Origin: a virus
Virus record (IMG/VR): IMGVR_UViG_3300042898_004255
Location: 1 to 55,909 of that record
DNA length: 55,909 nt
Strand: one strand, 5' to 3'
Shown here: positions 1 to 55,909 of the stretch, one piece after another
Numbering within the stretch: position 1 is the stretch's first letter
How the letters are laid out: each line of letters starts with the position of its first letter
Translations under genes and position numbers: made by a program
Notes under the pieces: model-generated
Told to the model about the DNA's origin: nothing
The model's database searches: none
The model's input: only the letters and a program-made list of their open reading frames with translations

Positions 1-560
1 GCAAAATGTGCTGAGTAAAATCTAGCCGGAACGGGTTCAGTTAATGATTCAAAGTTTTCAATTGAAGCGGGTAGGAAAAAAACCGCACCTTCAGGTATGA
101 ATCTATCAAAATTCATTTTCCAAGGAACATTGGTACGACCACTTGGATCGTTTTCGGGGTCAAAAGAAGATATATAAGAAGTTATTAAAGGTTTTTCATG
201 TCCTTTATCTTGTAATTGTTTAAACATAGTAATACATTCAACATCCCAATCTTGGATAAATCTATGATGTGAATCTAATTGTAACGTGTATTGCTCATCG
301 TCATAAAGTTGTTGTAATTTATTTCTAGCCCAACAAGCACCTTCAGAAATACTATAATCAATATCAATAATTTTAAATCTTGGGTCAGATTTAAATTCAT
401 CTAAATTATCCCACTCGTCTTCTATTGAATGTTGCCACGAAATCGCGAAAATTAAATTTTCAGGATATTTAGCTTTTTCTAAACAATCTTTAATCGTTAA
501 AACTAATTGCGGGTCTCGGTATGACGCAATTTGAATAAATATTTTATCGTTATTTAACAT
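1..560 (-). CDS. Glycosyltransferase, GlcNAc-transferase-like (C-terminus cut by window edge)
   Basis: My translation of the minus strand from the ATG at 560 is open to the window edge. It starts MLNNDKIFIQIASYRDPQLV and contains the SYRDP motif, a SEGACWARN stretch, a QLDSHHRF stretch (DxD/DxH-like metal and nucleotide-sugar site) and a SGRTNVPWKM segment. This pattern is typical of the GlcNAc-type glycosyltransferase family (Pfam Glyco_transf_GlcNc, PF11397), which transfers a sugar from a UDP-sugar. The role in the phage is unknown; modification of host surface glycans or of a virion protein are both possible. The C-terminal part lies outside the window. The start is supported by a TATTTATA box 31 nt upstream. 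Confidence 0.8.
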   Translation of the reverse strand, partial: MLNNDKIFIQIASYRDPQLVLTIKDCLEKAKYPENLIFAISWQHSIEDEWDNLDEFKSDPRFKIIDIDYSISEGACWARNKLQQLYDDEQYTLQLDSHHRFIQDWDVECITMFKQLQDKGHEKPLITSYISSFDPENDPSGRTNVPWKMNFDRFIPEGAVFFLPASIENFESLTEPVPARFYSAHF

Positions 561-591
561 ATGTGATTTTAGAAAAAAATAAAACTTTTTT

Positions 592-599
592 TATAAATA
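592..599 (-). promoter_or_regulatory. TATTTATA box upstream of glycosyltransferase
   Basis: The minus strand reads CTATTTATAA here, 31 nt before the ATG at 560. It is one of the gene-oriented TATTTATA elements discussed in the findings as a candidate phage promoter core. Confidence 0.45.
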
Positions 600-642
600 G
601 TAAAGTCATATTTTTTTATTATATTGCAGAAAAAAAGAAAAT

Positions 643-987
643 ATGAAAACTAATTACCAACCAATCGTAGTAAAAAAATCAACACAAATGTTAGAAGTTT
701 TAGAAGAGTTGGATTTTTTTACCGAACATGAAATCAAAAATAAACAATACGTTTTTGATTATTTTTGTGACGTTTTTACGGAAAAATTTATTAATGGAGA
801 AATTAATGATAACGATATTAAAATCAACGAATATGAATTTCATAAATACTTAACGGAAATCATCTTAATTAGTACCTTACAATCTTTAAAAGAAAATAAT
901 CTTGTGGATTCAATTGAAGATGAAAATAATGAAGAAGTATTTTTTCTTACCGAGTTAGGAAAAAATACAGTTAGTAAAATTAAATAG
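643..987 (+). CDS. Hypothetical acidic protein
   Basis: A 114-residue acidic protein, predicted mostly helical, that I do not recognise. The C-terminal part (SLKENNLVDSIED...FFLTELGK) resembles the end of a winged-helix domain, with a helix followed by a short beta wing, but no family can be assigned. The start is the first ATG after an AT-rich, SD-less leader. It is convergent with the flavodoxin-like gene, leaving only a 1 nt gap. Confidence 0.6.
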   Translation: MKTNYQPIVVKKSTQMLEVLEELDFFTEHEIKNKQYVFDYFCDVFTEKFINGEINDNDIKINEYEFHKYLTEIILISTLQSLKENNLVDSIEDENNEEVFFLTELGKNTVSKIK

Positions 988-988
988 A

Positions 989-1747
989 TTACAACTCAAA
1001 AGTTTTCAAGAAATCCTTACCTGATTGTTTATAACTTTCTTTACTTTCATCGTTTGGATTTTTTGTAAATTGCCAATTCCAAGAGAGTTCGTCTTTAACG
1101 TCAAATCCAAAAAAAGACAAAACTTTTTTTTGTGTATCAACCACATTTTCACCATTCCAATTTTGACCAATGGCAATAATACCACAGGAAATATCTTTCA
1201 ATAGATTAGACTCACCTAACGTAGAATGTCTATTCTCTAACCATGTCAATCTTTCTATTAGATTTTGATATACCGCATTCATTTGTCCCCATCTTATTGA
1301 ACCAAAAAATAGAACAGTATCACTTTCAAATAAACTTTTACTTATTTTCCATAACTCATCGTCAGGATTATTGATATTTCTCCAACACCTATGTTGTCCA
1401 GTTGGGTTCTTTTCTTTATCGTCTAATGATGCTTTTTTAAGTCCACATTGATTTCCATCCATGTGAGAAACATTCGCCTCACAAGTATAAATTTTTAAAT
1501 CAGGAACTTCTATTAAAGTAACTTTATTTTTCCCAATAAAATCTTGGATGGCTTTAGCTAATTTTGTCGATTTTGGTTCTTCTTTTAATTCTTTTTCCGC
1601 CCATCCACCTCTATTTGAAGTTGTTAGTATTAAAATTTTTTTTCTTTTTTCTAAAAATTTTATAGTTTTAATTAATTTTTTGTAGTGAACATCATCTTTT
1701 TGTAATGTTAAGTCTATATCTTCAAATAAATGGGAAAGTTTCATCAT
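989..1747 (-). CDS. Flavodoxin-like fold protein (NADPH-dependent FMN reductase type)
   Basis: A 252-residue protein. Residues ~38-45 (ILILTTSN) form the first beta strand and phosphate-binding loop of a flavodoxin-like fold. DLKIYTCEAN (~84-93) and SDTVLFFGSIRWGQMNAVYQNLIERLTW (~142-170) match the FMN-binding and 'P-x-Y-x-G-x-(M/L)-K-N-x-(I/L)-D' region of NADPH-dependent FMN reductases and iron-sulfur flavoproteins. Three Cys in the middle (TCEAN, QCGLKK, HRCWRN) are unusual and could bind a metal. It starts MMKLSHLFED, similar to the MKLxxLFE leaders seen elsewhere in this window. It overlaps the upstream gene by 4 nt (ATGA), so the two are translationally coupled. The substrate is unknown. 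Confidence 0.7.
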   Translation of the reverse strand: MMKLSHLFEDIDLTLQKDDVHYKKLIKTIKFLEKRKKILILTTSNRGGWAEKELKEEPKSTKLAKAIQDFIGKNKVTLIEVPDLKIYTCEANVSHMDGNQCGLKKASLDDKEKNPTGQHRCWRNINNPDDELWKISKSLFESDTVLFFGSIRWGQMNAVYQNLIERLTWLENRHSTLGESNLLKDISCGIIAIGQNWNGENVVDTQKKVLSFFGFDVKDELSWNWQFTKNPNDESKESYKQSGKDFLKTFEL

Positions 1748-2064
1748 TTAAGTTTTTTTTCAACAACTTGATTTGACATTTTTTTATGTTCTTTAATTTT
1801 GTTTTTAAGTTGTTTTATAATGTTATGTGTATTATTTAAATTTTCTGATACTGTTTTTATTCTTGATTTAGATATTACTTTTAATCCTTCAGGCATGGAA
1901 TCATTAACTTTTCTAAGTTCCTTTATGGTCTCGACAAGTTGATTTTCAAATTCTTCAATCTTAAACTGTATTTTATTATAATCTTCTCTACGAATTTTTT
2001 TTGTGTCTTCGTAGAGAATTTCTTTTATTTTATTTAATATTAATTTTTCATTAATATTCTCCAT
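1744..2064 (-). CDS. Small coiled-coil protein with leader-like N-terminus
   Basis: The longest frame runs back to 2130, but I place the start at the ATG at 2064 because the extension is K/N/Q-rich and overlaps the upstream RHH gene. The 106-residue product begins MENINEKLILNKIKEILYED, a basic-hydrophobic amphipathic helix ending in an ILYE site. The rest is charged helix or coiled coil (KIQFKIEEFENQLVETIKEL; LNNTHNIIKQLKNKIKEHKK). No family recognised. It is coupled by ATGA to the flavodoxin-like gene. Confidence 0.55.
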   Translation of the reverse strand: MENINEKLILNKIKEILYEDTKKIRREDYNKIQFKIEEFENQLVETIKELRKVNDSMPEGLKVISKSRIKTVSENLNNTHNIIKQLKNKIKEHKKMSNQVVEKKLK

Positions 2065-2089
2065 AATATTATGTTTTTTACATTTTATT

Positions 2090-2329
2090 TTATACTGTAA
2101 ATTCTCTGTCTTCTGATTTTGATAATTCACCGTCTCTCCTCATACCATCTTTAATGTACGTTCTAATAAGTTTAGATACGGTCATTTTTTTATGTTCAGC
2201 AACTTTTTCAATCTCTCTAAAATACGCAGGAACGACTCTAAAAGATAACATTCTAACTAATTGTTTTGATTTATGAACAGGAGGATTAAACTCAGTTTCT
2301 TTCATATTTTGTTGTGGGGATAATTTCAT
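2090..2329 (-). CDS. Ribbon-helix-helix (CopG/Arc-like) DNA-binding protein
   Basis: A 79-residue protein. Residues ~28-65 (MLSFRVVPAYFREIEKVAEHKKMTV, then SKLIRTYIKDGM) show the RHH pattern: a short beta strand (SFRVV), helix A (YFREIEKVAEH), a turn (KKMTV) and helix B (SKLIRTYIKDGM). Such proteins bind operators as dimers, so a small phage repressor is likely. A TATTTATA box lies 17 nt upstream on the minus strand and a divergent host-type promoter lies just beyond it, so this regulator could act on that shared region. Confidence 0.72.
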   Translation of the reverse strand: MKLSPQQNMKETEFNPPVHKSKQLVRMLSFRVVPAYFREIEKVAEHKKMTVSKLIRTYIKDGMRRDGELSKSEDREFTV

Positions 2330-2346
2330 AATTTGATTATTTTTAT

Positions 2347-2354
2347 TATAAATA
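2347..2354 (-). promoter_or_regulatory. TATTTATA box for the RHH gene
   Basis: TATAAATA on the + strand reads TATTTATA toward the RHH gene and ends 17 nt before its ATG. It abuts the -33 element of the divergent promoter. Confidence 0.45.
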
Positions 2355-2386
2355 TTTGTTATTGAAGAAATATTTCAGTATATTTG
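2355..2386 (+). promoter_or_regulatory. Bacteroidota-type promoter for the 2404 gene
   Basis: TTTG at 2355-2358, an exact 20 nt spacer, then TATATTTG at 2379-2386. This matches the Bacteroidota primary-sigma consensus TTTG / TAnnTTTG. A start about 6-7 nt downstream would leave a leader of about 10 nt before the ATG at 2404. It suggests host-polymerase (early) transcription. Confidence 0.7.
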
Positions 2387-2403
2387 AAATATAAAAAAAA
2401 ATC

Positions 2404-2760
2404 ATGCTAAAAGAAACATCAATTGTAGATCCAGTAGAATACTGTGAAAAAAAATACCCAGAAACTACGTCTGAGTTTAAAAAAATAATGCAAGACCAAT
2501 ATTTGTTGTTTTGTAAAAAACAAATGAATTACGGTCCAGATAATTTATCAGCGGGAACGAGATTGGAAACAAAAGAAGAAGTTAAATTTTCTTTAACAGG
2601 TTTGTTTTTTAGAATGAATGATAAAGTACAAAGATTAAAACAATTGGTAGTTTTAGGTACCGAAGACTCTGTAGATGAACCAATTGAAGATACTTACCAA
2701 GATTTAAGTGTTTACGGTATCATTGCACAAATTATTAAAAAACAAAAATGGGGTAAATAA
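2404..2760 (+). CDS. DUF1599 / Nmad1-like protein
   Basis: A 118-residue protein. The segment KKIMQDQYLLFCKKQMNYG...FRMNDKVQRLKQLV...VDEPIEDTYQDLSVYGIIAQII has the pattern of DUF1599 (also called nucleotide modification associated domain 1): a Y/F-x-K-x-xYG helix, R-x-x-DK-x-x-RL, then an acidic EP-x-EDT-x-DL-x-x-Y helix. Family members occur in phage genomes and have been linked by comparative genomics to DNA base modification; their biochemistry is not settled as far as I know. It has its own host-type promoter, suggesting early expression. Confidence 0.65.
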   Translation: MLKETSIVDPVEYCEKKYPETTSEFKKIMQDQYLLFCKKQMNYGPDNLSAGTRLETKEEVKFSLTGLFFRMNDKVQRLKQLVVLGTEDSVDEPIEDTYQDLSVYGIIAQIIKKQKWGK

Positions 2761-2784
2761 TCGTTTAAAAAAAATTAATTAAAA

Positions 2785-2792
2785 TATTTATA
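2785..2792 (+). promoter_or_regulatory. TATTTATA box that argues for the 2813 start
   Basis: AAAATATTTATATGG: the box overlaps the first ATG (2792) but lies 20 nt before the next in-frame ATG (2813), a spacing like that at other genes here. Confidence 0.4.
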
Positions 2793-2812
2793 TGGAAAGA
2801 ACAACGAACTTT

Positions 2813-3184
2813 ATGAAGAACAATTTAAAAAATCCTACGTTTCTTTTATTCTTAGATTCAATAAATTCAACTATTTTATCTAACATTAAAACAGAGACTT
2901 ATTTTTCTTTAAATAAAGAAAAGAAAATAACTTTTCAGTACTTAACTTTAAAAGTTATTTTACAAACTATTAAAGTTAGAGCAAAATTAACAGACAAAGA
3001 ATTGTATGAATTTGTAGAAGTTCTTTTAGATAAAAATGAGGAGTCTGAAAACTTTGAATTGGCGGGAATACTAGTAGATATTTTAAAAGATTTTCAGACA
3101 TTAAATAATATGTTAAAAGATTACTATAAACCTAAAAGAACAATTAAAGTTGATAAAAAAAATACAGATGAACTAGAACAATAG
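2813..3184 (+). CDS. Hypothetical helical protein
   Basis: A 123-residue product if it starts at the ATG at 2813 (MKNNLKNPTFLLFLDS); an ATG at 2792 would add 7 residues but coincides with the upstream TATTTATA box. Predicted all-helical, charged, with no recognised domain. The last ~25 nt of the gene form half of a long hairpin that acts as terminator for the convergent minus-strand gene. Confidence 0.6.
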   Translation: MKNNLKNPTFLLFLDSINSTILSNIKTETYFSLNKEKKITFQYLTLKVILQTIKVRAKLTDKELYEFVEVLLDKNEESENFELAGILVDILKDFQTLNNMLKDYYKPKRTIKVDKKNTDELEQ

Positions 3185-3196
3185 TTCATCTGTATT
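3155..3196 (-). terminator. Intrinsic terminator inside the 3' end of a convergent gene
   Basis: A perfect 15 bp inverted repeat (3161-3175 with 3182-3196, 6 nt loop) is followed on the minus strand by a U tract (positions 3162-3155). It terminates the 3198-4536 minus-strand operon. One arm and the loop lie within the coding end of the + strand gene. Confidence 0.8.
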
Positions 3197-3197
3197 C

Positions 3198-3407
3198 CTA
3201 TACAATCTCAGCAATAGGTATTAAAGTTAAGAACAAATAAAACTTTTCTTCATTACTATTATGTTTTAAGACCATATCACAATCCCAATAACTTTTTAAC
3301 GAATCAATAAATTCTTCTTTCATTTGACTTTCTTTTATTCTCTTACGTACATAATATACGTTTCCTTGATAGTTTATTAGTTCTTTACAGTTTATCATCA
3401 TTCGCAT
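3198..3407 (-). CDS. Small hypothetical protein
   Basis: A 69-residue protein (MRMMINCKELINYQG...), rich in K/Y, with a hydrophobic C-terminal strand YLFLTLIPIAEIV. It overlaps the end of the nuclease gene by 10 nt, so it is probably the last gene of that operon. In-frame ATGs at 3407, 3401 and 3398 are all possible starts. No family recognised. Confidence 0.5.
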   Translation of the reverse strand: MRMMINCKELINYQGNVYYVRKRIKESQMKEEFIDSLKSYWDCDMVLKHNSNEEKFYLFLTLIPIAEIV

Positions 3408-3985
3408 TTAATTTCACAGTCATACCATTTTATTATTTGTTTTTCATTTGTAAAAAAAAAACATCTATTTTTTTGTGTTCTTTCAAAAAATATTTGTTTA
3501 ATAAAAGCCGAAGGAACAGTAGCACCTGTCGATAATTTCGCACTATTCTGATCGAATATCACCTTAATTTTTACAGTTAAAGGTTCTTTATTGTCCCATA
3601 CTCTTTCTCGTTCTTCAAGTAATCTCCACTCTCCTCTATTTAGATATTGGTTCTGTAAAACACAATTTAAAAATGAATACGTTTCTTTTAAGTTACTTAT
3701 ATTGTCCGAAAAAGAACCAGCGGGAACTAAATGTCCTTTATCGTAAATGTTATTGTGGTAATCTAAATTATTAGATGTATGGACACCTTTTTCTAAATAA
3801 AAATTTAAGTTTTTACCCCTAACTCTTGATTGTCTATTTGTTGAACGATATGTTATTTCTAAAGGTTGTTCTAATTTCTGTGAATATAACACAGAATAGA
3901 TTGTTTTTTTAATAAAAACAGTATCGTTTTGACCATTAAGTATTATGGGTATAAATAAAATAAAAAACAATATTCTTTTTTTCAT
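3398..3985 (-). CDS. Secreted DNA/RNA non-specific endonuclease (NUC1-like)
   Basis: A 195-residue protein with a signal peptide (MKKRILFFILFIPIILNGQ), so export is expected. Residues ~82-92 contain DKGHLVPAGSF, the beta-beta-alpha metal nuclease motif (DRGH family; His is the general base). It is followed by NLKETYSFLNCVLQNQYLNRGEWRLLEE, giving the conserved N...N-x-x-x-N-x-x-x-W-x-x-LE pattern with the Mg-binding Asn. The family cleaves DNA and RNA without sequence specificity. A phage-encoded exported nuclease might degrade nucleic acid in the periplasm or outside the cell, limit superinfection, or help release progeny. It is coupled by ATGA to the NTPase gene upstream. Confidence 0.85.
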   Translation of the reverse strand: MKKRILFFILFIPIILNGQNDTVFIKKTIYSVLYSQKLEQPLEITYRSTNRQSRVRGKNLNFYLEKGVHTSNNLDYHNNIYDKGHLVPAGSFSDNISNLKETYSFLNCVLQNQYLNRGEWRLLEERERVWDNKEPLTVKIKVIFDQNSAKLSTGATVPSAFIKQIFFERTQKNRCFFFTNEKQIIKWYDCEIKCE

Positions 3986-4536
3986 AAATTATTTTTTTTA
4001 ATATAATTAAATATATTTTTTGTTGTGTCAGATTCTAATTTAAACTCAATAAATGGTATATCATTTGTTTCTAACTTATTTTTAATTTGTTTATCTATCT
4101 CTTTCGCTTCATATATATTCTGAAATCTTCCATTTTCATTATATGTTTTATCGTCTCTTAATAACAAGATATTTAAACTATTATATTTTTTAAATAGTGA
4201 TAAAATAAAATCATCAAAAGAATCATCATAAAAAGATGATGGATAAGATGGTTGAATATCATAAAATTGTTTATAAATAATCCCTAGAATAATTGGGGAA
4301 TCAACAATAATGTATTTTACTTTATTATATAATCTACTAATATTTCTATGTTGATTACCAGTAATATAAAATTGGTCTTTTATTGCAGAATAATTTTCTT
4401 CCCACGCAACAATTTTTGGGAATTCAAATGTTAATTCTACATCCATGTGTTCTTTTTTCATTTCAGTGAATAAACCAGAAGATGTGGTGGATTTACCGAT
4501 TCCAGGACCACCAAAAAAATTTATAATTAAACTCAT
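3982..4536 (-). CDS. Phage P-loop NTPase (AAA_28-like)
   Basis: A 184-residue protein with an N-terminal Walker A motif FFGGPGIGKST (residues ~7-17) and an IVDSPIILG strand (~77-85) as Walker B-like. RDDKTYNENGRFQN (~126-139) resembles the lid of kinase-type NTPases. It resembles small phage ATPases annotated as AAA or kinase-like proteins. Function unknown; a nucleotide or nucleic-acid kinase is possible. It is the first gene of the minus operon ending at 3198. A TACTTTTG -7-like element lies just upstream at 4547-4554 (minus), with only a weak -33. Confidence 0.7.
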   Translation of the reverse strand: MSLIINFFGGPGIGKSTTSSGLFTEMKKEHMDVELTFEFPKIVAWEENYSAIKDQFYITGNQHRNISRLYNKVKYIIVDSPIILGIIYKQFYDIQPSYPSSFYDDSFDDFILSLFKKYNSLNILLLRDDKTYNENGRFQNIYEAKEIDKQIKNKLETNDIPFIEFKLESDTTKNIFNYIKKNNL

Positions 4537-4607
4537 TTTTTTTTGACAAAAGTAAGATTTTTTTTATAATTTATCAATCTTTTTATTTTTATTTCTTGAT
4601 TTAAAAG

Positions 4608-4615
4608 TATTTATA
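4608..4615 (+). promoter_or_regulatory. TATTTATA box for the 4632 gene
   Basis: GTATTTATATT ends 16 nt before the ATG at 4632. Confidence 0.45.
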
Positions 4616-4631
4616 TTAAGAAATAAATTAT

Positions 4632-4940
4632 ATGGAAATAGATTCTTTGTATACGGTAATTATAACAACAATAACTATTTTAGGGTCCGCCAGTGCTTGG
4701 AGGTTTTATGAAAAAAAGGCATTGATGAAAGAACGATCAGAAAATTTTATGAAGGATGATTGTAGGGAAAGAATATCTAAATTAGAAATTTTGTTAGAAA
4801 AATCATCTTCTGAAAAAAACGACATGAGGGATAAAATTTTGGATCTAACCAGAGAAGTAGCAGAACTTAGAGTTAAAGTTGAATTTTTGGAAGATAAAAA
4901 TAAAGAATTAATTAAGAAAACAGGAAACCCACATTTATAA
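4632..4940 (+). CDS. Membrane-anchored coiled-coil protein (spanin/holin-accessory candidate)
   Basis: A 102-residue protein with an N-terminal membrane helix (~7-24, YTVIITTITILGSASAWRFY) followed by a long heptad-rich coiled coil (~45-95, ISKLEILLEKSSSEKNDMRDK...REVAELRVKVEFLEDKNKEL). This N-in topology with a periplasmic coiled coil is that of inner-membrane spanins. The endolysin gene lies about 0.6 kb downstream on the same strand, which supports a lysis role, but no outer-membrane partner was seen. The function is therefore inferred. Confidence 0.6.
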   Translation: MEIDSLYTVIITTITILGSASAWRFYEKKALMKERSENFMKDDCRERISKLEILLEKSSSEKNDMRDKILDLTREVAELRVKVEFLEDKNKELIKKTGNPHL

Positions 4941-4947
4941 AAATAAA

Positions 4948-5514
4948 TTAAAAAGTTTTACAAAAAGAATCGAATACTTTGATTATTTCATTTAATGAAT
5001 CATAAGTAAAACATTCAGAATAACCGTGAAAATTTTCAAGTATAGGTCTAAATTTTTTTACACCTATATTTTTTTTTAATTTATTTTTTATTTTTTCTTC
5101 TATTGATTCTGCGTTTTTAGAATCTATCCTTCTTAAAATAGTTTGTAAAACATATCCCTCGTACCCATATTCTTTACTGAATCGACGAAAGATAAATTTT
5201 TTAGAAGTAATACCTACTTTTATAAAAACATCACCAGTCTTCTCTTCTTTCATTACAATCAAATAAAGACATTTTGGTAATTCTTTAATTATTCTTTCTT
5301 TTTTATCTTTATGTTTTGATAATTTTTTTAAAACATACGTTTTTGCATCTTCAAGTTTATTAAATTCTTTTACGTCTCTATATTTGTTCGGAAAGTATTT
5401 TTTAAATCTAGGTGAATATATTATTTTACCACTATCAACAACAATAACTTTTTTACTCGATACTATTTTCTCGTAAAAAGAATAAAATCCTAATTTAAAT
5501 AATGGTTCATTCAT
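4948..5514 (-). CDS. T5orf172 / MUG113-type GIY-YIG-like protein
   Basis: A 188-residue protein. The C-terminal half contains CLYLIVMKEEKTGDVFIKVGITSKKFIFRRF, then YEGYVLQTI..., AESIEEKIKNKL and YSECFTYDSLNEI. This matches the T5orf172 domain, a GIY-YIG-related nuclease fold with a beta-strand YLI, KVGITS, an R and a helix E. The N-terminal ~90 residues are not recognised. The domain is common in phages; the activity is not well established. It lies between two lysis-type genes on the other strand. Confidence 0.72.
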   Translation of the reverse strand: MNEPLFKLGFYSFYEKIVSSKKVIVVDSGKIIYSPRFKKYFPNKYRDVKEFNKLEDAKTYVLKKLSKHKDKKERIIKELPKCLYLIVMKEEKTGDVFIKVGITSKKFIFRRFSKEYGYEGYVLQTILRRIDSKNAESIEEKIKNKLKKNIGVKKFRPILENFHGYSECFTYDSLNEIIKVFDSFCKTF

Positions 5515-5563
5515 TTTTTATTGTTTTATTTATATATATTCATCTTTTTTCTTTTAACAAAAA

Positions 5564-5571
5564 TATTTATA
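5564..5571 (+). promoter_or_regulatory. TATTTATA box for the endolysin gene
   Basis: Part of a palindromic TATTTATAAATA, ending 10 nt before the endolysin ATG at 5582. Confidence 0.5.
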
Positions 5572-5581
5572 AATAAAAAAG

Positions 5582-6394
5582 ATGAATTTAAAGATTGGTT
5601 CAACTGGTGATAATGTAAAAAAATTACAAGTAAAATTACTTTTAAACCCTGACGGTGATTTTGGTATTATAACTGAAACTGCGGTTAAAAAATGGCAAAA
5701 AGAAAATGCTTTAAATCCTGATGGAATAGTGTCAGAAATTGTTTGGAATAAAATGTTCAATATTGTTGTTGAACAAAAATCAACAGGGTCATTAAATTTA
5801 GATAAATTAAAAGGACATGTCCCTATTTCAGTTTTAAATCAAATACCAAATACTATCACAAGTTTTGGTATAAATACACCACTAAGACTTGCACATTTTT
5901 TGGCACAATGTGCACATGAAAGTGGAGGATTTAAATTGGTGCAAGAGAATTTAAATTATAGTGCGAATGGTCTTATGGAAATTTTTGGTAAGTATTTTCC
6001 AACAAAACAACTAGCAGAACAATATCAAAGAAAACCTGTTTTAATAGCATCTAAAGTATATGGTAATAGAATGGGGAACGGTGATGAAAAAACAAAAGAA
6101 GGTTTTAAATTTAGAGGACGTGGGTATATTCAATTAACAGGAAAACAAAACTATACCGCATTCGGAAAATCGATTAATGAGGATATTGTTAGTAACCCAG
6201 ATAAAGTTGCAACACATTACCCCTTATTATCTGCAGCGTGGTTTTTTACCAAAAATGGATTACACAAAATTGCAGATAAAGGAGCAACCAACGCAATTGT
6301 CACACAAATATCGAAAAGAGTAAATGGTGGAACAATAGGTCTAGAAGATAGAATAAAATATTTTAAAAAATTTTATGAGTTATTAAAACCATAG
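5582..6394 (+). CDS. Endolysin: peptidoglycan-binding domain plus GH19 lysozyme/chitinase
   Basis: A 270-residue protein. Residues ~3-58 (IGSTGDNVKKLQVKL...DGDFGIITETAVKKWQ) form a PG_binding_1 domain. Residues ~80-270 form a glycoside hydrolase 19 domain with AHFLAQCAHESGGF (the catalytic Glu is in HESGGF), a KFRGRGYIQLTGKQNY segment (the classic GRGYIQLTG motif of GH19) and the terminal KRVNGGTIGLEDRIKYF. It cleaves the glycan backbone of peptidoglycan at the end of infection. There is no signal peptide, so it needs a holin; candidates lie at 28.1-28.6 kb. The start is supported by the box 10 nt upstream. Confidence 0.93.
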   Translation: MNLKIGSTGDNVKKLQVKLLLNPDGDFGIITETAVKKWQKENALNPDGIVSEIVWNKMFNIVVEQKSTGSLNLDKLKGHVPISVLNQIPNTITSFGINTPLRLAHFLAQCAHESGGFKLVQENLNYSANGLMEIFGKYFPTKQLAEQYQRKPVLIASKVYGNRMGNGDEKTKEGFKFRGRGYIQLTGKQNYTAFGKSINEDIVSNPDKVATHYPLLSAAWFFTKNGLHKIADKGATNAIVTQISKRVNGGTIGLEDRIKYFKKFYELLKP

Positions 6395-6396
6395 GA

Positions 6397-8046
6397 TTAA
6401 TACCTAACCCTACGGTTTGATTCTTCAATATCACCAACATCAGGTGATACGTCTTTATTTAAAGCAGTAAAAAATTTAGCTTGTACAATTTGTTCTTCTT
6501 CTTGTTGATGATCTTCTAAAAATTTTAACCAAGAACGTTCTGTTAAAAAATAACCTTTGTTGTTAATAGGGTCCTTTATACAATAAAATTTATTATTATC
6601 TATAGTTGATTGAAAGAATAATACAGAATATTTTTTATTTAATAAAGTATTAGTTGCATCATCTTTAACTTTATAACTCATTAAAGGTTTACGAGAATTA
6701 AGTGAATATACTGGTTCATATATTACACCATTTTTTTCATACCATTCAGATTTAGTAACATCCGCTATTCCGTATAATTTTTTAGTTTTTTTATCCATTA
6801 ATATAACTATGTCTGAATTTTTTACATTAGTATGTGCAACTGTAGTGTCAAATCTAATCATGAAAATACGTTTCATCATATATGATATACCACCATGACC
6901 TAATACGCCAATTTTTCTATCTAAATTATTAAAATGAGATTTTTCTTTTTTTATTTCTTCGAATAACTCGTAAGTTTCAAATCTAAGGAAAAGATTTTCT
7001 AAAGTTGTTGTATTTATGTATAACGATTTTAATTCATCATTCATTGAACGCCATGATTCGGGTTTTTTTAAATATCCACCAGCGTTAATGAACCCCTCTT
7101 TAATGTGATTTGGTTCTTTTCTAAATTCATATGGTCCTGGGTCTTCATTAACTCGTCCAACTCTAGTAGAGTCAATTAATTCTTCATTAGTAAATTCTTT
7201 TTCAACTATTAAATCTTTATGTTGTGCAATTTTTGGATAATTTTTAATTACATTTTCCCAACTATTAATAGTTTTATTTGTTAGTGATGTTAAAACATAT
7301 CTATAATTTTCGTCATATATTCCTTTAGTGTTAAATTGTAAAGCACCCATGAAATATTCATCAGTATTTTCATCTTTAGATTCGTCAATTACAAAATAAA
7401 AACTTTTACCATCACTTCTATAATTTGACCACAAATTACTACCTGGAAGTGGATGTGTTACACACCAAAAACCACCATCTTTACCTGTTTGTTTTTTATA
7501 AATTTTTTCTCTATAATAATGTCCGAATTTAACAGATTCCATCATATCTGGTATTTTATAAACTCTGAAATCGCCCTCATCAATAATTTTAAATTTATCA
7601 CCATACCAAAGGTCTCTTCCCAATTGTATTATATTTTCTTTTGGTTTTAGTGTATATAAATCGCCACGTCTGATATTTTCATTTTCATCCAAAATAGGTG
7701 GATGGTATTGATTTACTAAAAAATTTATTTGTTGAAATGTGTACTTTGTTATATCTTTTAAATTTGATTCATCAAAATTTTCAAAACCTAATGTTCCGTC
7801 AAATCTAGCTAAAAAACTATTAACATTTCCCTGATTTGGGTTTAAATTATCTTTAAAAGCACTATATCTATCATAAATTTGTTCAACGTTTTCCTCAGTC
7901 AAGTTAGGTTCTTCATTTCTCCATTTTTCAAGTAATGAATTAAGTAAAGGTCTACTTATTTTTGCTTCAGATAAAAATTTTCTAACACTAATTCTTTTTA
8001 TTAATTTCTTTAATTGGTTTTCTGTTATTACTATTTGTTTCCTCAC
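6397..8046 (-). CDS. Leader-bearing large protein, candidate head-packaged effector
   Basis: A 549-residue protein beginning MRKQIVITENQLKKLIKR...FLSEAKIS, the shared leader with a possible cleavage site FLSE|A. No family recognised. The central part (~190-260: GGFWCVTHPLPGSNLW, YRSDGKSFYFVIDESKDENTDEYFMGALQ) is clearly similar to part of the protein at 51360-52415 (CIKYTH...FCIGNPSPVSNMY, YRTRDGAKFYFILD...DPLHMVVLQ), so both share a domain with conserved H/C, P-x-P/S-x-SN, YR-x-DG-x-FYF-x-x-D residues. The C-terminal half contains IVILMDKKTKKLYGIADVTK. It is convergent with the endolysin gene. Confidence 0.6.
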   Translation of the reverse strand: MRKQIVITENQLKKLIKRISVRKFLSEAKISRPLLNSLLEKWRNEEPNLTEENVEQIYDRYSAFKDNLNPNQGNVNSFLARFDGTLGFENFDESNLKDITKYTFQQINFLVNQYHPPILDENENIRRGDLYTLKPKENIIQLGRDLWYGDKFKIIDEGDFRVYKIPDMMESVKFGHYYREKIYKKQTGKDGGFWCVTHPLPGSNLWSNYRSDGKSFYFVIDESKDENTDEYFMGALQFNTKGIYDENYRYVLTSLTNKTINSWENVIKNYPKIAQHKDLIVEKEFTNEELIDSTRVGRVNEDPGPYEFRKEPNHIKEGFINAGGYLKKPESWRSMNDELKSLYINTTTLENLFLRFETYELFEEIKKEKSHFNNLDRKIGVLGHGGISYMMKRIFMIRFDTTVAHTNVKNSDIVILMDKKTKKLYGIADVTKSEWYEKNGVIYEPVYSLNSRKPLMSYKVKDDATNTLLNKKYSVLFFQSTIDNNKFYCIKDPINNKGYFLTERSWLKFLEDHQQEEEQIVQAKFFTALNKDVSPDVGDIEESNRRVRY

Positions 8047-8060
8047 TTCTTATTTTATTT

Positions 8061-8068
8061 TATAAATA
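8061..8068 (-). promoter_or_regulatory. TATTTATA box for the 8046 gene
   Basis: TATAAATA on +, reading TATTTATA toward the minus-strand gene, 14 nt before its ATG. Confidence 0.45.
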
Positions 8069-8123
8069 TTTTTATTTTTAATAAAATCAACATTAATTAC
8101 ACATTCTTTATTATAAATGTTGA

Positions 8124-8131
8124 TATTTATA
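8124..8131 (+). promoter_or_regulatory. TATTTATA box for the 8157 gene
   Basis: Part of a palindromic TATTTATAAATA, ending 25 nt before the ATG at 8157. Confidence 0.45.
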
Positions 8132-8156
8132 AATATAATATTAAACATAAAATACC

Positions 8157-8567
8157 ATGGTAAATTACAAAATAGAAGAACTTGAACAAATTGACTCAAT
8201 TACTGCTGAAAAATTAAGAAGTGTCGGAATAAATACAGTTCTTAAATTATTGGAAAATACAAAAACAACTAAACAAAGAGAAGAAATTTCTAATAAAACA
8301 GGAATTGATGTTAGTCAAATTCTTAGATATACTAATATGGCTGATTTATTTAGAGTTCATGGTATTGGTAGAGAATATTCAGATCTTTTAGAACACTCTG
8401 GAGTTGACACTATCATAGAGTTATCAAAAAGAGATGCCATAAATTTAACTAAAAAAATAGAGGAAGTTAATAACGAATATAAATTTGTTAAAAAACTTCC
8501 ATTATTGAATGAAGTTCAAGATTGGATAAATCAATCAAAAGAATTGGAAAGATTTCTTGAATATTAA
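8157..8567 (+). CDS. Helix-hairpin-helix protein (DUF4332-like)
   Basis: A 136-residue protein with two tandem helix-hairpin-helix pairs: IEELEQIDSITAEKLRSVGINTVLKLLE (~5-33) and DLFRVHGIGREYSDLLEHSGVDTIIELS (~62-90). The HGIGREYSDLLEHSGV segment matches the DUF4332 pattern (GIG-x-x-x-x-x-L-x-x-x-GV-x-T). HhH motifs bind the DNA backbone non-specifically. The role in this phage is unknown. Its end overlaps the convergent 8564 gene by 4 nt. Confidence 0.72.
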   Translation: MVNYKIEELEQIDSITAEKLRSVGINTVLKLLENTKTTKQREEISNKTGIDVSQILRYTNMADLFRVHGIGREYSDLLEHSGVDTIIELSKRDAINLTKKIEEVNNEYKFVKKLPLLNEVQDWINQSKELERFLEY

Positions 8568-9118
8568 ATACCCTCTTCGTTATTTGCATTAATCAAGTCA
8601 TTCTCTATTCTTCTTCTCATACCATCTGTTAACTGATTATAAACATCGTCTCCGTATGTATGTCTTATGTCATTTTCTTCACGTAGATCTATAAATTGAC
8701 CTCCCGCTAAAAATCCTAAAACTTTTTCTAAATTAATTGTTCTCCAAGATTTATATGCAGCCTTTTCTTTTATTTGATTTTCATCCAAGTTTTCATCCGC
8801 TCTTAATTCTATCAAATTTTTTCGATACGCAACCATATCTATAACTCTTTTTACATTATTATTTCTTTGTAAATTAGCTTGTCTTTCAGTTTTTTCTTTC
8901 TCACTTGGAACATAGTTACTTATAAAACGTTTAATTAACATGTGTCTAACTTCTCCGTCATTTTTAACAAAAGCAACTCCCACCATTTGATTTTTATCTA
9001 ACGCATCTTTTAATTGAGTTAGATTTTTATAATCATCATATGTGAATGCCATTTCATCCATTCTAAGTTTATTTTCTAATAAACTTTTTAATTGTGATTC
9101 TGTAATTATTATTTTCAT
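8564..9118 (-). CDS. Leader-bearing protein with WYL_2-like SH3-barrel domain
   Basis: The frame extends to 9229, but the start is placed at the ATG at 9118 because this gives the shared leader MKIIITESQLKSLLENK and avoids overlap with the upstream gene. The 184-residue product has MAFTYDDYKNLTQLKDAL, then VGVAFVKNDGEVRHMLIKRF...YVPSEKEKTER, which fits the Sm-like SH3 beta-barrel of the WYL_2 family (V-x-V-x-F-x-KKDG-x-x-R-x-M). A possible leader cleavage site is SLLE|N. It is probably nucleic-acid binding and head-packaged (inference). Its first ~50 nt are nearly identical to those of the small gene at 9746. Confidence 0.62.
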   Translation of the reverse strand: MKIIITESQLKSLLENKLRMDEMAFTYDDYKNLTQLKDALDKNQMVGVAFVKNDGEVRHMLIKRFISNYVPSEKEKTERQANLQRNNNVKRVIDMVAYRKNLIELRADENLDENQIKEKAAYKSWRTINLEKVLGFLAGGQFIDLREENDIRHTYGDDVYNQLTDGMRRRIENDLINANNEEGI

Positions 9119-9122
9119 TTTA

Positions 9123-9554
9123 TTAAAATTTTCTTCCTGATGTGTTTGGTTTATTAATATTATTTGTTGGGGTTCTTTTAGTTGTGTTGTTATATATTTT
9201 TTCGGTTGTTCTCGGTTTAATTTGCACATTATTTAATTCGTCAACAGAATTTGAATTAAATCTGGACCAATAATCATTTCTTAATGGTGTATAAAATATA
9301 TCATCATAATAATATAAATGATTTGGTAAATCTTCTACTGTTTCATAAAAAGGAGAAACTCTATAACTATAATAAAAATCACGACGTATATTTCTATACG
9401 TATATAAACTATTTTGATAGTTTGGTAAGTGAGTTATTCTTCTATGTTTTTTTTCTTTTTTATAAATTGTATCAGTTTCAACGTAATATACATCATCTTG
9501 TGATTTTAATGTTGAAACTGAAAATAATAGAAATAATAAAAATATATTTTTCAT
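9123..9554 (-). CDS. Small exported protein
   Basis: A 143-residue protein with a clear signal peptide (MKNIFLLFLLFSVSTLKSQ), cut probably after SQ. The mature part is Tyr/Arg/Asn-rich (HLPNYQNSLYTYRNIRRDFYYSY...) with a low-complexity Thr/Asn tail. No lipobox and no recognised domain. Likely periplasmic or outer-membrane associated; the function is unknown. Confidence 0.62.
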   Translation of the reverse strand: MKNIFLLFLLFSVSTLKSQDDVYYVETDTIYKKEKKHRRITHLPNYQNSLYTYRNIRRDFYYSYRVSPFYETVEDLPNHLYYYDDIFYTPLRNDYWSRFNSNSVDELNNVQIKPRTTEKIYNNTTKRTPTNNINKPNTSGRKF

Positions 9555-9568
9555 TATGTTAATTTATT

Positions 9569-9576
9569 TATAAATA
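9569..9576 (-). promoter_or_regulatory. TATTTATA box for the exported protein gene
   Basis: TATAAATA on +, 14 nt before the minus-strand ATG at 9554. Confidence 0.45.
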
Positions 9577-9583
9577 TATGTGA

Positions 9584-9591
9584 TATTTATA
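9584..9591 (+). promoter_or_regulatory. TATTTATA box upstream of a hairpin cluster
   Basis: Part of TATTTATAAATA. It is the only such box in the 9.56-9.75 kb gap that reads rightward, toward three hairpins and the 9746 gene. Confidence 0.4.
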
Positions 9592-9639
9592 AATAAAAAA
9601 TAAACATAAAAAAACAATTAAGTATTTTAAAAAATAAGT

Positions 9640-9716
9640 CATGTTTAAATACATGAATTAGGACCGGATATAGTTGCTATTCCGTTGGGGGATGTTGATT
9701 CGCTACTCACATCCCC
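9640..9716 (+). other. Three consecutive hairpins in an intergenic gap (candidate sRNA or 5' UTR structure)
   Basis: Hairpin 1: CATGT/ACATG (9640-9655). Hairpin 2: CGGA-ATAG with CTAT-TCCG (9665-9684, one bulge, UUG loop). Hairpin 3: GGGGATG with CATCCCC (9688-9716, 15 nt loop). The stretch is much richer in G+C than its surroundings and has no ORF. No U tract follows, so it may be a structured leader of the 9746 operon rather than a terminated RNA. Confidence 0.5.
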
Positions 9717-9745
9717 TCTTTTAAAAGAAAATAAAAACAAATAAA

Positions 9746-9877
9746 ATGAAAATATTAATTACAGAATCACAATTAAAAAGTTTATTAGAAAAAACCATTA
9801 TTGAAAATGTTATGGTTAAATCAACCCCAAATTTAAAAAATCTTAAAGAAACCTACACTAAAAAAAACAGACGATAA
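9746..9877 (+). CDS. 43-residue leader-only protein
   Basis: The ATG at 9746 opens a 43-codon frame ending TAA at 9875-9877: MKILITESQLKSLLEKTIIE followed by a basic tail ending KKNRR. The first half is the shared leader, almost identical at DNA level to the 5' end of the 8564-9118 gene. Being little more than the leader, it may be a small packaged peptide or a decayed gene. The start is clear; the function is unknown. Confidence 0.55.
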   Translation: MKILITESQLKSLLEKTIIENVMVKSTPNLKNLKETYTKKNRR

Positions 9878-9890
9878 AAGTTTAAATAAT

Positions 9891-10208
9891 ATGAAATTAT
9901 TTGATTTAATGAATGAATCGAAAAAAGATTCTTTTGAAACATTTGCAGAAAAAAGATTAGGTGGTGCAACAAAAATTGCGGACAACGCAAAAGAAAAAGG
10001 TGGACCATCAATGTTAACATATCATCATTTTGTTGTTAAACTACCTTATTATAAAAAAGCGAGTCAAGGAAAATTTGATTTGAATGGAGTTAAAAAAGAA
10101 TTTAATGAAACCCTTAAAAAAATATCAACGGATATGAACCAAGTCGAGTTTCAAAAAGAAATGGGAAGATTGGAAGTACTTGGTGAGTTAATAATAAAAC
10201 ATAAATAA
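9891..10208 (+). CDS. Hypothetical protein with MKLFDLMNE leader
   Basis: A 105-residue protein starting MKLFDLMNESKKDS, resembling the MKLxxLFE-type N-termini of other proteins here, with a possible cleavage site LMNE|S. The body (KIADNAKEKGGPSMLTYHHFVVKLPYYKKAS...) is not recognised. It lies 1 nt upstream of the next gene, so the two are cotranscribed. Confidence 0.58.
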   Translation: MKLFDLMNESKKDSFETFAEKRLGGATKIADNAKEKGGPSMLTYHHFVVKLPYYKKASQGKFDLNGVKKEFNETLKKISTDMNQVEFQKEMGRLEVLGELIIKHK

Positions 10209-10209
10209 C

Positions 10210-11304
10210 ATGAATTTAAACGAACAAATATCAAGAATAAAAGAAGTAATGGGGTTAGTTAACGAACAAATAACCTCAACAGGTTATAATTTACCTCAAG
10301 GTCATACTATACCAACATGTACCCAAACGGGTTGTAAGGGAACTTATAGTGGTCCACAATTTAATATAATAGGTACAAATACGGATGGGACTGACAAATG
10401 GAATGACATTGCACATGACTACTCAAATACCATGAGTTATTATGTTGGTGATAAACTAAAAGAATTATATAAACAAGGAATTTATGTTAAAGTAGACCTT
10501 GAAATGATAAAAATGACGGCGTACCCAGTTAAAAATGAAGAAAGTGCAGATCCAACAAAAGTAACTATAGATATACCATTTATTAGAGTAAAAAATAAAT
10601 GCGAAGCATATACTTCATTTGACCATGCAGGTGGGTGGGGGCACTTGCGTATTGATTTAGACAACAGAAAAACACAATTATCATCTGCATTGTTACCTGG
10701 TGAAACATTAGATATTAGTACTTTGAATCAAACAAATAAAACTGATTATAAAACAAGTTTAAATGAGTACTGGATACAATGGAAAAATAAAACTACTCAA
10801 TCTGATTGTGCTAATAATTCAACTAATGTAACCCCACAAACAACAAGTGTAACACCTCAGAAAACTAATGTAACCCCACAAACAACAAGTGTAACACCTC
10901 AGAAAACTAATGTAACCCCACAAACAACAAGTAGTTCATCAAATGGTGAAGAGGTCAAAGTTACTGGTAATGGTATTATAGAGTTAAGAAAAAATATAAT
11001 AAGTAAATCATCAAATGCAAGTATTGATGTAAATAGTATTAAAGTTAATATGGATAAATTTGAAATTTCATATAAATCAGGTCCAACTAAAATAAATAAA
11101 ATTAGTCTTTTTACAAGAAACACTGGTGATGTTAAAGATAGTTCAGGATTTACCACCGCATTAGATAATGTTATATCCCAAAATAAATCTGATAATATTA
11201 CCGTTGAAGTTATTAAACGAGGTTCTATAACAAATTATCCATTCAATGACGGCACAAAAAAATTTAATACAACTCTATATTGGGCGGTTTTATTAATATA
11301 TTAA
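10210..11304 (+). CDS. Leader-bearing protein with Thr/Pro repeat linker
   Basis: A 364-residue protein that starts MNLNEQISRIKEVMGLVNEQ. The NEQISRIKEVM part closely resembles the C-terminal NEIRRIKEIM of the helical-repeat paralogues elsewhere in the window; a possible cleavage site is LVNE|Q. Residues ~20-200 form a globular domain with four Cys (IPTCTQTGCKG, NKCEAY, SDCANN). Then follow 2.6 copies of a 14-residue Thr/Pro repeat (NVTPQTTSVTPQKT) and a C-terminal domain (~245-364). No family recognised. The repeat looks like an inter-domain linker. Confidence 0.6.
   Translation: MNLNEQISRIKEVMGLVNEQITSTGYNLPQGHTIPTCTQTGCKGTYSGPQFNIIGTNTDGTDKWNDIAHDYSNTMSYYVGDKLKELYKQGIYVKVDLEMIKMTAYPVKNEESADPTKVTIDIPFIRVKNKCEAYTSFDHAGGWGHLRIDLDNRKTQLSSALLPGETLDISTLNQTNKTDYKTSLNEYWIQWKNKTTQSDCANNSTNVTPQTTSVTPQKTNVTPQTTSVTPQKTNVTPQTTSSSSNGEEVKVTGNGIIELRKNIISKSSNASIDVNSIKVNMDKFEISYKSGPTKINKISLFTRNTGDVKDSSGFTTALDNVISQNKSDNITVEVIKRGSITNYPFNDGTKKFNTTLYWAVLLIY
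10822..10932 (+). repeat. 42 bp tandem repeat, about 2.6 copies
   Basis: Unit starts ACTAATGTAACCCC at 10822, 10864 and 10906, with near-perfect identity between copies. It encodes the Thr/Pro linker NVTPQTTSVTPQKT. Copies are in frame, so number changes would alter only linker length. Confidence 0.9.
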
Positions 11305-11331
11305 TAAACCATATTTTTTTAAAAAATAAAC

Positions 11332-11339
11332 TATTTATA
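11332..11339 (+). promoter_or_regulatory. TATTTATA box for the 11354 gene
   Basis: AAACTATTTATATA, the longer form of the motif, ends 14 nt before the ATG at 11354. Confidence 0.5.
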
Positions 11340-11353
11340 TATAAAAAATTAAA

Positions 11354-11680
11354 ATGAAAAAAGTAATTAGATTAACTGAATCACAATTAAAACAAATGGT
11401 CAAACAAATGATGACGGAAGAATATAGTAAAGAATATTATGACCGTGAATACAGAGAAGGTCCTACAGATGAAGACAAGGAAATGATGAGATTAAAAAAA
11501 GAATTTATTAATCTTGTTAATAAAATGAGGAAAAAGGGGTTCGATTCAATCTCTGATTTCGAGGATTTACTATATGACCAAATACCTGTTGATGATTATG
11601 GTGATTTTTTTGAACCTAAACAATTCTCAAAATTTGGTGGTAAAATAGGTCCAAAATCTCCAGAGTATAGAAGACGATAA
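11354..11680 (+). CDS. Leader-bearing small charged protein
   Basis: A 108-residue protein starting MKKVIRLTESQLKQMVKQMMTEE, a shared-leader variant with a possible cleavage after MMTE. The rest is highly charged (YDREYREGPTDEDKEMMRLKKEF...) with a C-terminal GGKIGPKSPEYRRR tail. No domain recognised. It has its own TATTTATA box and a downstream terminator, so it is probably a single-gene transcript. Confidence 0.62.
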   Translation: MKKVIRLTESQLKQMVKQMMTEEYSKEYYDREYREGPTDEDKEMMRLKKEFINLVNKMRKKGFDSISDFEDLLYDQIPVDDYGDFFEPKQFSKFGGKIGPKSPEYRRR

Positions 11681-11703
11681 AAAAATTAAAACAATTATAA
11701 ATA

Positions 11704-11735
11704 AAAAAACCCTTCAAATTTGAAGGGTTTTTTTT
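11704..11735. terminator. Bidirectional intrinsic terminator
   Basis: AAACCCTTCAAA and TTTGAAGGGTTT form a perfect stem flanked by A and T tracts on either side, so it serves both converging genes (11354 on + and 11737 on minus). Confidence 0.9.
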
Positions 11736-11736
11736 A

Positions 11737-12099
11737 TTATCTTTTTTTACCACAAGATAAACATTTTCTTTTTGATGACGATTCATTCATATCACTATCG
11801 TGTACAGACTTTGGGTTTTCACGGTCATTAAATTCGTCATCTCCATATCTAGAAAATTCATCATCACCATATGTTGAAAATTCGTCATCTTCTTCCATAG
11901 GGAATTCATTATCGTTAAATTCGTCATCTTCTTCCATAGGGAATTCATTATCGTTAAATTCATCATCTTCATCCATATTAGACTGAATTTTTTTAGAAAA
12001 TAAATCATCAAGACTAAATTCATTTTCTTTCAGATTTCTTTTTGTAAAAAGAATATTAGCTTCTTGAATATTCTTTAATTTCGCCAATCTTTTATTCAT
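11737..12099 (-). CDS. Acidic repeat protein with C-terminal CxxC
   Basis: A 120-residue protein. The N-terminus MNKRLAKLKNIQEANILF is basic. Residues ~42-90 are acidic repeats (DDEFNDNEFPMEE, twice, then DDEFSTYG, DDEFSRYG). The C-terminus is SSKRKCLSCGKKR, a single CxxC that could be half of a zinc site. No family is recognised. Repeated DNA encodes the acidic block. Such DNA-mimic-like acidity is seen in phage inhibitors, but nothing else supports that here. Confidence 0.58.
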   Translation of the reverse strand: MNKRLAKLKNIQEANILFTKRNLKENEFSLDDLFSKKIQSNMDEDDEFNDNEFPMEEDDEFNDNEFPMEEDDEFSTYGDDEFSRYGDDEFNDRENPKSVHDSDMNESSSKRKCLSCGKKR

Positions 12100-12121
12100 A
12101 TTAATTTTTAATTAATAAATA

Positions 12122-13309
12122 TTACCAATATTCTAATAAGTTTAATTTGTCCATATATTCTTTTTCGATATCACTAGAAGTTAAGTTACTATAGTCTTTT
12201 GGTATTATACTATATAATTTAGATAATTTTTTATATAATCTTTCAGCATCGAATTTCATTTTGTTTATCATTTTTTCAAATGTTTTTTTAACATTAAGAT
12301 CATCATTATCAGAATACATTAATTTAGAAATATGTTTCGACCATAAATCGTGAATAGATTTGTCATCTAAATCTACACCTAAAGAACCTTGATTAAGTGC
12401 CTTCATAAATTCTTTAGACATACCCGCAATCTGCAATAAAAACAAACCCATTGATTTATTTGTCGCCATGTATATAAAATAATCTGGAACATTAAGATTA
12501 TTTTTTAAATCAAGTCTAACAGATTCAAATAATTTTTCATATGATAAATTCTTCACTTCATTAATTTTCCCATACACATTTGATGACCTAAATTTTTCCA
12601 AAAAATTACTTTGTGTTATTTTTTGACTTAAACATTCAGAATAAAGTTCATTTGGTCGAACTTTACTTTCAACATCATGAATATAATACATTAAAAAACA
12701 AAAATCATTTAAATCACCAGAAAAATCTACCTCATTGTATAAATAATTTGACAAAGAATAGTGTGTTCTATCACTTATTTTAGCATAAGGGTTTAAAACA
12801 TGGTCAATATAATGTTTTAATTCGTGTGACATAGTATCAACATTCATATTTTTTTGAGATATTAAAAAACGAACAAACTCTAAAAATGTGATATTACCAT
12901 CTATAGCATAATTCATATCTAAAACCGCATCACTTTGTGCATCATAAGTTAGTGTTCCTTTTTTACTTAGATTTGTAATATCAGGATTAGTGTTTGACAT
13001 ACTTAAAATCGCAATCGGAACACTCATACCATAAAATGTTGTAAAATTTATTGTAATTCTAACTGTTTTTAGTATGACATCTTGTTTTTCTGTAGGAAAT
13101 ATTTCGTCCATATTTAAAACAAAATAAAGTTTATCAGTATCTCTTATACTAATTTTTGATAAATTTTTACTTTTTACATAATCAATTATTTGACTATATA
13201 GTTTATCAATAATTTTTGTTGATGTTTCAAAAACATTTTCTACCACTCCAACTACCTCATTTAAATTATTAACATTATTAACCATGTTAATCATTGCACG
13301 TATATCCAT
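12122..13309 (-). CDS. Putative zinc metalloprotease (HELKH) with leader-like N-terminus
   Basis: A 395-residue protein. MSHELKHYIDHVL (~160-172) carries an HExxH zinc motif preceded by a helix. A downstream Glu-containing segment (YNEVDFSGD) ~30 residues later could supply the third ligand, as in gluzincin-type peptidases, though this is not certain. The N-terminus MDIRAMINMVNNVNNLNEVV has a possible (L)NE cleavage site. Head packaging and delivery into the host to cut a target protein is a reasonable guess. It is in an operon with 13318-13815, 8 nt apart. Confidence 0.6.
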   Translation of the reverse strand: MDIRAMINMVNNVNNLNEVVGVVENVFETSTKIIDKLYSQIIDYVKSKNLSKISIRDTDKLYFVLNMDEIFPTEKQDVILKTVRITINFTTFYGMSVPIAILSMSNTNPDITNLSKKGTLTYDAQSDAVLDMNYAIDGNITFLEFVRFLISQKNMNVDTMSHELKHYIDHVLNPYAKISDRTHYSLSNYLYNEVDFSGDLNDFCFLMYYIHDVESKVRPNELYSECLSQKITQSNFLEKFRSSNVYGKINEVKNLSYEKLFESVRLDLKNNLNVPDYFIYMATNKSMGLFLLQIAGMSKEFMKALNQGSLGVDLDDKSIHDLWSKHISKLMYSDNDDLNVKKTFEKMINKMKFDAERLYKKLSKLYSIIPKDYSNLTSSDIEKEYMDKLNLLEYW

Positions 13310-13317
13310 ATTTTTTT

Positions 13318-13815
13318 TTAATCTATATTTATTGTTCCACCGGAGTATTTTTTATCATACCCGTCTCTTATTTGTTTTTCAGATACATCAATTAAATCTT
13401 GTAAAATATCGTTTAGGTCATCCATATCAAGTTGTAGTGTATCTAAATCTGTAAGTAAATCATTTGCTTTACTATAAAATGTTTCTGCTTTAGCATCCAA
13501 ATTATCATTTAAATGGTCATCAAAAAAAGATTCCATAACATCAAAGTATTTTTCCCATTTATTTTTTAATATTTTTTGATTTGCCCTAAACTTTTCAACT
13601 GTTTGTATGTAATAATCCATGTTTTCACAGATATCTGAAATAGTTGTGTTAAATACCACATTATAAACATTATAAATAGATTTTTTTCCACCATCTATAA
13701 GTTTTTCTAAATCAGACACTACTTGTGGTAATGATTCTGGATTATACATAAATTTCATAGAGTCTTCAACTATTCTAATTAAATCACTTGTTTTTAACTT
13801 TATTATTCTTTTCAT
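13318..13815 (-). CDS. Leader-bearing coiled-coil protein
   Basis: A 165-residue protein that starts MKRIIKLKTSDLIRIVEDSM, a divergent form of the shared leader. The remainder is helical and acidic with leucine heptads (FYSKANDLLTDLDTLQLDMDDLNDILQDLIDV). It could be a partner, chaperone or inhibitor of the metalloprotease encoded 8 nt downstream, but this is only positional. No family recognised. Confidence 0.58.
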   Translation of the reverse strand: MKRIIKLKTSDLIRIVEDSMKFMYNPESLPQVVSDLEKLIDGGKKSIYNVYNVVFNTTISDICENMDYYIQTVEKFRANQKILKNKWEKYFDVMESFFDDHLNDNLDAKAETFYSKANDLLTDLDTLQLDMDDLNDILQDLIDVSEKQIRDGYDKKYSGGTINID

Positions 13816-13851
13816 TTATACTTTTATATTGGATAAATATTTAAAAAACCA

Positions 13852-13859
13852 TATTTATA
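13852..13859 (+). promoter_or_regulatory. TATTTATA box for the ADP-ribosyltransferase operon
   Basis: CATATTTATACT ends 20 nt before the ATG at 13880, the first of three genes joined by ATGA overlaps. Confidence 0.5.
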
Positions 13860-13879
13860 CTATATAATGTTAATAAAAT

Positions 13880-15514
13880 ATGAAAATAATAATCACAGAA
13901 TCACAGTTAAATAGGTTAAATGAGGATATAACTGCTGGTAGAATGATTGTTTATCATAGAACCGGAAAAAAAGGATTCAATCCATCTAAAAACATTGCGG
14001 ATGATGGTTATATAGTTAGTATAGGTGCACATTACGGTTATGGTGTTTATACAACATATGACCTTGAGTCCCAAATGGGTGATAAAATGAAGAATAATTA
14101 TGGAAATATTATCATTGAATCTCAGATTATAGATACTAGTAAATTTTTAATTTTTAATTATGACATTGCGAAGAAAATATACAAATCAAGATATCGATTT
14201 ATAGACCAGTTAAAACAAATATTAGGAAAAAAAGAATGGTTAAAATATAAAGATAACGACCCCATAAGAGATATCGATGATACATTGGAAGAAGGAAATA
14301 TAAAATATACATCAAATCTTGCTTATGATTTTTACCAAGAGTTCTACGATTCTATTTTACAAAAACTTAATGGAATGATATTCACAGGTGGGAATGATGG
14401 AAATGTACTAGTATCTTATAATAGAAGAAATATCGAACCATTAAGATATTCTGAAGATGATGGTAAAACCTGGACAAATATTAGAAATGTAAAAACTTAT
14501 CAAAGAATAAAAGAACCAGATGATTATAAAAAAGACCCTGAGTTCCAACATCTTTTAAATAAGATTGAAAATGAACCAAATTTGGGTAGTTATTTTATAG
14601 AAGAAGTACCCTCAAAATATTATGATTATTTATTAAATTATTTTTCAAAAAAAGGTGATAAATTAAATGATAATGAATCTAAAATTATTGATATCATAAA
14701 ACTTATTAAAAAATTTGGTGATTATGATATTTTTAGAATACTTAATAATTCAAAAGATAAAGAACAAACGGCAATAGAAATTCTTGAAATTAATGGTGAT
14801 AGTTTAACTTCTTATGATATACAACTTTTATTATCATATTTTACAATACCAGATAACAAAAGTTTAATAAATATTGATGTTTTAATAATAAAAATTATTG
14901 ATTTAAAAGGTGATAAATTTAATTTCGAAGGTATTAGAGATTTAGTTCAATATTCTGAAGATAAAGACCTTATTGCAACAAAAATTATTGATATAATGAG
15001 TGAAAAATTAGATGGTGATGTTATCGAGATTTTAATGTCTCGTTCAACAGATAAAGAACTTATTGCAACAAAAATTATTGAGAAAAAAGGTAAAGAATTA
15101 CAGAGTATGGATATTAAAAATATTTTACAACGTGCATTTTATTATAACAAAAAAAATAACTCACTTCATTATGGTCATAAAAACATATTAACAAAAATTT
15201 TTGAAATCAAAGGTGATAAATTGAATTATAATGATATTAATGAAATATTAATGTATCCATTAAATAATAATAACGATACATTAATTAAAATTATTCAAAT
15301 AAAAGGTGAAAAATTAATTGATAGGGAAATATATATGTTACTTAATAATTCAAAAGATAAAGAATTAATAAAGAAAACATTATTACAAAATGGTGTTGAT
15401 TATGAATTAATAAATGATGTAATAATTGAAGATGATTTAGATACTCCATTAATACCAGATAATTATCAGTCAATGTTAAATGAAATAAAGAGAATTAAAC
15501 AAATAATAAGATGA
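13880..15514 (+). CDS. ADP-ribosyltransferase-like effector with C-terminal helical repeats
   Basis: A 544-residue protein. Residues 1-15 are the shared leader MKIIITESQLNRLNE with a possible cut LNE|D. Residues ~18-200 look like a PARP/ART-type (H-Y-E class) domain: MIVYHRTGKKGF (His of the NAD site), GAHYGYGVYTTYDLESQ (conserved Tyr, as in GxGxYFT) and YGNIIIESQII. The third catalytic residue cannot be fixed by eye. From ~210 on come ~30-residue helical repeats (KDLIATKIIDIMSEKL...DVIEILMSRS), ending IPDNYQSMLNEIKRIKQIIR. T4 Alt is a head-packaged ART with a cleaved leader, so an analogous role is inferred. It overlaps the next gene by 4 nt. Confidence 0.72.
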   Translation: MKIIITESQLNRLNEDITAGRMIVYHRTGKKGFNPSKNIADDGYIVSIGAHYGYGVYTTYDLESQMGDKMKNNYGNIIIESQIIDTSKFLIFNYDIAKKIYKSRYRFIDQLKQILGKKEWLKYKDNDPIRDIDDTLEEGNIKYTSNLAYDFYQEFYDSILQKLNGMIFTGGNDGNVLVSYNRRNIEPLRYSEDDGKTWTNIRNVKTYQRIKEPDDYKKDPEFQHLLNKIENEPNLGSYFIEEVPSKYYDYLLNYFSKKGDKLNDNESKIIDIIKLIKKFGDYDIFRILNNSKDKEQTAIEILEINGDSLTSYDIQLLLSYFTIPDNKSLINIDVLIIKIIDLKGDKFNFEGIRDLVQYSEDKDLIATKIIDIMSEKLDGDVIEILMSRSTDKELIATKIIEKKGKELQSMDIKNILQRAFYYNKKNNSLHYGHKNILTKIFEIKGDKLNYNDINEILMYPLNNNNDTLIKIIQIKGEKLIDREIYMLLNNSKDKELIKKTLLQNGVDYELINDVIIEDDLDTPLIPDNYQSMLNEIKRIKQIIR

Positions 15515-17643
15515 AAATAATAATCACGGAATCACAGTTAAATAAGTTAAATGAAGATATAACTGCTGGTAGAATGATTGTTTATCACAGAACAGGAAAA
15601 AAAGGATTTAACCCATCTAAAAACATTGCGAATGTTGGTTATATAGTTAGTGATGGTGCACATTACGGTTATGGTGTTTACACAACATATGACCTTGAGT
15701 CCCAAATGGGTGATAATATGAAGAACAATTATGGAAATATTATCATTGAATCTCAGATTATAGATACTAGTAAATTTTTAATTTTTAATTATGACATTGC
15801 AAAGAAAATATACAAATCGAGATATAGATTTATAGATCAGTTAAAACAAATATTAGGAAAAAAAGAATGGTTAAAATATAAAGATAATAGTATAATAAAA
15901 AATATAGATTATAGATTAGAACAAGAGAATATAGTATATACATCAAATATTGCTCTTGATTTTTACGGAAGTTTCAAAGATTCTATTTTACAAAAACTTA
16001 ATGGAATGATATTCACAGGTGGAAATGATGGAAATGTACTAGTATCTTATAACAGAAGAAATATTGAACCATTAAGATATTCTGAAGATAATGGTAAAAC
16101 CTGGACAAATATTAGAAATGTAAAAACGTATCAAAGAATAAAAGAACCATATGATTTAAAAAAAGATCCTGAGTTCCAACATCTTTTAAATAAACTTGAA
16201 GTTGACCCTCGTTTTGATATAAAAAACATTCCTTCAAAATATCATGAATATTTATTTAATTTTTTATCAAAAAAAGATAATAGTAAATTAAATCATAATG
16301 AATCTAAAATTATTAAAAACATAGAACTTATTAAAAAATTTGGTTCCTATGATATTTTTGAAATACTTAATAATTCTACAGATAAAAAAGAAACTGCAAT
16401 AGAACTTATTGAAATCGGAGGTGATAGATTAACTTCTATTGAAATTAATACTATACTATTATATTTTACAATACCAGATAACAAAAGTTTGATAAATATT
16501 GATGTTTTAATAATAAAAATTATTGAATCAAAAGGTGAAAATTTACAGTATCAACTTGTAGAAAGTTTACTTGAATATTCAACTGATAAAGACCTTATTG
16601 TTGCCAAAATTATTGAAACAAAAGGTAGAGAATTAAATAGTAACGATATACGTTTTATACTTAAATATTCAACTGATAAAGACATTATTGCAACAAAAAT
16701 TATTGATTTAAAAGGTGAAGAATTGAAACCAGTTGAAATAAATAATTTAATTATGTTATCAAATAATAAAGACCTTATTGCGATAAAAATTATTGATGCA
16801 AAAGGTGATAAATTAGAAATTAGTGAAAATATAAGTCATTTACTTTATGATTCAAAAAATAAAGACCTTATTGTGACAAAAATTATTGACGCAAAAGGTA
16901 AACAATTAACTAATATTGAAATATGGTTATTACTTGATTATACAAAAAAAAATGTTATTAATACAAAGAAACTTATCTCATTTGGATACCTCATTAGTGA
17001 ACAACGATATATGCAGTTAACACCATTATTGCAAAAATATTATAAAAAAATTAGAGGTGTTAGAGGTGTTGCTGGATATATAGATTGGGAATTTAAATAT
17101 TTAACTGATAATGAAAGAATTAAATATATTGATTTAAAAGGTAAAGAATTGTTGCATTCAGAAGATGTAATGTATTTAGTTCGATATTCAACCGATAAAG
17201 ACCTTATTGCATCAAAAATTATTGATGTAAAAGGTGAAGAATTGACATCAGATAATATAAAAGTTTTACTTCTATATTCAGTATCTATAAATAAATCTTA
17301 TAACATTATAATAAAAATTATTAAAACACTAGGTGTGAAATTATATGATGATAATTTAATAGGTAATTTAATTGCACCTATGTTAGATACTGAATATAAA
17401 GACCTTATTATACGAGAAATTATTGATGTAATAGGTAATAAATTAAATAATGTTTATATTCTTTTTTTAGTAGTACTTTCAAATGATAAAGAATTAACAA
17501 AGAAAACATTATTACAAAAGGGTGTTGATTATAAATTAATAAATGATATAATAACAACGAATGAAATAGATACCCCATTAATACCAGATAATTATCAAGA
17601 AATGTTAAATGAAATAAAAAGAATTAAAGAAATAATAAGATGA
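15511..17643 (+). CDS. Second ADP-ribosyltransferase-like effector, longer repeat region
   Basis: A 710-residue tandem paralogue of the preceding protein. The leader MKIIITESQLNKLNE and the ART-like domain (YHRTGKKGF, GAHYGYGVYTTYD) are nearly identical; divergence begins at ~130. About twelve helical repeats follow, of the form KDLIATKIIDxKGEELxSxDIxxLLxYS. In the middle (~490-530) sits a module ISEQRYMQLTPLLQKYYKKIRG...GYIDWEFKYLTDNERI, which is the N-terminal module of the six paralogues at 46.7-51.3 kb. The C-terminus is IPDNYQEMLNEIKRIKEIIR. The repeats could recognise different host targets for one conserved enzyme domain (inference). Confidence 0.72.
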   Translation: MKIIITESQLNKLNEDITAGRMIVYHRTGKKGFNPSKNIANVGYIVSDGAHYGYGVYTTYDLESQMGDNMKNNYGNIIIESQIIDTSKFLIFNYDIAKKIYKSRYRFIDQLKQILGKKEWLKYKDNSIIKNIDYRLEQENIVYTSNIALDFYGSFKDSILQKLNGMIFTGGNDGNVLVSYNRRNIEPLRYSEDNGKTWTNIRNVKTYQRIKEPYDLKKDPEFQHLLNKLEVDPRFDIKNIPSKYHEYLFNFLSKKDNSKLNHNESKIIKNIELIKKFGSYDIFEILNNSTDKKETAIELIEIGGDRLTSIEINTILLYFTIPDNKSLINIDVLIIKIIESKGENLQYQLVESLLEYSTDKDLIVAKIIETKGRELNSNDIRFILKYSTDKDIIATKIIDLKGEELKPVEINNLIMLSNNKDLIAIKIIDAKGDKLEISENISHLLYDSKNKDLIVTKIIDAKGKQLTNIEIWLLLDYTKKNVINTKKLISFGYLISEQRYMQLTPLLQKYYKKIRGVRGVAGYIDWEFKYLTDNERIKYIDLKGKELLHSEDVMYLVRYSTDKDLIASKIIDVKGEELTSDNIKVLLLYSVSINKSYNIIIKIIKTLGVKLYDDNLIGNLIAPMLDTEYKDLIIREIIDVIGNKLNNVYILFLVVLSNDKELTKKTLLQKGVDYKLINDIITTNEIDTPLIPDNYQEMLNEIKRIKEIIR

Positions 17644-18209
17644 AAATAATAATAACGGAATCACAGTTAAAAAAACTAATAAAAAATAATTTAAATGAAA
17701 ATTTTTTTGATTTTCATTCTATGAATTATGATGACCAAAAAAAAATATATAACATATTTAAAGATTCGTATGAAAAATCTGTTGGTGTTTCTTGGACAGA
17801 AGATAAATTTTTTAACAGATCAAGAAATTGGAAATTTTATGGAGATGAAAATGGTTTTATTTCAATAAGACCTCAAAATTCAGGTTTTTATAAATTGGTC
17901 GGCGTTGCTGGAAGTTTAAAAGGTATTTTAAAAGGTTTAGATTATTTAAATAATCAAGATTATCCAATATGGGGAATGGTTAGTGAAGATATTAAAAATA
18001 TGGCATTAAGAAAAGGTTTTAAGGAACCATCTAAGTCAGAGTTAACAATGTTATACAATAATATTCCTAGTTCAGTATTTGGTGGTGTTGAAACTGAAGT
18101 AAATACTGATGGTAGTCTAACACTGAAATACCCTGATGTTGGAGACACTAAAAAATATTTTATTGCGAATGAAAAATATTTCGATAAGATGAAAAATTTA
18201 AAATATTAA
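17640..18209 (+). CDS. Leader-bearing GNAT-like acetyltransferase candidate
   Basis: A 189-residue protein with leader MKIIITESQLKKLIKNNLNE|NFF. The body has WKFYGDENGFISIRPQNSGFYKLVGVAGSLKGILKGLDYL and PIWGMVSEDIKNMALRKGFKEPS. The beta strands, the KLVGVAGS loop and the terminal 'MALRKGF' helix fit a GNAT N-acyltransferase fold (A-x-x-x-GF is the usual end motif). The acetyl-CoA loop is not canonical, so this is tentative. It is the third gene of the ART operon, overlapping by 4 nt, which suggests a delivered host-modifying enzyme. Confidence 0.55.
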   Translation: MKIIITESQLKKLIKNNLNENFFDFHSMNYDDQKKIYNIFKDSYEKSVGVSWTEDKFFNRSRNWKFYGDENGFISIRPQNSGFYKLVGVAGSLKGILKGLDYLNNQDYPIWGMVSEDIKNMALRKGFKEPSKSELTMLYNNIPSSVFGGVETEVNTDGSLTLKYPDVGDTKKYFIANEKYFDKMKNLKY

Positions 18210-18215
18210 TGTTAA

Positions 18216-18542
18216 CTAATTAATTTCTTTTATTTTTTTATCTAATATTTTAAAACATTCTTCGAAACCATCATTTTCTATATCTTCTCTTTTAGATTTT
18301 GATTCTTTTGAAGTTAATACTACTTTTTCATTTTCTAAAAAAATTGTGTATGACCAATTATTTTTTGTATACATTTCAATCGTTAAATAAATTCCTTGTT
18401 TATCAAAAAAACCATATAATTTTTTTATATCATAAAAATCAAGAACGGATATTGATGGCACACCTGTATTAGGGAACATTATTTTACAAAAAAGTTCCGT
18501 CGCATCAGAATAAAGATATTGAATAGTGTACCAATTCATCAT
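18216..18542 (-). CDS. Hypothetical protein
   Basis: A 108-residue protein, MMNWYTIQYLYSDATELFCKIMF..., with alternating beta/alpha character and a charged C-terminal helix. No family recognised. It lies 6 nt from the convergent GNAT-like gene. No clear TATTTATA box precedes it. Confidence 0.5.
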   Translation of the reverse strand: MMNWYTIQYLYSDATELFCKIMFPNTGVPSISVLDFYDIKKLYGFFDKQGIYLTIEMYTKNNWSYTIFLENEKVVLTSKESKSKREDIENDGFEECFKILDKKIKEIN

Positions 18543-18601
18543 ACATAATTATAAAAAAAACATATTAAGTTATATATATTAAATGAATAAATTTGTTAAA
18601 T

Positions 18602-18970
18602 ATGAGTTTCTTAAAAGATGAAAATAAAACAAAATTTACAGAGTTTGTAAAATTTGTAAAAAACGAACTTAAAATTGAAAGTTGTCCAACTATTGTTCTT
18701 CAAAATGGTAGAGGTAAACTAAAGACAACCGCAAATTATGATTACATGAAGACTAATAAAATAATTCGTGTTAATATTAAGAATCGTAGTTTAGTTGATG
18801 TGATGAGAAGTATTGCACATGAAATGGTTCATCACAAACAATATGAAGATGGAAGATTAGATGTAAAACCACCAGATATCGGTGGTGAAATAGAAGATGA
18901 GGCAAACGCAAAAGCGGGACAATTTATAAAAATGTTTTCAAAATTAGATGAGACTATTTATGATGAATAA
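18602..18970 (+). CDS. Zinc metallopeptidase-like protein (HEMVH)
   Basis: I choose the ATG at 18602 over an upstream TTG at 18593; the product is 122 residues. SIAHEMVHHKQY (~77-88) is an HExxH-H zinc motif, followed by GGEIEDEANAKAGQFI, whose EDEAN supplies a plausible third ligand Glu as in M48/SprT-like small metallopeptidases. It has no shared leader, so it may act in the infected cell or in virion maturation. The target is unknown. Confidence 0.68.
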   Translation: MSFLKDENKTKFTEFVKFVKNELKIESCPTIVLQNGRGKLKTTANYDYMKTNKIIRVNIKNRSLVDVMRSIAHEMVHHKQYEDGRLDVKPPDIGGEIEDEANAKAGQFIKMFSKLDETIYDE

Positions 18971-19009
18971 ATTTAATAAACAATAAATAACATTTTAAGA
19001 TTTTTAAAC

Positions 19010-19017
19010 TATTTATA
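19010..19017 (+). promoter_or_regulatory. TATTTATA box for the 19023 gene
   Basis: AAACTATTTATATAA ends 5 nt before the ATG, so a transcript starting here would be leaderless or nearly so. Confidence 0.45.
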
Positions 19018-19022
19018 TAAAT

Positions 19023-19238
19023 ATGAAAATAATAATATCAGAAAAACAATATAAGAAACTTATAAAAAGTATCGACGAACAAGGTGCTCCCGCTGGTGAC
19101 ACTAAACAAGGTTATCCCGAAGTGGGTAAATGGGAGTCAGGAGTTACTAGAGGTGCAGCTAACCAAATTGGATTAACTAAGTGGTCAGACATTGTTGGTT
19201 CTTTATTAAAGAGAGATAAAGGTAATAAATTAAAATAA
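19023..19238 (+). CDS. Small leader-bearing protein
   Basis: A 71-residue protein: MKIIISEKQYKKLIKSIDEQ, then a Gly-rich segment (GAPAGDTKQGYPEVGKWESGVTRGAANQIGLTKW). The leader is a variant with SEKQY in place of TESQL and ends in SIDE. No family recognised. It is the first gene of a cluster running to 24097. Confidence 0.6.
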   Translation: MKIIISEKQYKKLIKSIDEQGAPAGDTKQGYPEVGKWESGVTRGAANQIGLTKWSDIVGSLLKRDKGNKLK

Positions 19239-19243
19239 TAATT

Positions 19244-20419
19244 ATGAATTTTAATATTAGTACAGATAGGAAATATATTCAAATAGAGAATATTATTTTA
19301 AATACTGAAACAGGGTTAAAAACAAATATTTTAAATCCAAATATAACAATATTATGTGAAATATTAAAAGACCAAATTCTGTTTTCATACAAAAATAAAT
19401 TATTTGAAAGAACTGATTTGTTTTCTTTAATGAAAAAATTAGTTTATCCATTAATTAAACATGACATTAATCTATTGCAAGAATATGAAATAAAATATAG
19501 TATGAATCTTATTTATGAGGATATAAATACTTTTAATAATCATACATATAAATTAATTAACGAATCTTTTGATTTTATAAAAAAGGGTATATCTACTGTT
19601 GGTGATAAATTAAAACAAGCAGGAAATTTTATATTAAATAAAGGTTTACCTGTTTTTTTTAAAAAATTAGAAGAAATTTTACTTAATCCAATTGCAATTG
19701 GTATAGATGTTGCACTATCAACGTTGGGTATCGGTAAAGTAGCAGGTTCTATTTTGTGGGGATCGTTAGGTATTTGGAAAATTTATGAATTATCAACAGG
19801 TAAAATAGAAAACAGTATATGGTCGTATCTTGATATTGCAGTATGTTTTATAGGTTTGATTTTTACAGGTGCTGCGGTTAATGGTATAAAATCAGTAATA
19901 AAAGGTGCAGGAAGAGACATTGGTGTTTTATTAAAATCACCAGCAATTAAACCTATTATAAAATTACTCGGAAAAGGATTTAGTTTCATTTTAAATGCTT
20001 TAGTAAAACCAATAGAATGGTTGGTTAAAAAAGTTGGTGGACCTAAAATTCAAGAAATTATTAATTTAGCGAAATCAAAATTAAAGAATGTTTTTGATAA
20101 ATTAAACTCATTATTCAATCCTGCTTCCGGACAAAAGGGAATAAAAGGAACCGTATCTCAAGGATTTAAATCAGATATAACAAAACCGGGTCAAGATGCA
20201 CTAAAAAATAAATCAGCACTAAAATCAGCGGCAATTAAAGGGGCTAAATGGGGTGCCGGTACATACGGTGCAATAAAAGGTGTTGAATATGGTGTAAATT
20301 ATTTGAATAAAAATAAAAATAAAAATAATCAAGAAAATAGTCAGGAAAATATTGATGATACGGTATTTAAAAACGCAATATCGTCAGAATTTGAAAATGC
20401 ACTATCTCAAATGGATTAA
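19244..20419 (+). CDS. Membrane-active virion protein candidate
   Basis: A 391-residue protein. The N-terminal ~100 residues are predicted globular and end YKLINE|SFDFIKKG, a possible protease site. Residues ~145-185 (AIGIDVALSTLGIGKVAGSILWGSLG) and ~190-215 (YLDIAVCFIGLIFTGAAVNG) are glycine-rich hydrophobic helices like those of pore-forming or pre-toxin regions. A further hydrophobic segment, LGKGFSFILNALVKPIEWLV, follows. The C-terminus is basic then Asn/Lys-rich. It may be injected with the DNA to form a membrane channel (inference). No family recognised. Confidence 0.55.
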   Translation: MNFNISTDRKYIQIENIILNTETGLKTNILNPNITILCEILKDQILFSYKNKLFERTDLFSLMKKLVYPLIKHDINLLQEYEIKYSMNLIYEDINTFNNHTYKLINESFDFIKKGISTVGDKLKQAGNFILNKGLPVFFKKLEEILLNPIAIGIDVALSTLGIGKVAGSILWGSLGIWKIYELSTGKIENSIWSYLDIAVCFIGLIFTGAAVNGIKSVIKGAGRDIGVLLKSPAIKPIIKLLGKGFSFILNALVKPIEWLVKKVGGPKIQEIINLAKSKLKNVFDKLNSLFNPASGQKGIKGTVSQGFKSDITKPGQDALKNKSALKSAAIKGAKWGAGTYGAIKGVEYGVNYLNKNKNKNNQENSQENIDDTVFKNAISSEFENALSQMD

Positions 20420-20448
20420 TTATAAAATTAAAATAAAATAAAAATAAA

Positions 20449-22587
20449 ATGGAAAACTTAGATAGTCAATTAATAAGAAAATACATTACATTGGTAGAAA
20501 ATGTAGAAAAAAGTATTGAAAATGGTGTTATCAACACTAAAAAACCTTTAGATGAACAAATGAGTTTATTTAACGATGCTTTAAAATCTTTAGCAAATAC
20601 AGTAAAAGCGGAACCTGCTCTTTTTCAACAATTAAAAAATGAAACCAATATAATAAGTAAATATAAAATAAATAATATTGATGATTTAATTAAATTACTT
20701 AATGACGGTAAAGTAGCTAACTCTGAAGCAGGAACAATAGTTAAAAATATTTTAAAAAATCCCGGATCAAAAGAATTGGCGATTAAAATTAAAGGTTTAA
20801 TAAGTGCAGAACCTGGATTTATAGAGATAGCTAAAAAAGTTTATCCAAAAGGAACACAAATGCCATTCAACCAAAAAAATATGGACATTGCTAAAAATAC
20901 ATTGAAACAACTTGGTATTGAAGAAAAAGTTGCTGAGGATATGTTAAAAACTGCATATCAAAAATCTTTAAATGTAAGTGGTAAAAATATAACTAAAATA
21001 GGAAAAGACCCTGTTAAAGTAGGGAAAGATGCGGGTAAAGTAGGGAAAGATGCGGGTAAAGTAGGAAAAGAAGGTACCGCAATTGCAGATGATGTCGCTC
21101 GTGAAATTGAAACCGGTATTAAAACAACTAACGAAACAAAAAATATATTTATTTTTATTAAAGACTACATAAAAGAAATAAAAGTAACCATAATTAATAA
21201 CATCCGCACTTTCATAATTCCAAATAAATTACTTGCTTGGTTACTAGTTGGTGGTGGTTTGATTGTTTTATACAATTTATTAAAAGGTAGTGGTGGTGAA
21301 ATAGTAATAAAAGATGAGAATGATAAAATAATTGACCCAAACAAATTAGAAGGTTGGGCTCAATGTATGAAAAATTTAATTAAAAATAATCAAGGGGAAC
21401 TAACAAAAAGTAGTAAGGGTAATCCAGTTGTGAAAGTTACAAAAACAGGTAATTCTGAATATGATGCTTTGGGTGGTTTGTTATTTTTCACAGATTATAC
21501 GGTTTTAAGTATGGATGGTAGATCTAAAAAAGGGAAATGGAAATGTAAATCAGGACAAGTACAAACAATTGATGAAAAATATTTAAATGAACAGGCAACA
21601 AATAATATAACTAACGATGTTAGTGTTATGATAGATCTTTTAGATTTTCCGGTTACAAAAAATGATTTAGTTCAAGCAAATAATTTATTACAAAAATATG
21701 TTACTAATGGTCAAGGTAAAGAATTTTTAAATTTATATAACGATTCTGGTTTAGCAAACGCATCCTTAGAAACATCTCTTAATTATATTGCAACATTTGA
21801 CCCTGCTTCAGTTCAGGCGAAAAACCAAATGTACGATAAAATTAAACAAATAAAAACCGGTAAAGGTGGTCAAGGAAAACCAACTAATACTGGTGACCCA
21901 TTAAGTGGTATTGAGATAACTTGGGATGATGGTAAACCAACACCAACACAAAAACCAATACCAGAGAATAATTACAGGGATTGTAATAATTTCCCATTAT
22001 TTTTTGGATGTAAAGGTAAATTAGTATCAGACTTACAAACTTGTTTAAAAATGACAAGTACTGATGGTAAATTTGGTCCCGCAACTAAAGCAGCTGCAGA
22101 ATCTTGGGCTAAGTCGAATAATATAACTCTAAAAGCACCTATAAATGCACCGGGTGGTGGTGTTTATGAAACATTTGGTGTAACAGAAGAAAACTTTAAG
22201 AAAATTTGTGGTGGTACTGAACCAATAAAACCAACACCAACACCTAATGTACAAGACCCATTAACACCAACACCAACACCTAATGTACAAGACCCATTAA
22301 CACCAACACCAACACCTAATGTACAAGAACCAACACCAACTGATAATGACGCTATCTCAATACAAAAATTACTTGAAAGATTAAAAAGGAATAATCAATT
22401 AGTTGACACTAGTAGAAATAGAACAGTATATAGGGGACCAGACTTAACACCTGAAGAACAATCATTATTAATTAAACACATGAAAGGTTCTGGATTTGAA
22501 CCTAAAAATCCAAATAAAGCAGTAAGAGAATGGAGGCGTGGAGATAAAATTGTTTTCAAAAGAACAGGGTCATATGGTGAAGAATAA
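20449..22587 (+). CDS. Large virion-type protein with TM helix and peptidoglycan-binding domain
   Basis: A 712-residue protein. The N-terminus MENLDSQLIRKYITLVENVEK is leader-like. Residues ~1-230 are helical, with a Gly/Lys repeat KVGKDAGKVGKDAG. One membrane helix lies at ~261-280 (LLAWLLVGGGLIVLYNLLKG). Residues ~510-560 (CKGKLVSDLQTCLKMTSTDG, KFGPATKAAAESWAKS) form a PG_binding_1 domain. A Pro/Thr linker with three TPTPTPNVQDPL-type repeats (~590-625) precedes a C-terminal domain (RTVYRGPDLTPEEQ...). The architecture suggests an injected or tail-associated protein that contacts membrane and peptidoglycan during entry. No named family for the whole. Confidence 0.6.
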   Translation: MENLDSQLIRKYITLVENVEKSIENGVINTKKPLDEQMSLFNDALKSLANTVKAEPALFQQLKNETNIISKYKINNIDDLIKLLNDGKVANSEAGTIVKNILKNPGSKELAIKIKGLISAEPGFIEIAKKVYPKGTQMPFNQKNMDIAKNTLKQLGIEEKVAEDMLKTAYQKSLNVSGKNITKIGKDPVKVGKDAGKVGKDAGKVGKEGTAIADDVAREIETGIKTTNETKNIFIFIKDYIKEIKVTIINNIRTFIIPNKLLAWLLVGGGLIVLYNLLKGSGGEIVIKDENDKIIDPNKLEGWAQCMKNLIKNNQGELTKSSKGNPVVKVTKTGNSEYDALGGLLFFTDYTVLSMDGRSKKGKWKCKSGQVQTIDEKYLNEQATNNITNDVSVMIDLLDFPVTKNDLVQANNLLQKYVTNGQGKEFLNLYNDSGLANASLETSLNYIATFDPASVQAKNQMYDKIKQIKTGKGGQGKPTNTGDPLSGIEITWDDGKPTPTQKPIPENNYRDCNNFPLFFGCKGKLVSDLQTCLKMTSTDGKFGPATKAAAESWAKSNNITLKAPINAPGGGVYETFGVTEENFKKICGGTEPIKPTPTPNVQDPLTPTPTPNVQDPLTPTPTPNVQEPTPTDNDAISIQKLLERLKRNNQLVDTSRNRTVYRGPDLTPEEQSLLIKHMKGSGFEPKNPNKAVREWRRGDKIVFKRTGSYGEE

Positions 22588-22605
22588 ATTTAAATAAGAT
22601 TAAAA

Positions 22606-23193
22606 ATGGAATTAAAACAAAAAATAAAAACAATAATTCTTGACGAAAGAAAAGAAAATTTGAAGAATTCTTTAAATGAATTAAAAAATATACGTGACAA
22701 ATCTTTTAGATCTGAACGTTCATTTCAAATATTGATTAATTTATTAAATGAAGGATATGATGTTAATGAAATTGACGTTACTTCACAATTGAAAAATATT
22801 GATTTTAAATCTATGATTACTGATGCTACATTATCTGGTGTTAAAGAATATATAATAAGATATGTATTAAATCAAATCTTTGGTATGAATTCCAGTATAT
22901 CAACAACGGCTGCACAATTTTTATCAGATTATCATGTTAGACATCTTTTAAAACCTTTTAAAAATTTAGAATCATGTACATCAAGAGATGGTATGCCAAA
23001 AATAATAGATGGTATTTTAGAAGTTTTAGCTAGATATTTAGTAACAAAAGTAACCAATAGTGATAGGGATGATTATGGATTAAATTTAAAATCTATATCA
23101 TTAACATTTGGTGGAAACATGTTAGGTGAAGCAATAAGAGATTCAGATTTGTCCGAAATATTATCTGAAAAATTTTGTAAAATAATACATTAA
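22606..23193 (+). CDS. Hypothetical helical protein
   Basis: A 195-residue protein, MELKQKIKTIILDERKENLKNSLNELKN..., basic-amphipathic at the N-terminus and otherwise helical, with VKEYIIRYVLNQIFGMNSSISTTAAQFLSDYHVRHLLKPF. No family recognised. It sits in the cluster of membrane-active proteins (19.2-24.1 kb), 1 nt before the next gene, so cotranscription is certain in practice. Confidence 0.58.
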   Translation: MELKQKIKTIILDERKENLKNSLNELKNIRDKSFRSERSFQILINLLNEGYDVNEIDVTSQLKNIDFKSMITDATLSGVKEYIIRYVLNQIFGMNSSISTTAAQFLSDYHVRHLLKPFKNLESCTSRDGMPKIIDGILEVLARYLVTKVTNSDRDDYGLNLKSISLTFGGNMLGEAIRDSDLSEILSEKFCKIIH

Positions 23194-23194
23194 T

Positions 23195-24097
23195 ATGAAA
23201 ACAAAACAACAAATATTAGAAGAAAAAAGACTAATTAATGAAAGTATATTTAGTCTTGAAAATATTTTAATGGTTGCCGGATTTGTTCCTGTTATAGGTG
23301 AAATCGCTGATGTTGCGTTAATTTTATATTATTTGAAAAAAGGACAATATCTTTATGCCGCACTTATGTTAGTTGCTCTTATACCTACTTTTGGAGATAT
23401 TTTAGTTAAACCTTTTATCAAATCACTACAAGGAGTAAGTAAATTAGCATTAAAAAATGGTGATGAATTAATTAATGTATTAAGTAAAAACCCAAAATTA
23501 ACAGAAAAATTTAAAGATATTGTTTCTAAATCAAAAGATGTAAATGTTACAAAAACAATAGATAGTGTTTCAAAAATAAATAAAGGTTGGGGACAAAAAC
23601 TTAAAGATGGTATCAATTCATTAACTAGTATATTCACGAAAGTAAAACCAATAGCTGCATTAAAAAAAGGTGTCGATACTGCAGTTGCAGGTGGAAAATT
23701 TAGTGCGGGTCTCAAAGGATATTATCAAGGAGAAAGATTATCTAAATTTTTAACAAAAAGAGGTGTAGAACCAAGTGGATTCATACAAAAATGGTGGATT
23801 AAATTTGGTGCTAGACAAGATAGAAAAAGTTCTTTTAAGAATTTTATTATAGCGAATAATTTATTACAAACATTTGGGTTACCTAGTCTATCAGCACTTG
23901 AAAATAAAATAGAAAATGATAAGGAATTTAGAGAAAAAATGGCGGACAATGAACAAATAAGTAATTTTATTGCACAAAATTCAGATGAAACATATTTAAA
24001 ACCTGAAGAGGAAAAAAAATCAACAACATCTCCTGATTTTTTAAGTGGTCTTTTAAACGTATCTGTTTTAAAAAAGTTAGCGGGATTATACGCATAA
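23195..24097 (+). CDS. Membrane-hairpin protein with pre-toxin-like region
   Basis: A 300-residue protein. Leader-like start MKTKQQILEEKRLINE|SIFS. Residues ~25-72 (MVAGFVPVIGEIADVALIL, YYLKKGQYLYAALMLVALIP, TFGDILVKP) match the hydrophobic hairpin found in the pre-toxin region of bacterial polymorphic toxins (G-x-(I/V)P-x-(V/I)GE-x-AD...GDY-x-x-A...P-x-x-GD). The rest is helical and basic. Membrane insertion or translocation of itself or partners is plausible. It may share a role with the protein at 19244. It is the last gene before a terminator. Confidence 0.58.
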   Translation: MKTKQQILEEKRLINESIFSLENILMVAGFVPVIGEIADVALILYYLKKGQYLYAALMLVALIPTFGDILVKPFIKSLQGVSKLALKNGDELINVLSKNPKLTEKFKDIVSKSKDVNVTKTIDSVSKINKGWGQKLKDGINSLTSIFTKVKPIAALKKGVDTAVAGGKFSAGLKGYYQGERLSKFLTKRGVEPSGFIQKWWIKFGARQDRKSSFKNFIIANNLLQTFGLPSLSALENKIENDKEFREKMADNEQISNFIAQNSDETYLKPEEEKKSTTSPDFLSGLLNVSVLKKLAGLYA

Positions 24098-24111
24098 ACT
24101 AAATTTACAGA

Positions 24112-24222
24112 TATTTATTAAAGAGTCGTGTGGTTTGGTCACCTATGACAATAAATTAACTAAAAACGAAAGGAGGTATCTAAATCTCAACAAAGGAGTC
24201 TATTTGACTCCTTTGTTTGTTT
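24112..24222 (+). ncRNA. Candidate small RNA with perfect anti-SD-complementary site
   Basis: No ORF. A TATTTATT box (24112-24119) precedes a hairpin (24125-24149, GTC...GAC with inner GGT/ACC), a single-stranded A-rich stretch, the sequence GAAAGGAGGT at 24168-24177 and then a strong terminator. The decamer is complementary to the CCUCC-containing 3' tail of bacterial 16S rRNA, but no start codon follows it. A related element lies at 29056-29101. It could equally be just the 3' UTR of the 23195 gene. Confidence 0.45.
24189..24222 (+). terminator. Intrinsic terminator
   Basis: AACAAAGGAGTC / GACTCCTTTGTT, a perfect 12 bp stem with a 5 nt loop (24189-24217) followed by a T-rich tail. It ends the 19.0-24.1 kb cluster and the candidate small RNA. 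Confidence 0.88.
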
Positions 24223-24317
24223 ATATACTTTACTTTTTTATTATAAATGTATATATTTATTTATAATAAAATAACAATAAAAAATATTAATTTAATAAAA
24301 ATTTAATTTGTAGAAAC

Positions 24318-24347
24318 AAAAAAACCCACAATTAAGTGGGTTTTTTT
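24318..24347 (-). terminator. Terminator of the tmRNA gene
   Basis: AAACCCAC / GTGGGTTT stem with AATTAA loop and A/T tracts on both sides; on the minus strand it starts 9 nt after the tmRNA 3' end. Confidence 0.85.
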
Positions 24348-24355
24348 GTTTTAAG

Positions 24356-24773
24356 TGGAGATGGCGGGAATTGAACCCGCGTCTTGTTTGTCATAGTATA
24401 AATAGACTACACGTTTATTCAATTAATTCATAACTGACAAATAGTTGGTTCCTATTTTGACATTGTTACCAATAACTGTGTCGAATTCACTTTCACCATT
24501 TTCATGGGTTTATAGGTAGAGTTCTGAACTAGACCTTTGACACTTTTGTGGTTGTATCACACCGTAGGGACTTCTGTTCCAAGGTATATGTCCACCGACC
24601 CGTTGTAGTTTTGCTTAAGCTACTTCTACGTTAGAAGTTGATAGTAATCCAACAACTTCCATGTTTTTGTAAACGTCTCCGTTTGATTGTTTCCACCATT
24701 TATTAAAGTCGTAGATGAAATCCGACTACGTGCCTACTTACAATATTAACACCAATCGATGCCTGACACCCCC
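24356..24773 (-). ncRNA. ssrA: Transfer-messenger RNA (tmRNA), phage-encoded
   Basis: The minus strand has a tmRNA tRNA-like domain: 5' end GGGGGTG (24773-24767) pairs with CATCTCC (24363-24357), with discriminator A at 24356 and no encoded CCA. The T-arm is GCGGG-TTCAATT-CCCGC. About 418 nt separates the ends, including a pseudoknot-like CGTAG...CTACG region and hairpin ACTTCT-AACGT-AGAAGT. The most likely tag frame resumes at GGA (about 24678), reads GDVYKNMEVV... and ends ...STSNVEVA then UAA, about 21 residues. This is longer than usual and lacks the common LAA end; the frame is inferred. It rescues stalled ribosomes and marks the nascent protein for proteolysis. It lies 18 nt after the 24792-25025 gene. 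Confidence 0.92.
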
Positions 24774-24781
24774 AAACAAAC

Positions 24782-24789
24782 CAAAAATA
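24782..24789 (-). promoter_or_regulatory. Possible -7 element of a tmRNA promoter
   Basis: The minus strand reads TATTTTTG (TAnnTTTG), 8 nt before the tmRNA 5' end. The expected -33 position reads TAAA rather than TTTG, so this is only a partial match; cotranscription with the upstream gene is the alternative. Confidence 0.4.
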
Positions 24790-24791
24790 AT

Positions 24792-25025
24792 CTATTTTTG
24801 ATCAGGACCTTTAACACCAGTATCATTTGATGTAGAACCTCTTTTTGCGGTAATAGTGATAGTATCAAGGGTAATTGTTGGAATATCCTCAGATACTTTC
24901 TTTTTTGATTTAGGTTGTTTTGAAACTAGTTCTTTTTCAACTACATTAGTTTTTACCACAGTAATTTCTTCATTCTTTTTTTCGATACCTAAGAAATGTT
25001 TAACATTTACAAAAAAATTTTTCAT
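24792..25025 (-). CDS. Small hypothetical protein upstream of tmRNA
   Basis: A 77-residue protein when started at the ATG at 25025 (MKNFFVNVKHFLGIEKKNEE); a 13-residue upstream extension is hydrophobic and lies across the TATTTATA box, so it is rejected. Basic N-terminus, Val/Lys-rich middle, and DIPTITLDTITITAKRGS near the end. No domain recognised. It may share a transcript with the tmRNA. Confidence 0.55.
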   Translation of the reverse strand: MKNFFVNVKHFLGIEKKNEEITVVKTNVVEKELVSKQPKSKKKVSEDIPTITLDTITITAKRGSTSNDTGVKGPDQK

Positions 25026-25040
25026 AATTAAAGTTTTATA

Positions 25041-25048
25041 TATAAATA
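25041..25048 (-). promoter_or_regulatory. TATTTATA box for the 25025 gene (and perhaps tmRNA)
   Basis: TATAAATA on +, 15 nt before the minus-strand ATG. Confidence 0.45.
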
Positions 25049-25060
25049 TAAAGATTATTA

Positions 25061-25741
25061 TCAAACAACTAAAGGAAAATGTTCCTTATATTTATTTTCA
25101 AATATTTCTTTAGTTGAAACCCATTCACTACTAATTTGACCAATTGACTTGTGTGTCACTTTAATTTTAGTTGTAACACCTATCTTAACACCATCTAAAT
25201 GATTTTCAATACAGATAGGTAAATCATAAAAATGGAAACCACTAAACTGTTCATTAAATTTATGTTTAATTCTACCTCTATGAACCATCATAAACAAACC
25301 ATCAACAACAACAACCTCTTTCAGTTTTTCAGAATAAGATTCTTTAGAGTAATAGTTAACGTGTCGTTTACCTTGATGTTCGTGTCCAACAATACCATAC
25401 ATAGATGTTCTGTCTTGCCACCATGTACCACTTAATAAATTATCTGTTCCAGCTAAACCAATAACCCCATATTCTGTATTGGTTTCAAATAATCTAATTA
25501 TTTTGGGTGTAATATTCTTTGTCTCCAAAATAAGATCATCGTGCATAAAAACAATAATATCATTTGTAGAGTCATTAAGTCCTTCGTTATAGATTTCTGG
25601 TAATGATGAAACTCCATCATTTTCGTAGACCAATATTTGTGTTTTAGGATGTGAAAACATTTTTTCCACATGTTTCAAATAATTGTCGTCAATTTTACGT
25701 GTTGATATGACTACACTAACTATTTCTTCACGATTCGACAT
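25061..25741 (-). CDS. Glycosyltransferase, GT-A type (family 2-like)
   Basis: A 226-residue protein. VSVVISTRKID (~8-18) is the first nucleotide-sugar strand. IYNEGLNDSTNDIIVFMHDDLIL (~50-72) holds the DxD-like HDD metal site. YGVIGLAGTDNL, then KEVVVVDGLFMMVHRGRI and FHFYDLPICIENH fit the acceptor half of 'glycosyltransferase-like' family proteins. It transfers a sugar from a nucleotide donor; the acceptor is unknown. The end of the phosphoesterase gene overlaps its start by 14 nt. Confidence 0.8.
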   Translation of the reverse strand: MSNREEIVSVVISTRKIDDNYLKHVEKMFSHPKTQILVYENDGVSSLPEIYNEGLNDSTNDIIVFMHDDLILETKNITPKIIRLFETNTEYGVIGLAGTDNLLSGTWWQDRTSMYGIVGHEHQGKRHVNYYSKESYSEKLKEVVVVDGLFMMVHRGRIKHKFNEQFSGFHFYDLPICIENHLDGVKIGVTTKIKVTHKSIGQISSEWVSTKEIFENKYKEHFPLVV

Positions 25742-26465
25742 TGGTGACTATTATTTTTTTATTTTCTTCAAAAACATCAAACACTAATGGTCGGTTTGAT
25801 GGACGATATTTTTCAGTACAAATTGACGCATTTGCGAAAATTGTATCGTACTCTTTAGTGACCCCGTATGATAAATGGATATGTCCAAAAACGTGTAATA
25901 AAGGTTTTATTTCATTAATCCTAAGTCTTAGTAATTCACACCCAACTTTTAAATTTTTAGGTGCTAAATCCAAAATACCATGTGCGGGACCGTGTGTAAC
26001 TAATATATTTGTATCATCGGGAATTAAATTCCATTTTTCTTTTAATTCACTTCCTAGTCTTGGAAGATTAAACGCCCAATTAAAAAATTCAGGTTGCCAT
26101 GGACTTCCCCATATTTTTAATGGTCTTGAAAACCCTAAATCTAATGTTACACTACTATCTTGAAGGTAGTGAACATTAGATTCTAATAAGTTTTCTTTAT
26201 TTAATAAATTTTTATACCAATCAATAATATCCTTATCTCGTGAATGTGAGAAGGTTTGGAATCCAAAATCATGATTACCCGCAATAAAAATTTTATTACT
26301 AAAACCTTTCAAAGATTTATACCAATTAATAAATTCTTCAATTTCTCTTGGTATACCTTTATTTGTACAATCACCAGAATGTATTAAAATATCACCTTCA
26401 GGTATGTTATGTAACATTTGGTCATGTAAACTATGTGTATCAGATACACAAACAATTCTAATCAT
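25728..26465 (-). CDS. Calcineurin-like metallophosphoesterase
   Basis: A 245-residue protein with the complete family signature: CVSDTHSLHDQM (D-x-H, residues ~6-17), ILIHSGDCTNKG (GD), FIAGNHDFGF (GNHD), ILVTHGPAHG (H) and HVFGHIHLSYG (GHxH). It binds two metal ions and hydrolyses phosphoesters; the substrate is unknown. Length fits the compact single-domain class. It lies just downstream of the large structured RNA on the same strand, with a hairpin (26496-26515) in the gap. Confidence 0.9.
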   Translation of the reverse strand: MIRIVCVSDTHSLHDQMLHNIPEGDILIHSGDCTNKGIPREIEEFINWYKSLKGFSNKIFIAGNHDFGFQTFSHSRDKDIIDWYKNLLNKENLLESNVHYLQDSSVTLDLGFSRPLKIWGSPWQPEFFNWAFNLPRLGSELKEKWNLIPDDTNILVTHGPAHGILDLAPKNLKVGCELLRLRINEIKPLLHVFGHIHLSYGVTKEYDTIFANASICTEKYRPSNRPLVFDVFEENKKIIVTNVES

Positions 26466-26495
26466 TGTATTATTTTTTACCCGTTATCTCCACCA

Positions 26496-26515
26496 CTTAC
26501 TTTTAATAAAGTAAG
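26496..26515 (-). other. Hairpin in the leader of the phosphoesterase gene
   Basis: CTTACTTT / AAAGTAAG, 8 bp with a 4 nt loop, directly after the U tract that ends the large RNA and 30 nt before the phosphoesterase ATG. It may insulate translation or protect the 5' end of a read-through or processed transcript. Confidence 0.45.
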
Positions 26516-26544
26516 AAAAAAAAATACCTGAGAATACAGTATTT
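26516..26544 (-). terminator. Terminator of the large structured RNA
   Basis: On the minus strand AAATAC...GTATTT (26544-26522) is followed by a U tract (26521-26516). The stem is short, so termination may be partial and allow read-through into the phosphoesterase gene. Confidence 0.65.
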
Positions 26545-27330
26545 AACGAAACTCTTTAGATGGATTATTGTTTCCCAATCATTTCCACTACCTTTTGAGT
26601 AGTAAGTTTCAGTTACAGTTAATTAGATTAACTAATCCTTAAGTCGTATTCTACTCTCTTGATAATCATTACTCTTCGAGATTGCGACCCCGATTAATCC
26701 TTGCGGGAGGAGAGAACTTTTTCAAAAATCACATCAGGATTGGGTCCCTTTGTGGCCAAGAACATCTCTTGACTATGTAGTAACCTATCAAACACGACTG
26801 ATGAGCACTTTTCCTTGTTTTATTTGTACTGTTAAAAGTCATAGATAACAATTTGGTTGTGGATATTGAAAGTAGCGGCTCATCAACCAGCCATGTCATC
26901 TTTTGAACGACACGATACTAAACTACTCTCTGAAGTCTCCCGACTTCCATACTTTTGGTTTTCTTCATAATTAAACTTTTGGTAAGTTTAACTAAGGATA
27001 ACGGCAGCACCACCTGTATTCGTTATCTTACCTTTCGGTTTTAAGACCACCATAATATTGAATCACGCAATTATATAATTGGAATTTATATTTCTTGCAT
27101 AGATCCTACGAGTTATTCTTATTGGTGTTCCCACCTCAACGAAACAACCACATTGCCTCGTTATTCGACCACTTTTCCTACAGTGTCACCCTCGGTACTA
27201 AAGGTCAAATAATATCTCGTTTGTCTACTCGAGTTCCCTTGCGGAAACCGCAACCCACTTAACCAAGTGAATCACTTTATACCACTTTCATGGTTTATTT
27301 TATGGACTATAGACCGCCCATATCTTAAAT

Positions 27331-27339
27331 TCAAAGAAC
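27331..27339 (-). promoter_or_regulatory. boxA-like antitermination site
   Basis: The minus strand reads GTTCTTTGA about 12-20 nt after the predicted start of the large RNA. It resembles the boxA found in Bacteroidota rRNA leaders, where Nus factors bind to stop premature termination of untranslated RNA. Assigned by similarity only. Confidence 0.5.
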
Positions 27340-27356
27340 TTTTTTTAAATCTTAAA

Positions 27357-27388
27357 CAAAGATAAGAATAAAAAATGATATTGTCAAA
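27357..27388 (-). promoter_or_regulatory. Strong Bacteroidota-type promoter of the large RNA
   Basis: On the minus strand TTTG (27388-27385), a 20 nt spacer and TATCTTTG (27364-27357). It is a full match to TTTG / TAnnTTTG; the start is expected near 27351. Confidence 0.8.
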
Positions 27389-27405
27389 TATTTTTTAAAA
27401 AAAAA

Positions 27406-28005
27406 TCAATATATTTTAAAATTCATTTTTTCTATTACAGTATTAGCTATTTTTTTATGACCAGATTGATTCATATGACAAACCCAATCATAACAATCGT
27501 TCGTATTAACTGTGGTAATACTTATAACTTTAGCCCCAACAATACTATCAGTTAATAACTGTTGGTATTTACTATAATTTTTAAAAAATAATTTACCATC
27601 CTTTAATGGTTTTATACAATTTGGACTCACACCAGTTATAATAACACATTGTACGTTATTTTGTTTACATATATTAACTATTTTTTGAACATCTTTAAAT
27701 ATTAAATATGGGTCTCTCTTACCATATAAATCATTTACACCACCATATACAAAACAATACTTAAAGTAAGGTGTGATTGTTTTATTTGCAACATTAACCA
27801 TATATGGTAAATGTTTTCCAACAATTGATGTGTTGTGTAATTTTAATTTAGTTTTATTCTTAAGAATTACTTGCCATCCCCATGAATGATTTGATGTATG
27901 GGAATCACCAATAAATAATACGGGTACATTAATTAAATCTACGGTAGTATCTTTAATGATAAAAGGAGATAAAATTAAAAAAAATATTAATACAAATTCT
28001 TTCAT
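27406..28005 (-). CDS. Exported SGNH/GDSL-family hydrolase
   Basis: A 199-residue protein with a signal-peptide-like N-terminus (MKEFVLIFFLILSPFII). Block I is VLFIGDSHTSNH (nucleophile Ser in GDS), block III is YGGVNDLYG (GxND), and block V is DWVCHMNQSGHKKIA (D-x-x-H catalytic pair). SGNH hydrolases cleave esters, for example acetyl groups on carbohydrates. Export suggests action on host cell-wall or surface polysaccharide. It is monocistronic, with a TATTTATA box 32 nt upstream. Confidence 0.85.
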   Translation of the reverse strand: MKEFVLIFFLILSPFIIKDTTVDLINVPVLFIGDSHTSNHSWGWQVILKNKTKLKLHNTSIVGKHLPYMVNVANKTITPYFKYCFVYGGVNDLYGKRDPYLIFKDVQKIVNICKQNNVQCVIITGVSPNCIKPLKDGKLFFKNYSKYQQLLTDSIVGAKVISITTVNTNDCYDWVCHMNQSGHKKIANTVIEKMNFKIY

Positions 28006-28037
28006 TATTTACTGTTTTAAATAGTGTAATTTTTATA

Positions 28038-28045
28038 TATAAATA
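28038..28045 (-). promoter_or_regulatory. TATTTATA box for the SGNH hydrolase gene
   Basis: TATAAATA on +, 32 nt before the minus-strand ATG at 28005. Confidence 0.4.
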
Positions 28046-28097
28046 TATTGTTTTGATATTTAATTTGATATTTATGGTTAACCAAACATATAAAACA

Positions 28098-28361
28098 ATG
28101 AAGAAATTTTTTAGTCAATTATTTAATGATAATAACACAATAAACGAAAAATCTGTTGTTGGTTTCATTTCTTTTATTATGATGGTAGCAACAATGATTT
28201 TAGATTTAGCTACAGGTTGGATGGGTAAGGAACTTTTAATTAATGAATTTATCTTCAATGGTTTTTTATTAATTACTTTAGGTTCGTTCGGTATTTCGTC
28301 TTTTGATAAATGGGTGAATAAAAAAAATATCAAAGAAGAAGAATCGATTCCTGAAGAATAA
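28098..28361 (+). CDS. Two-helix membrane protein (holin candidate)
   Basis: 87 residues from the ATG at 28098 (MKKFFSQLFNDNNTINE); ATGs at 28053 and 28074 are less likely because they lie in the AT-rich promoter-like region. Two membrane helices: ~21-38 (VVGFISFIMMVATMILDL) and ~51-67 (FIFNGFLLITLGSFGIS). A charged C-terminal tail (KKNIKEEESIPEE) follows. Size and topology fit a class II-type holin, and the next gene also encodes a small membrane protein. Holin activity is inferred. Confidence 0.6.
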   Translation: MKKFFSQLFNDNNTINEKSVVGFISFIMMVATMILDLATGWMGKELLINEFIFNGFLLITLGSFGISSFDKWVNKKNIKEEESIPEE

Positions 28362-28374
28362 AATATTTTTTTAG

Positions 28375-28382
28375 TATTTATA
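28375..28382 (+). promoter_or_regulatory. TATTTATA box for the 28414 gene
   Basis: AGTATTTATATATAAATA ends 31 nt before the ATG at 28414. Confidence 0.42.
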
Positions 28383-28413
28383 TATAAATAAATTTTTTAA
28401 AAACTTTAAAATT

Positions 28414-28581
28414 ATGAAAAACTGGAAAACTACAGTTGCAGGATTAGCATTAGCAGCAATCTCTTTTGCAACTTACATGGATTGGATTAATGCCAGTCAA
28501 GCAGGAATGATTACGACTATTTTAACCGCGGTAGGATTTTCACTAGCCAAAGATAGTGGTGTTTCTGGAAAAGAATGGTAA
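28414..28581 (+). CDS. Small holin-like membrane protein
   Basis: The ATG at 28414 opens a 55-codon frame to TAA at 28579-28581: MKNWKTTVAGLALAAISFAT..., with helices ~8-20 and ~31-43 (GMITTILTAVGFSLAK) and the tail DSGVSGKEW. Such KxWKTTxxG small proteins are common in phages and often sit near lysis genes. Function by analogy only. A strong terminator follows it. Confidence 0.62.
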   Translation: MKNWKTTVAGLALAAISFATYMDWINASQAGMITTILTAVGFSLAKDSGVSGKEW

Positions 28582-28598
28582 GATTACCTTAATTAATT

Positions 28599-28635
28599 TA
28601 AAAAGGGAGAAGATATTATCTTCCCCCTTTTTTTT
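28599..28635 (+). terminator. Intrinsic terminator
   Basis: AAAAGGGAGAAGAT / ATCTTCCCCCTTTT stem with an ATT loop followed by a run of T. It ends the 28098-28581 transcript and faces the convergent 28634 gene. Confidence 0.88.
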
Positions 28636-28948
28636 ATTCAATAATTTCACATAATTTTTGAACATAATTACATGTCTCATAATCTTCTAAACTTTCAAAA
28701 TAAAATAAAACATCTTTCCTAAGTAGATGGATATCTTTTCTTGAAAATTTTAATTCAATTTCACCACTTATATTTTCAATATCAGCGGATAACTTCAATA
28801 CAAGTTGGTCTTTTGTTTTGTTTTTAAAATTTTCGAATAATTTTACGATATTATTATAAATGACTGTTTTATTTTCGTCATAAAAATCGGTATAAGTGTC
28901 ATATTTACCTGTTATCGATAAAACCATAGTCTCTACATTATCACTCAT
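28634..28948 (-). CDS. Hypothetical acidic protein
   Basis: 104 residues from the ATG at 28948 (MSDNVETMVLSITGKYDTYTDF); the 17-residue hydrophobic extension would place the start on the -7 box of a good promoter and is rejected. Contains FKNKTKDQLVLKLSADIENISG and YFESLEDYETCNYVQKL. No family recognised. It has its own host-type promoter, so probably early. Confidence 0.58.
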   Translation of the reverse strand: MSDNVETMVLSITGKYDTYTDFYDENKTVIYNNIVKLFENFKNKTKDQLVLKLSADIENISGEIELKFSRKDIHLLRKDVLFYFESLEDYETCNYVQKLCEIIE

Positions 28949-28968
28949 TCTTTTTTGGTTTGATAAGT

Positions 28969-29000
28969 CAAATATAACAAAAAATATTATGAAAAACAAA
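28969..29000 (-). promoter_or_regulatory. Bacteroidota-type promoter for the 28948 gene
   Basis: On the minus strand TTTG (29000-28997), a 20 nt spacer, then TATATTTG (28976-28969). The ATG at 28948 lies 20 nt downstream. Confidence 0.7.
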
Positions 29001-29020
29001 AAAAAATAAATGTTTTTTTA

Positions 29021-29054
29021 AAAAAAAAGAGCCCCGATGGGGATCGGGGCTCTT
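29021..29054 (-). terminator. Strong intrinsic terminator
   Basis: AAGAGCCCCGAT-CCCC-ATCGGGGCTCTT, a perfect 12 bp stem and 4 nt loop (29054-29027), followed by a U tract on the minus strand. Confidence 0.9.
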
Positions 29055-29137
29055 GAGGTCATTTGTGGGTTCAATACCACGACTTAAAACGAAAGGATAT
29101 CGACAAAAATTCCTTTAAATATGAAAATAAATTCAAT
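29021..29137 (-). ncRNA. Candidate small RNA between clpC-like gene and 28948 gene
   Basis: No ORF. On the minus strand a TATTTATA box (29150-29143) is followed by a stem AAAGGA/TCCTTT (29116-29092), then a hairpin GTCGTGG...CCAC...GAC (29083-29058) and a strong terminator. The block AAAACGAAAGGATATC (29086-29101, + strand) and the adjoining hairpin resemble the element at 24125-24180. It may instead be the 3' UTR of the clpC-like transcript; orientation of the functional RNA is uncertain. Confidence 0.42.
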
Positions 29138-29142
29138 TTAAA

Positions 29143-29150
29143 TATAAATA
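29143..29150 (-). promoter_or_regulatory. TATTTATA box with no ORF behind it
   Basis: TATAAATA on +. On the minus strand it lies downstream of the clpC-like stop codon and points at the candidate small RNA. Confidence 0.35.
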
Positions 29151-29189
29151 TATATAATTTTACCAAAAACCAAAATATTTATACAATTT

Positions 29190-31196
29190 TTAAAAAATTT
29201 TCATATGTTCATCTTCAAATTTCAAATTTATAACTTGATTTTCTTTTATATTACCTTTTAAAATTTCGTCAGACAAGAAATCTTCACATAAATTTTGAAT
29301 TATTCTTTTAACGGGACGAGCACCATATTCTTCCATGGTGTTAAGTTTTTCAATTTCATTAAGAACACTTTCATCAAAAGATATTTTATAATTTTTAACA
29401 GAAAGTCTATTCTCAAGTTTTTTAAGTTCAATTTCAATTATCTTTTTAATATCTTCTTTATTTAAGGTATTAAATAATACAATATCATCGATACGATTTA
29501 AAAACTCAGGATTAAATTGTTGTTTTAGAGATTTTTCAACAATAGATTTTTTAATTTGTTCTTTTTGACTTTCACTTGATGATGTAACGAATCCCAATCC
29601 TCCACCAAATTCAGATACTTTTTTGGCACCAACATTTGATGTCATAATTATTATGGTATTAGTAAAATTAACTTTTCTACCAAAAGAATCCGTAAGGTGA
29701 CCTTCATCCATTATTTGAAGAAGAATATTATAAACATCTTTATGTGCCTTTTCTATTTCATCGAATAAAATAACAGAAAAAGGATTGTTTTTAATTTTTT
29801 CTGTTAGTTGTCCACCTTCATCATGTCCAACATACCCTGGAGGTGAACCAATCAAACGAGAAAGATTGTGTTTTTCCATATATTCACTCATATCGACACG
29901 AATCATTTTATTTGAATCACCAAATATTAGTTCTGCGATAGTTTTTGCTAAATATGTTTTACCAACACCAGTTGAACCGATAAAAATAAAAGAACCTATT
30001 GGTCTATTATTTTCTTTAATACCTACTCTATTTCTTCTTATTGACCTAGATATTATTGAAATAGCATCTTTCTGACCAATTATCTTAGATGATAAATTTT
30101 CTTCTAATTTAATTAATTTTTCAGTTTCATTACTATCTAGTTTACTTATAGGTACTCCGGTCATATCTGATACCATTTGATACACATCATCTACTGTAAT
30201 AGGTATTAGACTATCTTTTTGTTTTTCAGACCATTTATTCTTTTCATCTTCAAGTTTAAGTAAAATCTTTCTTTCTTCATCTCTAAGTCTAGCTGCTTGT
30301 TCATAATCCTGTGTTTTTACCACCAATATTTTACTCTCCTTTATTTTTTCAGATTCTTTCTTTAAGTTTTCAATTATATCAGGGATTTTAATATTTGTTT
30401 TTTTATTTGACCCTAATTCATCTAAAACATCAATAGCCTTATCCGGAAATTGTCTATCTGTAATGTATTGTGATGATAAATTTACAATTGTTTCTATAAC
30501 ATCATCACCGTATTTGACTTTATGAAAATCTTGATACACATCTTTTAAGTTTCTCAGTATTAATACTGTCTCATCTTTAGTTGGTTCCTTTAATGTTATT
30601 TTTTGGAATCTTCTAACCAACGCAGAATCTTTTTCTATGTGTTTTTTATACTCATCAAAAGTTGTTGCACCAATACATTGTATTTCACCACGAGCGAGTG
30701 CGGGTTTCAGAATATTTGCAGCATCCATAGATCCACTAGCATTACCAGCACCAACCATTGTGTGTAACTCGTCAATAAAGATAATAATGTTTGGTTCGTT
30801 TTGTAATTCATTTAAAATCGCCTTTATTCTTTCTTCAAACTGTCCCCGATATTTTGTACCGGCAACTAAGGAAGTTAAATCTAATGATAAAATTCTTTTA
30901 TCGATTAAATTAGATGGACAATCTCCTTTAACAATTAATAATGCTAATTTTTCAACTAATACTGATTTACCCACACCAGAATCTCCAACAATGATTACAT
31001 TATTTTTTTTCTTTCTAGAAATAATCTGTGCGATTCTTCTAACTTCAGTATCTCTACCAATAACAGGGTCTATTTTCCCTTCTTCAGCCAATCTATTTAA
31101 ATCTCTAGAGAAATTATCTAAAATTGGTGTCCTAGAACCTTTTTTTCCTTTTTTAAAGGATGTTTGTTGACTTTCGTCGAAATAATCTACTGACAT
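29190..31196 (-). CDS. clpC: ClpC-type AAA+ unfoldase lacking the Clp_N domain
   Basis: A 668-residue protein. It starts directly before the D1 AAA module: GDSGVGKS (Walker A1), IIFIDELHTM (B1) and pore loop GTKYRGQFEER. A short middle region with a UVR-like motif (QDYEQAARLRDEERKILLKLE) follows, then D2: GSTGVGKT, VILFDEIEKAH, pore loop PPGYVGHDEGGQL, and the C-terminal YGARPVKRII. The ~140-residue adaptor-binding N domain of bacterial ClpC (usually ~810-850 aa) is missing. A GGGLGFVTSS loop in D2 is at the position of the ClpP-docking (I/L/V)GF tripeptide, so it may feed host ClpP. A TATATTTG -7-like box lies at 31249-31242 (minus). Confidence 0.93.
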   Translation of the reverse strand: MSVDYFDESQQTSFKKGKKGSRTPILDNFSRDLNRLAEEGKIDPVIGRDTEVRRIAQIISRKKKNNVIIVGDSGVGKSVLVEKLALLIVKGDCPSNLIDKRILSLDLTSLVAGTKYRGQFEERIKAILNELQNEPNIIIFIDELHTMVGAGNASGSMDAANILKPALARGEIQCIGATTFDEYKKHIEKDSALVRRFQKITLKEPTKDETVLILRNLKDVYQDFHKVKYGDDVIETIVNLSSQYITDRQFPDKAIDVLDELGSNKKTNIKIPDIIENLKKESEKIKESKILVVKTQDYEQAARLRDEERKILLKLEDEKNKWSEKQKDSLIPITVDDVYQMVSDMTGVPISKLDSNETEKLIKLEENLSSKIIGQKDAISIISRSIRRNRVGIKENNRPIGSFIFIGSTGVGKTYLAKTIAELIFGDSNKMIRVDMSEYMEKHNLSRLIGSPPGYVGHDEGGQLTEKIKNNPFSVILFDEIEKAHKDVYNILLQIMDEGHLTDSFGRKVNFTNTIIIMTSNVGAKKVSEFGGGLGFVTSSSESQKEQIKKSIVEKSLKQQFNPEFLNRIDDIVLFNTLNKEDIKKIIEIELKKLENRLSVKNYKISFDESVLNEIEKLNTMEEYGARPVKRIIQNLCEDFLSDEILKGNIKENQVINLKFEDEHMKIF

Positions 31197-31241
31197 TTTG
31201 TTTTCGTTTTAATGAAATATAAGAAAAAAGATTTTAAAAGA

Positions 31242-31249
31242 CAAATATA
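31242..31249 (-). promoter_or_regulatory. Possible -7 element of the clpC-like gene
   Basis: The minus strand reads TATATTTG; 20 nt upstream the -33 position reads TTTT instead of TTTG. A plausible host-type promoter with one mismatch, 45 nt before the ATG. Confidence 0.45.
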
Positions 31250-31346
31250 TGACTTTTTTTCAGTTTTTTAAAAAAAAACAGACTTTTTGTCTTTTTTTTT
31301 GTTTGGGAATATTATTTGAAGCAAAGGTATAAAAAAAAATATAATT

Positions 31347-31715
31347 ATGTTAACGATTTACAAAGACCCATTAAGAAATGTATTAGATACATTTTTTGAA
31401 AAAGAACCATCAAGAAATAACTCGGTTAAATTCCTTGAAAAGGACGATAAGTATTTCATATACCTTACAGTTCCTGGTTTAACTAAAGAAGATTTAACTA
31501 TTTCGGTTAAAGAAGAGTTATTAACTATTTCTTATAAGAAAGAAGAAAAAGATGATGATAATTTCATTTTTTTAAATTCTTTTAAGAAATCATATCTAAT
31601 ACCTAATGACATTTCTGAAAAAGATATTGGAGGAAGTGTTAAAAACGGAATTTTAGAGATTATTCTCCCGAAATCTAAAGAAAAAATTAAAGAAAGAATT
31701 ATATCTTTAAAATAG
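31347..31715 (+). CDS. Small heat-shock protein (Hsp20 family)
   Basis: A 122-residue protein. The alpha-crystallin domain spans ~28-110: FLEKDDKYFIYLTVPGLTKEDLTISVKEELLTISYKKEE, then FKKSYLIPNDISEKDIGGSVKNGILEIILPK, including the G-x-L-x-(I/V) motif (NGILEIILP). Both termini are short. It acts as an ATP-independent holdase. T4-like phages of several hosts carry an Hsp20 gene. It is divergent from the clpC-like gene, suggesting a shared proteostasis region. Confidence 0.93.
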   Translation: MLTIYKDPLRNVLDTFFEKEPSRNNSVKFLEKDDKYFIYLTVPGLTKEDLTISVKEELLTISYKKEEKDDDNFIFLNSFKKSYLIPNDISEKDIGGSVKNGILEIILPKSKEKIKERIISLK

Positions 31716-31718
31716 AAT

Positions 31719-31744
31719 AAAACCCCACAATTGTGGGGTTTTAT
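31719..31744 (+). terminator. Terminator after hsp20
   Basis: AAACCCCACAA / TTGTGGGGTTT, a perfect stem with no separate loop beyond the central bases, in an A/T flanking context; it starts 3 nt after the stop. Confidence 0.85.
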
Positions 31745-31755
31745 CGTTTTGTTAA

Positions 31756-31763
31756 TATTTATA
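31756..31763 (+). promoter_or_regulatory. TATTTATA box for the 31774 gene
   Basis: AATATTTATAAG ends 10 nt before the ATG at 31774. This is the first box of the + strand virion block. Confidence 0.5.
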
Positions 31764-31773
31764 AGTAAAAAAA

Positions 31774-31962
31774 ATGAGAAGAATTATTCAAATAACCGAG
31801 AGTCAACTAAAAAATGTCATTTTACAACAATTAAGTCAAAGTGGGGTAAAAGGTTTATATAAAGAAAGACATGAAAAAAAACTTCCCAAAAATGAGGTTA
31901 ATGAATCACTATACTCAGTTTTTAGAGATATAAAACAAAGTAGAAAAAAATATCGTTATTAA
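31774..31962 (+). CDS. Small leader-bearing protein
   Basis: 62 residues: leader MRRIIQITESQLKNVILQQL, then a basic stretch (GLYKERHEKKLPK), then NEVNESLYSVFRDIKQSRKK. The last part repeats as NVNESLSSVLKDIKRKR in the protein at 34486. Possible protease sites are VNE|S. It may be a small internal head peptide. No family recognised. Confidence 0.6.
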   Translation: MRRIIQITESQLKNVILQQLSQSGVKGLYKERHEKKLPKNEVNESLYSVFRDIKQSRKKYRY

Positions 31963-31973
31963 AAATAAAAAAT

Positions 31974-32219
31974 ATGGCTATATTATCTGAAAAAATTGAA
32001 GGTAAAGTGATTGAAGTTAAAATTCAATCATCTAATATTAAATCATCAAAGTATAATACTGAAGATAAAACATTGTTAATAGAATTCAATAATGATTCCG
32101 TTTATCAATATAATGAAGTTCCGTGGGAAATATTTACAAAATTAAGGATGGCGGAATCACAAGGAAAATATTTTAACTCAAATATTTCCAAAAAATATAA
32201 GTACGAAAAAATAAAATGA
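31974..32219 (+). CDS. KTSC-domain protein
   Basis: 81 residues. IQSSNIKSSKYNTEDKTLLI, EFNNDSVYQYNEVPWEIFTK and MAESQGKYFNSNISKKYKYEKI match the KTSC domain (S-x-I-x-x-x-x-Y-x-x-x-x-x-x-L-x-(I/V)-x-F-x-x-G-x-x-Y-x-Y-x-x-V...S-x-G-x-(F/Y)-(F/L)-x-x-x-I). The domain is widespread in phages and bacteria; the function is not established. It overlaps the next gene by 4 nt. Confidence 0.85.
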   Translation: MAILSEKIEGKVIEVKIQSSNIKSSKYNTEDKTLLIEFNNDSVYQYNEVPWEIFTKLRMAESQGKYFNSNISKKYKYEKIK

Positions 32220-32995
32220 ATATATTAAAAGAACTTATAGAAGATCTAAATAAGGATAAAGAAATAATGAAATCTTTTAACAAGAAAGATTCTTTACCTA
32301 TTGAGTTATTCGATAAAATAGGTAATTCTTTTAAATTAAAAAGTGACATTAGAGAAAAATTATTAGAAATAACAAATTCATTCTTAGATTTTATAAAAAT
32401 TGATTTTTTTATTTTCGATGTTCATTTAACAGGTTCACTAGCTAATTACAATTGGTCAAAATATTCTGATGTTGATATACATATAATATACGATATAAAT
32501 GAATTTATGTCAAACGACGAGGAATCCAAAATTTATGAAGAAATAATTGATGAATTTTTTCAAAGTAAAAAGAAATATTGGAACTTAACAAGGAATATAA
32601 AAATAAAAGGTTACGATGTTGAATTATATGTTCAAGATATTAATCAAAAATTTTTATCAACAGGTGTTTACTCCGTTTTAAACGATGAATGGGTTATTGA
32701 ACCAGAAAAATTAAAAACACCATTTAATATAGACGAAAAAAAGATTTTACAGAAGAGTAATGAATTCGCTAAACAAATTGACTCATTAATTAACTCTTCA
32801 GATAAAGATGTTATAAAACAAATAGATAACATTAAAACTAAATTAAAAAAATTTAGACAAAGTGGATTAGAACAAGGAGGGGAATATTCTTATGAAAACC
32901 TCACATTTAAATTATTAAGAAGAAATGGTTATATAGAAAAATTAATGGCTTTAAGATCGAAAGTACTTGATAAAGAATTATCTATAAGACAGTAA
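32216..32995 (+). CDS. Nucleotidyltransferase (pol beta superfamily)
   Basis: A 259-residue protein. FDVHLTGSLANYNWSKYSDVDIHII (~62-86) has the GS...DxD signature of pol-beta-type nucleotidyltransferases, and YDVELYVQD (~140-148) supplies the third carboxylate. The C-terminal half is helical (a partner-like or substrate-binding domain) with KQIDNIKTKLKKFRQSGLEQGGEYSYENLTFKLLRRNGYIEKL. It probably transfers a nucleotide to a protein, RNA or small molecule. It is found near virion genes, so it may modify a structural component or be packaged. Confidence 0.78.
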   Translation: MNILKELIEDLNKDKEIMKSFNKKDSLPIELFDKIGNSFKLKSDIREKLLEITNSFLDFIKIDFFIFDVHLTGSLANYNWSKYSDVDIHIIYDINEFMSNDEESKIYEEIIDEFFQSKKKYWNLTRNIKIKGYDVELYVQDINQKFLSTGVYSVLNDEWVIEPEKLKTPFNIDEKKILQKSNEFAKQIDSLINSSDKDVIKQIDNIKTKLKKFRQSGLEQGGEYSYENLTFKLLRRNGYIEKLMALRSKVLDKELSIRQ

Positions 32996-33023
32996 AAAAC
33001 CATCTTTTTTCCATTTATAAGTA

Positions 33024-33031
33024 TATTTATA
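33024..33031 (+). promoter_or_regulatory. TATTTATA box for the 33064 gene
   Basis: GTATATTTATAATAAA ends 32 nt before the ATG at 33064. Confidence 0.4.
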
Positions 33032-33063
33032 ATAAATAATAATAAATTTACAATATTAAAAAT

Positions 33064-34092
33064 ATGGCAGAATTAAACCCATTAGGTAGTGAAAAATTAC
33101 AAGGAGATGAAAAATTAAGGCGTATCCTTGAATTAACTTACTACGGTAATAACAACAAACCTAACCAAAAATCTAAGTCAGAATTTATATCTGAAGCAAC
33201 CTCAAATGGTGTTTATGGTATAGTTAAAGAAAAAGATGGTTATTACGTAAAAAAAGGTCTAAATGAAAGTTCTTTAGATTATATTGGTGGATTATTTATG
33301 AAAAATAAAAATAGATTTTCATCATACGCAGAAGCATTAAAAAGATTACAATTAATAAATGGTCAAGATATACAAGAAGCAACAAAGTATGTTTTAAAAC
33401 AAAATTCAACACAAAAAAATGTTGACGCTCCTGTTCAAGAAAATCCATTACCATCAGACATGCCATCAGAAATGCCAGCAGAAATGCCGACGGATATGCC
33501 AGCAGAAATGCCAACAGATATGCCCACGGATATGCCAGCAGAAATGCCAACAGATATGCCAACAGAAGAACCTTCTAGTGGCAGTGGTTCTAAACCTTCA
33601 GACTATATGTCTGAAATACAGAAATTTGCGGGTAAACTTGGTCAAGAATTAAGGGACCAAAAAGAAGAAATGGAAAGTGATGACATCAAGTATGTTTTAA
33701 ATATGATTATTTCTGCAGTAAATCTAGATAAATTAGAAGATGATGATATAGAAGAAATCTCAGATAAATTTAATAGAGATGAGGATTATTCACCAGAGTC
33801 TCCAGAAGATGAATCAGAGTTTCCTGAAGAAGAACCAGACTCACCTGAACAAGGATCAGAGTTTCCTGAAGAAGAACCAGACTCACCTGAAGATGAAGAA
33901 TTAAGTGAGACAATGGATAAATTAGAAAGGTTTGTAAATACACCTGCGGTGACAGATGAAGAAATTGATTTATCATCATATGCGGACATTGCAGAAGACG
34001 ACGATGTAACTCACGAAATTGATTTTGATAGAATGAAAAAAGATATTAATGATAGTATTCATACAACACTAAACAAATATTTTAGAAAATGA
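33064..34092 (+). CDS. Virion-type protein with acidic and Met-Pro repeats
   Basis: A 342-residue protein starting MAELNPLGSEKLQGDEKLRRILEL, with SEFISE|ATSNG as a possible protease site (~40). A folded segment, VYGIVKEKDGYYVKKGL...FSSYAEALKRLQL (~48-115), precedes a (M-P-x-D/E) repeat tract (~135-167, SDMPSEMPAEMPTDMP...). Helix ~180-250 and a second acidic repeat (SEFPEEEPDSPEQG, SEFPEEEPDSPEDE, ~250-285) follow. The helical C-terminus is basic. It is probably a head or neck component or a scaffold partner from its place upstream of terL. No family recognised. Confidence 0.58.
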   Translation: MAELNPLGSEKLQGDEKLRRILELTYYGNNNKPNQKSKSEFISEATSNGVYGIVKEKDGYYVKKGLNESSLDYIGGLFMKNKNRFSSYAEALKRLQLINGQDIQEATKYVLKQNSTQKNVDAPVQENPLPSDMPSEMPAEMPTDMPAEMPTDMPTDMPAEMPTDMPTEEPSSGSGSKPSDYMSEIQKFAGKLGQELRDQKEEMESDDIKYVLNMIISAVNLDKLEDDDIEEISDKFNRDEDYSPESPEDESEFPEEEPDSPEQGSEFPEEEPDSPEDEELSETMDKLERFVNTPAVTDEEIDLSSYADIAEDDDVTHEIDFDRMKKDINDSIHTTLNKYFRK

Positions 34093-34499
34093 AACTAATT
34101 TATGTTAATGAGATTGGATTAGACTATAAGGGTCAAAAACAATATGAATTCATTTTTAGTGAAACTGAAGAGTTTGATATGGATGAATGGTTTGATACCC
34201 CTGCGTCTTCAACAAGTACAAATAAATCACCAGATGTTGAATATATTAACATTATTAGTCTTCTTAAAGATACTGATTTAGTTTTAGAATTAATACAAAA
34301 TTCAGATTACTTTGGTATTATTGATTCAGTAGATGGTGTTGTGGCTATGGCTTGGGAAAAAACAAATTTAGAATCTGACATTGAAAGGTTATTTTTTAGA
34401 TTTGGTGAGTCAATAGAATCTGTAACAAAAAAAATAAAAAGTAGAGGTTATAAATTAGAAAACAAAAATTTAAAATTTAATAAACATGAAGAGAATTAA
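34089..34499 (+). CDS. Conserved-looking phage hypothetical protein
   Basis: A 136-residue protein, MKLIYVNEIGLDYKGQKQYEFIFSET, with a mixed alpha/beta fold: SDVEYINIISLLKDTDLVLELIQNSDYFGIIDSVDGVVAMAWEKT and LFFRFGESIESVTKKIKSRGYKL. No family recognised. It is embedded between two genes by 4 and 14 nt overlaps, so it is tightly coregulated with the virion block. Confidence 0.58.
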   Translation: MKLIYVNEIGLDYKGQKQYEFIFSETEEFDMDEWFDTPASSTSTNKSPDVEYINIISLLKDTDLVLELIQNSDYFGIIDSVDGVVAMAWEKTNLESDIERLFFRFGESIESVTKKIKSRGYKLENKNLKFNKHEEN

Positions 34500-35433
34500 C
34501 GCAATAAAAAAACTTTTACGTGAAGGATATACAGAAAGATTATTATCTAATTTAGATGATAATAAAATTACAAATTTATATCGTGCCGTAATGAGTGAAC
34601 AACAATCTGAAGCTAAGGTGAGTATGTCAAAAAGTAATTTTGACCCTAGAATCGCACAACAATTAACAAAAAGTGGTGTTGGTGTTGAATTAAAAGAAAA
34701 AAATCATGAAGATAATGATAATGAAATTATAAGTTTCAGTATACCAGATTGGGCAGTATCAACACTTATCAATGGTGATTCTTCAGGACTATCAGACGAA
34801 GATGAAGAAAAGATAAATTCATTTGTTGATGAGATAGAATCTAAATTTGGTAATGCTAATTTTATGTTATCTGACGATGATGAATTAGAATTAGGATTTT
34901 GTTATAGAAATGATATAGATAATTTAGGTAGTAATTGTATGAAACTTTTATTAAAACCTAGTAAAAATGTAAACGAATCATTGTCGTCAGTGTTAAAAGA
35001 TATAAAAAGAAAAAGGAATTTATTTGAAAATAAATATTTTCATAATTTTACAACCAAAGGTGAAATTGTTAGTTTGATTAAAAGTAAATTAAATGAACAA
35101 GATACCATGGAAAAAATTAAGTTACCATCATTTTTTACATCAAAAGCAATAAAAAATAGCACTAAACAAAAACAAGTAGAAGAAGATACAGAAAAAGAAA
35201 CTACAACAAAACCAAGAGAAAAAGAAAAGGAAAAAACTAGAAAAAATCCATATAAAACTGATCCTAAAACTGACCCAGGTCCACAAGCCAAAGATACAGA
35301 AAAAGAAACTACAACAAAACCAAAGGAAAAGGAAAAGGAAAAAGAAAAGGAAAAAGAAAAGGAAAAAACTAGAAAAAATCCATATAAAACTGATCCTAAA
35401 CATAACCCAGGTCCACAAGCTGAAAAAAGATAA
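34486..35433 (+). CDS. Virion-type protein with Lys/Glu repeats
   Basis: A 315-residue protein. MKRINAIKKLLRE|GYTERLL is leader-like. Middle ~85-165 is acidic and folded-looking (FSIPDWAVSTLINGDSSGLSDEDEEKINSFVDEI). NVNESLSSVLKDIKRKRNLFE (~163-183) repeats a motif of the 31774 protein, and SKLNEQDTMEK adds another LNE site. The tail is a duplicated low-complexity block (DTEKETTTKPxEKEKEKTRKN, PYKTDPK...PGPQA, twice). It is probably an internal or core-associated protein. No family recognised. Confidence 0.55.
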   Translation: MKRINAIKKLLREGYTERLLSNLDDNKITNLYRAVMSEQQSEAKVSMSKSNFDPRIAQQLTKSGVGVELKEKNHEDNDNEIISFSIPDWAVSTLINGDSSGLSDEDEEKINSFVDEIESKFGNANFMLSDDDELELGFCYRNDIDNLGSNCMKLLLKPSKNVNESLSSVLKDIKRKRNLFENKYFHNFTTKGEIVSLIKSKLNEQDTMEKIKLPSFFTSKAIKNSTKQKQVEEDTEKETTTKPREKEKEKTRKNPYKTDPKTDPGPQAKDTEKETTTKPKEKEKEKEKEKEKEKTRKNPYKTDPKHNPGPQAEKR

Positions 35434-35445
35434 AAATTAAAAAAA

Positions 35446-37014
35446 ATGAGATTTTTAAAAAAAGATATATTAAATTTAATCGAACAAACATTATTAGAGA
35501 TGCCAATGACTTTCCCACAAACAATAAGTGTAAGGAGAAAAAATCCAGACTTTGATCCAAACCAAGAAGAAAGTGATAGGAACCCTAAATTTATTGAAAT
35601 TGATGAACCTTTTACAGAAAGACCCGAACAAGGTATTCAATCAAAACTTGCGTCTCAAGATACACCACTTAAAAAAGTACCGATGCCAAGAGGTACTACA
35701 AATCAAAATTTTCAAGAATTATTGGCGTCTGAAACTTATAAAAATGTGATTACACGTGTAAAACAAACCACCGGTTCAAATTCAAGAAATTTAATTGGTC
35801 AAATGTTTGATGCTATCAAACAAATTGATGAATTTGAAGAAAATCATAAAAAAGAGTTAGAAAAATTAGCGGCCGAAAGTGTTTTTGAAATATATAAAAT
35901 ACCTAAAAATTCGGTTAATATATTTGTAAAATTAGTTTCATATTCAGACAGACTAAAAGGACAAAAAATTCAAAGTGATGATTTTTTACATAAAATGGAT
36001 AATCAAAATCCTGATAGTCCTGATATGGAGGATGAAGTGGCTGACTATATTAATATTGACGACGAAGGTGTTGATGTGGAAGAAGATTATGTTGATAAAT
36101 TAGAAAATTTTAATTTAGAAAAAGCTAAAAGAAGATTAATAAATGCAATGACACAAGGTTCAGCTCATTCAGCGTATAATCTCTATCATTTTGTTGCAAA
36201 TAAAATTAAGAATATAGTTGGTACAACTTATAATGGAAAAGATGTAATGGAAATTTACGCTCTTATGATGTCAATAAATGATAGTAATTATTGGCATTTA
36301 AGTGATAATCAGATAATAAGTGCTCAAGGATCAATAGCCGGAAAAGCTGATGTTAAATTTCCTAATTCTTCAGATGATGATGAAGAATATGGTGGAGACA
36401 ATGATGAAGACGATGATAATGATAATGAAAATCAAAGAGACACATTAGGAAACCCTGTTGATTTATCAAAAACACAAGTACATATACATGGAATGAATTT
36501 CCCTGTTCTATTTCATGAAGTAATTAAAGGAATGGAAAAGGTTAAATCAGGTGCTGGTTTAACATTTAAAGGTTTTAATCCTAAAAATCGTAAACATAAG
36601 AATTTTGTTGACCTGATAAAAAAATATGAAGATGTCATGGAGTATGAAATGTGGGATTTACGTTTAGGTCCTGCAATATGGGAAAGATTTAGGATGGCGA
36701 ATCCTGAAAGAGTGATAAACCCTGAAGAAAAAATTGAATTGCAAGCGTTTGTACAAATGTACGTTTATGAGTTACCTGCTCGTAAATTTTTATGTTTAAT
36801 GAAAGAAGTTATGGAAGGTACTGATAGGGTCAAATCAATAGTGTCTTCATTAGTCACCTCAATTGAACAAATGTTGGAAGAAGAAGCTTATGAAGACGCG
36901 TTAGCGGAATTTAATAATGAAATAGATGACATAGATGAAGAAATAACAAACGATGAATTAAATAACTTTTTAGGTGATATTCCTGGTGTAAGATTATCAG
37001 ATGATGATTATTGA
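35446..37014 (+). CDS. Large virion-associated protein upstream of terminase
   Basis: A 522-residue protein with leader-like start MRFLKKDILNLIEQTLLE|MPMTF. It has an acidic, disordered middle (DDDEEYGGDNDEDDDNDNENQ, ~310-330) and a helical C-terminal half (YEDVMEYEMWDLRLGPAIWERFRM...EKIELQAFVQMYVYELPARKFLCLMKEVMEG). No named family recognised. Its position directly before terL, where T4 has gp16 (small terminase) and tail genes, and its size do not fit a small terminase. A core, neck or packaging accessory role is possible. Confidence 0.6.
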   Translation: MRFLKKDILNLIEQTLLEMPMTFPQTISVRRKNPDFDPNQEESDRNPKFIEIDEPFTERPEQGIQSKLASQDTPLKKVPMPRGTTNQNFQELLASETYKNVITRVKQTTGSNSRNLIGQMFDAIKQIDEFEENHKKELEKLAAESVFEIYKIPKNSVNIFVKLVSYSDRLKGQKIQSDDFLHKMDNQNPDSPDMEDEVADYINIDDEGVDVEEDYVDKLENFNLEKAKRRLINAMTQGSAHSAYNLYHFVANKIKNIVGTTYNGKDVMEIYALMMSINDSNYWHLSDNQIISAQGSIAGKADVKFPNSSDDDEEYGGDNDEDDDNDNENQRDTLGNPVDLSKTQVHIHGMNFPVLFHEVIKGMEKVKSGAGLTFKGFNPKNRKHKNFVDLIKKYEDVMEYEMWDLRLGPAIWERFRMANPERVINPEEKIELQAFVQMYVYELPARKFLCLMKEVMEGTDRVKSIVSSLVTSIEQMLEEEAYEDALAEFNNEIDDIDEEITNDELNNFLGDIPGVRLSDDDY

Positions 37015-37027
37015 AAATAAAAAATAT

Positions 37028-37056
37028 AAAAGGTGGTTTTTTACCACCTTTTTTTA
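37028..37056 (+). terminator. Terminator between the 35446 gene and terL
   Basis: AAAGGTGGT / ACCACCTTT stem with TTTTT loop and a T tract. It lies inside the 5' extension of the terL frame, which argues for the terL start at 37068. Confidence 0.82.
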
Positions 37057-37067
37057 TAATTAAAAAT

Positions 37068-38840
37068 ATGGATGATAAAATAATACAATTAAGAGAATAT
37101 GCTCGTATATTAAAAGACGCACCTTACGCATTAAGAACATATCTAACAACATATGATAATACACAAAAAAAATATGTACCATTAGATTTATTCCCTGACC
37201 AAATTCAATTAATTAAAGATTACGAGTTATATAATGAAAATATAACAAGAAAATATAGACAAGCCGGAGTAACTACAGTTACCGCAGCTTGGGTTTCTAG
37301 AAGATTACAAATAGCAAAACCAGAAAATCCCGAAAGAGTATTAGTTATTGCAAATAAAAGAGACACCGCAATTGAAATGGCAAATAAAATTCGACATTTT
37401 ATTGACCAATGGCCGGATTGGATTAATGTTGGGTTTTCAGTAGATAAAAATTCTGAAAGTAGATTTAGGTTAAATAATGGTTGTGAAGTTAAAGCGGTAG
37501 CAACCTCAGCGGACGCATTACGTGGTTATACTCCAACTATACTTATTTTTGATGAGGCGGCATATATCGAAGCTGGTGATGATTTTTGGGCAGCATCTAT
37601 GGCATCTTTGTCAACAGGAGGAAAAATTATTCTTATTTCAACACCAAATGGTTTTGACCCTATATATCATGGTGTTTATGACCAGTCGATTAGAAAAATG
37701 AATGATTTTCATATAACCGATTTAAGATGGTTTAAAGACCCTCGTTATTCTAAAGATTTAAGATGGGTAAAATGCACAGACATTTGTGATTATATGTTAA
37801 ATAGAGAAAGGTATAATGATGATGAAGTAGTAATGCTTGATTTTGACCCTGAAAAATATAATGATTACATTGAAATGGGATATAAACCATTCTCATCATG
37901 GTTTGAATCGATGTCTAAAAAATTCAAATACGATAGACGTAAAATTTCACAAGAATTAGAATGTGATTTTTTAGGTTCAGGTGATGGTGTAATACCAAGT
38001 GGTGTCCAACAAAACATATCTAAGAATTTAATTAGGGAACCAATAGAAAAATATATGCAAGGTACTTTTTGGCAATGGAAAGAACCTGTTCAGGGTCATA
38101 GATATTTGATGGGTGTTGATGTTAGTCGTGGAGACAGTGAAGATTTTTCATCAATTAACATTATAGATTTTGACGAAAGAGAACAAGTTGCAGAATATAT
38201 TGGGAAAATACCACCAGATGATTTAGCAACTGTTTGTTACAAATGGGGTATATTATATGAAGCGTTTATTGTAATAGATATTACCGGTGGTATGGGAGTT
38301 GCAACTTCAAGAAAATTACAAGAAATGAATTATAAAAATTTATATATTGATGGTATCAATACTAAAAATATATGGGAATATAATCGTAAATCACTTGATA
38401 AAATTCCAGGTATAAACTTTAATAATAAAAGAACTCAAATCGTTGCAGCATTCGAAGAACAACTAAGAAAAGATTTTAAAGTTAGGTCTTCTAGACTTTT
38501 AAACGAGTTAAGTACATTCATATATATAAATGGAAGACCTGATCACATAAAAGGGTATCATGATGATTCTATTATGAGTTTATCAATGGCATTATATGCG
38601 TCAGATATGTGTTTTAATCAATTAGAAAAAAATGAAAACGCAAATAAAGCGATGTTAGAATCTTGGACAGTATCCGAAAGAACATACGAACCAAATAAAA
38701 CATTTTATTCTTATGGTACATCTTTTGATCCTATAGGTTCGATGCAAATAGGTGACGATAGAATTAATCAATTTTTAAATAAACCAACTAAAGATACTTA
38801 TAAAGAGTTTTCTTGGTTATTTAAAAAAAGAAATCAATAA
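37068..38840 (+). CDS. Terminase large subunit (T4 gp17-like)
   Basis: The frame opens at 37011, but that part encodes the terminator hairpin, so the ATG at 37068 (MDDKIIQLREYARI) is chosen; 590 residues. ATPase: KYRQAGVTTVTAAW (~62-75) at the Walker A position with R-Q-x-G-V-T-T instead of the usual G-K-T; TPTILIFDEAAYIE (~155-168) is Walker B plus the catalytic Glu; IILISTPNG is the coupling motif. Nuclease: MGVDVSRGDSEDFSSINI (D351), IVIDITGGMG (D404) and GYHDDSIMSLSMAL. It powers DNA packaging through the portal and cuts concatemers. No small terminase gene was recognised nearby. Confidence 0.95.
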   Translation: MDDKIIQLREYARILKDAPYALRTYLTTYDNTQKKYVPLDLFPDQIQLIKDYELYNENITRKYRQAGVTTVTAAWVSRRLQIAKPENPERVLVIANKRDTAIEMANKIRHFIDQWPDWINVGFSVDKNSESRFRLNNGCEVKAVATSADALRGYTPTILIFDEAAYIEAGDDFWAASMASLSTGGKIILISTPNGFDPIYHGVYDQSIRKMNDFHITDLRWFKDPRYSKDLRWVKCTDICDYMLNRERYNDDEVVMLDFDPEKYNDYIEMGYKPFSSWFESMSKKFKYDRRKISQELECDFLGSGDGVIPSGVQQNISKNLIREPIEKYMQGTFWQWKEPVQGHRYLMGVDVSRGDSEDFSSINIIDFDEREQVAEYIGKIPPDDLATVCYKWGILYEAFIVIDITGGMGVATSRKLQEMNYKNLYIDGINTKNIWEYNRKSLDKIPGINFNNKRTQIVAAFEEQLRKDFKVRSSRLLNELSTFIYINGRPDHIKGYHDDSIMSLSMALYASDMCFNQLEKNENANKAMLESWTVSERTYEPNKTFYSYGTSFDPIGSMQIGDDRINQFLNKPTKDTYKEFSWLFKKRNQ

Positions 38841-38843
38841 GAC

Positions 38844-38851
38844 TATTTATA
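38844..38851 (+). promoter_or_regulatory. TATTTATA box, distal, for portal gene
   Basis: GACTATTTATATTAA, 45 nt before the portal ATG, directly after the terL stop. It forms a pair with the proximal box at 38886. Confidence 0.42.
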
Positions 38852-38885
38852 TTAATCTAAAAATTAACTATACTTTAATTAAAAC

Positions 38886-38893
38886 TATTTATA
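38886..38893 (+). promoter_or_regulatory. TATTTATA box, proximal, for portal gene
   Basis: AAAACTATTTATATATATGG: the box ends 3 nt before the ATG at 38897. It is too close for a -10 with a leader, so the upstream copy may be the promoter. Confidence 0.4.
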
Positions 38894-38896
38894 TAT

Positions 38897-40702
38897 ATGG
38901 CAAATAGTAATTCAACAGTATTTCAAAGATTAACCAAAATGTTTGGGTTCTCTGGAGGTGTTAGACCACCAGAAGAACTACCGTCATTTAATTTTTCAAA
39001 GGATGAAATACTAAAAACAAATAGTAGGGAAGAATATGAAAAAGCAATACTACAAGCACAACAAACACAATATATTGCTGATAAATGGACTAAATTAGAA
39101 CAATCCCTTTATAATCAATCAGTATATTATGAACCGAATAGATTGTCAGCATATTACGATTATGAAAGTATGGAATTTACTCCTGAAATATCAGCAGCGT
39201 TAGATATATACGCTGAAGAGTCAACGACACTTTCAGAAAAAGGTGATATATTAACAATTTTTTCTGAATCTTCTAGAGTTAAATCAATTTTAGAAGATTT
39301 ATTTATTAATAGACTCGATTTAAATACTAATTTACAAATGTGGGCTAGAGGTGTTTGTAAATATGGTGATGATTTTGTGTACCTAAAAATAGATCCAGAA
39401 AAAGGAATTATAGGTTGTCAACAATTACCTAATATTGAGATAGAAAGGATTGAAGGAAAAGAATCAAAAACACAAAACGTAAAACCAGATAACACCCCTT
39501 CTAGAGAATTAAGATTTCAATGGAATAATAAAGATTTAGAATTTCAATCTTGGGAGATTGCTCATTTTAGATTATTGGGTGATGACAGAAAACTTCCATA
39601 TGGAACTAGTATGTTAGATAAAATAAGAAGAATTTGGAAACAATTACTATTAGCTGAAGATGCTATGTTAATTTATAGAACAACGAGAGCACCAGAAAGA
39701 AGAGTTTTCAAAGTTTTTGTCGGTAACATGGACGATAAAGACATTGAATCTTATGTTCAACGTGTTGCAAATAAATTTAAACGTGACCAAGTTGTCGATT
39801 CAAGGAATGGTCAAGTAGATATGAGATACAATCAAATGGCAGTAGACCAAGATTATTTCATCCCAATTAGGGACCCTACTCAAACTAACCCAATCGAAAC
39901 ATTACCTGGTGCACAAAATTTAGGTGAAATTGCGGATATTGAATATATTCAAAAGAAAATGTTAGCAGCACTTCGTATTCCAAAAGCATTTTTAGGATTT
40001 GAAGAAGTTGTCGGTGATGGAAAACAATTGGCATTAATGGATATTCGTTTTGCCAGAACAATAAATAGAATTCAAAAATCATTAGTTCAAGAATTAAATA
40101 AAATTGCTTTAATGCATTTATATCTTCTTGGTATGGAAGATGAATTAGATAATTTTTCACTTTCCTTAACTAATCCATCTGCACAATCTGATTTATTAAG
40201 AATAGAACAATGGAAAGAAAAAATATTACTTTACAAGGACGCAACTGCGGATAACTCACAAGTAGGTATTTTACCTGTTTCACATACATGGGCTAAGAAA
40301 AATATTTTAGGTATGAGTGATAGTGAAGTTTTACTTGATTTACAACAACAGAGACTTGAAAGAGCGATGGGATTTGAATTAACTAATACTCAAAACGTAA
40401 TTAAACGTTCAGGTATTTTTGATGATGTGGATTCTAAATATGGTATTCCTGAAGAAGAAAGAGAAAAAGCGGAAAACTCACAATCTGGTGATGCTGGTAT
40501 GGATATGGGTATGGGTGGAGGATCACCACCGCCACCACCTGGAGGTGGGGAGGCACCATTAAGTGAATCAACGAAAAAAAGAAATATATTGAGTATGTTA
40601 GGAGAAGGTGATGTTTTAAATGATTTATTTGATATAAATAAAGCACAAAAAAATATTCATGAAATAGAAAATAAATTAAAAAATATGTTAAATGAAGAAT
40701 AA
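38897..40702 (+). CDS. Portal protein (T4 gp20-like)
   Basis: A 601-residue protein. It has the order and landmarks of the T4 portal: an N-terminal YEPNRLSAYYDYESMEFTPEISAALDIYAEES, the wing and stem region with RRIWKQLLLAEDAMLIYRTTRAPERRVFKVFVGNM, and the ENYFIPxR-like QDYFIPIRDP. IETLPGAQNLGEIADIEYIQKKMLAALRIPKAFLGFEE then follows. The disordered Gly/Pro/Met tail (GGGSPPPPPGGGEAPLSE|STKK) carries an LSE site. It forms the dodecameric ring at one head vertex and nucleates prohead assembly. It follows terL as in T4-like phages. Confidence 0.95.
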   Translation: MANSNSTVFQRLTKMFGFSGGVRPPEELPSFNFSKDEILKTNSREEYEKAILQAQQTQYIADKWTKLEQSLYNQSVYYEPNRLSAYYDYESMEFTPEISAALDIYAEESTTLSEKGDILTIFSESSRVKSILEDLFINRLDLNTNLQMWARGVCKYGDDFVYLKIDPEKGIIGCQQLPNIEIERIEGKESKTQNVKPDNTPSRELRFQWNNKDLEFQSWEIAHFRLLGDDRKLPYGTSMLDKIRRIWKQLLLAEDAMLIYRTTRAPERRVFKVFVGNMDDKDIESYVQRVANKFKRDQVVDSRNGQVDMRYNQMAVDQDYFIPIRDPTQTNPIETLPGAQNLGEIADIEYIQKKMLAALRIPKAFLGFEEVVGDGKQLALMDIRFARTINRIQKSLVQELNKIALMHLYLLGMEDELDNFSLSLTNPSAQSDLLRIEQWKEKILLYKDATADNSQVGILPVSHTWAKKNILGMSDSEVLLDLQQQRLERAMGFELTNTQNVIKRSGIFDDVDSKYGIPEEEREKAENSQSGDAGMDMGMGGGSPPPPPGGGEAPLSESTKKRNILSMLGEGDVLNDLFDINKAQKNIHEIENKLKNMLNEE

Positions 40703-40703
40703 T

Positions 40704-41444
40704 ATGTCAAAATTTGGTGAACTAAAAACAAAGTTGTTAATTAAATTAACAGAATCTTATAATTCAGGAAATAAAAAAGAATTAAAAGATTTAATTAAAA
40801 AACTAAAGTCTAATAATAATTTAGTTGAAGTCTATAGATTTTATGAAGATATGGAAAAAACATATATTCAAAATAAAGAAACTGCTAAAGTGTTTGTAGA
40901 AACATTAGAACCTCATTTTATTGAAAAAATAAAATCTATAGATTCGGAATGTAAAAAATTTAGTAAAGTATTAAAAGATGTAGTTGTAGAAAACAATGAA
41001 TTATATGAATGTTTAGATGTACTTTCAGAAGAAAACACTATACACAATATAGTTAAGAAAATTGAATATAAAGAAAAATTTATTAATTTTTTAACAACAA
41101 AAAAAGAAATTAATGACAATAAAGAACCTGATTTAAAAATTGAAAATCATTCATTATTAAATAATATTTTAGTTAATAACTTTAATATAAAGTATATCGA
41201 TTTTCTTAATGAAGAACAGAAAGAGACATTTAAAAATATCATTTCTATGACAAACGAAAGTTTAAGTAATGAAATGACCACATTAAAGATGGAATTAAAT
41301 AAAAAAATTGAGAATTTATTAAATGAATCATCTGAAAGTTCTTTGGTAGAAAAACTTAATGATGTTAGAAAACAAGTTAATGAATCTGAAGTGTCGAAGT
41401 ATAATTATTATAAATTATCGGAATTGAAAAATGGATTAATTTAA
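40704..41444 (+). CDS. Prohead core-type protein
   Basis: The ATG at 40704 (MSKFGELKTKLLIKLTE|SYNSG) is preferred over 40692, which overlaps the portal stop. The 246-residue product is strongly helical, Lys/Glu/Asn-rich, with NESLSNEMTTLKMELNKKIENLLNESSESSL. It lies between portal and protease, where T4 encodes the small core proteins gp67/gp68. It contains several (L/I)xE-type sites (LTE, LNE), as expected for a core protein degraded by the prohead protease. Sequence homology is not visible by eye. Confidence 0.65.
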   Translation: MSKFGELKTKLLIKLTESYNSGNKKELKDLIKKLKSNNNLVEVYRFYEDMEKTYIQNKETAKVFVETLEPHFIEKIKSIDSECKKFSKVLKDVVVENNELYECLDVLSEENTIHNIVKKIEYKEKFINFLTTKKEINDNKEPDLKIENHSLLNNILVNNFNIKYIDFLNEEQKETFKNIISMTNESLSNEMTTLKMELNKKIENLLNESSESSLVEKLNDVRKQVNESEVSKYNYYKLSELKNGLI

Positions 41445-41465
41445 CTTTTTAACCACATAATATTT

Positions 41466-41501
41466 AAAACCCTGAATTACATTTAATTCGGGGTTTTTTT
41501 A
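41466..41501 (+). terminator. Terminator after the core-type gene
   Basis: AAAACCCTGAATT / AATTCGGGGTTTT (one G.T pair), loop ACATTT, then a T run. Confidence 0.88.
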
Positions 41502-41510
41502 TTTATTAAA

Positions 41511-41542
41511 TTTGGTTTTTTTAGATTTATTATGTATATTTT
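41511..41542 (+). promoter_or_regulatory. Bacteroidota-type promoter for the 41581 gene
   Basis: TTTG (41511-41514), a 20 nt spacer, then TATATTTT (41535-41542; last base differs from TAnnTTTG). An inverted repeat TATGTA/TACATA straddles the -7 and could be an operator. Confidence 0.55.
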
Positions 41543-41580
41543 ACATACACCATAAAATAATTTTAATGCGCATATTTTAA

Positions 41581-42006
41581 ATGAAAAAAGGAAAATTTAT
41601 TAAACTCGGAACACACAATAATGTAAAAATAGGATATGGTACTACCGACTATAGAAACTTAAAAACAATCTATATCCAATTAAACTCTTGGACCCAACCT
41701 AAAGAAGATAACTATGATTATCTAAAAATAATTTCAAAAGTAAATAAATTATTAAAACAACACATATATAATTTAAATAATGTTTATTTCAAAAAAGAAT
41801 CTATTGTTGATTTGGACATAAAAACAAGTAGTATTAAAACAAATAAAAAGTCTTTTATGGATTTAGAAATAACACTATATATTGAAAAAAAAATAGACAT
41901 AAAATCAAAAGAAATAAAAAAAATAATTAATGATTTATCTGTTTTTATCGTAGATAATATTTTAACAGACGAAATACTTTTTAATTTCTATACGAAGAAG
42001 AATTAA
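41581..42006 (+). CDS. Hypothetical protein between core and protease genes
   Basis: A 141-residue protein, MKKGKFIKLGTHNNVKIGYGTTDYRNLKTIYIQLNSW..., beta-rich at the N-terminus and helical near the end (KIIKEIKKIINDLSVFIVDNILTDEILFNF-type pattern). No family recognised. A separate terminator and host-type promoter upstream set it apart from the flanking head genes, so it may be expressed earlier. Confidence 0.6.
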   Translation: MKKGKFIKLGTHNNVKIGYGTTDYRNLKTIYIQLNSWTQPKEDNYDYLKIISKVNKLLKQHIYNLNNVYFKKESIVDLDIKTSSIKTNKKSFMDLEITLYIEKKIDIKSKEIKKIINDLSVFIVDNILTDEILFNFYTKKN

Positions 42007-42076
42007 TTCACTTTTTAAGGTATTTATTAATATGTAGTTATATTGTTTAACAATATAATTTAATATTAATTAATAT

Positions 42077-42763
42077 ATGGAAAAAGAACAGTTATTTAAA
42101 AACGGTAAAATACTTTTAATTGAATATGACGCTGGTCATATCTCACCTAAAGAGAATAAAAAAATAATATCAGAAATGAATGAAACTAATTTTTCTGAAG
42201 ATATTATTTTACACGCCGTTTTACAAAAATTTGATACCCCGAACAAGAATGGTAGAATTTATCCTGAAAGTTTATTAAAAAGAGAAAACGAAAAATATCA
42301 AAGTATAATAAAAAAAGGAGGGGCATTAAATGAATTAAATCACCCGTCGTCCAGTTTAATAGATTTAGATAGAGTTTCACATTCCATAATTGAGACATGG
42401 TGGGATGGTAAAATTCTTTTGGGTAAGATAAAATTATTTACATCTCCGGGTTGGAAAAAAATGGGGATAGTAAGCACTAAGGGAGATCAAGCAGCGATGT
42501 TATTAATGAATGGTGCTACTTTAGGTATTTCATCAAGAGGTGTAGGTTCTTTAAAAAATATAAAAGGACAAAATATTGTACAAGATGATTACGAATTAGT
42601 TTGTTACGATTTAGTTTCATCACCATCAACACCAGGTGCGTATATTTTTAAAAATTTAGAAGATAGAGATAATTACGAAGAATCAATTCAAGAAGTACCA
42701 AAATCAATGGATAGAATGAAAAATTTAATGGGTAACTTAAATAATTTTTTACAAAAAAAATAA
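42077..42763 (+). CDS. Prohead core protease (T4 gp21-like)
   Basis: A 228-residue protein. HAVLQKFDTPNKNGRIYPESLL, then GGALNELNHPSSSLIDLDRVSH (catalytic His ~89), GATLGISSRGVGSL (nucleophile Ser ~152/153) and DYELVCYDLVSSPSTPGAYI match the gp21/U9-S80 serine protease family. In T4 it cleaves head and core proteins and the leaders of internal proteins at (L/I)xE sites after prohead assembly. It is the likely processing enzyme for the leader-bearing proteins of this window. Confidence 0.93.
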   Translation: MEKEQLFKNGKILLIEYDAGHISPKENKKIISEMNETNFSEDIILHAVLQKFDTPNKNGRIYPESLLKRENEKYQSIIKKGGALNELNHPSSSLIDLDRVSHSIIETWWDGKILLGKIKLFTSPGWKKMGIVSTKGDQAAMLLMNGATLGISSRGVGSLKNIKGQNIVQDDYELVCYDLVSSPSTPGAYIFKNLEDRDNYEESIQEVPKSMDRMKNLMGNLNNFLQKK

Positions 42764-42814
42764 AATTATTTTAGTTTAAATCATTAAAAACAGTGTTTTT
42801 TTATAAAAACATAA

Positions 42815-42822
42815 TATTTATA
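42815..42822 (+). promoter_or_regulatory. TATTTATA box for the scaffold gene
   Basis: ATAATATTTATATAAAA ends 18 nt before the ATG at 42841; the major capsid gene follows in the same transcript. Confidence 0.5.
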
Positions 42823-42840
42823 TAAAAAATAAATTTTCTA

Positions 42841-44142
42841 ATGAATGAAAAATCAATTTTAGAACAAGCATTACTTCAAGTGCAAACGCTTGAAGAGGCA
42901 GTAAAAACAAATGCAAAAGGTATACTTGCTTCAACAATGAAACAAGAAATAAATGATTTGTTAAAAGAAGAAGAAGAGGAAGAAGTTGTTTCAAAACAAT
43001 CTAAACCTAAAAAAGGTGGGAAAGATGTTACATCAAATTTTGATGAAGATGAAGAAACCGATGATGATGAAGAAATCGAAGACGAAGATTCAGAAGACGA
43101 TGAAGAAATCGAAGATGAAGATTTAGAAGACGATGACGAAATCGAAGATGAAGAAATGGATGATGAAGATTCAGAAATGGGTTTTAATCCAGATAATGAA
43201 ATGGGTTTTAATCCAGATGATGAAGATTCAGAAATGGGTGGTTCAAATCCATTTATGGGTGGTCAAGGTTCCGATATGGGTAATGACGAAGTTTTCAACG
43301 CAACTGAAGCATCATCAGAAGAAGTTTTAAGAATTTTTAAAGCAATGGGACCAGAAGATGGTTTTATTGTGAAAAAAGAAGGAAACACAGTAGAATTTAA
43401 AGATGGTGATAATGAATACATCATTAAATTAAACGAAAATGAAGACTCTATGTACGATGATATGTACGAAGATGATGACGATGTATACGAAGGAGATGAC
43501 GAAAAATATGACGACATGTACGAAAAAGAAGACGACATGTACGAAGATGATGACGACATGTACGGAGAAAATGAAGACGATGTTGTCTATGAAATAGATC
43601 TTGACGGTAGTGATGAATATGGTGACGAAGAAGGTGATGTTCAAAAACTTGACGCCACTGAAGCAGCTAGAACTAAATGGAACGCACACGGCGATAAAGG
43701 AGGAAGTAATAGATTAGGTATTAAAGGTAAAAAAATATTCGCAGCAGGTGCGATTAATGAGGAAATGAACAAATTGAAAAAACAAAATTCAGAGTACAGA
43801 AAAGCCTTAGTATTATTTAAAGAAAAACTCAATGAAGTTGCGGTGTTTAACGCAAATTTAGCTTATTCAACACGTTTATTCACTGAACATTCAACCACAA
43901 AAAAAGAAAAAATAAACATTTTAAAAAGATTTGATTCAGTTTCAACATTGAAAGAATCAAAAAATCTTTACAGTATTATTAAAACAGATTTAGAAAATAA
44001 AAAACCTATTTCTGAATCAGTTGTAAATAGACTTAATTCGACACCAAGTACTTCTTCTTCAACACAGGTTCTTTCAGAGTCAAAAGCTTATGAAAATCCT
44101 CAGTTTAGAAGAATGAAAGATTTGATGTCAAAAATAAAATAA
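42841..44142 (+). CDS. Prohead scaffold protein (T4 gp22-like)
   Basis: A 433-residue protein. The N-terminus MNEKSILEQALLQVQTLEEAVKTNAKGILAS is helical. Residues ~40-150 and ~200-255 are very acidic repeats (EIEDEDSEDDEEIEDEDLEDD; DDMYEDDDDMYEGDDEKYDDM). A helical C-terminal third (NEEMNKLKKQNSEYRKALVLFKEKLNEVAVFNANLAYSTRLF) resembles the conserved end of scaffold proteins in this phage group. Its place between protease and major capsid gene fits gp22, the main core scaffold. (L/I)xE sites are present for degradation. Confidence 0.88.
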   Translation: MNEKSILEQALLQVQTLEEAVKTNAKGILASTMKQEINDLLKEEEEEEVVSKQSKPKKGGKDVTSNFDEDEETDDDEEIEDEDSEDDEEIEDEDLEDDDEIEDEEMDDEDSEMGFNPDNEMGFNPDDEDSEMGGSNPFMGGQGSDMGNDEVFNATEASSEEVLRIFKAMGPEDGFIVKKEGNTVEFKDGDNEYIIKLNENEDSMYDDMYEDDDDVYEGDDEKYDDMYEKEDDMYEDDDDMYGENEDDVVYEIDLDGSDEYGDEEGDVQKLDATEAARTKWNAHGDKGGSNRLGIKGKKIFAAGAINEEMNKLKKQNSEYRKALVLFKEKLNEVAVFNANLAYSTRLFTEHSTTKKEKINILKRFDSVSTLKESKNLYSIIKTDLENKKPISESVVNRLNSTPSTSSSTQVLSESKAYENPQFRRMKDLMSKIK

Positions 44143-44163
44143 ATTAAAACAAAATAAAAAAAA

Positions 44164-45882
44164 ATGGGAGCATTATTAGAATCAGGTATTGTTGGTAACA
44201 TTGGATTAAAACACCTACGTGTTATCAAAGAAGATACCATTAAAAAATGGAATGACTTAGGATTTTTAGAAGGTCTTGATGGTCATCAAAAAGATAACGT
44301 AGCACAGTTGTACGAAAATCAAGCGTCGTATTTAATTAACGAAGCTGCGGTTTCTGACGCAAGTGGTTCATTCGAAACAGTTGTATTCCCTATCATTCGT
44401 AGGGTATTTTCTAAATTATTGGCTAACGATATCGTTTCCGTACAAGCAATGAATTTACCAATTGGTAAATTATTCTTCTTTGTACCTAAAATTCAAGATT
44501 CAAAATCCGCACCTTTTGGTTATCCAAATGATTCGGATACCGATCCAGGTGCAGGTTATACATCAACTAGAAGTCTTTATGATCGTTTCTACGAAGAAAG
44601 TGATGAAGCTGACCAAGGTCTTTTTGATTATTCAAAAGGTGCTGAAACAATTGTTCCAATTCTTCCTCATGGGTTTGTTACTTTTAATGACGGTGTACCT
44701 ACAGTAACAACCGCACCATTAAGTGGTTCTTCACTTTCTAATATTATTGTAGTTTACAGTGGATTTTCAACAGATGGTCAAGGTAAATTAATTGGTGCTA
44801 ATGGTAGTGTTATGGATACTGATGAATTTTTATCAGCATTAACTGTAACAATTACTGGTAACACACCAACTAACGGCGTTAAAAACTTTAATGTTGTTAC
44901 ACAAAAATACGGTAAAGGTCTTATTGAATATGGTGCGAAAGTTGGTACCAATTTAAATAAATTTTCTAGTGTTTGTGACCAAGAAGGAAAAATTTATTTA
45001 AGTGTTGATTTGGAAACATATAGTCCAACATCAGGTTTTTCACCTGCTGATTTAAGTTCAAATGATTTAGCACTAGCTAATCTTTATACAACATACAAAA
45101 CATATGCGTCTCTTGAATTTGAAGAAGAAATTGGTGAAGTTTCTTTCGATCTTCAATCTGTAACTGTATCAGTTACTGAAAGAAAATTAAGAGCAAGCTG
45201 GTCTCCTGAACTTGCACAAGACGTTTCTGCGTTTCATAATATTGATGCTGAAGCTGAATTAACGGCTTTATTATCTGAACAAATTGCAGCAGAAATTGAC
45301 CGTGAAATTCTTCGTGATATCCGTAAAGGTGCTGCTTGGAGAAGTAAGTGGGATTACAACGAATGGAGATATGGTGCAAGTGGAAACACTCCTTTCTTGG
45401 GTTATACCCAAAAAGATTGGAATCAAACATTGGTTACTAAAATTAACCAAATTTCCGCACAAATCCATAAAACAACTCTTCGTGGTGGTGCTAACTGGAT
45501 TGTAGTATCTTCTGAAGTTTCTGCAGTATTTGATGATTTGGAATACTTCCACGTATCAAACGCACATCCTGAGCAAGACCAATACAACATGGGAATTGAA
45601 AAAATTGGTTCACTTTCTGGTCGTTACCAAGTATTCCGTGACCCATATTTACCAGCAGGAAAAATTATGATTGGTCATAAAGGAAAATCATTGTTAGACG
45701 CGGGTTATATTTACGCACCATATGTGCCTTTACAATTAACTCCAACAATGTACAATCCATTTAACTTTACACCAATTAAAGGTATCATGACACGTTACGC
45801 TAAGAAAATGGTTAATAACCGTTACTATGGTGTGATTGACGTACATGGTTTAACCACATTTGGTATTGATACATTAAGATAA
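44164..45882 (+). CDS. Major capsid protein (T4 gp23-like)
   Basis: A 572-residue protein. NQASYLINE|AAVSDASGSFETVVFPIIRRVFSKLLANDIVSVQAM (~50-95) matches the processed N-terminus of gp23, where gp21 cuts after a (L/I)xE site to remove ~60 residues; LINE|AAV is the expected cut. The HK97-like core follows, with RDIRKGAAWRSKW, NWIVVSSEVSAVFDDLEYF, YQVFRDPYLPAGKIMIGHKG and the C-terminal TPIKGIMTRYAKKMVNNRYYGVI. Codon use is visibly less AT-biased than in neighbours, as expected for the most abundant protein. Confidence 0.96.
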   Translation: MGALLESGIVGNIGLKHLRVIKEDTIKKWNDLGFLEGLDGHQKDNVAQLYENQASYLINEAAVSDASGSFETVVFPIIRRVFSKLLANDIVSVQAMNLPIGKLFFFVPKIQDSKSAPFGYPNDSDTDPGAGYTSTRSLYDRFYEESDEADQGLFDYSKGAETIVPILPHGFVTFNDGVPTVTTAPLSGSSLSNIIVVYSGFSTDGQGKLIGANGSVMDTDEFLSALTVTITGNTPTNGVKNFNVVTQKYGKGLIEYGAKVGTNLNKFSSVCDQEGKIYLSVDLETYSPTSGFSPADLSSNDLALANLYTTYKTYASLEFEEEIGEVSFDLQSVTVSVTERKLRASWSPELAQDVSAFHNIDAEAELTALLSEQIAAEIDREILRDIRKGAAWRSKWDYNEWRYGASGNTPFLGYTQKDWNQTLVTKINQISAQIHKTTLRGGANWIVVSSEVSAVFDDLEYFHVSNAHPEQDQYNMGIEKIGSLSGRYQVFRDPYLPAGKIMIGHKGKSLLDAGYIYAPYVPLQLTPTMYNPFNFTPIKGIMTRYAKKMVNNRYYGVIDVHGLTTFGIDTLR

Positions 45883-45901
45883 TCTTAATTACTGAATATA
45901 G

Positions 45902-45934
45902 AAAAAACCCCCGCAGAAATGTGGGGGTTTTTTA
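45902..45934 (+). terminator. Terminator after the major capsid gene
   Basis: AAAAAACCCCCGCA-GAAA-TGTGGGGGTTTTTT, a stem with a GAAA tetraloop and one G.U pair, followed by T residues. Confidence 0.92.
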
Positions 45935-45964
45935 TTTGTAAAAATATACGTATATTTGTATATT

Positions 45965-46309
45965 ATGAGTAAAAATAAAATACCGTTAGAAGAAAATATT
46001 GATGGGTCTACAGATTATAGTAAATTACGTTTAGACCATTTAAAAGAATTAATTGCAGAGAGAAATATTGATTGTAAACAAACCAAAGAAGAAATTGTTA
46101 AACATCTTAAACTTGATGATGAAGGGATCTTTATAAGACCTGTCACTTATGAAAAAATAAATGATGATAAGTTTATTATAGGTATATCATTAAATGACAC
46201 AAAAAGTTTTATTGAGATTGGTAAATTTGTTGAAAAAGGAATTGCGAAGAACATGGGAGTTTTTTATGGGAGTAGGGTACATTACATATCAAAACAAAAA
46301 TTAGTATGA
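45965..46309 (+). CDS. SAP-domain protein
   Basis: 114 residues from the ATG at 45965 (the upstream ATG at 45956 is inside a TATATTTG promoter-like region). YSKLRLDHLKELIAERNIDC, then KQTKEEIVKHL (~17-47), is a SAP motif (helix-turn-helix that binds DNA). The C-terminal half has FIIGISLNDTKSFIEIGKFVEKGIAKN. Function unknown. It overlaps the deaminase gene by 4 nt. Confidence 0.7.
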   Translation: MSKNKIPLEENIDGSTDYSKLRLDHLKELIAERNIDCKQTKEEIVKHLKLDDEGIFIRPVTYEKINDDKFIIGISLNDTKSFIEIGKFVEKGIAKNMGVFYGSRVHYISKQKLV

Positions 46310-46746
46310 ATTGGAATGAATATTTTTTAAATATTGCGGAACAAATAAAATTAAAGTCAAAAGACGAATCAACACAAATAGGTGCGGTAATTGTTGGTAA
46401 AGATAATGAGATCCTTTCTACGGGTTATAATTCTTTTCCAAGAGGTTTAGATGATTCAAAAAAAGAAAGACAAGAGAGACCTGAAAAGTATTTTTGGATC
46501 GAACACGCAGAAAGAAATTCTATTTATAATGCAGCTAGAATTGGTGTTTCATTAAAAAACTCAACGATTTATTTAACATCTGGAGTACCATGTATGGACT
46601 GTGCTCGAGCTATTGTAAATGTGGGAATACAAGTTGTTTGGTGTAAAAAAGAGTGTACAACAAAGAATAAAGAGAAATGGGAAGAATCTCAAGAAAAAAG
46701 TATAAAATTATTTAATGAATGTAATGTGATGGTATATTTTTATTAA
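46306..46746 (+). CDS. cd: Deoxycytidylate deaminase
   Basis: A 146-residue protein. STQIGAVIVGKDNEILSTGYNSFPRG, then WIEHAERNSIYNAA (HAE zinc ligand and catalytic Glu) and TSGVPCMDCARAIVNVGI (PCxxC zinc ligands) are diagnostic of dCMP deaminases. It makes dUMP from dCMP for thymidylate synthesis during phage DNA replication, as T4 cd does. It is coupled to the SAP gene. Confidence 0.92.
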   Translation: MNWNEYFLNIAEQIKLKSKDESTQIGAVIVGKDNEILSTGYNSFPRGLDDSKKERQERPEKYFWIEHAERNSIYNAARIGVSLKNSTIYLTSGVPCMDCARAIVNVGIQVVWCKKECTTKNKEKWEESQEKSIKLFNECNVMVYFY

Positions 46747-46752
46747 ATAATT

Positions 46753-47541
46753 TCATCTCATTATTTCTTTTATCCTTCTTATTTCATGTAACATTTCTTG
46801 ATAATTATCTGGTATTGGTTCAATATAACTAACTCCATCTTTTTCAAAGTTATAATCTCTTATTGTTCTATTTATTAATTTATAATCAACACCATTTTGT
46901 AATAATAATTTTTTTATTAATTCTTTATTTTCTGTAATAATAAATAAATATTTCATATTATATACAGTAAAATAACTTTTATCTATTGTTTTAATAATTT
47001 TTATTGCAATATTATTTTCATTTTGTGAATGTCTAAGAAAAAAAATTATTTTATCACTATTCATGTATTCCATTTTTTCGTTATTTTCGATAATTTTTTT
47101 TATAATATTATCTTTAATATCTGATTCATGAAAATCACTAACTAAAATAGAAATCACGTTATCATCTATTTCATTTAATGTTTCAATAATTTTTGTTGCA
47201 ATAAGGTATTTATCTTTTGAATATTTAAATAATTTATTTGTATATTTATAATCCAATTCTTCACCTTTTGTTTCAATAATTTTTGTTGCAATAATGTCCG
47301 TATTTTCTGAATAATAAAGTAAATATTCTACATCATTATAATCCAATTCATCACCTTTTTTTTCAATATATTTAATTTTCTCATCGTCAGTTAAATATTT
47401 AAATTCCCAACCAAAATATCCAACAACACCTCTCATTCTAATATAAGATTTTTGCAATGATTGAGATAACTGTTTATATTGTTTCTCAGGAATTTGTGAT
47501 CCAGTGTTCACATATCTACTTAATACTTCAGAATATTTCAT
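46753..47541 (-). CDS. Helical-repeat protein, array member 6 (last)
   Basis: A 262-residue protein. The N-module (SEVLSRYVNTGSQIPEKQY, then KQLSQSLQKSYIRMRGVVGYFGWEFKYLTDDEKI) is followed by about five ~30-residue repeats (NTDIIATKIIETKGEELDYK; DKYLIATKIIETLNEIDDN; ...). The C-module ends IPDNYQEMLHEIRRIKEIMR; this copy has LHE instead of LNE. No enzyme domain. As the array's terminal member it lies 7 nt from the convergent deaminase gene. Confidence 0.75.
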   Translation of the reverse strand: MKYSEVLSRYVNTGSQIPEKQYKQLSQSLQKSYIRMRGVVGYFGWEFKYLTDDEKIKYIEKKGDELDYNDVEYLLYYSENTDIIATKIIETKGEELDYKYTNKLFKYSKDKYLIATKIIETLNEIDDNVISILVSDFHESDIKDNIIKKIIENNEKMEYMNSDKIIFFLRHSQNENNIAIKIIKTIDKSYFTVYNMKYLFIITENKELIKKLLLQNGVDYKLINRTIRDYNFEKDGVSYIEPIPDNYQEMLHEIRRIKEIMR

Positions 47542-48299
47542 CCCATTATTTCTTTTATTCTTTTTATTTCGTTTAACATTGACTGGTAGTTATCAGGTAT
47601 TAACTTGATATTTGAAAAATATTTATTAATAACATCGTTTATTAATTTATAATTAATTCCATTTTGTAATAATAATTTCTTAATTAATTCTTTATCTTTT
47701 GAATATTGAAGTAAATTATGTATATCATCACTTTGTATTTTTTTACCTTTTGTATCAATAATTTTTATTGCAATATCATCTGTATTTTGAGTATATTGAT
47801 AAAGTAAAAAATATATATCATCACTATGTAATGTTTCACCTTTTGTATCAATAATTTTTGTTGCTATAAAATTTTCATTTTGTGAATATTTAAGTAAATG
47901 TAATATTTCATAACTACCCAATTCTTTACCTTTTGTTTCAATAATTTTTGTTGCGATAAGGTCTTTATCATTTTTTGAAATATTCATTAAACCTAATATA
48001 TCATAACTTTCCAATTCTTTACCTTTTGTTTCAATAATTTTTGTTGCGATAAGGTCTTTATTTTCTGAATATTTAAGTAAATTTTCTACATCATTACTTT
48101 TTAATTGTTTACCTTTATTTTCAATAATTTTAATTCTTTTATCATCGGTTAAATATTTAAATTCCCAATCTTTATATCCAACAACACCTCTCATTCTCAT
48201 ATAAGATTTCTGTAATGATACTGACAACCGTTCATATTGTTTCTCAGGAATTTGTAATCCAGTGTTCACATATCTATTTAATACTTCAGAATGTTTCAT
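47538..48299 (-). CDS. Helical-repeat protein, array member 5
   Basis: A 253-residue protein. Same modules, starting MKHSEVLNRYVNTGLQIPEKQ, with the cleanest repeats of the array: ENKDLIATKIIETKGKELES and NDKDLIATKIIETKGKELGS, then three more. Each repeat is two short helices, KDLIATKIIETKG and SYDILGLMNIS-type, so the protein is predicted to be an alpha-solenoid. The C-terminus is LIPDNYQSMLNEIKRIKEIMG. No family recognised beyond the local paralogues. Confidence 0.75.
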   Translation of the reverse strand: MKHSEVLNRYVNTGLQIPEKQYERLSVSLQKSYMRMRGVVGYKDWEFKYLTDDKRIKIIENKGKQLKSNDVENLLKYSENKDLIATKIIETKGKELESYDILGLMNISKNDKDLIATKIIETKGKELGSYEILHLLKYSQNENFIATKIIDTKGETLHSDDIYFLLYQYTQNTDDIAIKIIDTKGKKIQSDDIHNLLQYSKDKELIKKLLLQNGINYKLINDVINKYFSNIKLIPDNYQSMLNEIKRIKEIMG

Positions 48300-49279
48300 C
48301 TCATTATTTCTTTTATCCTTCTTATTTCATTTAACATTTCTTGGTAGTTATCAGGTATTAATGGGATAGGTAAATCATTTTCAATTATTACATTATTTAT
48401 TAATTTATAATCAACACCATTTTGTAATAATGTTTTCTTTATTAATTCTTTATCATTTGAAATTGATAATAAAAAAACAATTGGTTCATAATTTAATTTT
48501 TTACCTTTTGTTTCAATAATTTTTGTTAAAATAAGGTCTCTTTCATTTTTAAGAGTTATAGCTTCTATAAGTAATTCGAGTATATCTTCATCGGTTAATT
48601 CTTCACCTCTTATCTCAATAATTTTTATTATGATATCATATTTTTTTCTTGAAAAAAGAAGTAAATAAAGTTTCTCGTCTTTAGTTAATTCTCCACTTTT
48701 TACTTTGATAATTTTAGTTATTAAATCATCCATATCTATCAAATCTACATTAACTGGCGCCCTTAAATGGTTTAGAAAAGGAAGAATGATATTAAGATTC
48801 AATTTATCACCTATTATTTCAATAATTTTTGTCGCAATATCATTTTTATTACTTGAATATTGAAGTAGTAGAGTTATATTATCAAAATTTAAATGTATAT
48901 TTTTTACTTCAATTATTTTTTTTATAATATCATCTTTATTAACTGAATAATCTAAAATTTGTTTAATAACATATCCATATAACGAATTTGGATATTCTCT
49001 ACCTATTGTGTCAATAATTTTTGTTGCAATAATATCTATATCATTTGAATATTCAAGTAAATTTTCTACCTCATGATTATTTAACTTATTACCTTTTTTT
49101 TCAATAATTTTAATTCTTTCATCATCGGTTAAATATTTCCATTCCCAATCTTCATATCCAACAACACCTCTCATTCTTTTATAAGATTTCTGTAATGATG
49201 GTGATAAAAGATTATATTGTTCCTCTGGAATTGGTAATCCAGTGTTCACATATCTATTTAATACTTCAGAATATTTCAT
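48296..49279 (-). CDS. Helical-repeat protein, array member 4
   Basis: A 327-residue protein, the largest of the array. It has the N-module with IPEEQYNLLSPSLQKSYKRMRGVVGYEDWEWKYLTDDERI and about seven repeats. Several are more divergent (INPLINVDLIDMDDLITKIIKV-like; KKYDIIIKIIEIRGEELTDE). The C-module is IPDNYQEMLNEIRRIKEIMR. The divergence of the middle repeats relative to the conserved ends suggests they are the variable, binding part (inference). Confidence 0.75.
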   Translation of the reverse strand: MKYSEVLNRYVNTGLPIPEEQYNLLSPSLQKSYKRMRGVVGYEDWEWKYLTDDERIKIIEKKGNKLNNHEVENLLEYSNDIDIIATKIIDTIGREYPNSLYGYVIKQILDYSVNKDDIIKKIIEVKNIHLNFDNITLLLQYSSNKNDIATKIIEIIGDKLNLNIILPFLNHLRAPVNVDLIDMDDLITKIIKVKSGELTKDEKLYLLLFSRKKYDIIIKIIEIRGEELTDEDILELLIEAITLKNERDLILTKIIETKGKKLNYEPIVFLLSISNDKELIKKTLLQNGVDYKLINNVIIENDLPIPLIPDNYQEMLNEIRRIKEIMR

Positions 49280-50154
49280 CCCATTATCTGTTTTATTCTC
49301 CTTATTTCGTTTAACATTGACTGGTAGTTATCAGGTATTAATGGGATAGAGTCTGTTGATTCACTATTATACCTATTTATCTGTTTATTTATTAATCTAT
49401 AATCAACACCATTTTGTAATAATGTTTTCTTTATTAATTCTTTTCTTTCTATGTAAATATTAAAATATAAAAGGATAAATAGAGCATATATGTCATCACC
49501 ATTTAATTCTTTACCTTTTGTTTCAATAATTTTTGTCGCGATTTCATAACGTTCACTAAACGATAAATATTCAAGTAAATTTCCAATATCTTTACTATTT
49601 AATTTTTCACCTTTTATTTCAATAATTTTTGTTGCCGATTTTTTATTGCTTGAGAATAACATTATAGTTTTTAAATTATCACTATCTAATTTTTCACCAA
49701 ATTTTTCAATAAGTTTTGTTGCAATATCGTCTGTATTAGAATATTTAACAACCATTAAAGTACGTATCTCAGAATCACTTAATTCACCTTTTACTTCAAT
49801 AATTTTTGTAGCAATATCATCTTTATTATCTGAATTATTAATTAAATAATATATATTAATATATTCTAATTCTTTACCTTTTGTTTCAATAATTTTTGTT
49901 GCGATAAGGTCTTTATTCTCTGAATATTTAAGTAAATCTTGAATATTGTAATGACTTAATTTTACACCTTTTATTTCAATATAGTTAATTCTTTGATTAT
50001 CATTTATTACTTGAAATTCCCAATCTTCATATCCAACAACACCTCTCATTCTAATATAAGATTTTTGCAATGATTGGGATAATTGTTTATATTGTTTCTC
50101 AGTAATTTGTGATCCAGTGTTCACATATCTATTTAATACTTCTGAATGTTTCAT
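49276..50154 (-). CDS. Helical-repeat protein, array member 3
   Basis: A 292-residue protein. The N-module is MKHSEVLNRYVNTGSQITEK with the YEDWEF signature. Six repeats follow (ENKDLIATKIIETKGKELEY; NKDDIATKIIEVKGELSDSE; NTDDIATKLIEKFGEKLDS; ...). The C-module is LIPDNYQSMLNEIRRIKQIMG. One repeat is shortened (SNKKSATKIIEIKGEKLNSK). It is otherwise like its neighbours. Confidence 0.75.
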   Translation of the reverse strand: MKHSEVLNRYVNTGSQITEKQYKQLSQSLQKSYIRMRGVVGYEDWEFQVINDNQRINYIEIKGVKLSHYNIQDLLKYSENKDLIATKIIETKGKELEYINIYYLINNSDNKDDIATKIIEVKGELSDSEIRTLMVVKYSNTDDIATKLIEKFGEKLDSDNLKTIMLFSSNKKSATKIIEIKGEKLNSKDIGNLLEYLSFSERYEIATKIIETKGKELNGDDIYALFILLYFNIYIERKELIKKTLLQNGVDYRLINKQINRYNSESTDSIPLIPDNYQSMLNEIRRIKQIMG

Positions 50155-50852
50155 CTCATTATTTCTTTTATCCTTCTTATTTCATTTAACATTTCTTGGT
50201 AGTTATCAGGTATTAATGGGGTATCTATTTTATAATTTGTTATCTTATAATTTATTTCTTTATAATCAACACCATTTTGTAATAATAATTTCTTTATTAA
50301 TTCTTTATCTTTTGAATATTCAAGTAAATATTTATATTCATTAAAAATTATTTCATCATCTTTTTCATTAATAATTTTTATCGCAATATCATCTTTATTA
50401 ACTGAATATTTAAGTAAATTATATATTTCACCATTATTTAATTCATAACCCATTTTTTCAATAATTTTCGTAGCAATAAGGTCTTTATCATTTGAATATT
50501 GAAGTAGAACCTCTACTACACCTAAATGTGTTTTAATAACACTCATGTCAAAGAAATGTAATGTTGTACTATCTTTTACCTTGATAATTTTTGTTATAAT
50601 AAGGTCTTTATCTTTTGAAGATTCAAGTAATGAATATATTTCATCAAAACCATTTAACTTATTACCTTTTTTTTCTATATATTTAATTCTTTCATCATCG
50701 GTTAAATATATAAATTCCCAATCTTCATATCCAACAACACCTCTCATCCTCATATAAGATTTTTGCAATGATTGAGATAACTGTTTATATTGTTCCTCTG
50801 GAATTTGTGATCCAGTATTTACATATCTATTTAATACTTCAGAATATTTCAT
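50151..50852 (-). CDS. Helical-repeat protein, array member 2
   Basis: A 233-residue protein. The N-module has IPEEQYKQLSQSLQKSYMRMRG and EDWEFIYLTDDERI. About four repeats follow, with a non-repeat insert (VKDSTTLHFFDMSVIKTHLG, ~95-115), and the C-module is PDNYQEMLNEIRRIKEIMR. The repeat KLLLQNGVDYKEIN precedes the C-module in every member. Confidence 0.75.
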   Translation of the reverse strand: MKYSEVLNRYVNTGSQIPEEQYKQLSQSLQKSYMRMRGVVGYEDWEFIYLTDDERIKYIEKKGNKLNGFDEIYSLLESSKDKDLIITKIIKVKDSTTLHFFDMSVIKTHLGVVEVLLQYSNDKDLIATKIIEKMGYELNNGEIYNLLKYSVNKDDIAIKIINEKDDEIIFNEYKYLLEYSKDKELIKKLLLQNGVDYKEINYKITNYKIDTPLIPDNYQEMLNEIRRIKEIMR

Positions 50853-51340
50853 CCCATTATCTGTTTTATTCTCCTTATTTCATTTAACATTTCTTGATAA
50901 TTATCCGGTATTAATTGGGTATCAAAATTACCTCTACTTATTACATCGTTTATTAATTTATAATCAACACCATTTTGTAATAATGTTTTCTTTATTAATT
51001 CTTTATCTTTTGAATATTGAAGTAATCGTTTTAAACCACTTTCAGTAATACCTCCTTTATAGATCATATCGATAATTTTTGTTATGATAAGGTCTTTATT
51101 TTCTGAATATTTAAGTAAATTTTCTACATCATCACTACCTAAATGTTCAGGGTCTTTTTCAATAAGTTTAATTCTTTGGTCATCATGAGTTAAATATTTT
51201 AATTCCCACCAATCATAACCAATAATTTCTCTCATTCTCATATAAGATGTTTGCAATGATTTTGGTAAACGATTATATTGTTTCTCACGAATTTGTGTTC
51301 CAGTATTTACATATCTTTTTAATACTTCAGAATATTTCAT
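50849..51340 (-). CDS. Helical-repeat protein, array member 1 (shortest)
   Basis: A 163-residue protein. It retains both end modules (SEVLKRYVNTGTQIREKQY; IPDNYQEMLNEIRRIKQIMG) but only about two repeats between them, so it may be the minimal unit or a deletion product. It lies 19 nt after the 51360-52415 gene, whose C-terminus (YIDQGHQLTDEQFNFFLERS) resembles the N-module here. Confidence 0.72.
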   Translation of the reverse strand: MKYSEVLKRYVNTGTQIREKQYNRLPKSLQTSYMRMREIIGYDWWELKYLTHDDQRIKLIEKDPEHLGSDDVENLLKYSENKDLIITKIIDMIYKGGITESGLKRLLQYSKDKELIKKTLLQNGVDYKLINDVISRGNFDTQLIPDNYQEMLNEIRRIKQIMG

Positions 51341-51359
51341 CTCATTATTTCTTTTTTTC

Positions 51360-52415
51360 TTACATATCTGAACTTCTCTCTAAAAAGAAATTAAATTGTT
51401 CGTCTGTTAATTGATGACCTTGGTCGATATATTGTCTTAAATAATAATTTTCTTTATCTGATTCAATTTCGGTTTCTGGTACTCTATAATTTGGATTATT
51501 CGGATTATCCAAACTTAATAGTGTATCTATATCACTTATTTGGTTCCTAACTAATTTATTTGTATATTTTTCCGCTTCAGTTAATTCAACAAATTCAAAC
51601 TTATCTGTATCAATACCCTTTGATTCTAAATATTTTAAATAAGCATCAACATCCTTACCATATTCTGCAATAAAACCACTAGTATTATTCTCGTCGGTTA
51701 AAATAATATGACGTGAAGGAATGGTATTTGTTTGTAAAACAACCATATGTAAAGGGTCATTCTTTTCGTCCATTCTATCTAAATCTAAAATAAAATAAAA
51801 CTTAGCACCATCTCTTGTCCTATATGTGTTATACATATTTGATACTGGTGAAGGATTCCCAATACAAAAACGATATGTTTTATTTGTTAATGCATGGGTA
51901 TATTTGATACAATCATTTTTTCCTCTTGCTTCATATATTTTAATATTATCACCTTCAAGAAATATTGGTAAATTTGTAACTTCTTCTTTTTTAAACGATA
52001 CATTATATTTTTTTGAGGTTAACGTCTGTGATAATCCATGAATTAATTCGGTAAATTCTATCCAATTATTTGGGGTAAATGTTTTTTCAACATTTTCTTC
52101 TTTTACCTCATTATTAACTACCGTTCTTTCTTTATATATTACAGTTAACTGATTAGAATTATAAGATTTTAAATTGATTTTTTGTTTAATAATCAAGTCA
52201 TTAAAATTATTTATTTCATTAATAATTAATTGATTATTTCCCTCACCATAAAAAAAACACATGATTGGAATATTCTTTTGGTTTTGGGACGTGTCTCCAT
52301 TCTTAAAATCATTTATGATATTTTCGATATCACTATCTGATACTCCTTTAGTTTTAAGAATTCTTTTTCCATCGTCTTCTGTTTGTTTACTTTCAAATAA
52401 AGTCATTAATTTCAT
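51360..52415 (-). CDS. Effector candidate sharing a domain with the 6397 protein
   Basis: A 351-residue protein. MKLMTLFE|SKQTEDDG is leader-like. Residues ~155-235 (KIYEARGKNDCIKYTH, YRFCIGNPSPVSNMYNTYRT, RDGAKFYFILDLDRMDEKND, PLHMVVLQT) match the domain in the 6397-8046 protein. The C-terminal ~25 residues (YLRQYIDQGHQLTDEQFNFF) resemble the N-module of the downstream repeat paralogues. It may therefore be the catalytic or head part of a system whose repeats are now separate genes (inference). No named family. Confidence 0.6.
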   Translation of the reverse strand: MKLMTLFESKQTEDDGKRILKTKGVSDSDIENIINDFKNGDTSQNQKNIPIMCFFYGEGNNQLIINEINNFNDLIIKQKINLKSYNSNQLTVIYKERTVVNNEVKEENVEKTFTPNNWIEFTELIHGLSQTLTSKKYNVSFKKEEVTNLPIFLEGDNIKIYEARGKNDCIKYTHALTNKTYRFCIGNPSPVSNMYNTYRTRDGAKFYFILDLDRMDEKNDPLHMVVLQTNTIPSRHIILTDENNTSGFIAEYGKDVDAYLKYLESKGIDTDKFEFVELTEAEKYTNKLVRNQISDIDTLLSLDNPNNPNYRVPETEIESDKENYYLRQYIDQGHQLTDEQFNFFLERSSDM

Positions 52416-52678
52416 AATTTTTTAATTTTTAGTTTTAAGTTATTTGTACCTTTTATTATTCTATGATATCTATTTTTAGGTATCATTAAAGATTTATTTT
52501 TTTTAAATTGAATTGGTAGTTCATTATCAAATTGAAAAAACCAATCAGATTCATCCTCACATAAAACAATTCTATCTTCCTCATCAAAATGCCATTTTAA
52601 TTCCATTTCAGATATATCTTCTGAAAATGTTCTAATATAAAATCCTTCTTCTATTTGTTCTTTAAATGGTAATTCCAT
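52412..52678 (-). CDS. Cupin-like small protein
   Basis: 88 residues. MELKWHFDEEDRIVLCEDES, then WFFQFDNELPIQFKKNKSLMIPKNRYHRIIKGTNNLKLKI, gives a small beta-barrel with WHxDxEDR and the late YHRIIKG motif of phage cupin-like proteins. Metal or sugar binding is possible. It overlaps the next gene by 4 nt (ATGA). Confidence 0.65.
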   Translation of the reverse strand: MELPFKEQIEEGFYIRTFSEDISEMELKWHFDEEDRIVLCEDESDWFFQFDNELPIQFKKNKSLMIPKNRYHRIIKGTNNLKLKIKKL

Positions 52679-52691
52679 ATTTTTTTATTTA

Positions 52692-53675
52692 CTACCAAGG
52701 ATTAGAAGATTTTATTCCTAATGCTTTTCTATATCTAGAAATATTACAACTCCAATATCCTGCGGTTGTCCTATCTTTTTTTTGGTCACATTTATGTCTA
52801 GCCCTAAATGATTTAGCCGCCGCTTTATTGTTATTACGTACTCTTAAATTAGGATCACCAAATGTTACTTTTTTAATAGTACCACTAGGTGTTTTTACAT
52901 ATACCGCAAATTTTTTCGGTCCACCTGGTGTTCTAAATGGTTTATTTAAATTTACTTTTTTACCTCTATGTTCTGCTTCAAATAAAAAATTTACCTTAAC
53001 AATATCTTCTTCTTCATTTAATATAAATGGGATATCAAGATAAACTTCAGTATTTTCGTATAATCCTGTTTTTCCTATATCTGTTTTTAATAATTCAATA
53101 TCCTCACCAAAAACTTCTAATATGTTTTTGTTCATTAATTCCCTAGATTCATTAAACAAGTCAAAAAACTTTTTAGAATAAACACGATAAACATTTTCAA
53201 TAAGTGGTTTTTCGTTTGTTATGTGGTAGTTTAAACCTTCACTTAACCTGTTTTTAGACTCATTGACAGACTTTAATCTAGGCGCAGAATAAGATTCAAT
53301 AATATCATAAAAGTCCGTTGAAACAGTCTTATTTTCATCAAATCGAGTAAATGTTGGTTTATTACCTGTTCCTACTTTAGGTTCTTTTTTTTCCGCTCTT
53401 CTTTTTTGTGCGGTCATTGATTTTTTTTCATCTTTATCATAAGAAGACGCAACTTTTGGCGTTTCTTTAGATACTTTTTTTGACGGTCGACATTTTGGAT
53501 ATGATTTACCGTCAGCGGTTTTTCTACCACATGGAGGATGTTTACCATCTACTTTCTTAGATACATCCACCCATTTTTCTTTAAACCACCTTCTTAGGTC
53601 TTCTTTAAGAATTAGACCATTCATTATTGATTCTTCAATGTATTTTAAATCTTCTTCGTTTACTAATATTTTCAT
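52692..53675 (-). CDS. Leader-bearing protein with DUF5872-like and C-terminal Cys-containing domains
   Basis: A 327-residue protein. It starts MKILVNEEDLKYIEE. LKEDLRRWFKEKWVDVSKKV, then PPCGRK...YPKCRPSKKV (~22-75), matches the pattern DLRRWFKEKWVD...PCGR...YPKC known as a DUF5872-like domain in large viruses and phages. The C-terminus (~240-327: RTPGGPKKFAVYVKTPSGTI, KKVTFGDPNLRVRNNNKAAA, KSFRARHKC...GYWSCNISRY) is a second compact basic domain. Strongly basic, so DNA association in the head is likely. Confidence 0.6.
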   Translation of the reverse strand: MKILVNEEDLKYIEESIMNGLILKEDLRRWFKEKWVDVSKKVDGKHPPCGRKTADGKSYPKCRPSKKVSKETPKVASSYDKDEKKSMTAQKRRAEKKEPKVGTGNKPTFTRFDENKTVSTDFYDIIESYSAPRLKSVNESKNRLSEGLNYHITNEKPLIENVYRVYSKKFFDLFNESRELMNKNILEVFGEDIELLKTDIGKTGLYENTEVYLDIPFILNEEEDIVKVNFLFEAEHRGKKVNLNKPFRTPGGPKKFAVYVKTPSGTIKKVTFGDPNLRVRNNNKAAAKSFRARHKCDQKKDRTTAGYWSCNISRYRKALGIKSSNPW

Positions 53676-53682
53676 AATATTA

Positions 53683-54453
53683 TTAATTAATATAACAATT
53701 TAATTCATATTTTTCTTTCATACCATAAATCTGTATATGAAGAGCCTTTTTTTGTTCCTTATCATCTTTTTTCAAACTAATAGTGAAACGATTTGTATCA
53801 CCCTCTTTTGGTTTTTTTGGTCCCATACCTATTTCAGTCGCAACTTCTTCTTGGTCATATGTATAACCTTTTTTCTCTGCATATTCAAGTGCGGTATTAA
53901 CTGCTGAAGTATAACTTTTATGGTAAACATCATCATTATTATTCTTTTTTGATTCATTTACACTTTCATTAACTTTTTTTCTCCAAGTACCACCTTTTGA
54001 CTTATATCGTTTAGCTGCTGCACCATTACAATACGCACTTGGACAAACTTTATATTTTGATTTAGCCCATGCTAATGATGCTGCCCATAGTTTAGGGTTA
54101 TTTGGTTTATTTTTAGACTCATCAATTACTTCGTTTTCGTTTAAACTAAACGTATCCATATTTGGTTCTAAGTTTGAGTTCATTTTAGGTTCACTATTTA
54201 TTCTTTCAGTTTTATTCATTAAAAAATCAAAAACTTGGTCCATGTTATTTTTAGCTTCAGACACATGGTCATCCGCCCAATCATGGCCATCTTGTAAAAT
54301 ATTATCTACAATATTCTGATCCATTTTTAATAAAATTTCACACTGTCTATGGATTTGTTTTAAATTTTCAAAAAACATATAGTTTTCTTGTCCCATTGAG
54401 GATTCAGTTAAATTTTTTAACTGTTTTTTAATAATAATTTCAATATTCTTCAT
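53683..54453 (-). CDS. Leader-bearing basic protein with PSAYxNGAAAKRYK domain
   Basis: A 256-residue protein. Leader MKNIEIIIKKQLKNLTE|SSMG. Helical ~20-110. KLWAASLAWAKSKYKVCPSA, then YCNGAAAKRYKSKGGTWRKK (~120-160), is a motif (K-(F/Y)-K-V-x-PSAY-x-N) that I recognise from many large phages without a known function. VNESVNES adds two NE|S sites. The C-terminus (YHKSYTSAVNTALEYAEKKGYTYDQEE...FTISLKKDDKEQ) is a small alpha/beta domain. It is probably an internal head protein. Confidence 0.6.
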   Translation of the reverse strand: MKNIEIIIKKQLKNLTESSMGQENYMFFENLKQIHRQCEILLKMDQNIVDNILQDGHDWADDHVSEAKNNMDQVFDFLMNKTERINSEPKMNSNLEPNMDTFSLNENEVIDESKNKPNNPKLWAASLAWAKSKYKVCPSAYCNGAAAKRYKSKGGTWRKKVNESVNESKKNNNDDVYHKSYTSAVNTALEYAEKKGYTYDQEEVATEIGMGPKKPKEGDTNRFTISLKKDDKEQKKALHIQIYGMKEKYELNCYIN

Positions 54454-54467
54454 TTTTTTTTATTTTT

Positions 54468-55844
54468 TTATTTTTCAGATATTATTTCAAATTTAACATA
54501 ATTGTGATAAAAAATTTCTTCAGTATATATCATCGCTTTAAATTCAATAAAATATTCTCTAGGTATCATATAAGACGTATCTAAGAAAAAAGAATTTTCT
54601 GTAGTAGTCATATCTATTTTAGTCCAATCATTAACAATAACATTTGTTTTACCTTCTTTTATGAATATTCTATAAAAGACATTTTCAAATAATTCTGATT
54701 TAGAAACTTCAATAGATTTAAAATATAGGATTATTTTTTTTAATTCTCCTCTTATTATTTTTTCATTTTGTTTGATACCTGAAAATTGAATAACATATTT
54801 TTGAGATTCAGTTGGGTTGGAACCAAAAGAATAATAACTTGAAAAAGGTTTTGGTATAAATTTTTGTGAGACATCAGTAATTGAAACTCCATCAATTGAT
54901 AAATTTTTCCATTTATCATAAAAAAATCTTTTACCATCACAAAGTTGTCCTGTTATCCCGAACGTAACTTTATAAATTCCTTTTCTAATTTTTGTGGTTG
55001 TCAAACCACTTAAATTATTTATTAATGATTCGGAACTATTTAAAACATCGACAGTAGGTAAATTATCTAAATCATAAAAATTACCACCTTTAGTGACATA
55101 TAAATAAAGATTATTTTGTTTTTCAGTAATGAAATTTTGTCTATTATCTACTATAGTGTCATTAAAGACAGTCTCAATAAATGGTTCGTAAAAAGTTTGT
55201 GTATATTTTGTAAAGAATGAAACCGATTGGTCATATTCATCATTTATATCTTGATATAAAACTGCAAAGGCTAAACCTAATCCATGGTTAGTATTTCCTG
55301 AAACGACAATACTATTAACATAATCTGTAATATCAGCTTCAATATTTTCATTACCGTTATCAAAATGAATAGTAGATATTATGGTTGGTGTAGTTTGATA
55401 AACACCTGGTGTTGTCCATTGATTTAAAGTCGTTCGATTATACCAATTTGATGGTCGTTCGTCATATGTTTTATTACCAATAGTAAAGTCATAACCACCG
55501 TCTTCATAATCGAAACCTACACCTTCGTCCCAATTCTCAAGAATTTTAAAAATAATTAAATCAAATGATGTTGTTCGTTGTCTACCGGTATTTCTTTTTT
55601 CACCAATCAATTTTGGGTCCCCAAATATTGTATTAGTCATTTTTAAATAATGTCTAGTATTTGTATTAATTACTAAATCACCATTTTCAACTTTTGTAAT
55701 TAAATCACTAAAATCAACTTTAAATAAAAATTTGGAAAAACTTGAACCGTAAAAAATTTCAGTTGTAGGATTTTTAGCAGTGTTAACCGCATAATTTTTT
55801 ATTATTGTGTTATTTTTTTCAAAATACGAACGGAAATAAGACAT
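54468..55844 (-). CDS. Structural protein candidate (beta-rich)
   Basis: A 458-residue protein that starts MSYFRSYFEKNNTIIKNYAVNTAKNPTTEIFYG. Beta-rich, with repeated Y/F/N strands: FDLIIFKILENWDEGVGFDY, WTTPGVYQTTPTIISTIHFD, YKVTFGITGQLCDGKRFF and NSFFLDTSYMIPREYFIEFK. The pattern resembles virion surface or baseplate-type proteins of phages in this group. No family is certain. No leader. A TATTTATA box lies 11 nt upstream. Confidence 0.6.
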   Translation of the reverse strand: MSYFRSYFEKNNTIIKNYAVNTAKNPTTEIFYGSSFSKFLFKVDFSDLITKVENGDLVINTNTRHYLKMTNTIFGDPKLIGEKRNTGRQRTTSFDLIIFKILENWDEGVGFDYEDGGYDFTIGNKTYDERPSNWYNRTTLNQWTTPGVYQTTPTIISTIHFDNGNENIEADITDYVNSIVVSGNTNHGLGLAFAVLYQDINDEYDQSVSFFTKYTQTFYEPFIETVFNDTIVDNRQNFITEKQNNLYLYVTKGGNFYDLDNLPTVDVLNSSESLINNLSGLTTTKIRKGIYKVTFGITGQLCDGKRFFYDKWKNLSIDGVSITDVSQKFIPKPFSSYYSFGSNPTESQKYVIQFSGIKQNEKIIRGELKKIILYFKSIEVSKSELFENVFYRIFIKEGKTNVIVNDWTKIDMTTTENSFFLDTSYMIPREYFIEFKAMIYTEEIFYHNYVKFEIISEK

Positions 55845-55855
55845 GTTTTTTATTA

Positions 55856-55863
55856 TATAAATA
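55856..55863 (-). promoter_or_regulatory. TATTTATA box for the 55844 gene
   Basis: TATAAATA on +, 11 nt before the minus-strand ATG at 55844. Confidence 0.42.
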
Positions 55864-55909
55864 TGTCGTTAGTTGATTCTAATTGACTTATTTAATAATT
55901 GAGACTCTA

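What the first reader, a model, noticed from the sequence alone, without database searches (positions are those of the whole stretch)
26516..27351. Unannotated ~836 nt ornate structured RNA with its own promoter, boxA and terminator
A protein-free 0.9 kb gap in a gene-dense phage holds many stems capped by GAAA, GCAA, GGAA and GGGA loops on the minus strand. Its promoter is a full TTTG-N20-TATCTTTG match and a U-tract terminator closes it. GOLLD and ROOL are known classes of very large, phage-associated RNAs of similar size that form multimeric cages. Whether this is a divergent member or a new class cannot be told by eye. It is not near tRNA genes, but a tmRNA gene lies 1.7 kb away.
Basis: partly seen in the sequence, partly recalled or inferred. 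Interest (0 to 1): 0.92.

Follow-up and report, generated by a model that had tools for sequence, protein, structure and literature searches.

The report
GOLLD cage RNA in Bacteroidota phage
This stretch of a phage genome encodes a full-length member of GOLLD, a known giant phage RNA whose solved example assembles into a hollow 14-copy cage; what looks new is that the gene starts with the same transcription-protecting signal (boxA) that bacteria use for ribosomal RNA, and that when phages carry both GOLLD and a tmRNA gene the two lie close together.

Summary
Window 26516-27351 (-) is a full-length GOLLD RNA gene. Rfam RF02032 matches 26525-26930 over its whole length (294 bits, cut-off 150). 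ROOL, OLE and HEARO do not match. The 5' half, which Rfam does not model, is also conserved. In 30 related phage sequences 161 of 214 pairs show double-sided changes, and 96.9% of cells pair against 39-43% when the structure is slid.

The promoter (TTTG-N20-TATCTTTG) recurs in relatives. So does boxA: GTTCTTT[GA]A is in 30 of 33 non-redundant leaders, against 0.5% per shuffled sequence. Similar elements precede 16S rRNA in Bacteroidota genomes.

A tmRNA gene lies 1.75 kb downstream. In all 20 records found that carry both genes, tmRNA lies within 4 kb of GOLLD, often with no tRNA nearby. However, 46 of 50 phage tmRNA records lack GOLLD.

Verdict: a new member of a known kind. The boxA leader and tmRNA neighbourhood appear unreported in the papers I could search. 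Most likely it is a Nus-antiterminated RNA that assembles into the 14-mer cage and acts on translation components. That function is inferred.

The parts
26516..27351 (-). GOLLD RNA, predicted transcript of about 836 nt (start +/- a few nt)
   Evidence: Rfam RF02032 over the 3' half; alignable over almost the whole length with dozens of viral loci at about 68-79% DNA identity; covariation; z -4.9
26525..26930 (-). GOLLD 3' domain (ring domain of the published cage)
   Evidence: RF02032 model 1-416 of 416, 294.1 bits, gathering cut-off 150
26931..27320 (-). GOLLD 5' domain (cap domain of the published cage), not covered by Rfam
   Evidence: conserved in 30 non-redundant loci; helices 1-20 lie here and almost all covary
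26809..26867 (-). A-rich variable linker, which by position corresponds to the disordered loop inside the cage
   Evidence: unpaired and length-variable in alignment A1; about nt 485-543 of the transcript, published linker nt 497-538 of env-38 (PMC12286853)
26701..26705 (-). loop CGCAA, by position L21a, self-kissing bridge B8
   Evidence: loop dinucleotide switches GC to CG in L110, L117, L124, L130 and L131, the switch published for B8; mapping is by position
27357..27388 (-). Bacteroidota-type promoter TTTG-N20-TATCTTTG
   Evidence: exact match; same arrangement upstream of 31 of 33 non-redundant relatives
27331..27339 (-). boxA (GTTCTTTGA) in the RNA leader
   Evidence: GTTCTTT[GA]A in 30 of 33 leaders, 0.0047 per shuffled sequence; matching or near-matching element upstream of 16S in Bacteroidota
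26516..26544 (-). 3'-terminal hairpin (P27 position) plus T tract, intrinsic terminator
   Evidence: sequence; helix 36 covaries. Many relatives have a T tract here or a separate downstream terminator
24353..24773 (-). phage tmRNA gene, recurrent neighbour, probably a separate transcript
   Evidence: RF00023 74.2 bits; acceptor keeps G3-U70; tag frame GDVYKNMEVVGLLSTSNVEVA*; homologous tags in GOLLD-linked tmRNAs of other phages

Best explanation
It is a GOLLD RNA gene of a phage that infects Bacteroidota. The host sigma factor transcribes it from its own promoter (inferred from the promoter sequence). The boxA in the leader loads NusB/S10 and the other Nus factors onto RNA polymerase, as in rRNA operons. 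This lets polymerase make a long untranslated RNA without Rho termination and may hold the 5' end while the RNA folds (inferred from boxA conservation and from what boxA does in rrn operons). Transcription ends at the 3' hairpin and T tract. The RNA folds into a 5' cap domain and a 3' ring domain (shown here by covariation) and assembles into a closed 14-mer cage like env-38 GOLLD (inferred from homology). The cage most likely acts on translation components of the infected cell, such as ribosomes, tRNA or tmRNA (inferred, about 0.4). Estimates: GOLLD identity 0.98, boxA antitermination 0.85, cage 0.8.
For: Full-model Rfam match at 294 bits, about twice the cut-off. 65 GOLLD-positive viral records plus two 635-642 kb phage genomes found. 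Most are alignable over nearly the full RNA. 161 of 214 pairs have double changes, 0 of 500 shuffles reach that, and slid controls pair at 39-43% against 96.9%. The L21a GC/CG switch published as bridge B8 recurs here. Total length and linker position match env-38 (836 and about 485-543 here; 833 and 497-538 there). Promoter and boxA are conserved although the rest of the leader is not. boxA-like elements lie about 100-185 nt upstream of 16S in several Bacteroidota. The Clp protein's best relatives in bacterial genomes are Bacteroidota. Ribosome pull-down is cited in PMC12286853. tmRNA proximity.
Against: No RNA-seq and no structure of this RNA. The env-38 5' domain could not be compared directly. 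boxA is absent from one GOLLD group (L127-L129, L277), so it is not universal for GOLLD. A link to translation rests on neighbourhood and on one published pull-down.
Confidence: 0.8

Rival explanations
1. GOLLD, tmRNA and tRNAs are near each other only because phages collect RNA genes in one late or variable region; GOLLD has no link to translation and the cage serves packaging, storage or another role.
For: Some loci are classic tRNA islands (L274-L276; G022, G005, G011). 46 of 50 phage tmRNA records have no GOLLD, and 28 of 44 GOLLD records have no tmRNA above cut-off, so neither needs the other.
Against: Nine of 15 GOLLD-tmRNA regions tested have no tRNA in the stretch fetched, and the window has none at all. 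All 20 co-occurring records place the pair within 4 kb.
Confidence: 0.45
2. The boxA match is a promoter-proximal sequence kept for another reason, such as ribosomal S10 titration, RNase processing or part of the 5' fold, and not for antitermination.
For: boxA is followed in many relatives by AATATTGG, which runs into the first helix of the RNA; no functional data.
Against: Its distance to the RNA body varies from about 15 to 100 nt while the motif stays fixed. The same kind of motif heads 16S rRNA leaders.
Confidence: 0.12
3. A new class of ornate RNA, or a ROOL or OLE relative, rather than GOLLD.
For: The 5' half is not covered by any Rfam model.
Against: Full-length RF02032 match; no other family matches the region at E <= 0.1.
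Confidence: 0.01

Closest known systems
GOLLD RNA (Rfam RF02032; Weinberg 2009, from own knowledge; cryo-EM of env-38, PMC12286853)
   Same: Whole 416-position 3' domain, variable linker, about 830 nt, phage location, GC/CG switch in the L21a position, covarying 5' domain of matching size
   Different: Own Bacteroidota-type promoter and boxA leader; no tRNA nearby but a tmRNA; family had been described as near tRNA islands
ROOL RNA
   Same: Phage-borne, very large, forms an RNA cage (8-mer)
   Different: Unrelated sequence and secondary structure; no Rfam match here
rRNA operon boxA / Nus antitermination complex (PMC10250234, PMC4807359)
   Same: GTTC[AT]TTGA-type boxA in the leader of a long untranslated RNA
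   Different: Phage RNA with a single gene; no experimental test of Nus dependence
GOLLD of uncultured huge phages LR745206 and LR756502 (635 and 642 kb)
   Same: GOLLD (287 and 275 bits), similar 5' domain, Clp-type AAA+ gene within 2-6 kb
   Different: Upstream flank reads like a tRNA 3' end; LR756502 lacks boxA; no tmRNA above cut-off

Membership tests
GOLLD (RF02032) | Covariance model score above 150 bits over the conserved 3' domain | tested here: met
   294.1 bits, positions 1-416 of 416
GOLLD (RF02032) | 5' domain upstream of the 3' domain, total length about 800 nt or more | tested here: met
   about 420 nt of covarying 5' structure, total about 836 nt
GOLLD (RF02032) | 5' domain homologous to that of env-38 or the Lactobacillus brevis GOLLD | tested here: inconclusive
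GOLLD (RF02032) | Intermolecular bridge B8, palindromic dinucleotide GC/CG in L21a | tested here: met
   GC in the window, CG in L110, L117, L124, L130 and L131; mapped by position, not by structure
GOLLD (RF02032) | 14-mer cage with D7 symmetry | not testable with these tools
   needs mass photometry or cryo-EM
GOLLD (RF02032) | Phage or prophage location | tested here: met
   the record is classed as viral; relatives are viral contigs and huge phages; one exact 3'-domain pattern gave no match in bacterial genome contigs
ROOL (and OLE, HEARO) | Match to the family covariance model | tested here: not met
   no match at gathering score nor at E <= 0.1
boxA / Nus antitermination element | boxA sequence in the leader, conserved, matching host rrn boxA | tested here: met
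   30 of 33 leaders; matching or near-matching element upstream of 16S in most of ten Bacteroidota genomes
boxA / Nus antitermination element | Binding of NusB-S10 and Rho resistance | not testable with these tools
   needs experiment

The most novel reading that the evidence does not exclude
In a large group of Bacteroidota phages, GOLLD is expressed like ribosomal RNA, under a boxA-dependent Nus antitermination complex that also guides its folding, and works with a phage tmRNA carrying its own long tag (GNVxxxM..GL..TS.V.VA type) and a nearby Clp unfoldase, as a phage system that handles stalled ribosomes or tagged proteins during infection.
Probability: 0.2. Interest if true: 0.85.

Novelty: new member of a known kind. 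Interest (0 to 1): 0.47.

Why it matters
The function of GOLLD, one of the largest structured RNAs in bacteria and phages, is unknown although its cage structure is solved. A conserved rRNA-type boxA says how such a long untranslated RNA could be made intact, and predicts dependence on Nus factors that can be tested. A recurrent tmRNA neighbour, often without tRNAs, narrows the search for its role towards ribosome rescue. The family is also shown in two phage genomes above 630 kb and in a large set of phages with Bacteroidota-type promoters.

Tried and rejected
A new RNA class, ROOL, OLE, HEARO and introns: excluded by the full-length GOLLD match and no other family at E <= 0.1. A coding gap: only two ORFs of about 55 aa lie inside, neither followed up. 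Finding GOLLD in bacterial genomes by an exact 3'-domain pattern: no match, which speaks against close prophage copies but is a narrow test. The idea that tmRNA and GOLLD are an obligate pair was rejected: 46 of 50 phage tmRNA records lack GOLLD. The idea that boxA is universal in GOLLD was rejected: the L127-L129/L277 group lacks it. ARAGORN does not call the window tmRNA, but the covariance model, acceptor stem, T arm and tag frame support it. The sigma-70 hexamer scan was not informative (6 found, 4.4 expected) and its terminator scan missed the GOLLD hairpin.

Full report
OBSERVATION. The strand in question is the minus strand. Reading 5' to 3' it gives TTTG-N20-TATCTTTG (27388-27357), a short leader with GTTCTTTGA (27339-27331), about 800 nt of structured RNA, and a hairpin AAATACTG..CAGGTATT running into a T tract that ends at 26516. 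The only ORFs of 40 aa or more inside it are two of about 55 aa. The 836-nt RNA folds far better than shuffled sequence (z -4.9). There are no tRNAs in the window. A tmRNA gene lies at 24353-24773 (-).

WHAT IT IS. Rfam 15 gives a single strong answer: RF02032 GOLLD, 294.1 bits against a cut-off of 150, model positions 1-416 of 416, at 26525-26930 (-). That model covers only the 3' domain. To test the rest, two degenerate patterns from the 3' domain were scanned over IMG/VR; 65 records carry GOLLD above cut-off. Two uncultured phage genomes of 635 and 642 kb found by blastn also do. Most of these align with the window RNA from near the boxA to the terminator at about 68-79% DNA identity, so the 5' half belongs to the same gene. 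In an alignment of 30 non-redundant full-length RNAs, RNAalifold predicts 210 pairs, 159 with compensatory change. I scored a structure made of these pairs plus the Rfam helix GAGAGUAG/CUACUUUC. It pairs 96.9% of cells, has 161 pairs with double changes (shuffled 103 +/- 4, 0 of 500 as high), and collapses to 39-43% when partners are slid by one to three columns. This is a folded RNA over its whole length, 5' domain included.

FIT TO THE SOLVED CAGE. The published env-38 GOLLD is 833 nt, with 5' cap domain 1-420, 3' ring domain 421-833 and disordered linker 497-538 (PMC12286853). Here the transcript is about 836 nt, the 3' domain starts at about nt 422, and the unpaired A-rich linker is about nt 485-543. 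The paper reports that loop L21a switches its inner dinucleotide between GC and CG, as expected for a self-kissing contact between half-shells (bridge B8). By position the corresponding loop here is CGCAA (26705-26701); in L110, L117, L124, L130 and L131 it is GTCGAA, the same GC to CG switch, found independently. I take this as support for cage formation, not proof. The mapping is by position only.

HOW IT IS MADE. All but two of 33 non-redundant relatives that share the 5' motif have a TTTG-N18..22-TANNTTTG promoter upstream. Between promoter and RNA body the leaders differ freely in sequence and length, except for GTTCTTT[GA]A, present in 30 of 33. Markov-shuffled leaders hold it in 0.47% of cases. 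Sequences are related, so 30 is not 30 independent events, but the surrounding leader is not conserved. The distance from promoter to boxA ranges from about 15 to over 100 nt. Reading upstream of 16S rRNA in ten Bacteroidota genomes gave GTTCATTGA, GTTCTTTGA, GTTCATTGAC, GATCTTTGA, GTTCTTTAA and GTTCATAGAC forms, typically 100-185 nt before 16S. So the GOLLD leader carries a host-type rrn boxA. In E. coli, boxA is necessary and sufficient to recruit the Nus complex, which blocks Rho termination, and it has been proposed to tether the 5' end and assist RNA folding (PMC10250234, PMC4807359). An 836-nt untranslated phage RNA has the same two needs. No paper in the library holds both 'GOLLD' and 'boxA'. 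The element is not universal: the L127-L129/L277 group lacks the promoter and boxA.

THE tmRNA NEIGHBOUR. Of 44 GOLLD-bearing records searched, 16 (window included) hold a tmRNA above the Rfam cut-off. In every one it lies 0.1-3.8 kb downstream of GOLLD, on either strand. As a control, 50 phage records found by a tmRNA pattern were searched for GOLLD: only 4 have it, and in those the tmRNA again lies within 2.6 kb, three times upstream and once downstream. That makes 20 of 20 co-occurring records within 4 kb. Counting each near-identical group once (16 records) and assuming random placement, the product of single-record chances for a 4.5-kb window each side is about 10^-12.6. Shared ancestry makes the true figure weaker. 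Nine of the 15 GOLLD-tmRNA regions tested have no tRNA in the fetched stretch, so this is not simply the known tRNA-island habit; three of the control records, however, are classic tRNA islands (L274-L276). The tmRNAs look functional: G3-U70 in the acceptor of the window copy, T arm, and a tag frame. Window tag: GDVYKNMEVVGLLSTSNVEVA*. Others: GNVYKNMEIAGLLATSNVEVA*, GNVLNKMETLGLVRGSEVTVA*, GNVINKLSAVGLVRTSEKVAVA*, ANVYNNMEIAGVLATSKVAA* (all but the window's and the last read by eye from the alignment). These are long and alike and, to my knowledge, unlike the short ALAA-type tags of Bacteroidota. In G011 and G019 an SmpB gene follows the tmRNA directly. No paper in the library that holds both 'GOLLD' and 'tmRNA' appears to link the two; two of the five such papers were read by passage.

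HOST AND PHAGE. Bacteroidota is inferred from the promoter type, from boxA, and from the Clp ATPase, whose best relatives in bacterial genomes are Bacteroidota. The order GOLLD, metallophosphoesterase, glycosyltransferase is kept in several relatives at 43-74% protein identity, so GOLLD is a stable resident of this lineage.

FUNCTION. GOLLD's function is unknown. Published facts are cage assembly, raised expression at lysis, and ribosome binding in pull-down (cited in PMC12286853). Adding the boxA leader and the tmRNA neighbourhood, my best guess (about 0.4) is a role with translation components in infected cells. The main rival, that RNA genes merely cluster, is about as likely (0.45).

VERDICT. 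Ordinary as to identity: a new member of GOLLD. Two features seem new within the papers I could search and are worth following: the conserved rRNA-type boxA and the recurrent tmRNA neighbour.

Noticed in passing
24353-24773 (-): Phage tmRNA missed by ARAGORN, with a long tag GDVYKNMEVVGLLSTSNVEVA*; GOLLD-linked tmRNAs of other phages carry homologous long tags that end in VEVA, VTVA, VAVA or VAA instead of ALAA.
   Followed up: partly
26488-26515 (-): Hairpin CTTACTTT-ATT-AAAAGTAAG followed by TGGTGGAG directly 3' of the GOLLD T tract; the same hairpin plus TGGTGG recurs with compensatory changes in L075, L093, L096, L098, L099 and L100. Role unknown.
   Followed up: no
29190-31196 (-) and 31347-31715 (+): ClpB/ClpC-type double AAA+ ATPase whose Pfam hits start at the first AAA+ domain (no Clp N-domain found), next to an Hsp20; Clp genes also lie 2-6 kb from GOLLD in LR745206 and LR756502.
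   Followed up: partly
25061-26465 (-): Metallophosphoesterase and glycosyltransferase genes between GOLLD and tmRNA, kept in order and strand in several relatives.
   Followed up: partly
L022 (IMGVR_UViG_3300020161_001956), 4081-4110 (-) and 10411-10440 (+): Two GOLLD copies of equal score in opposite orientation on one 14.5-kb contig, perhaps an inverted terminal repeat or an assembly artefact.
   Followed up: no
L149 and L150 (G011, G019): SmpB gene immediately downstream of the phage tmRNA near GOLLD, a phage-encoded rescue pair.
   Followed up: no
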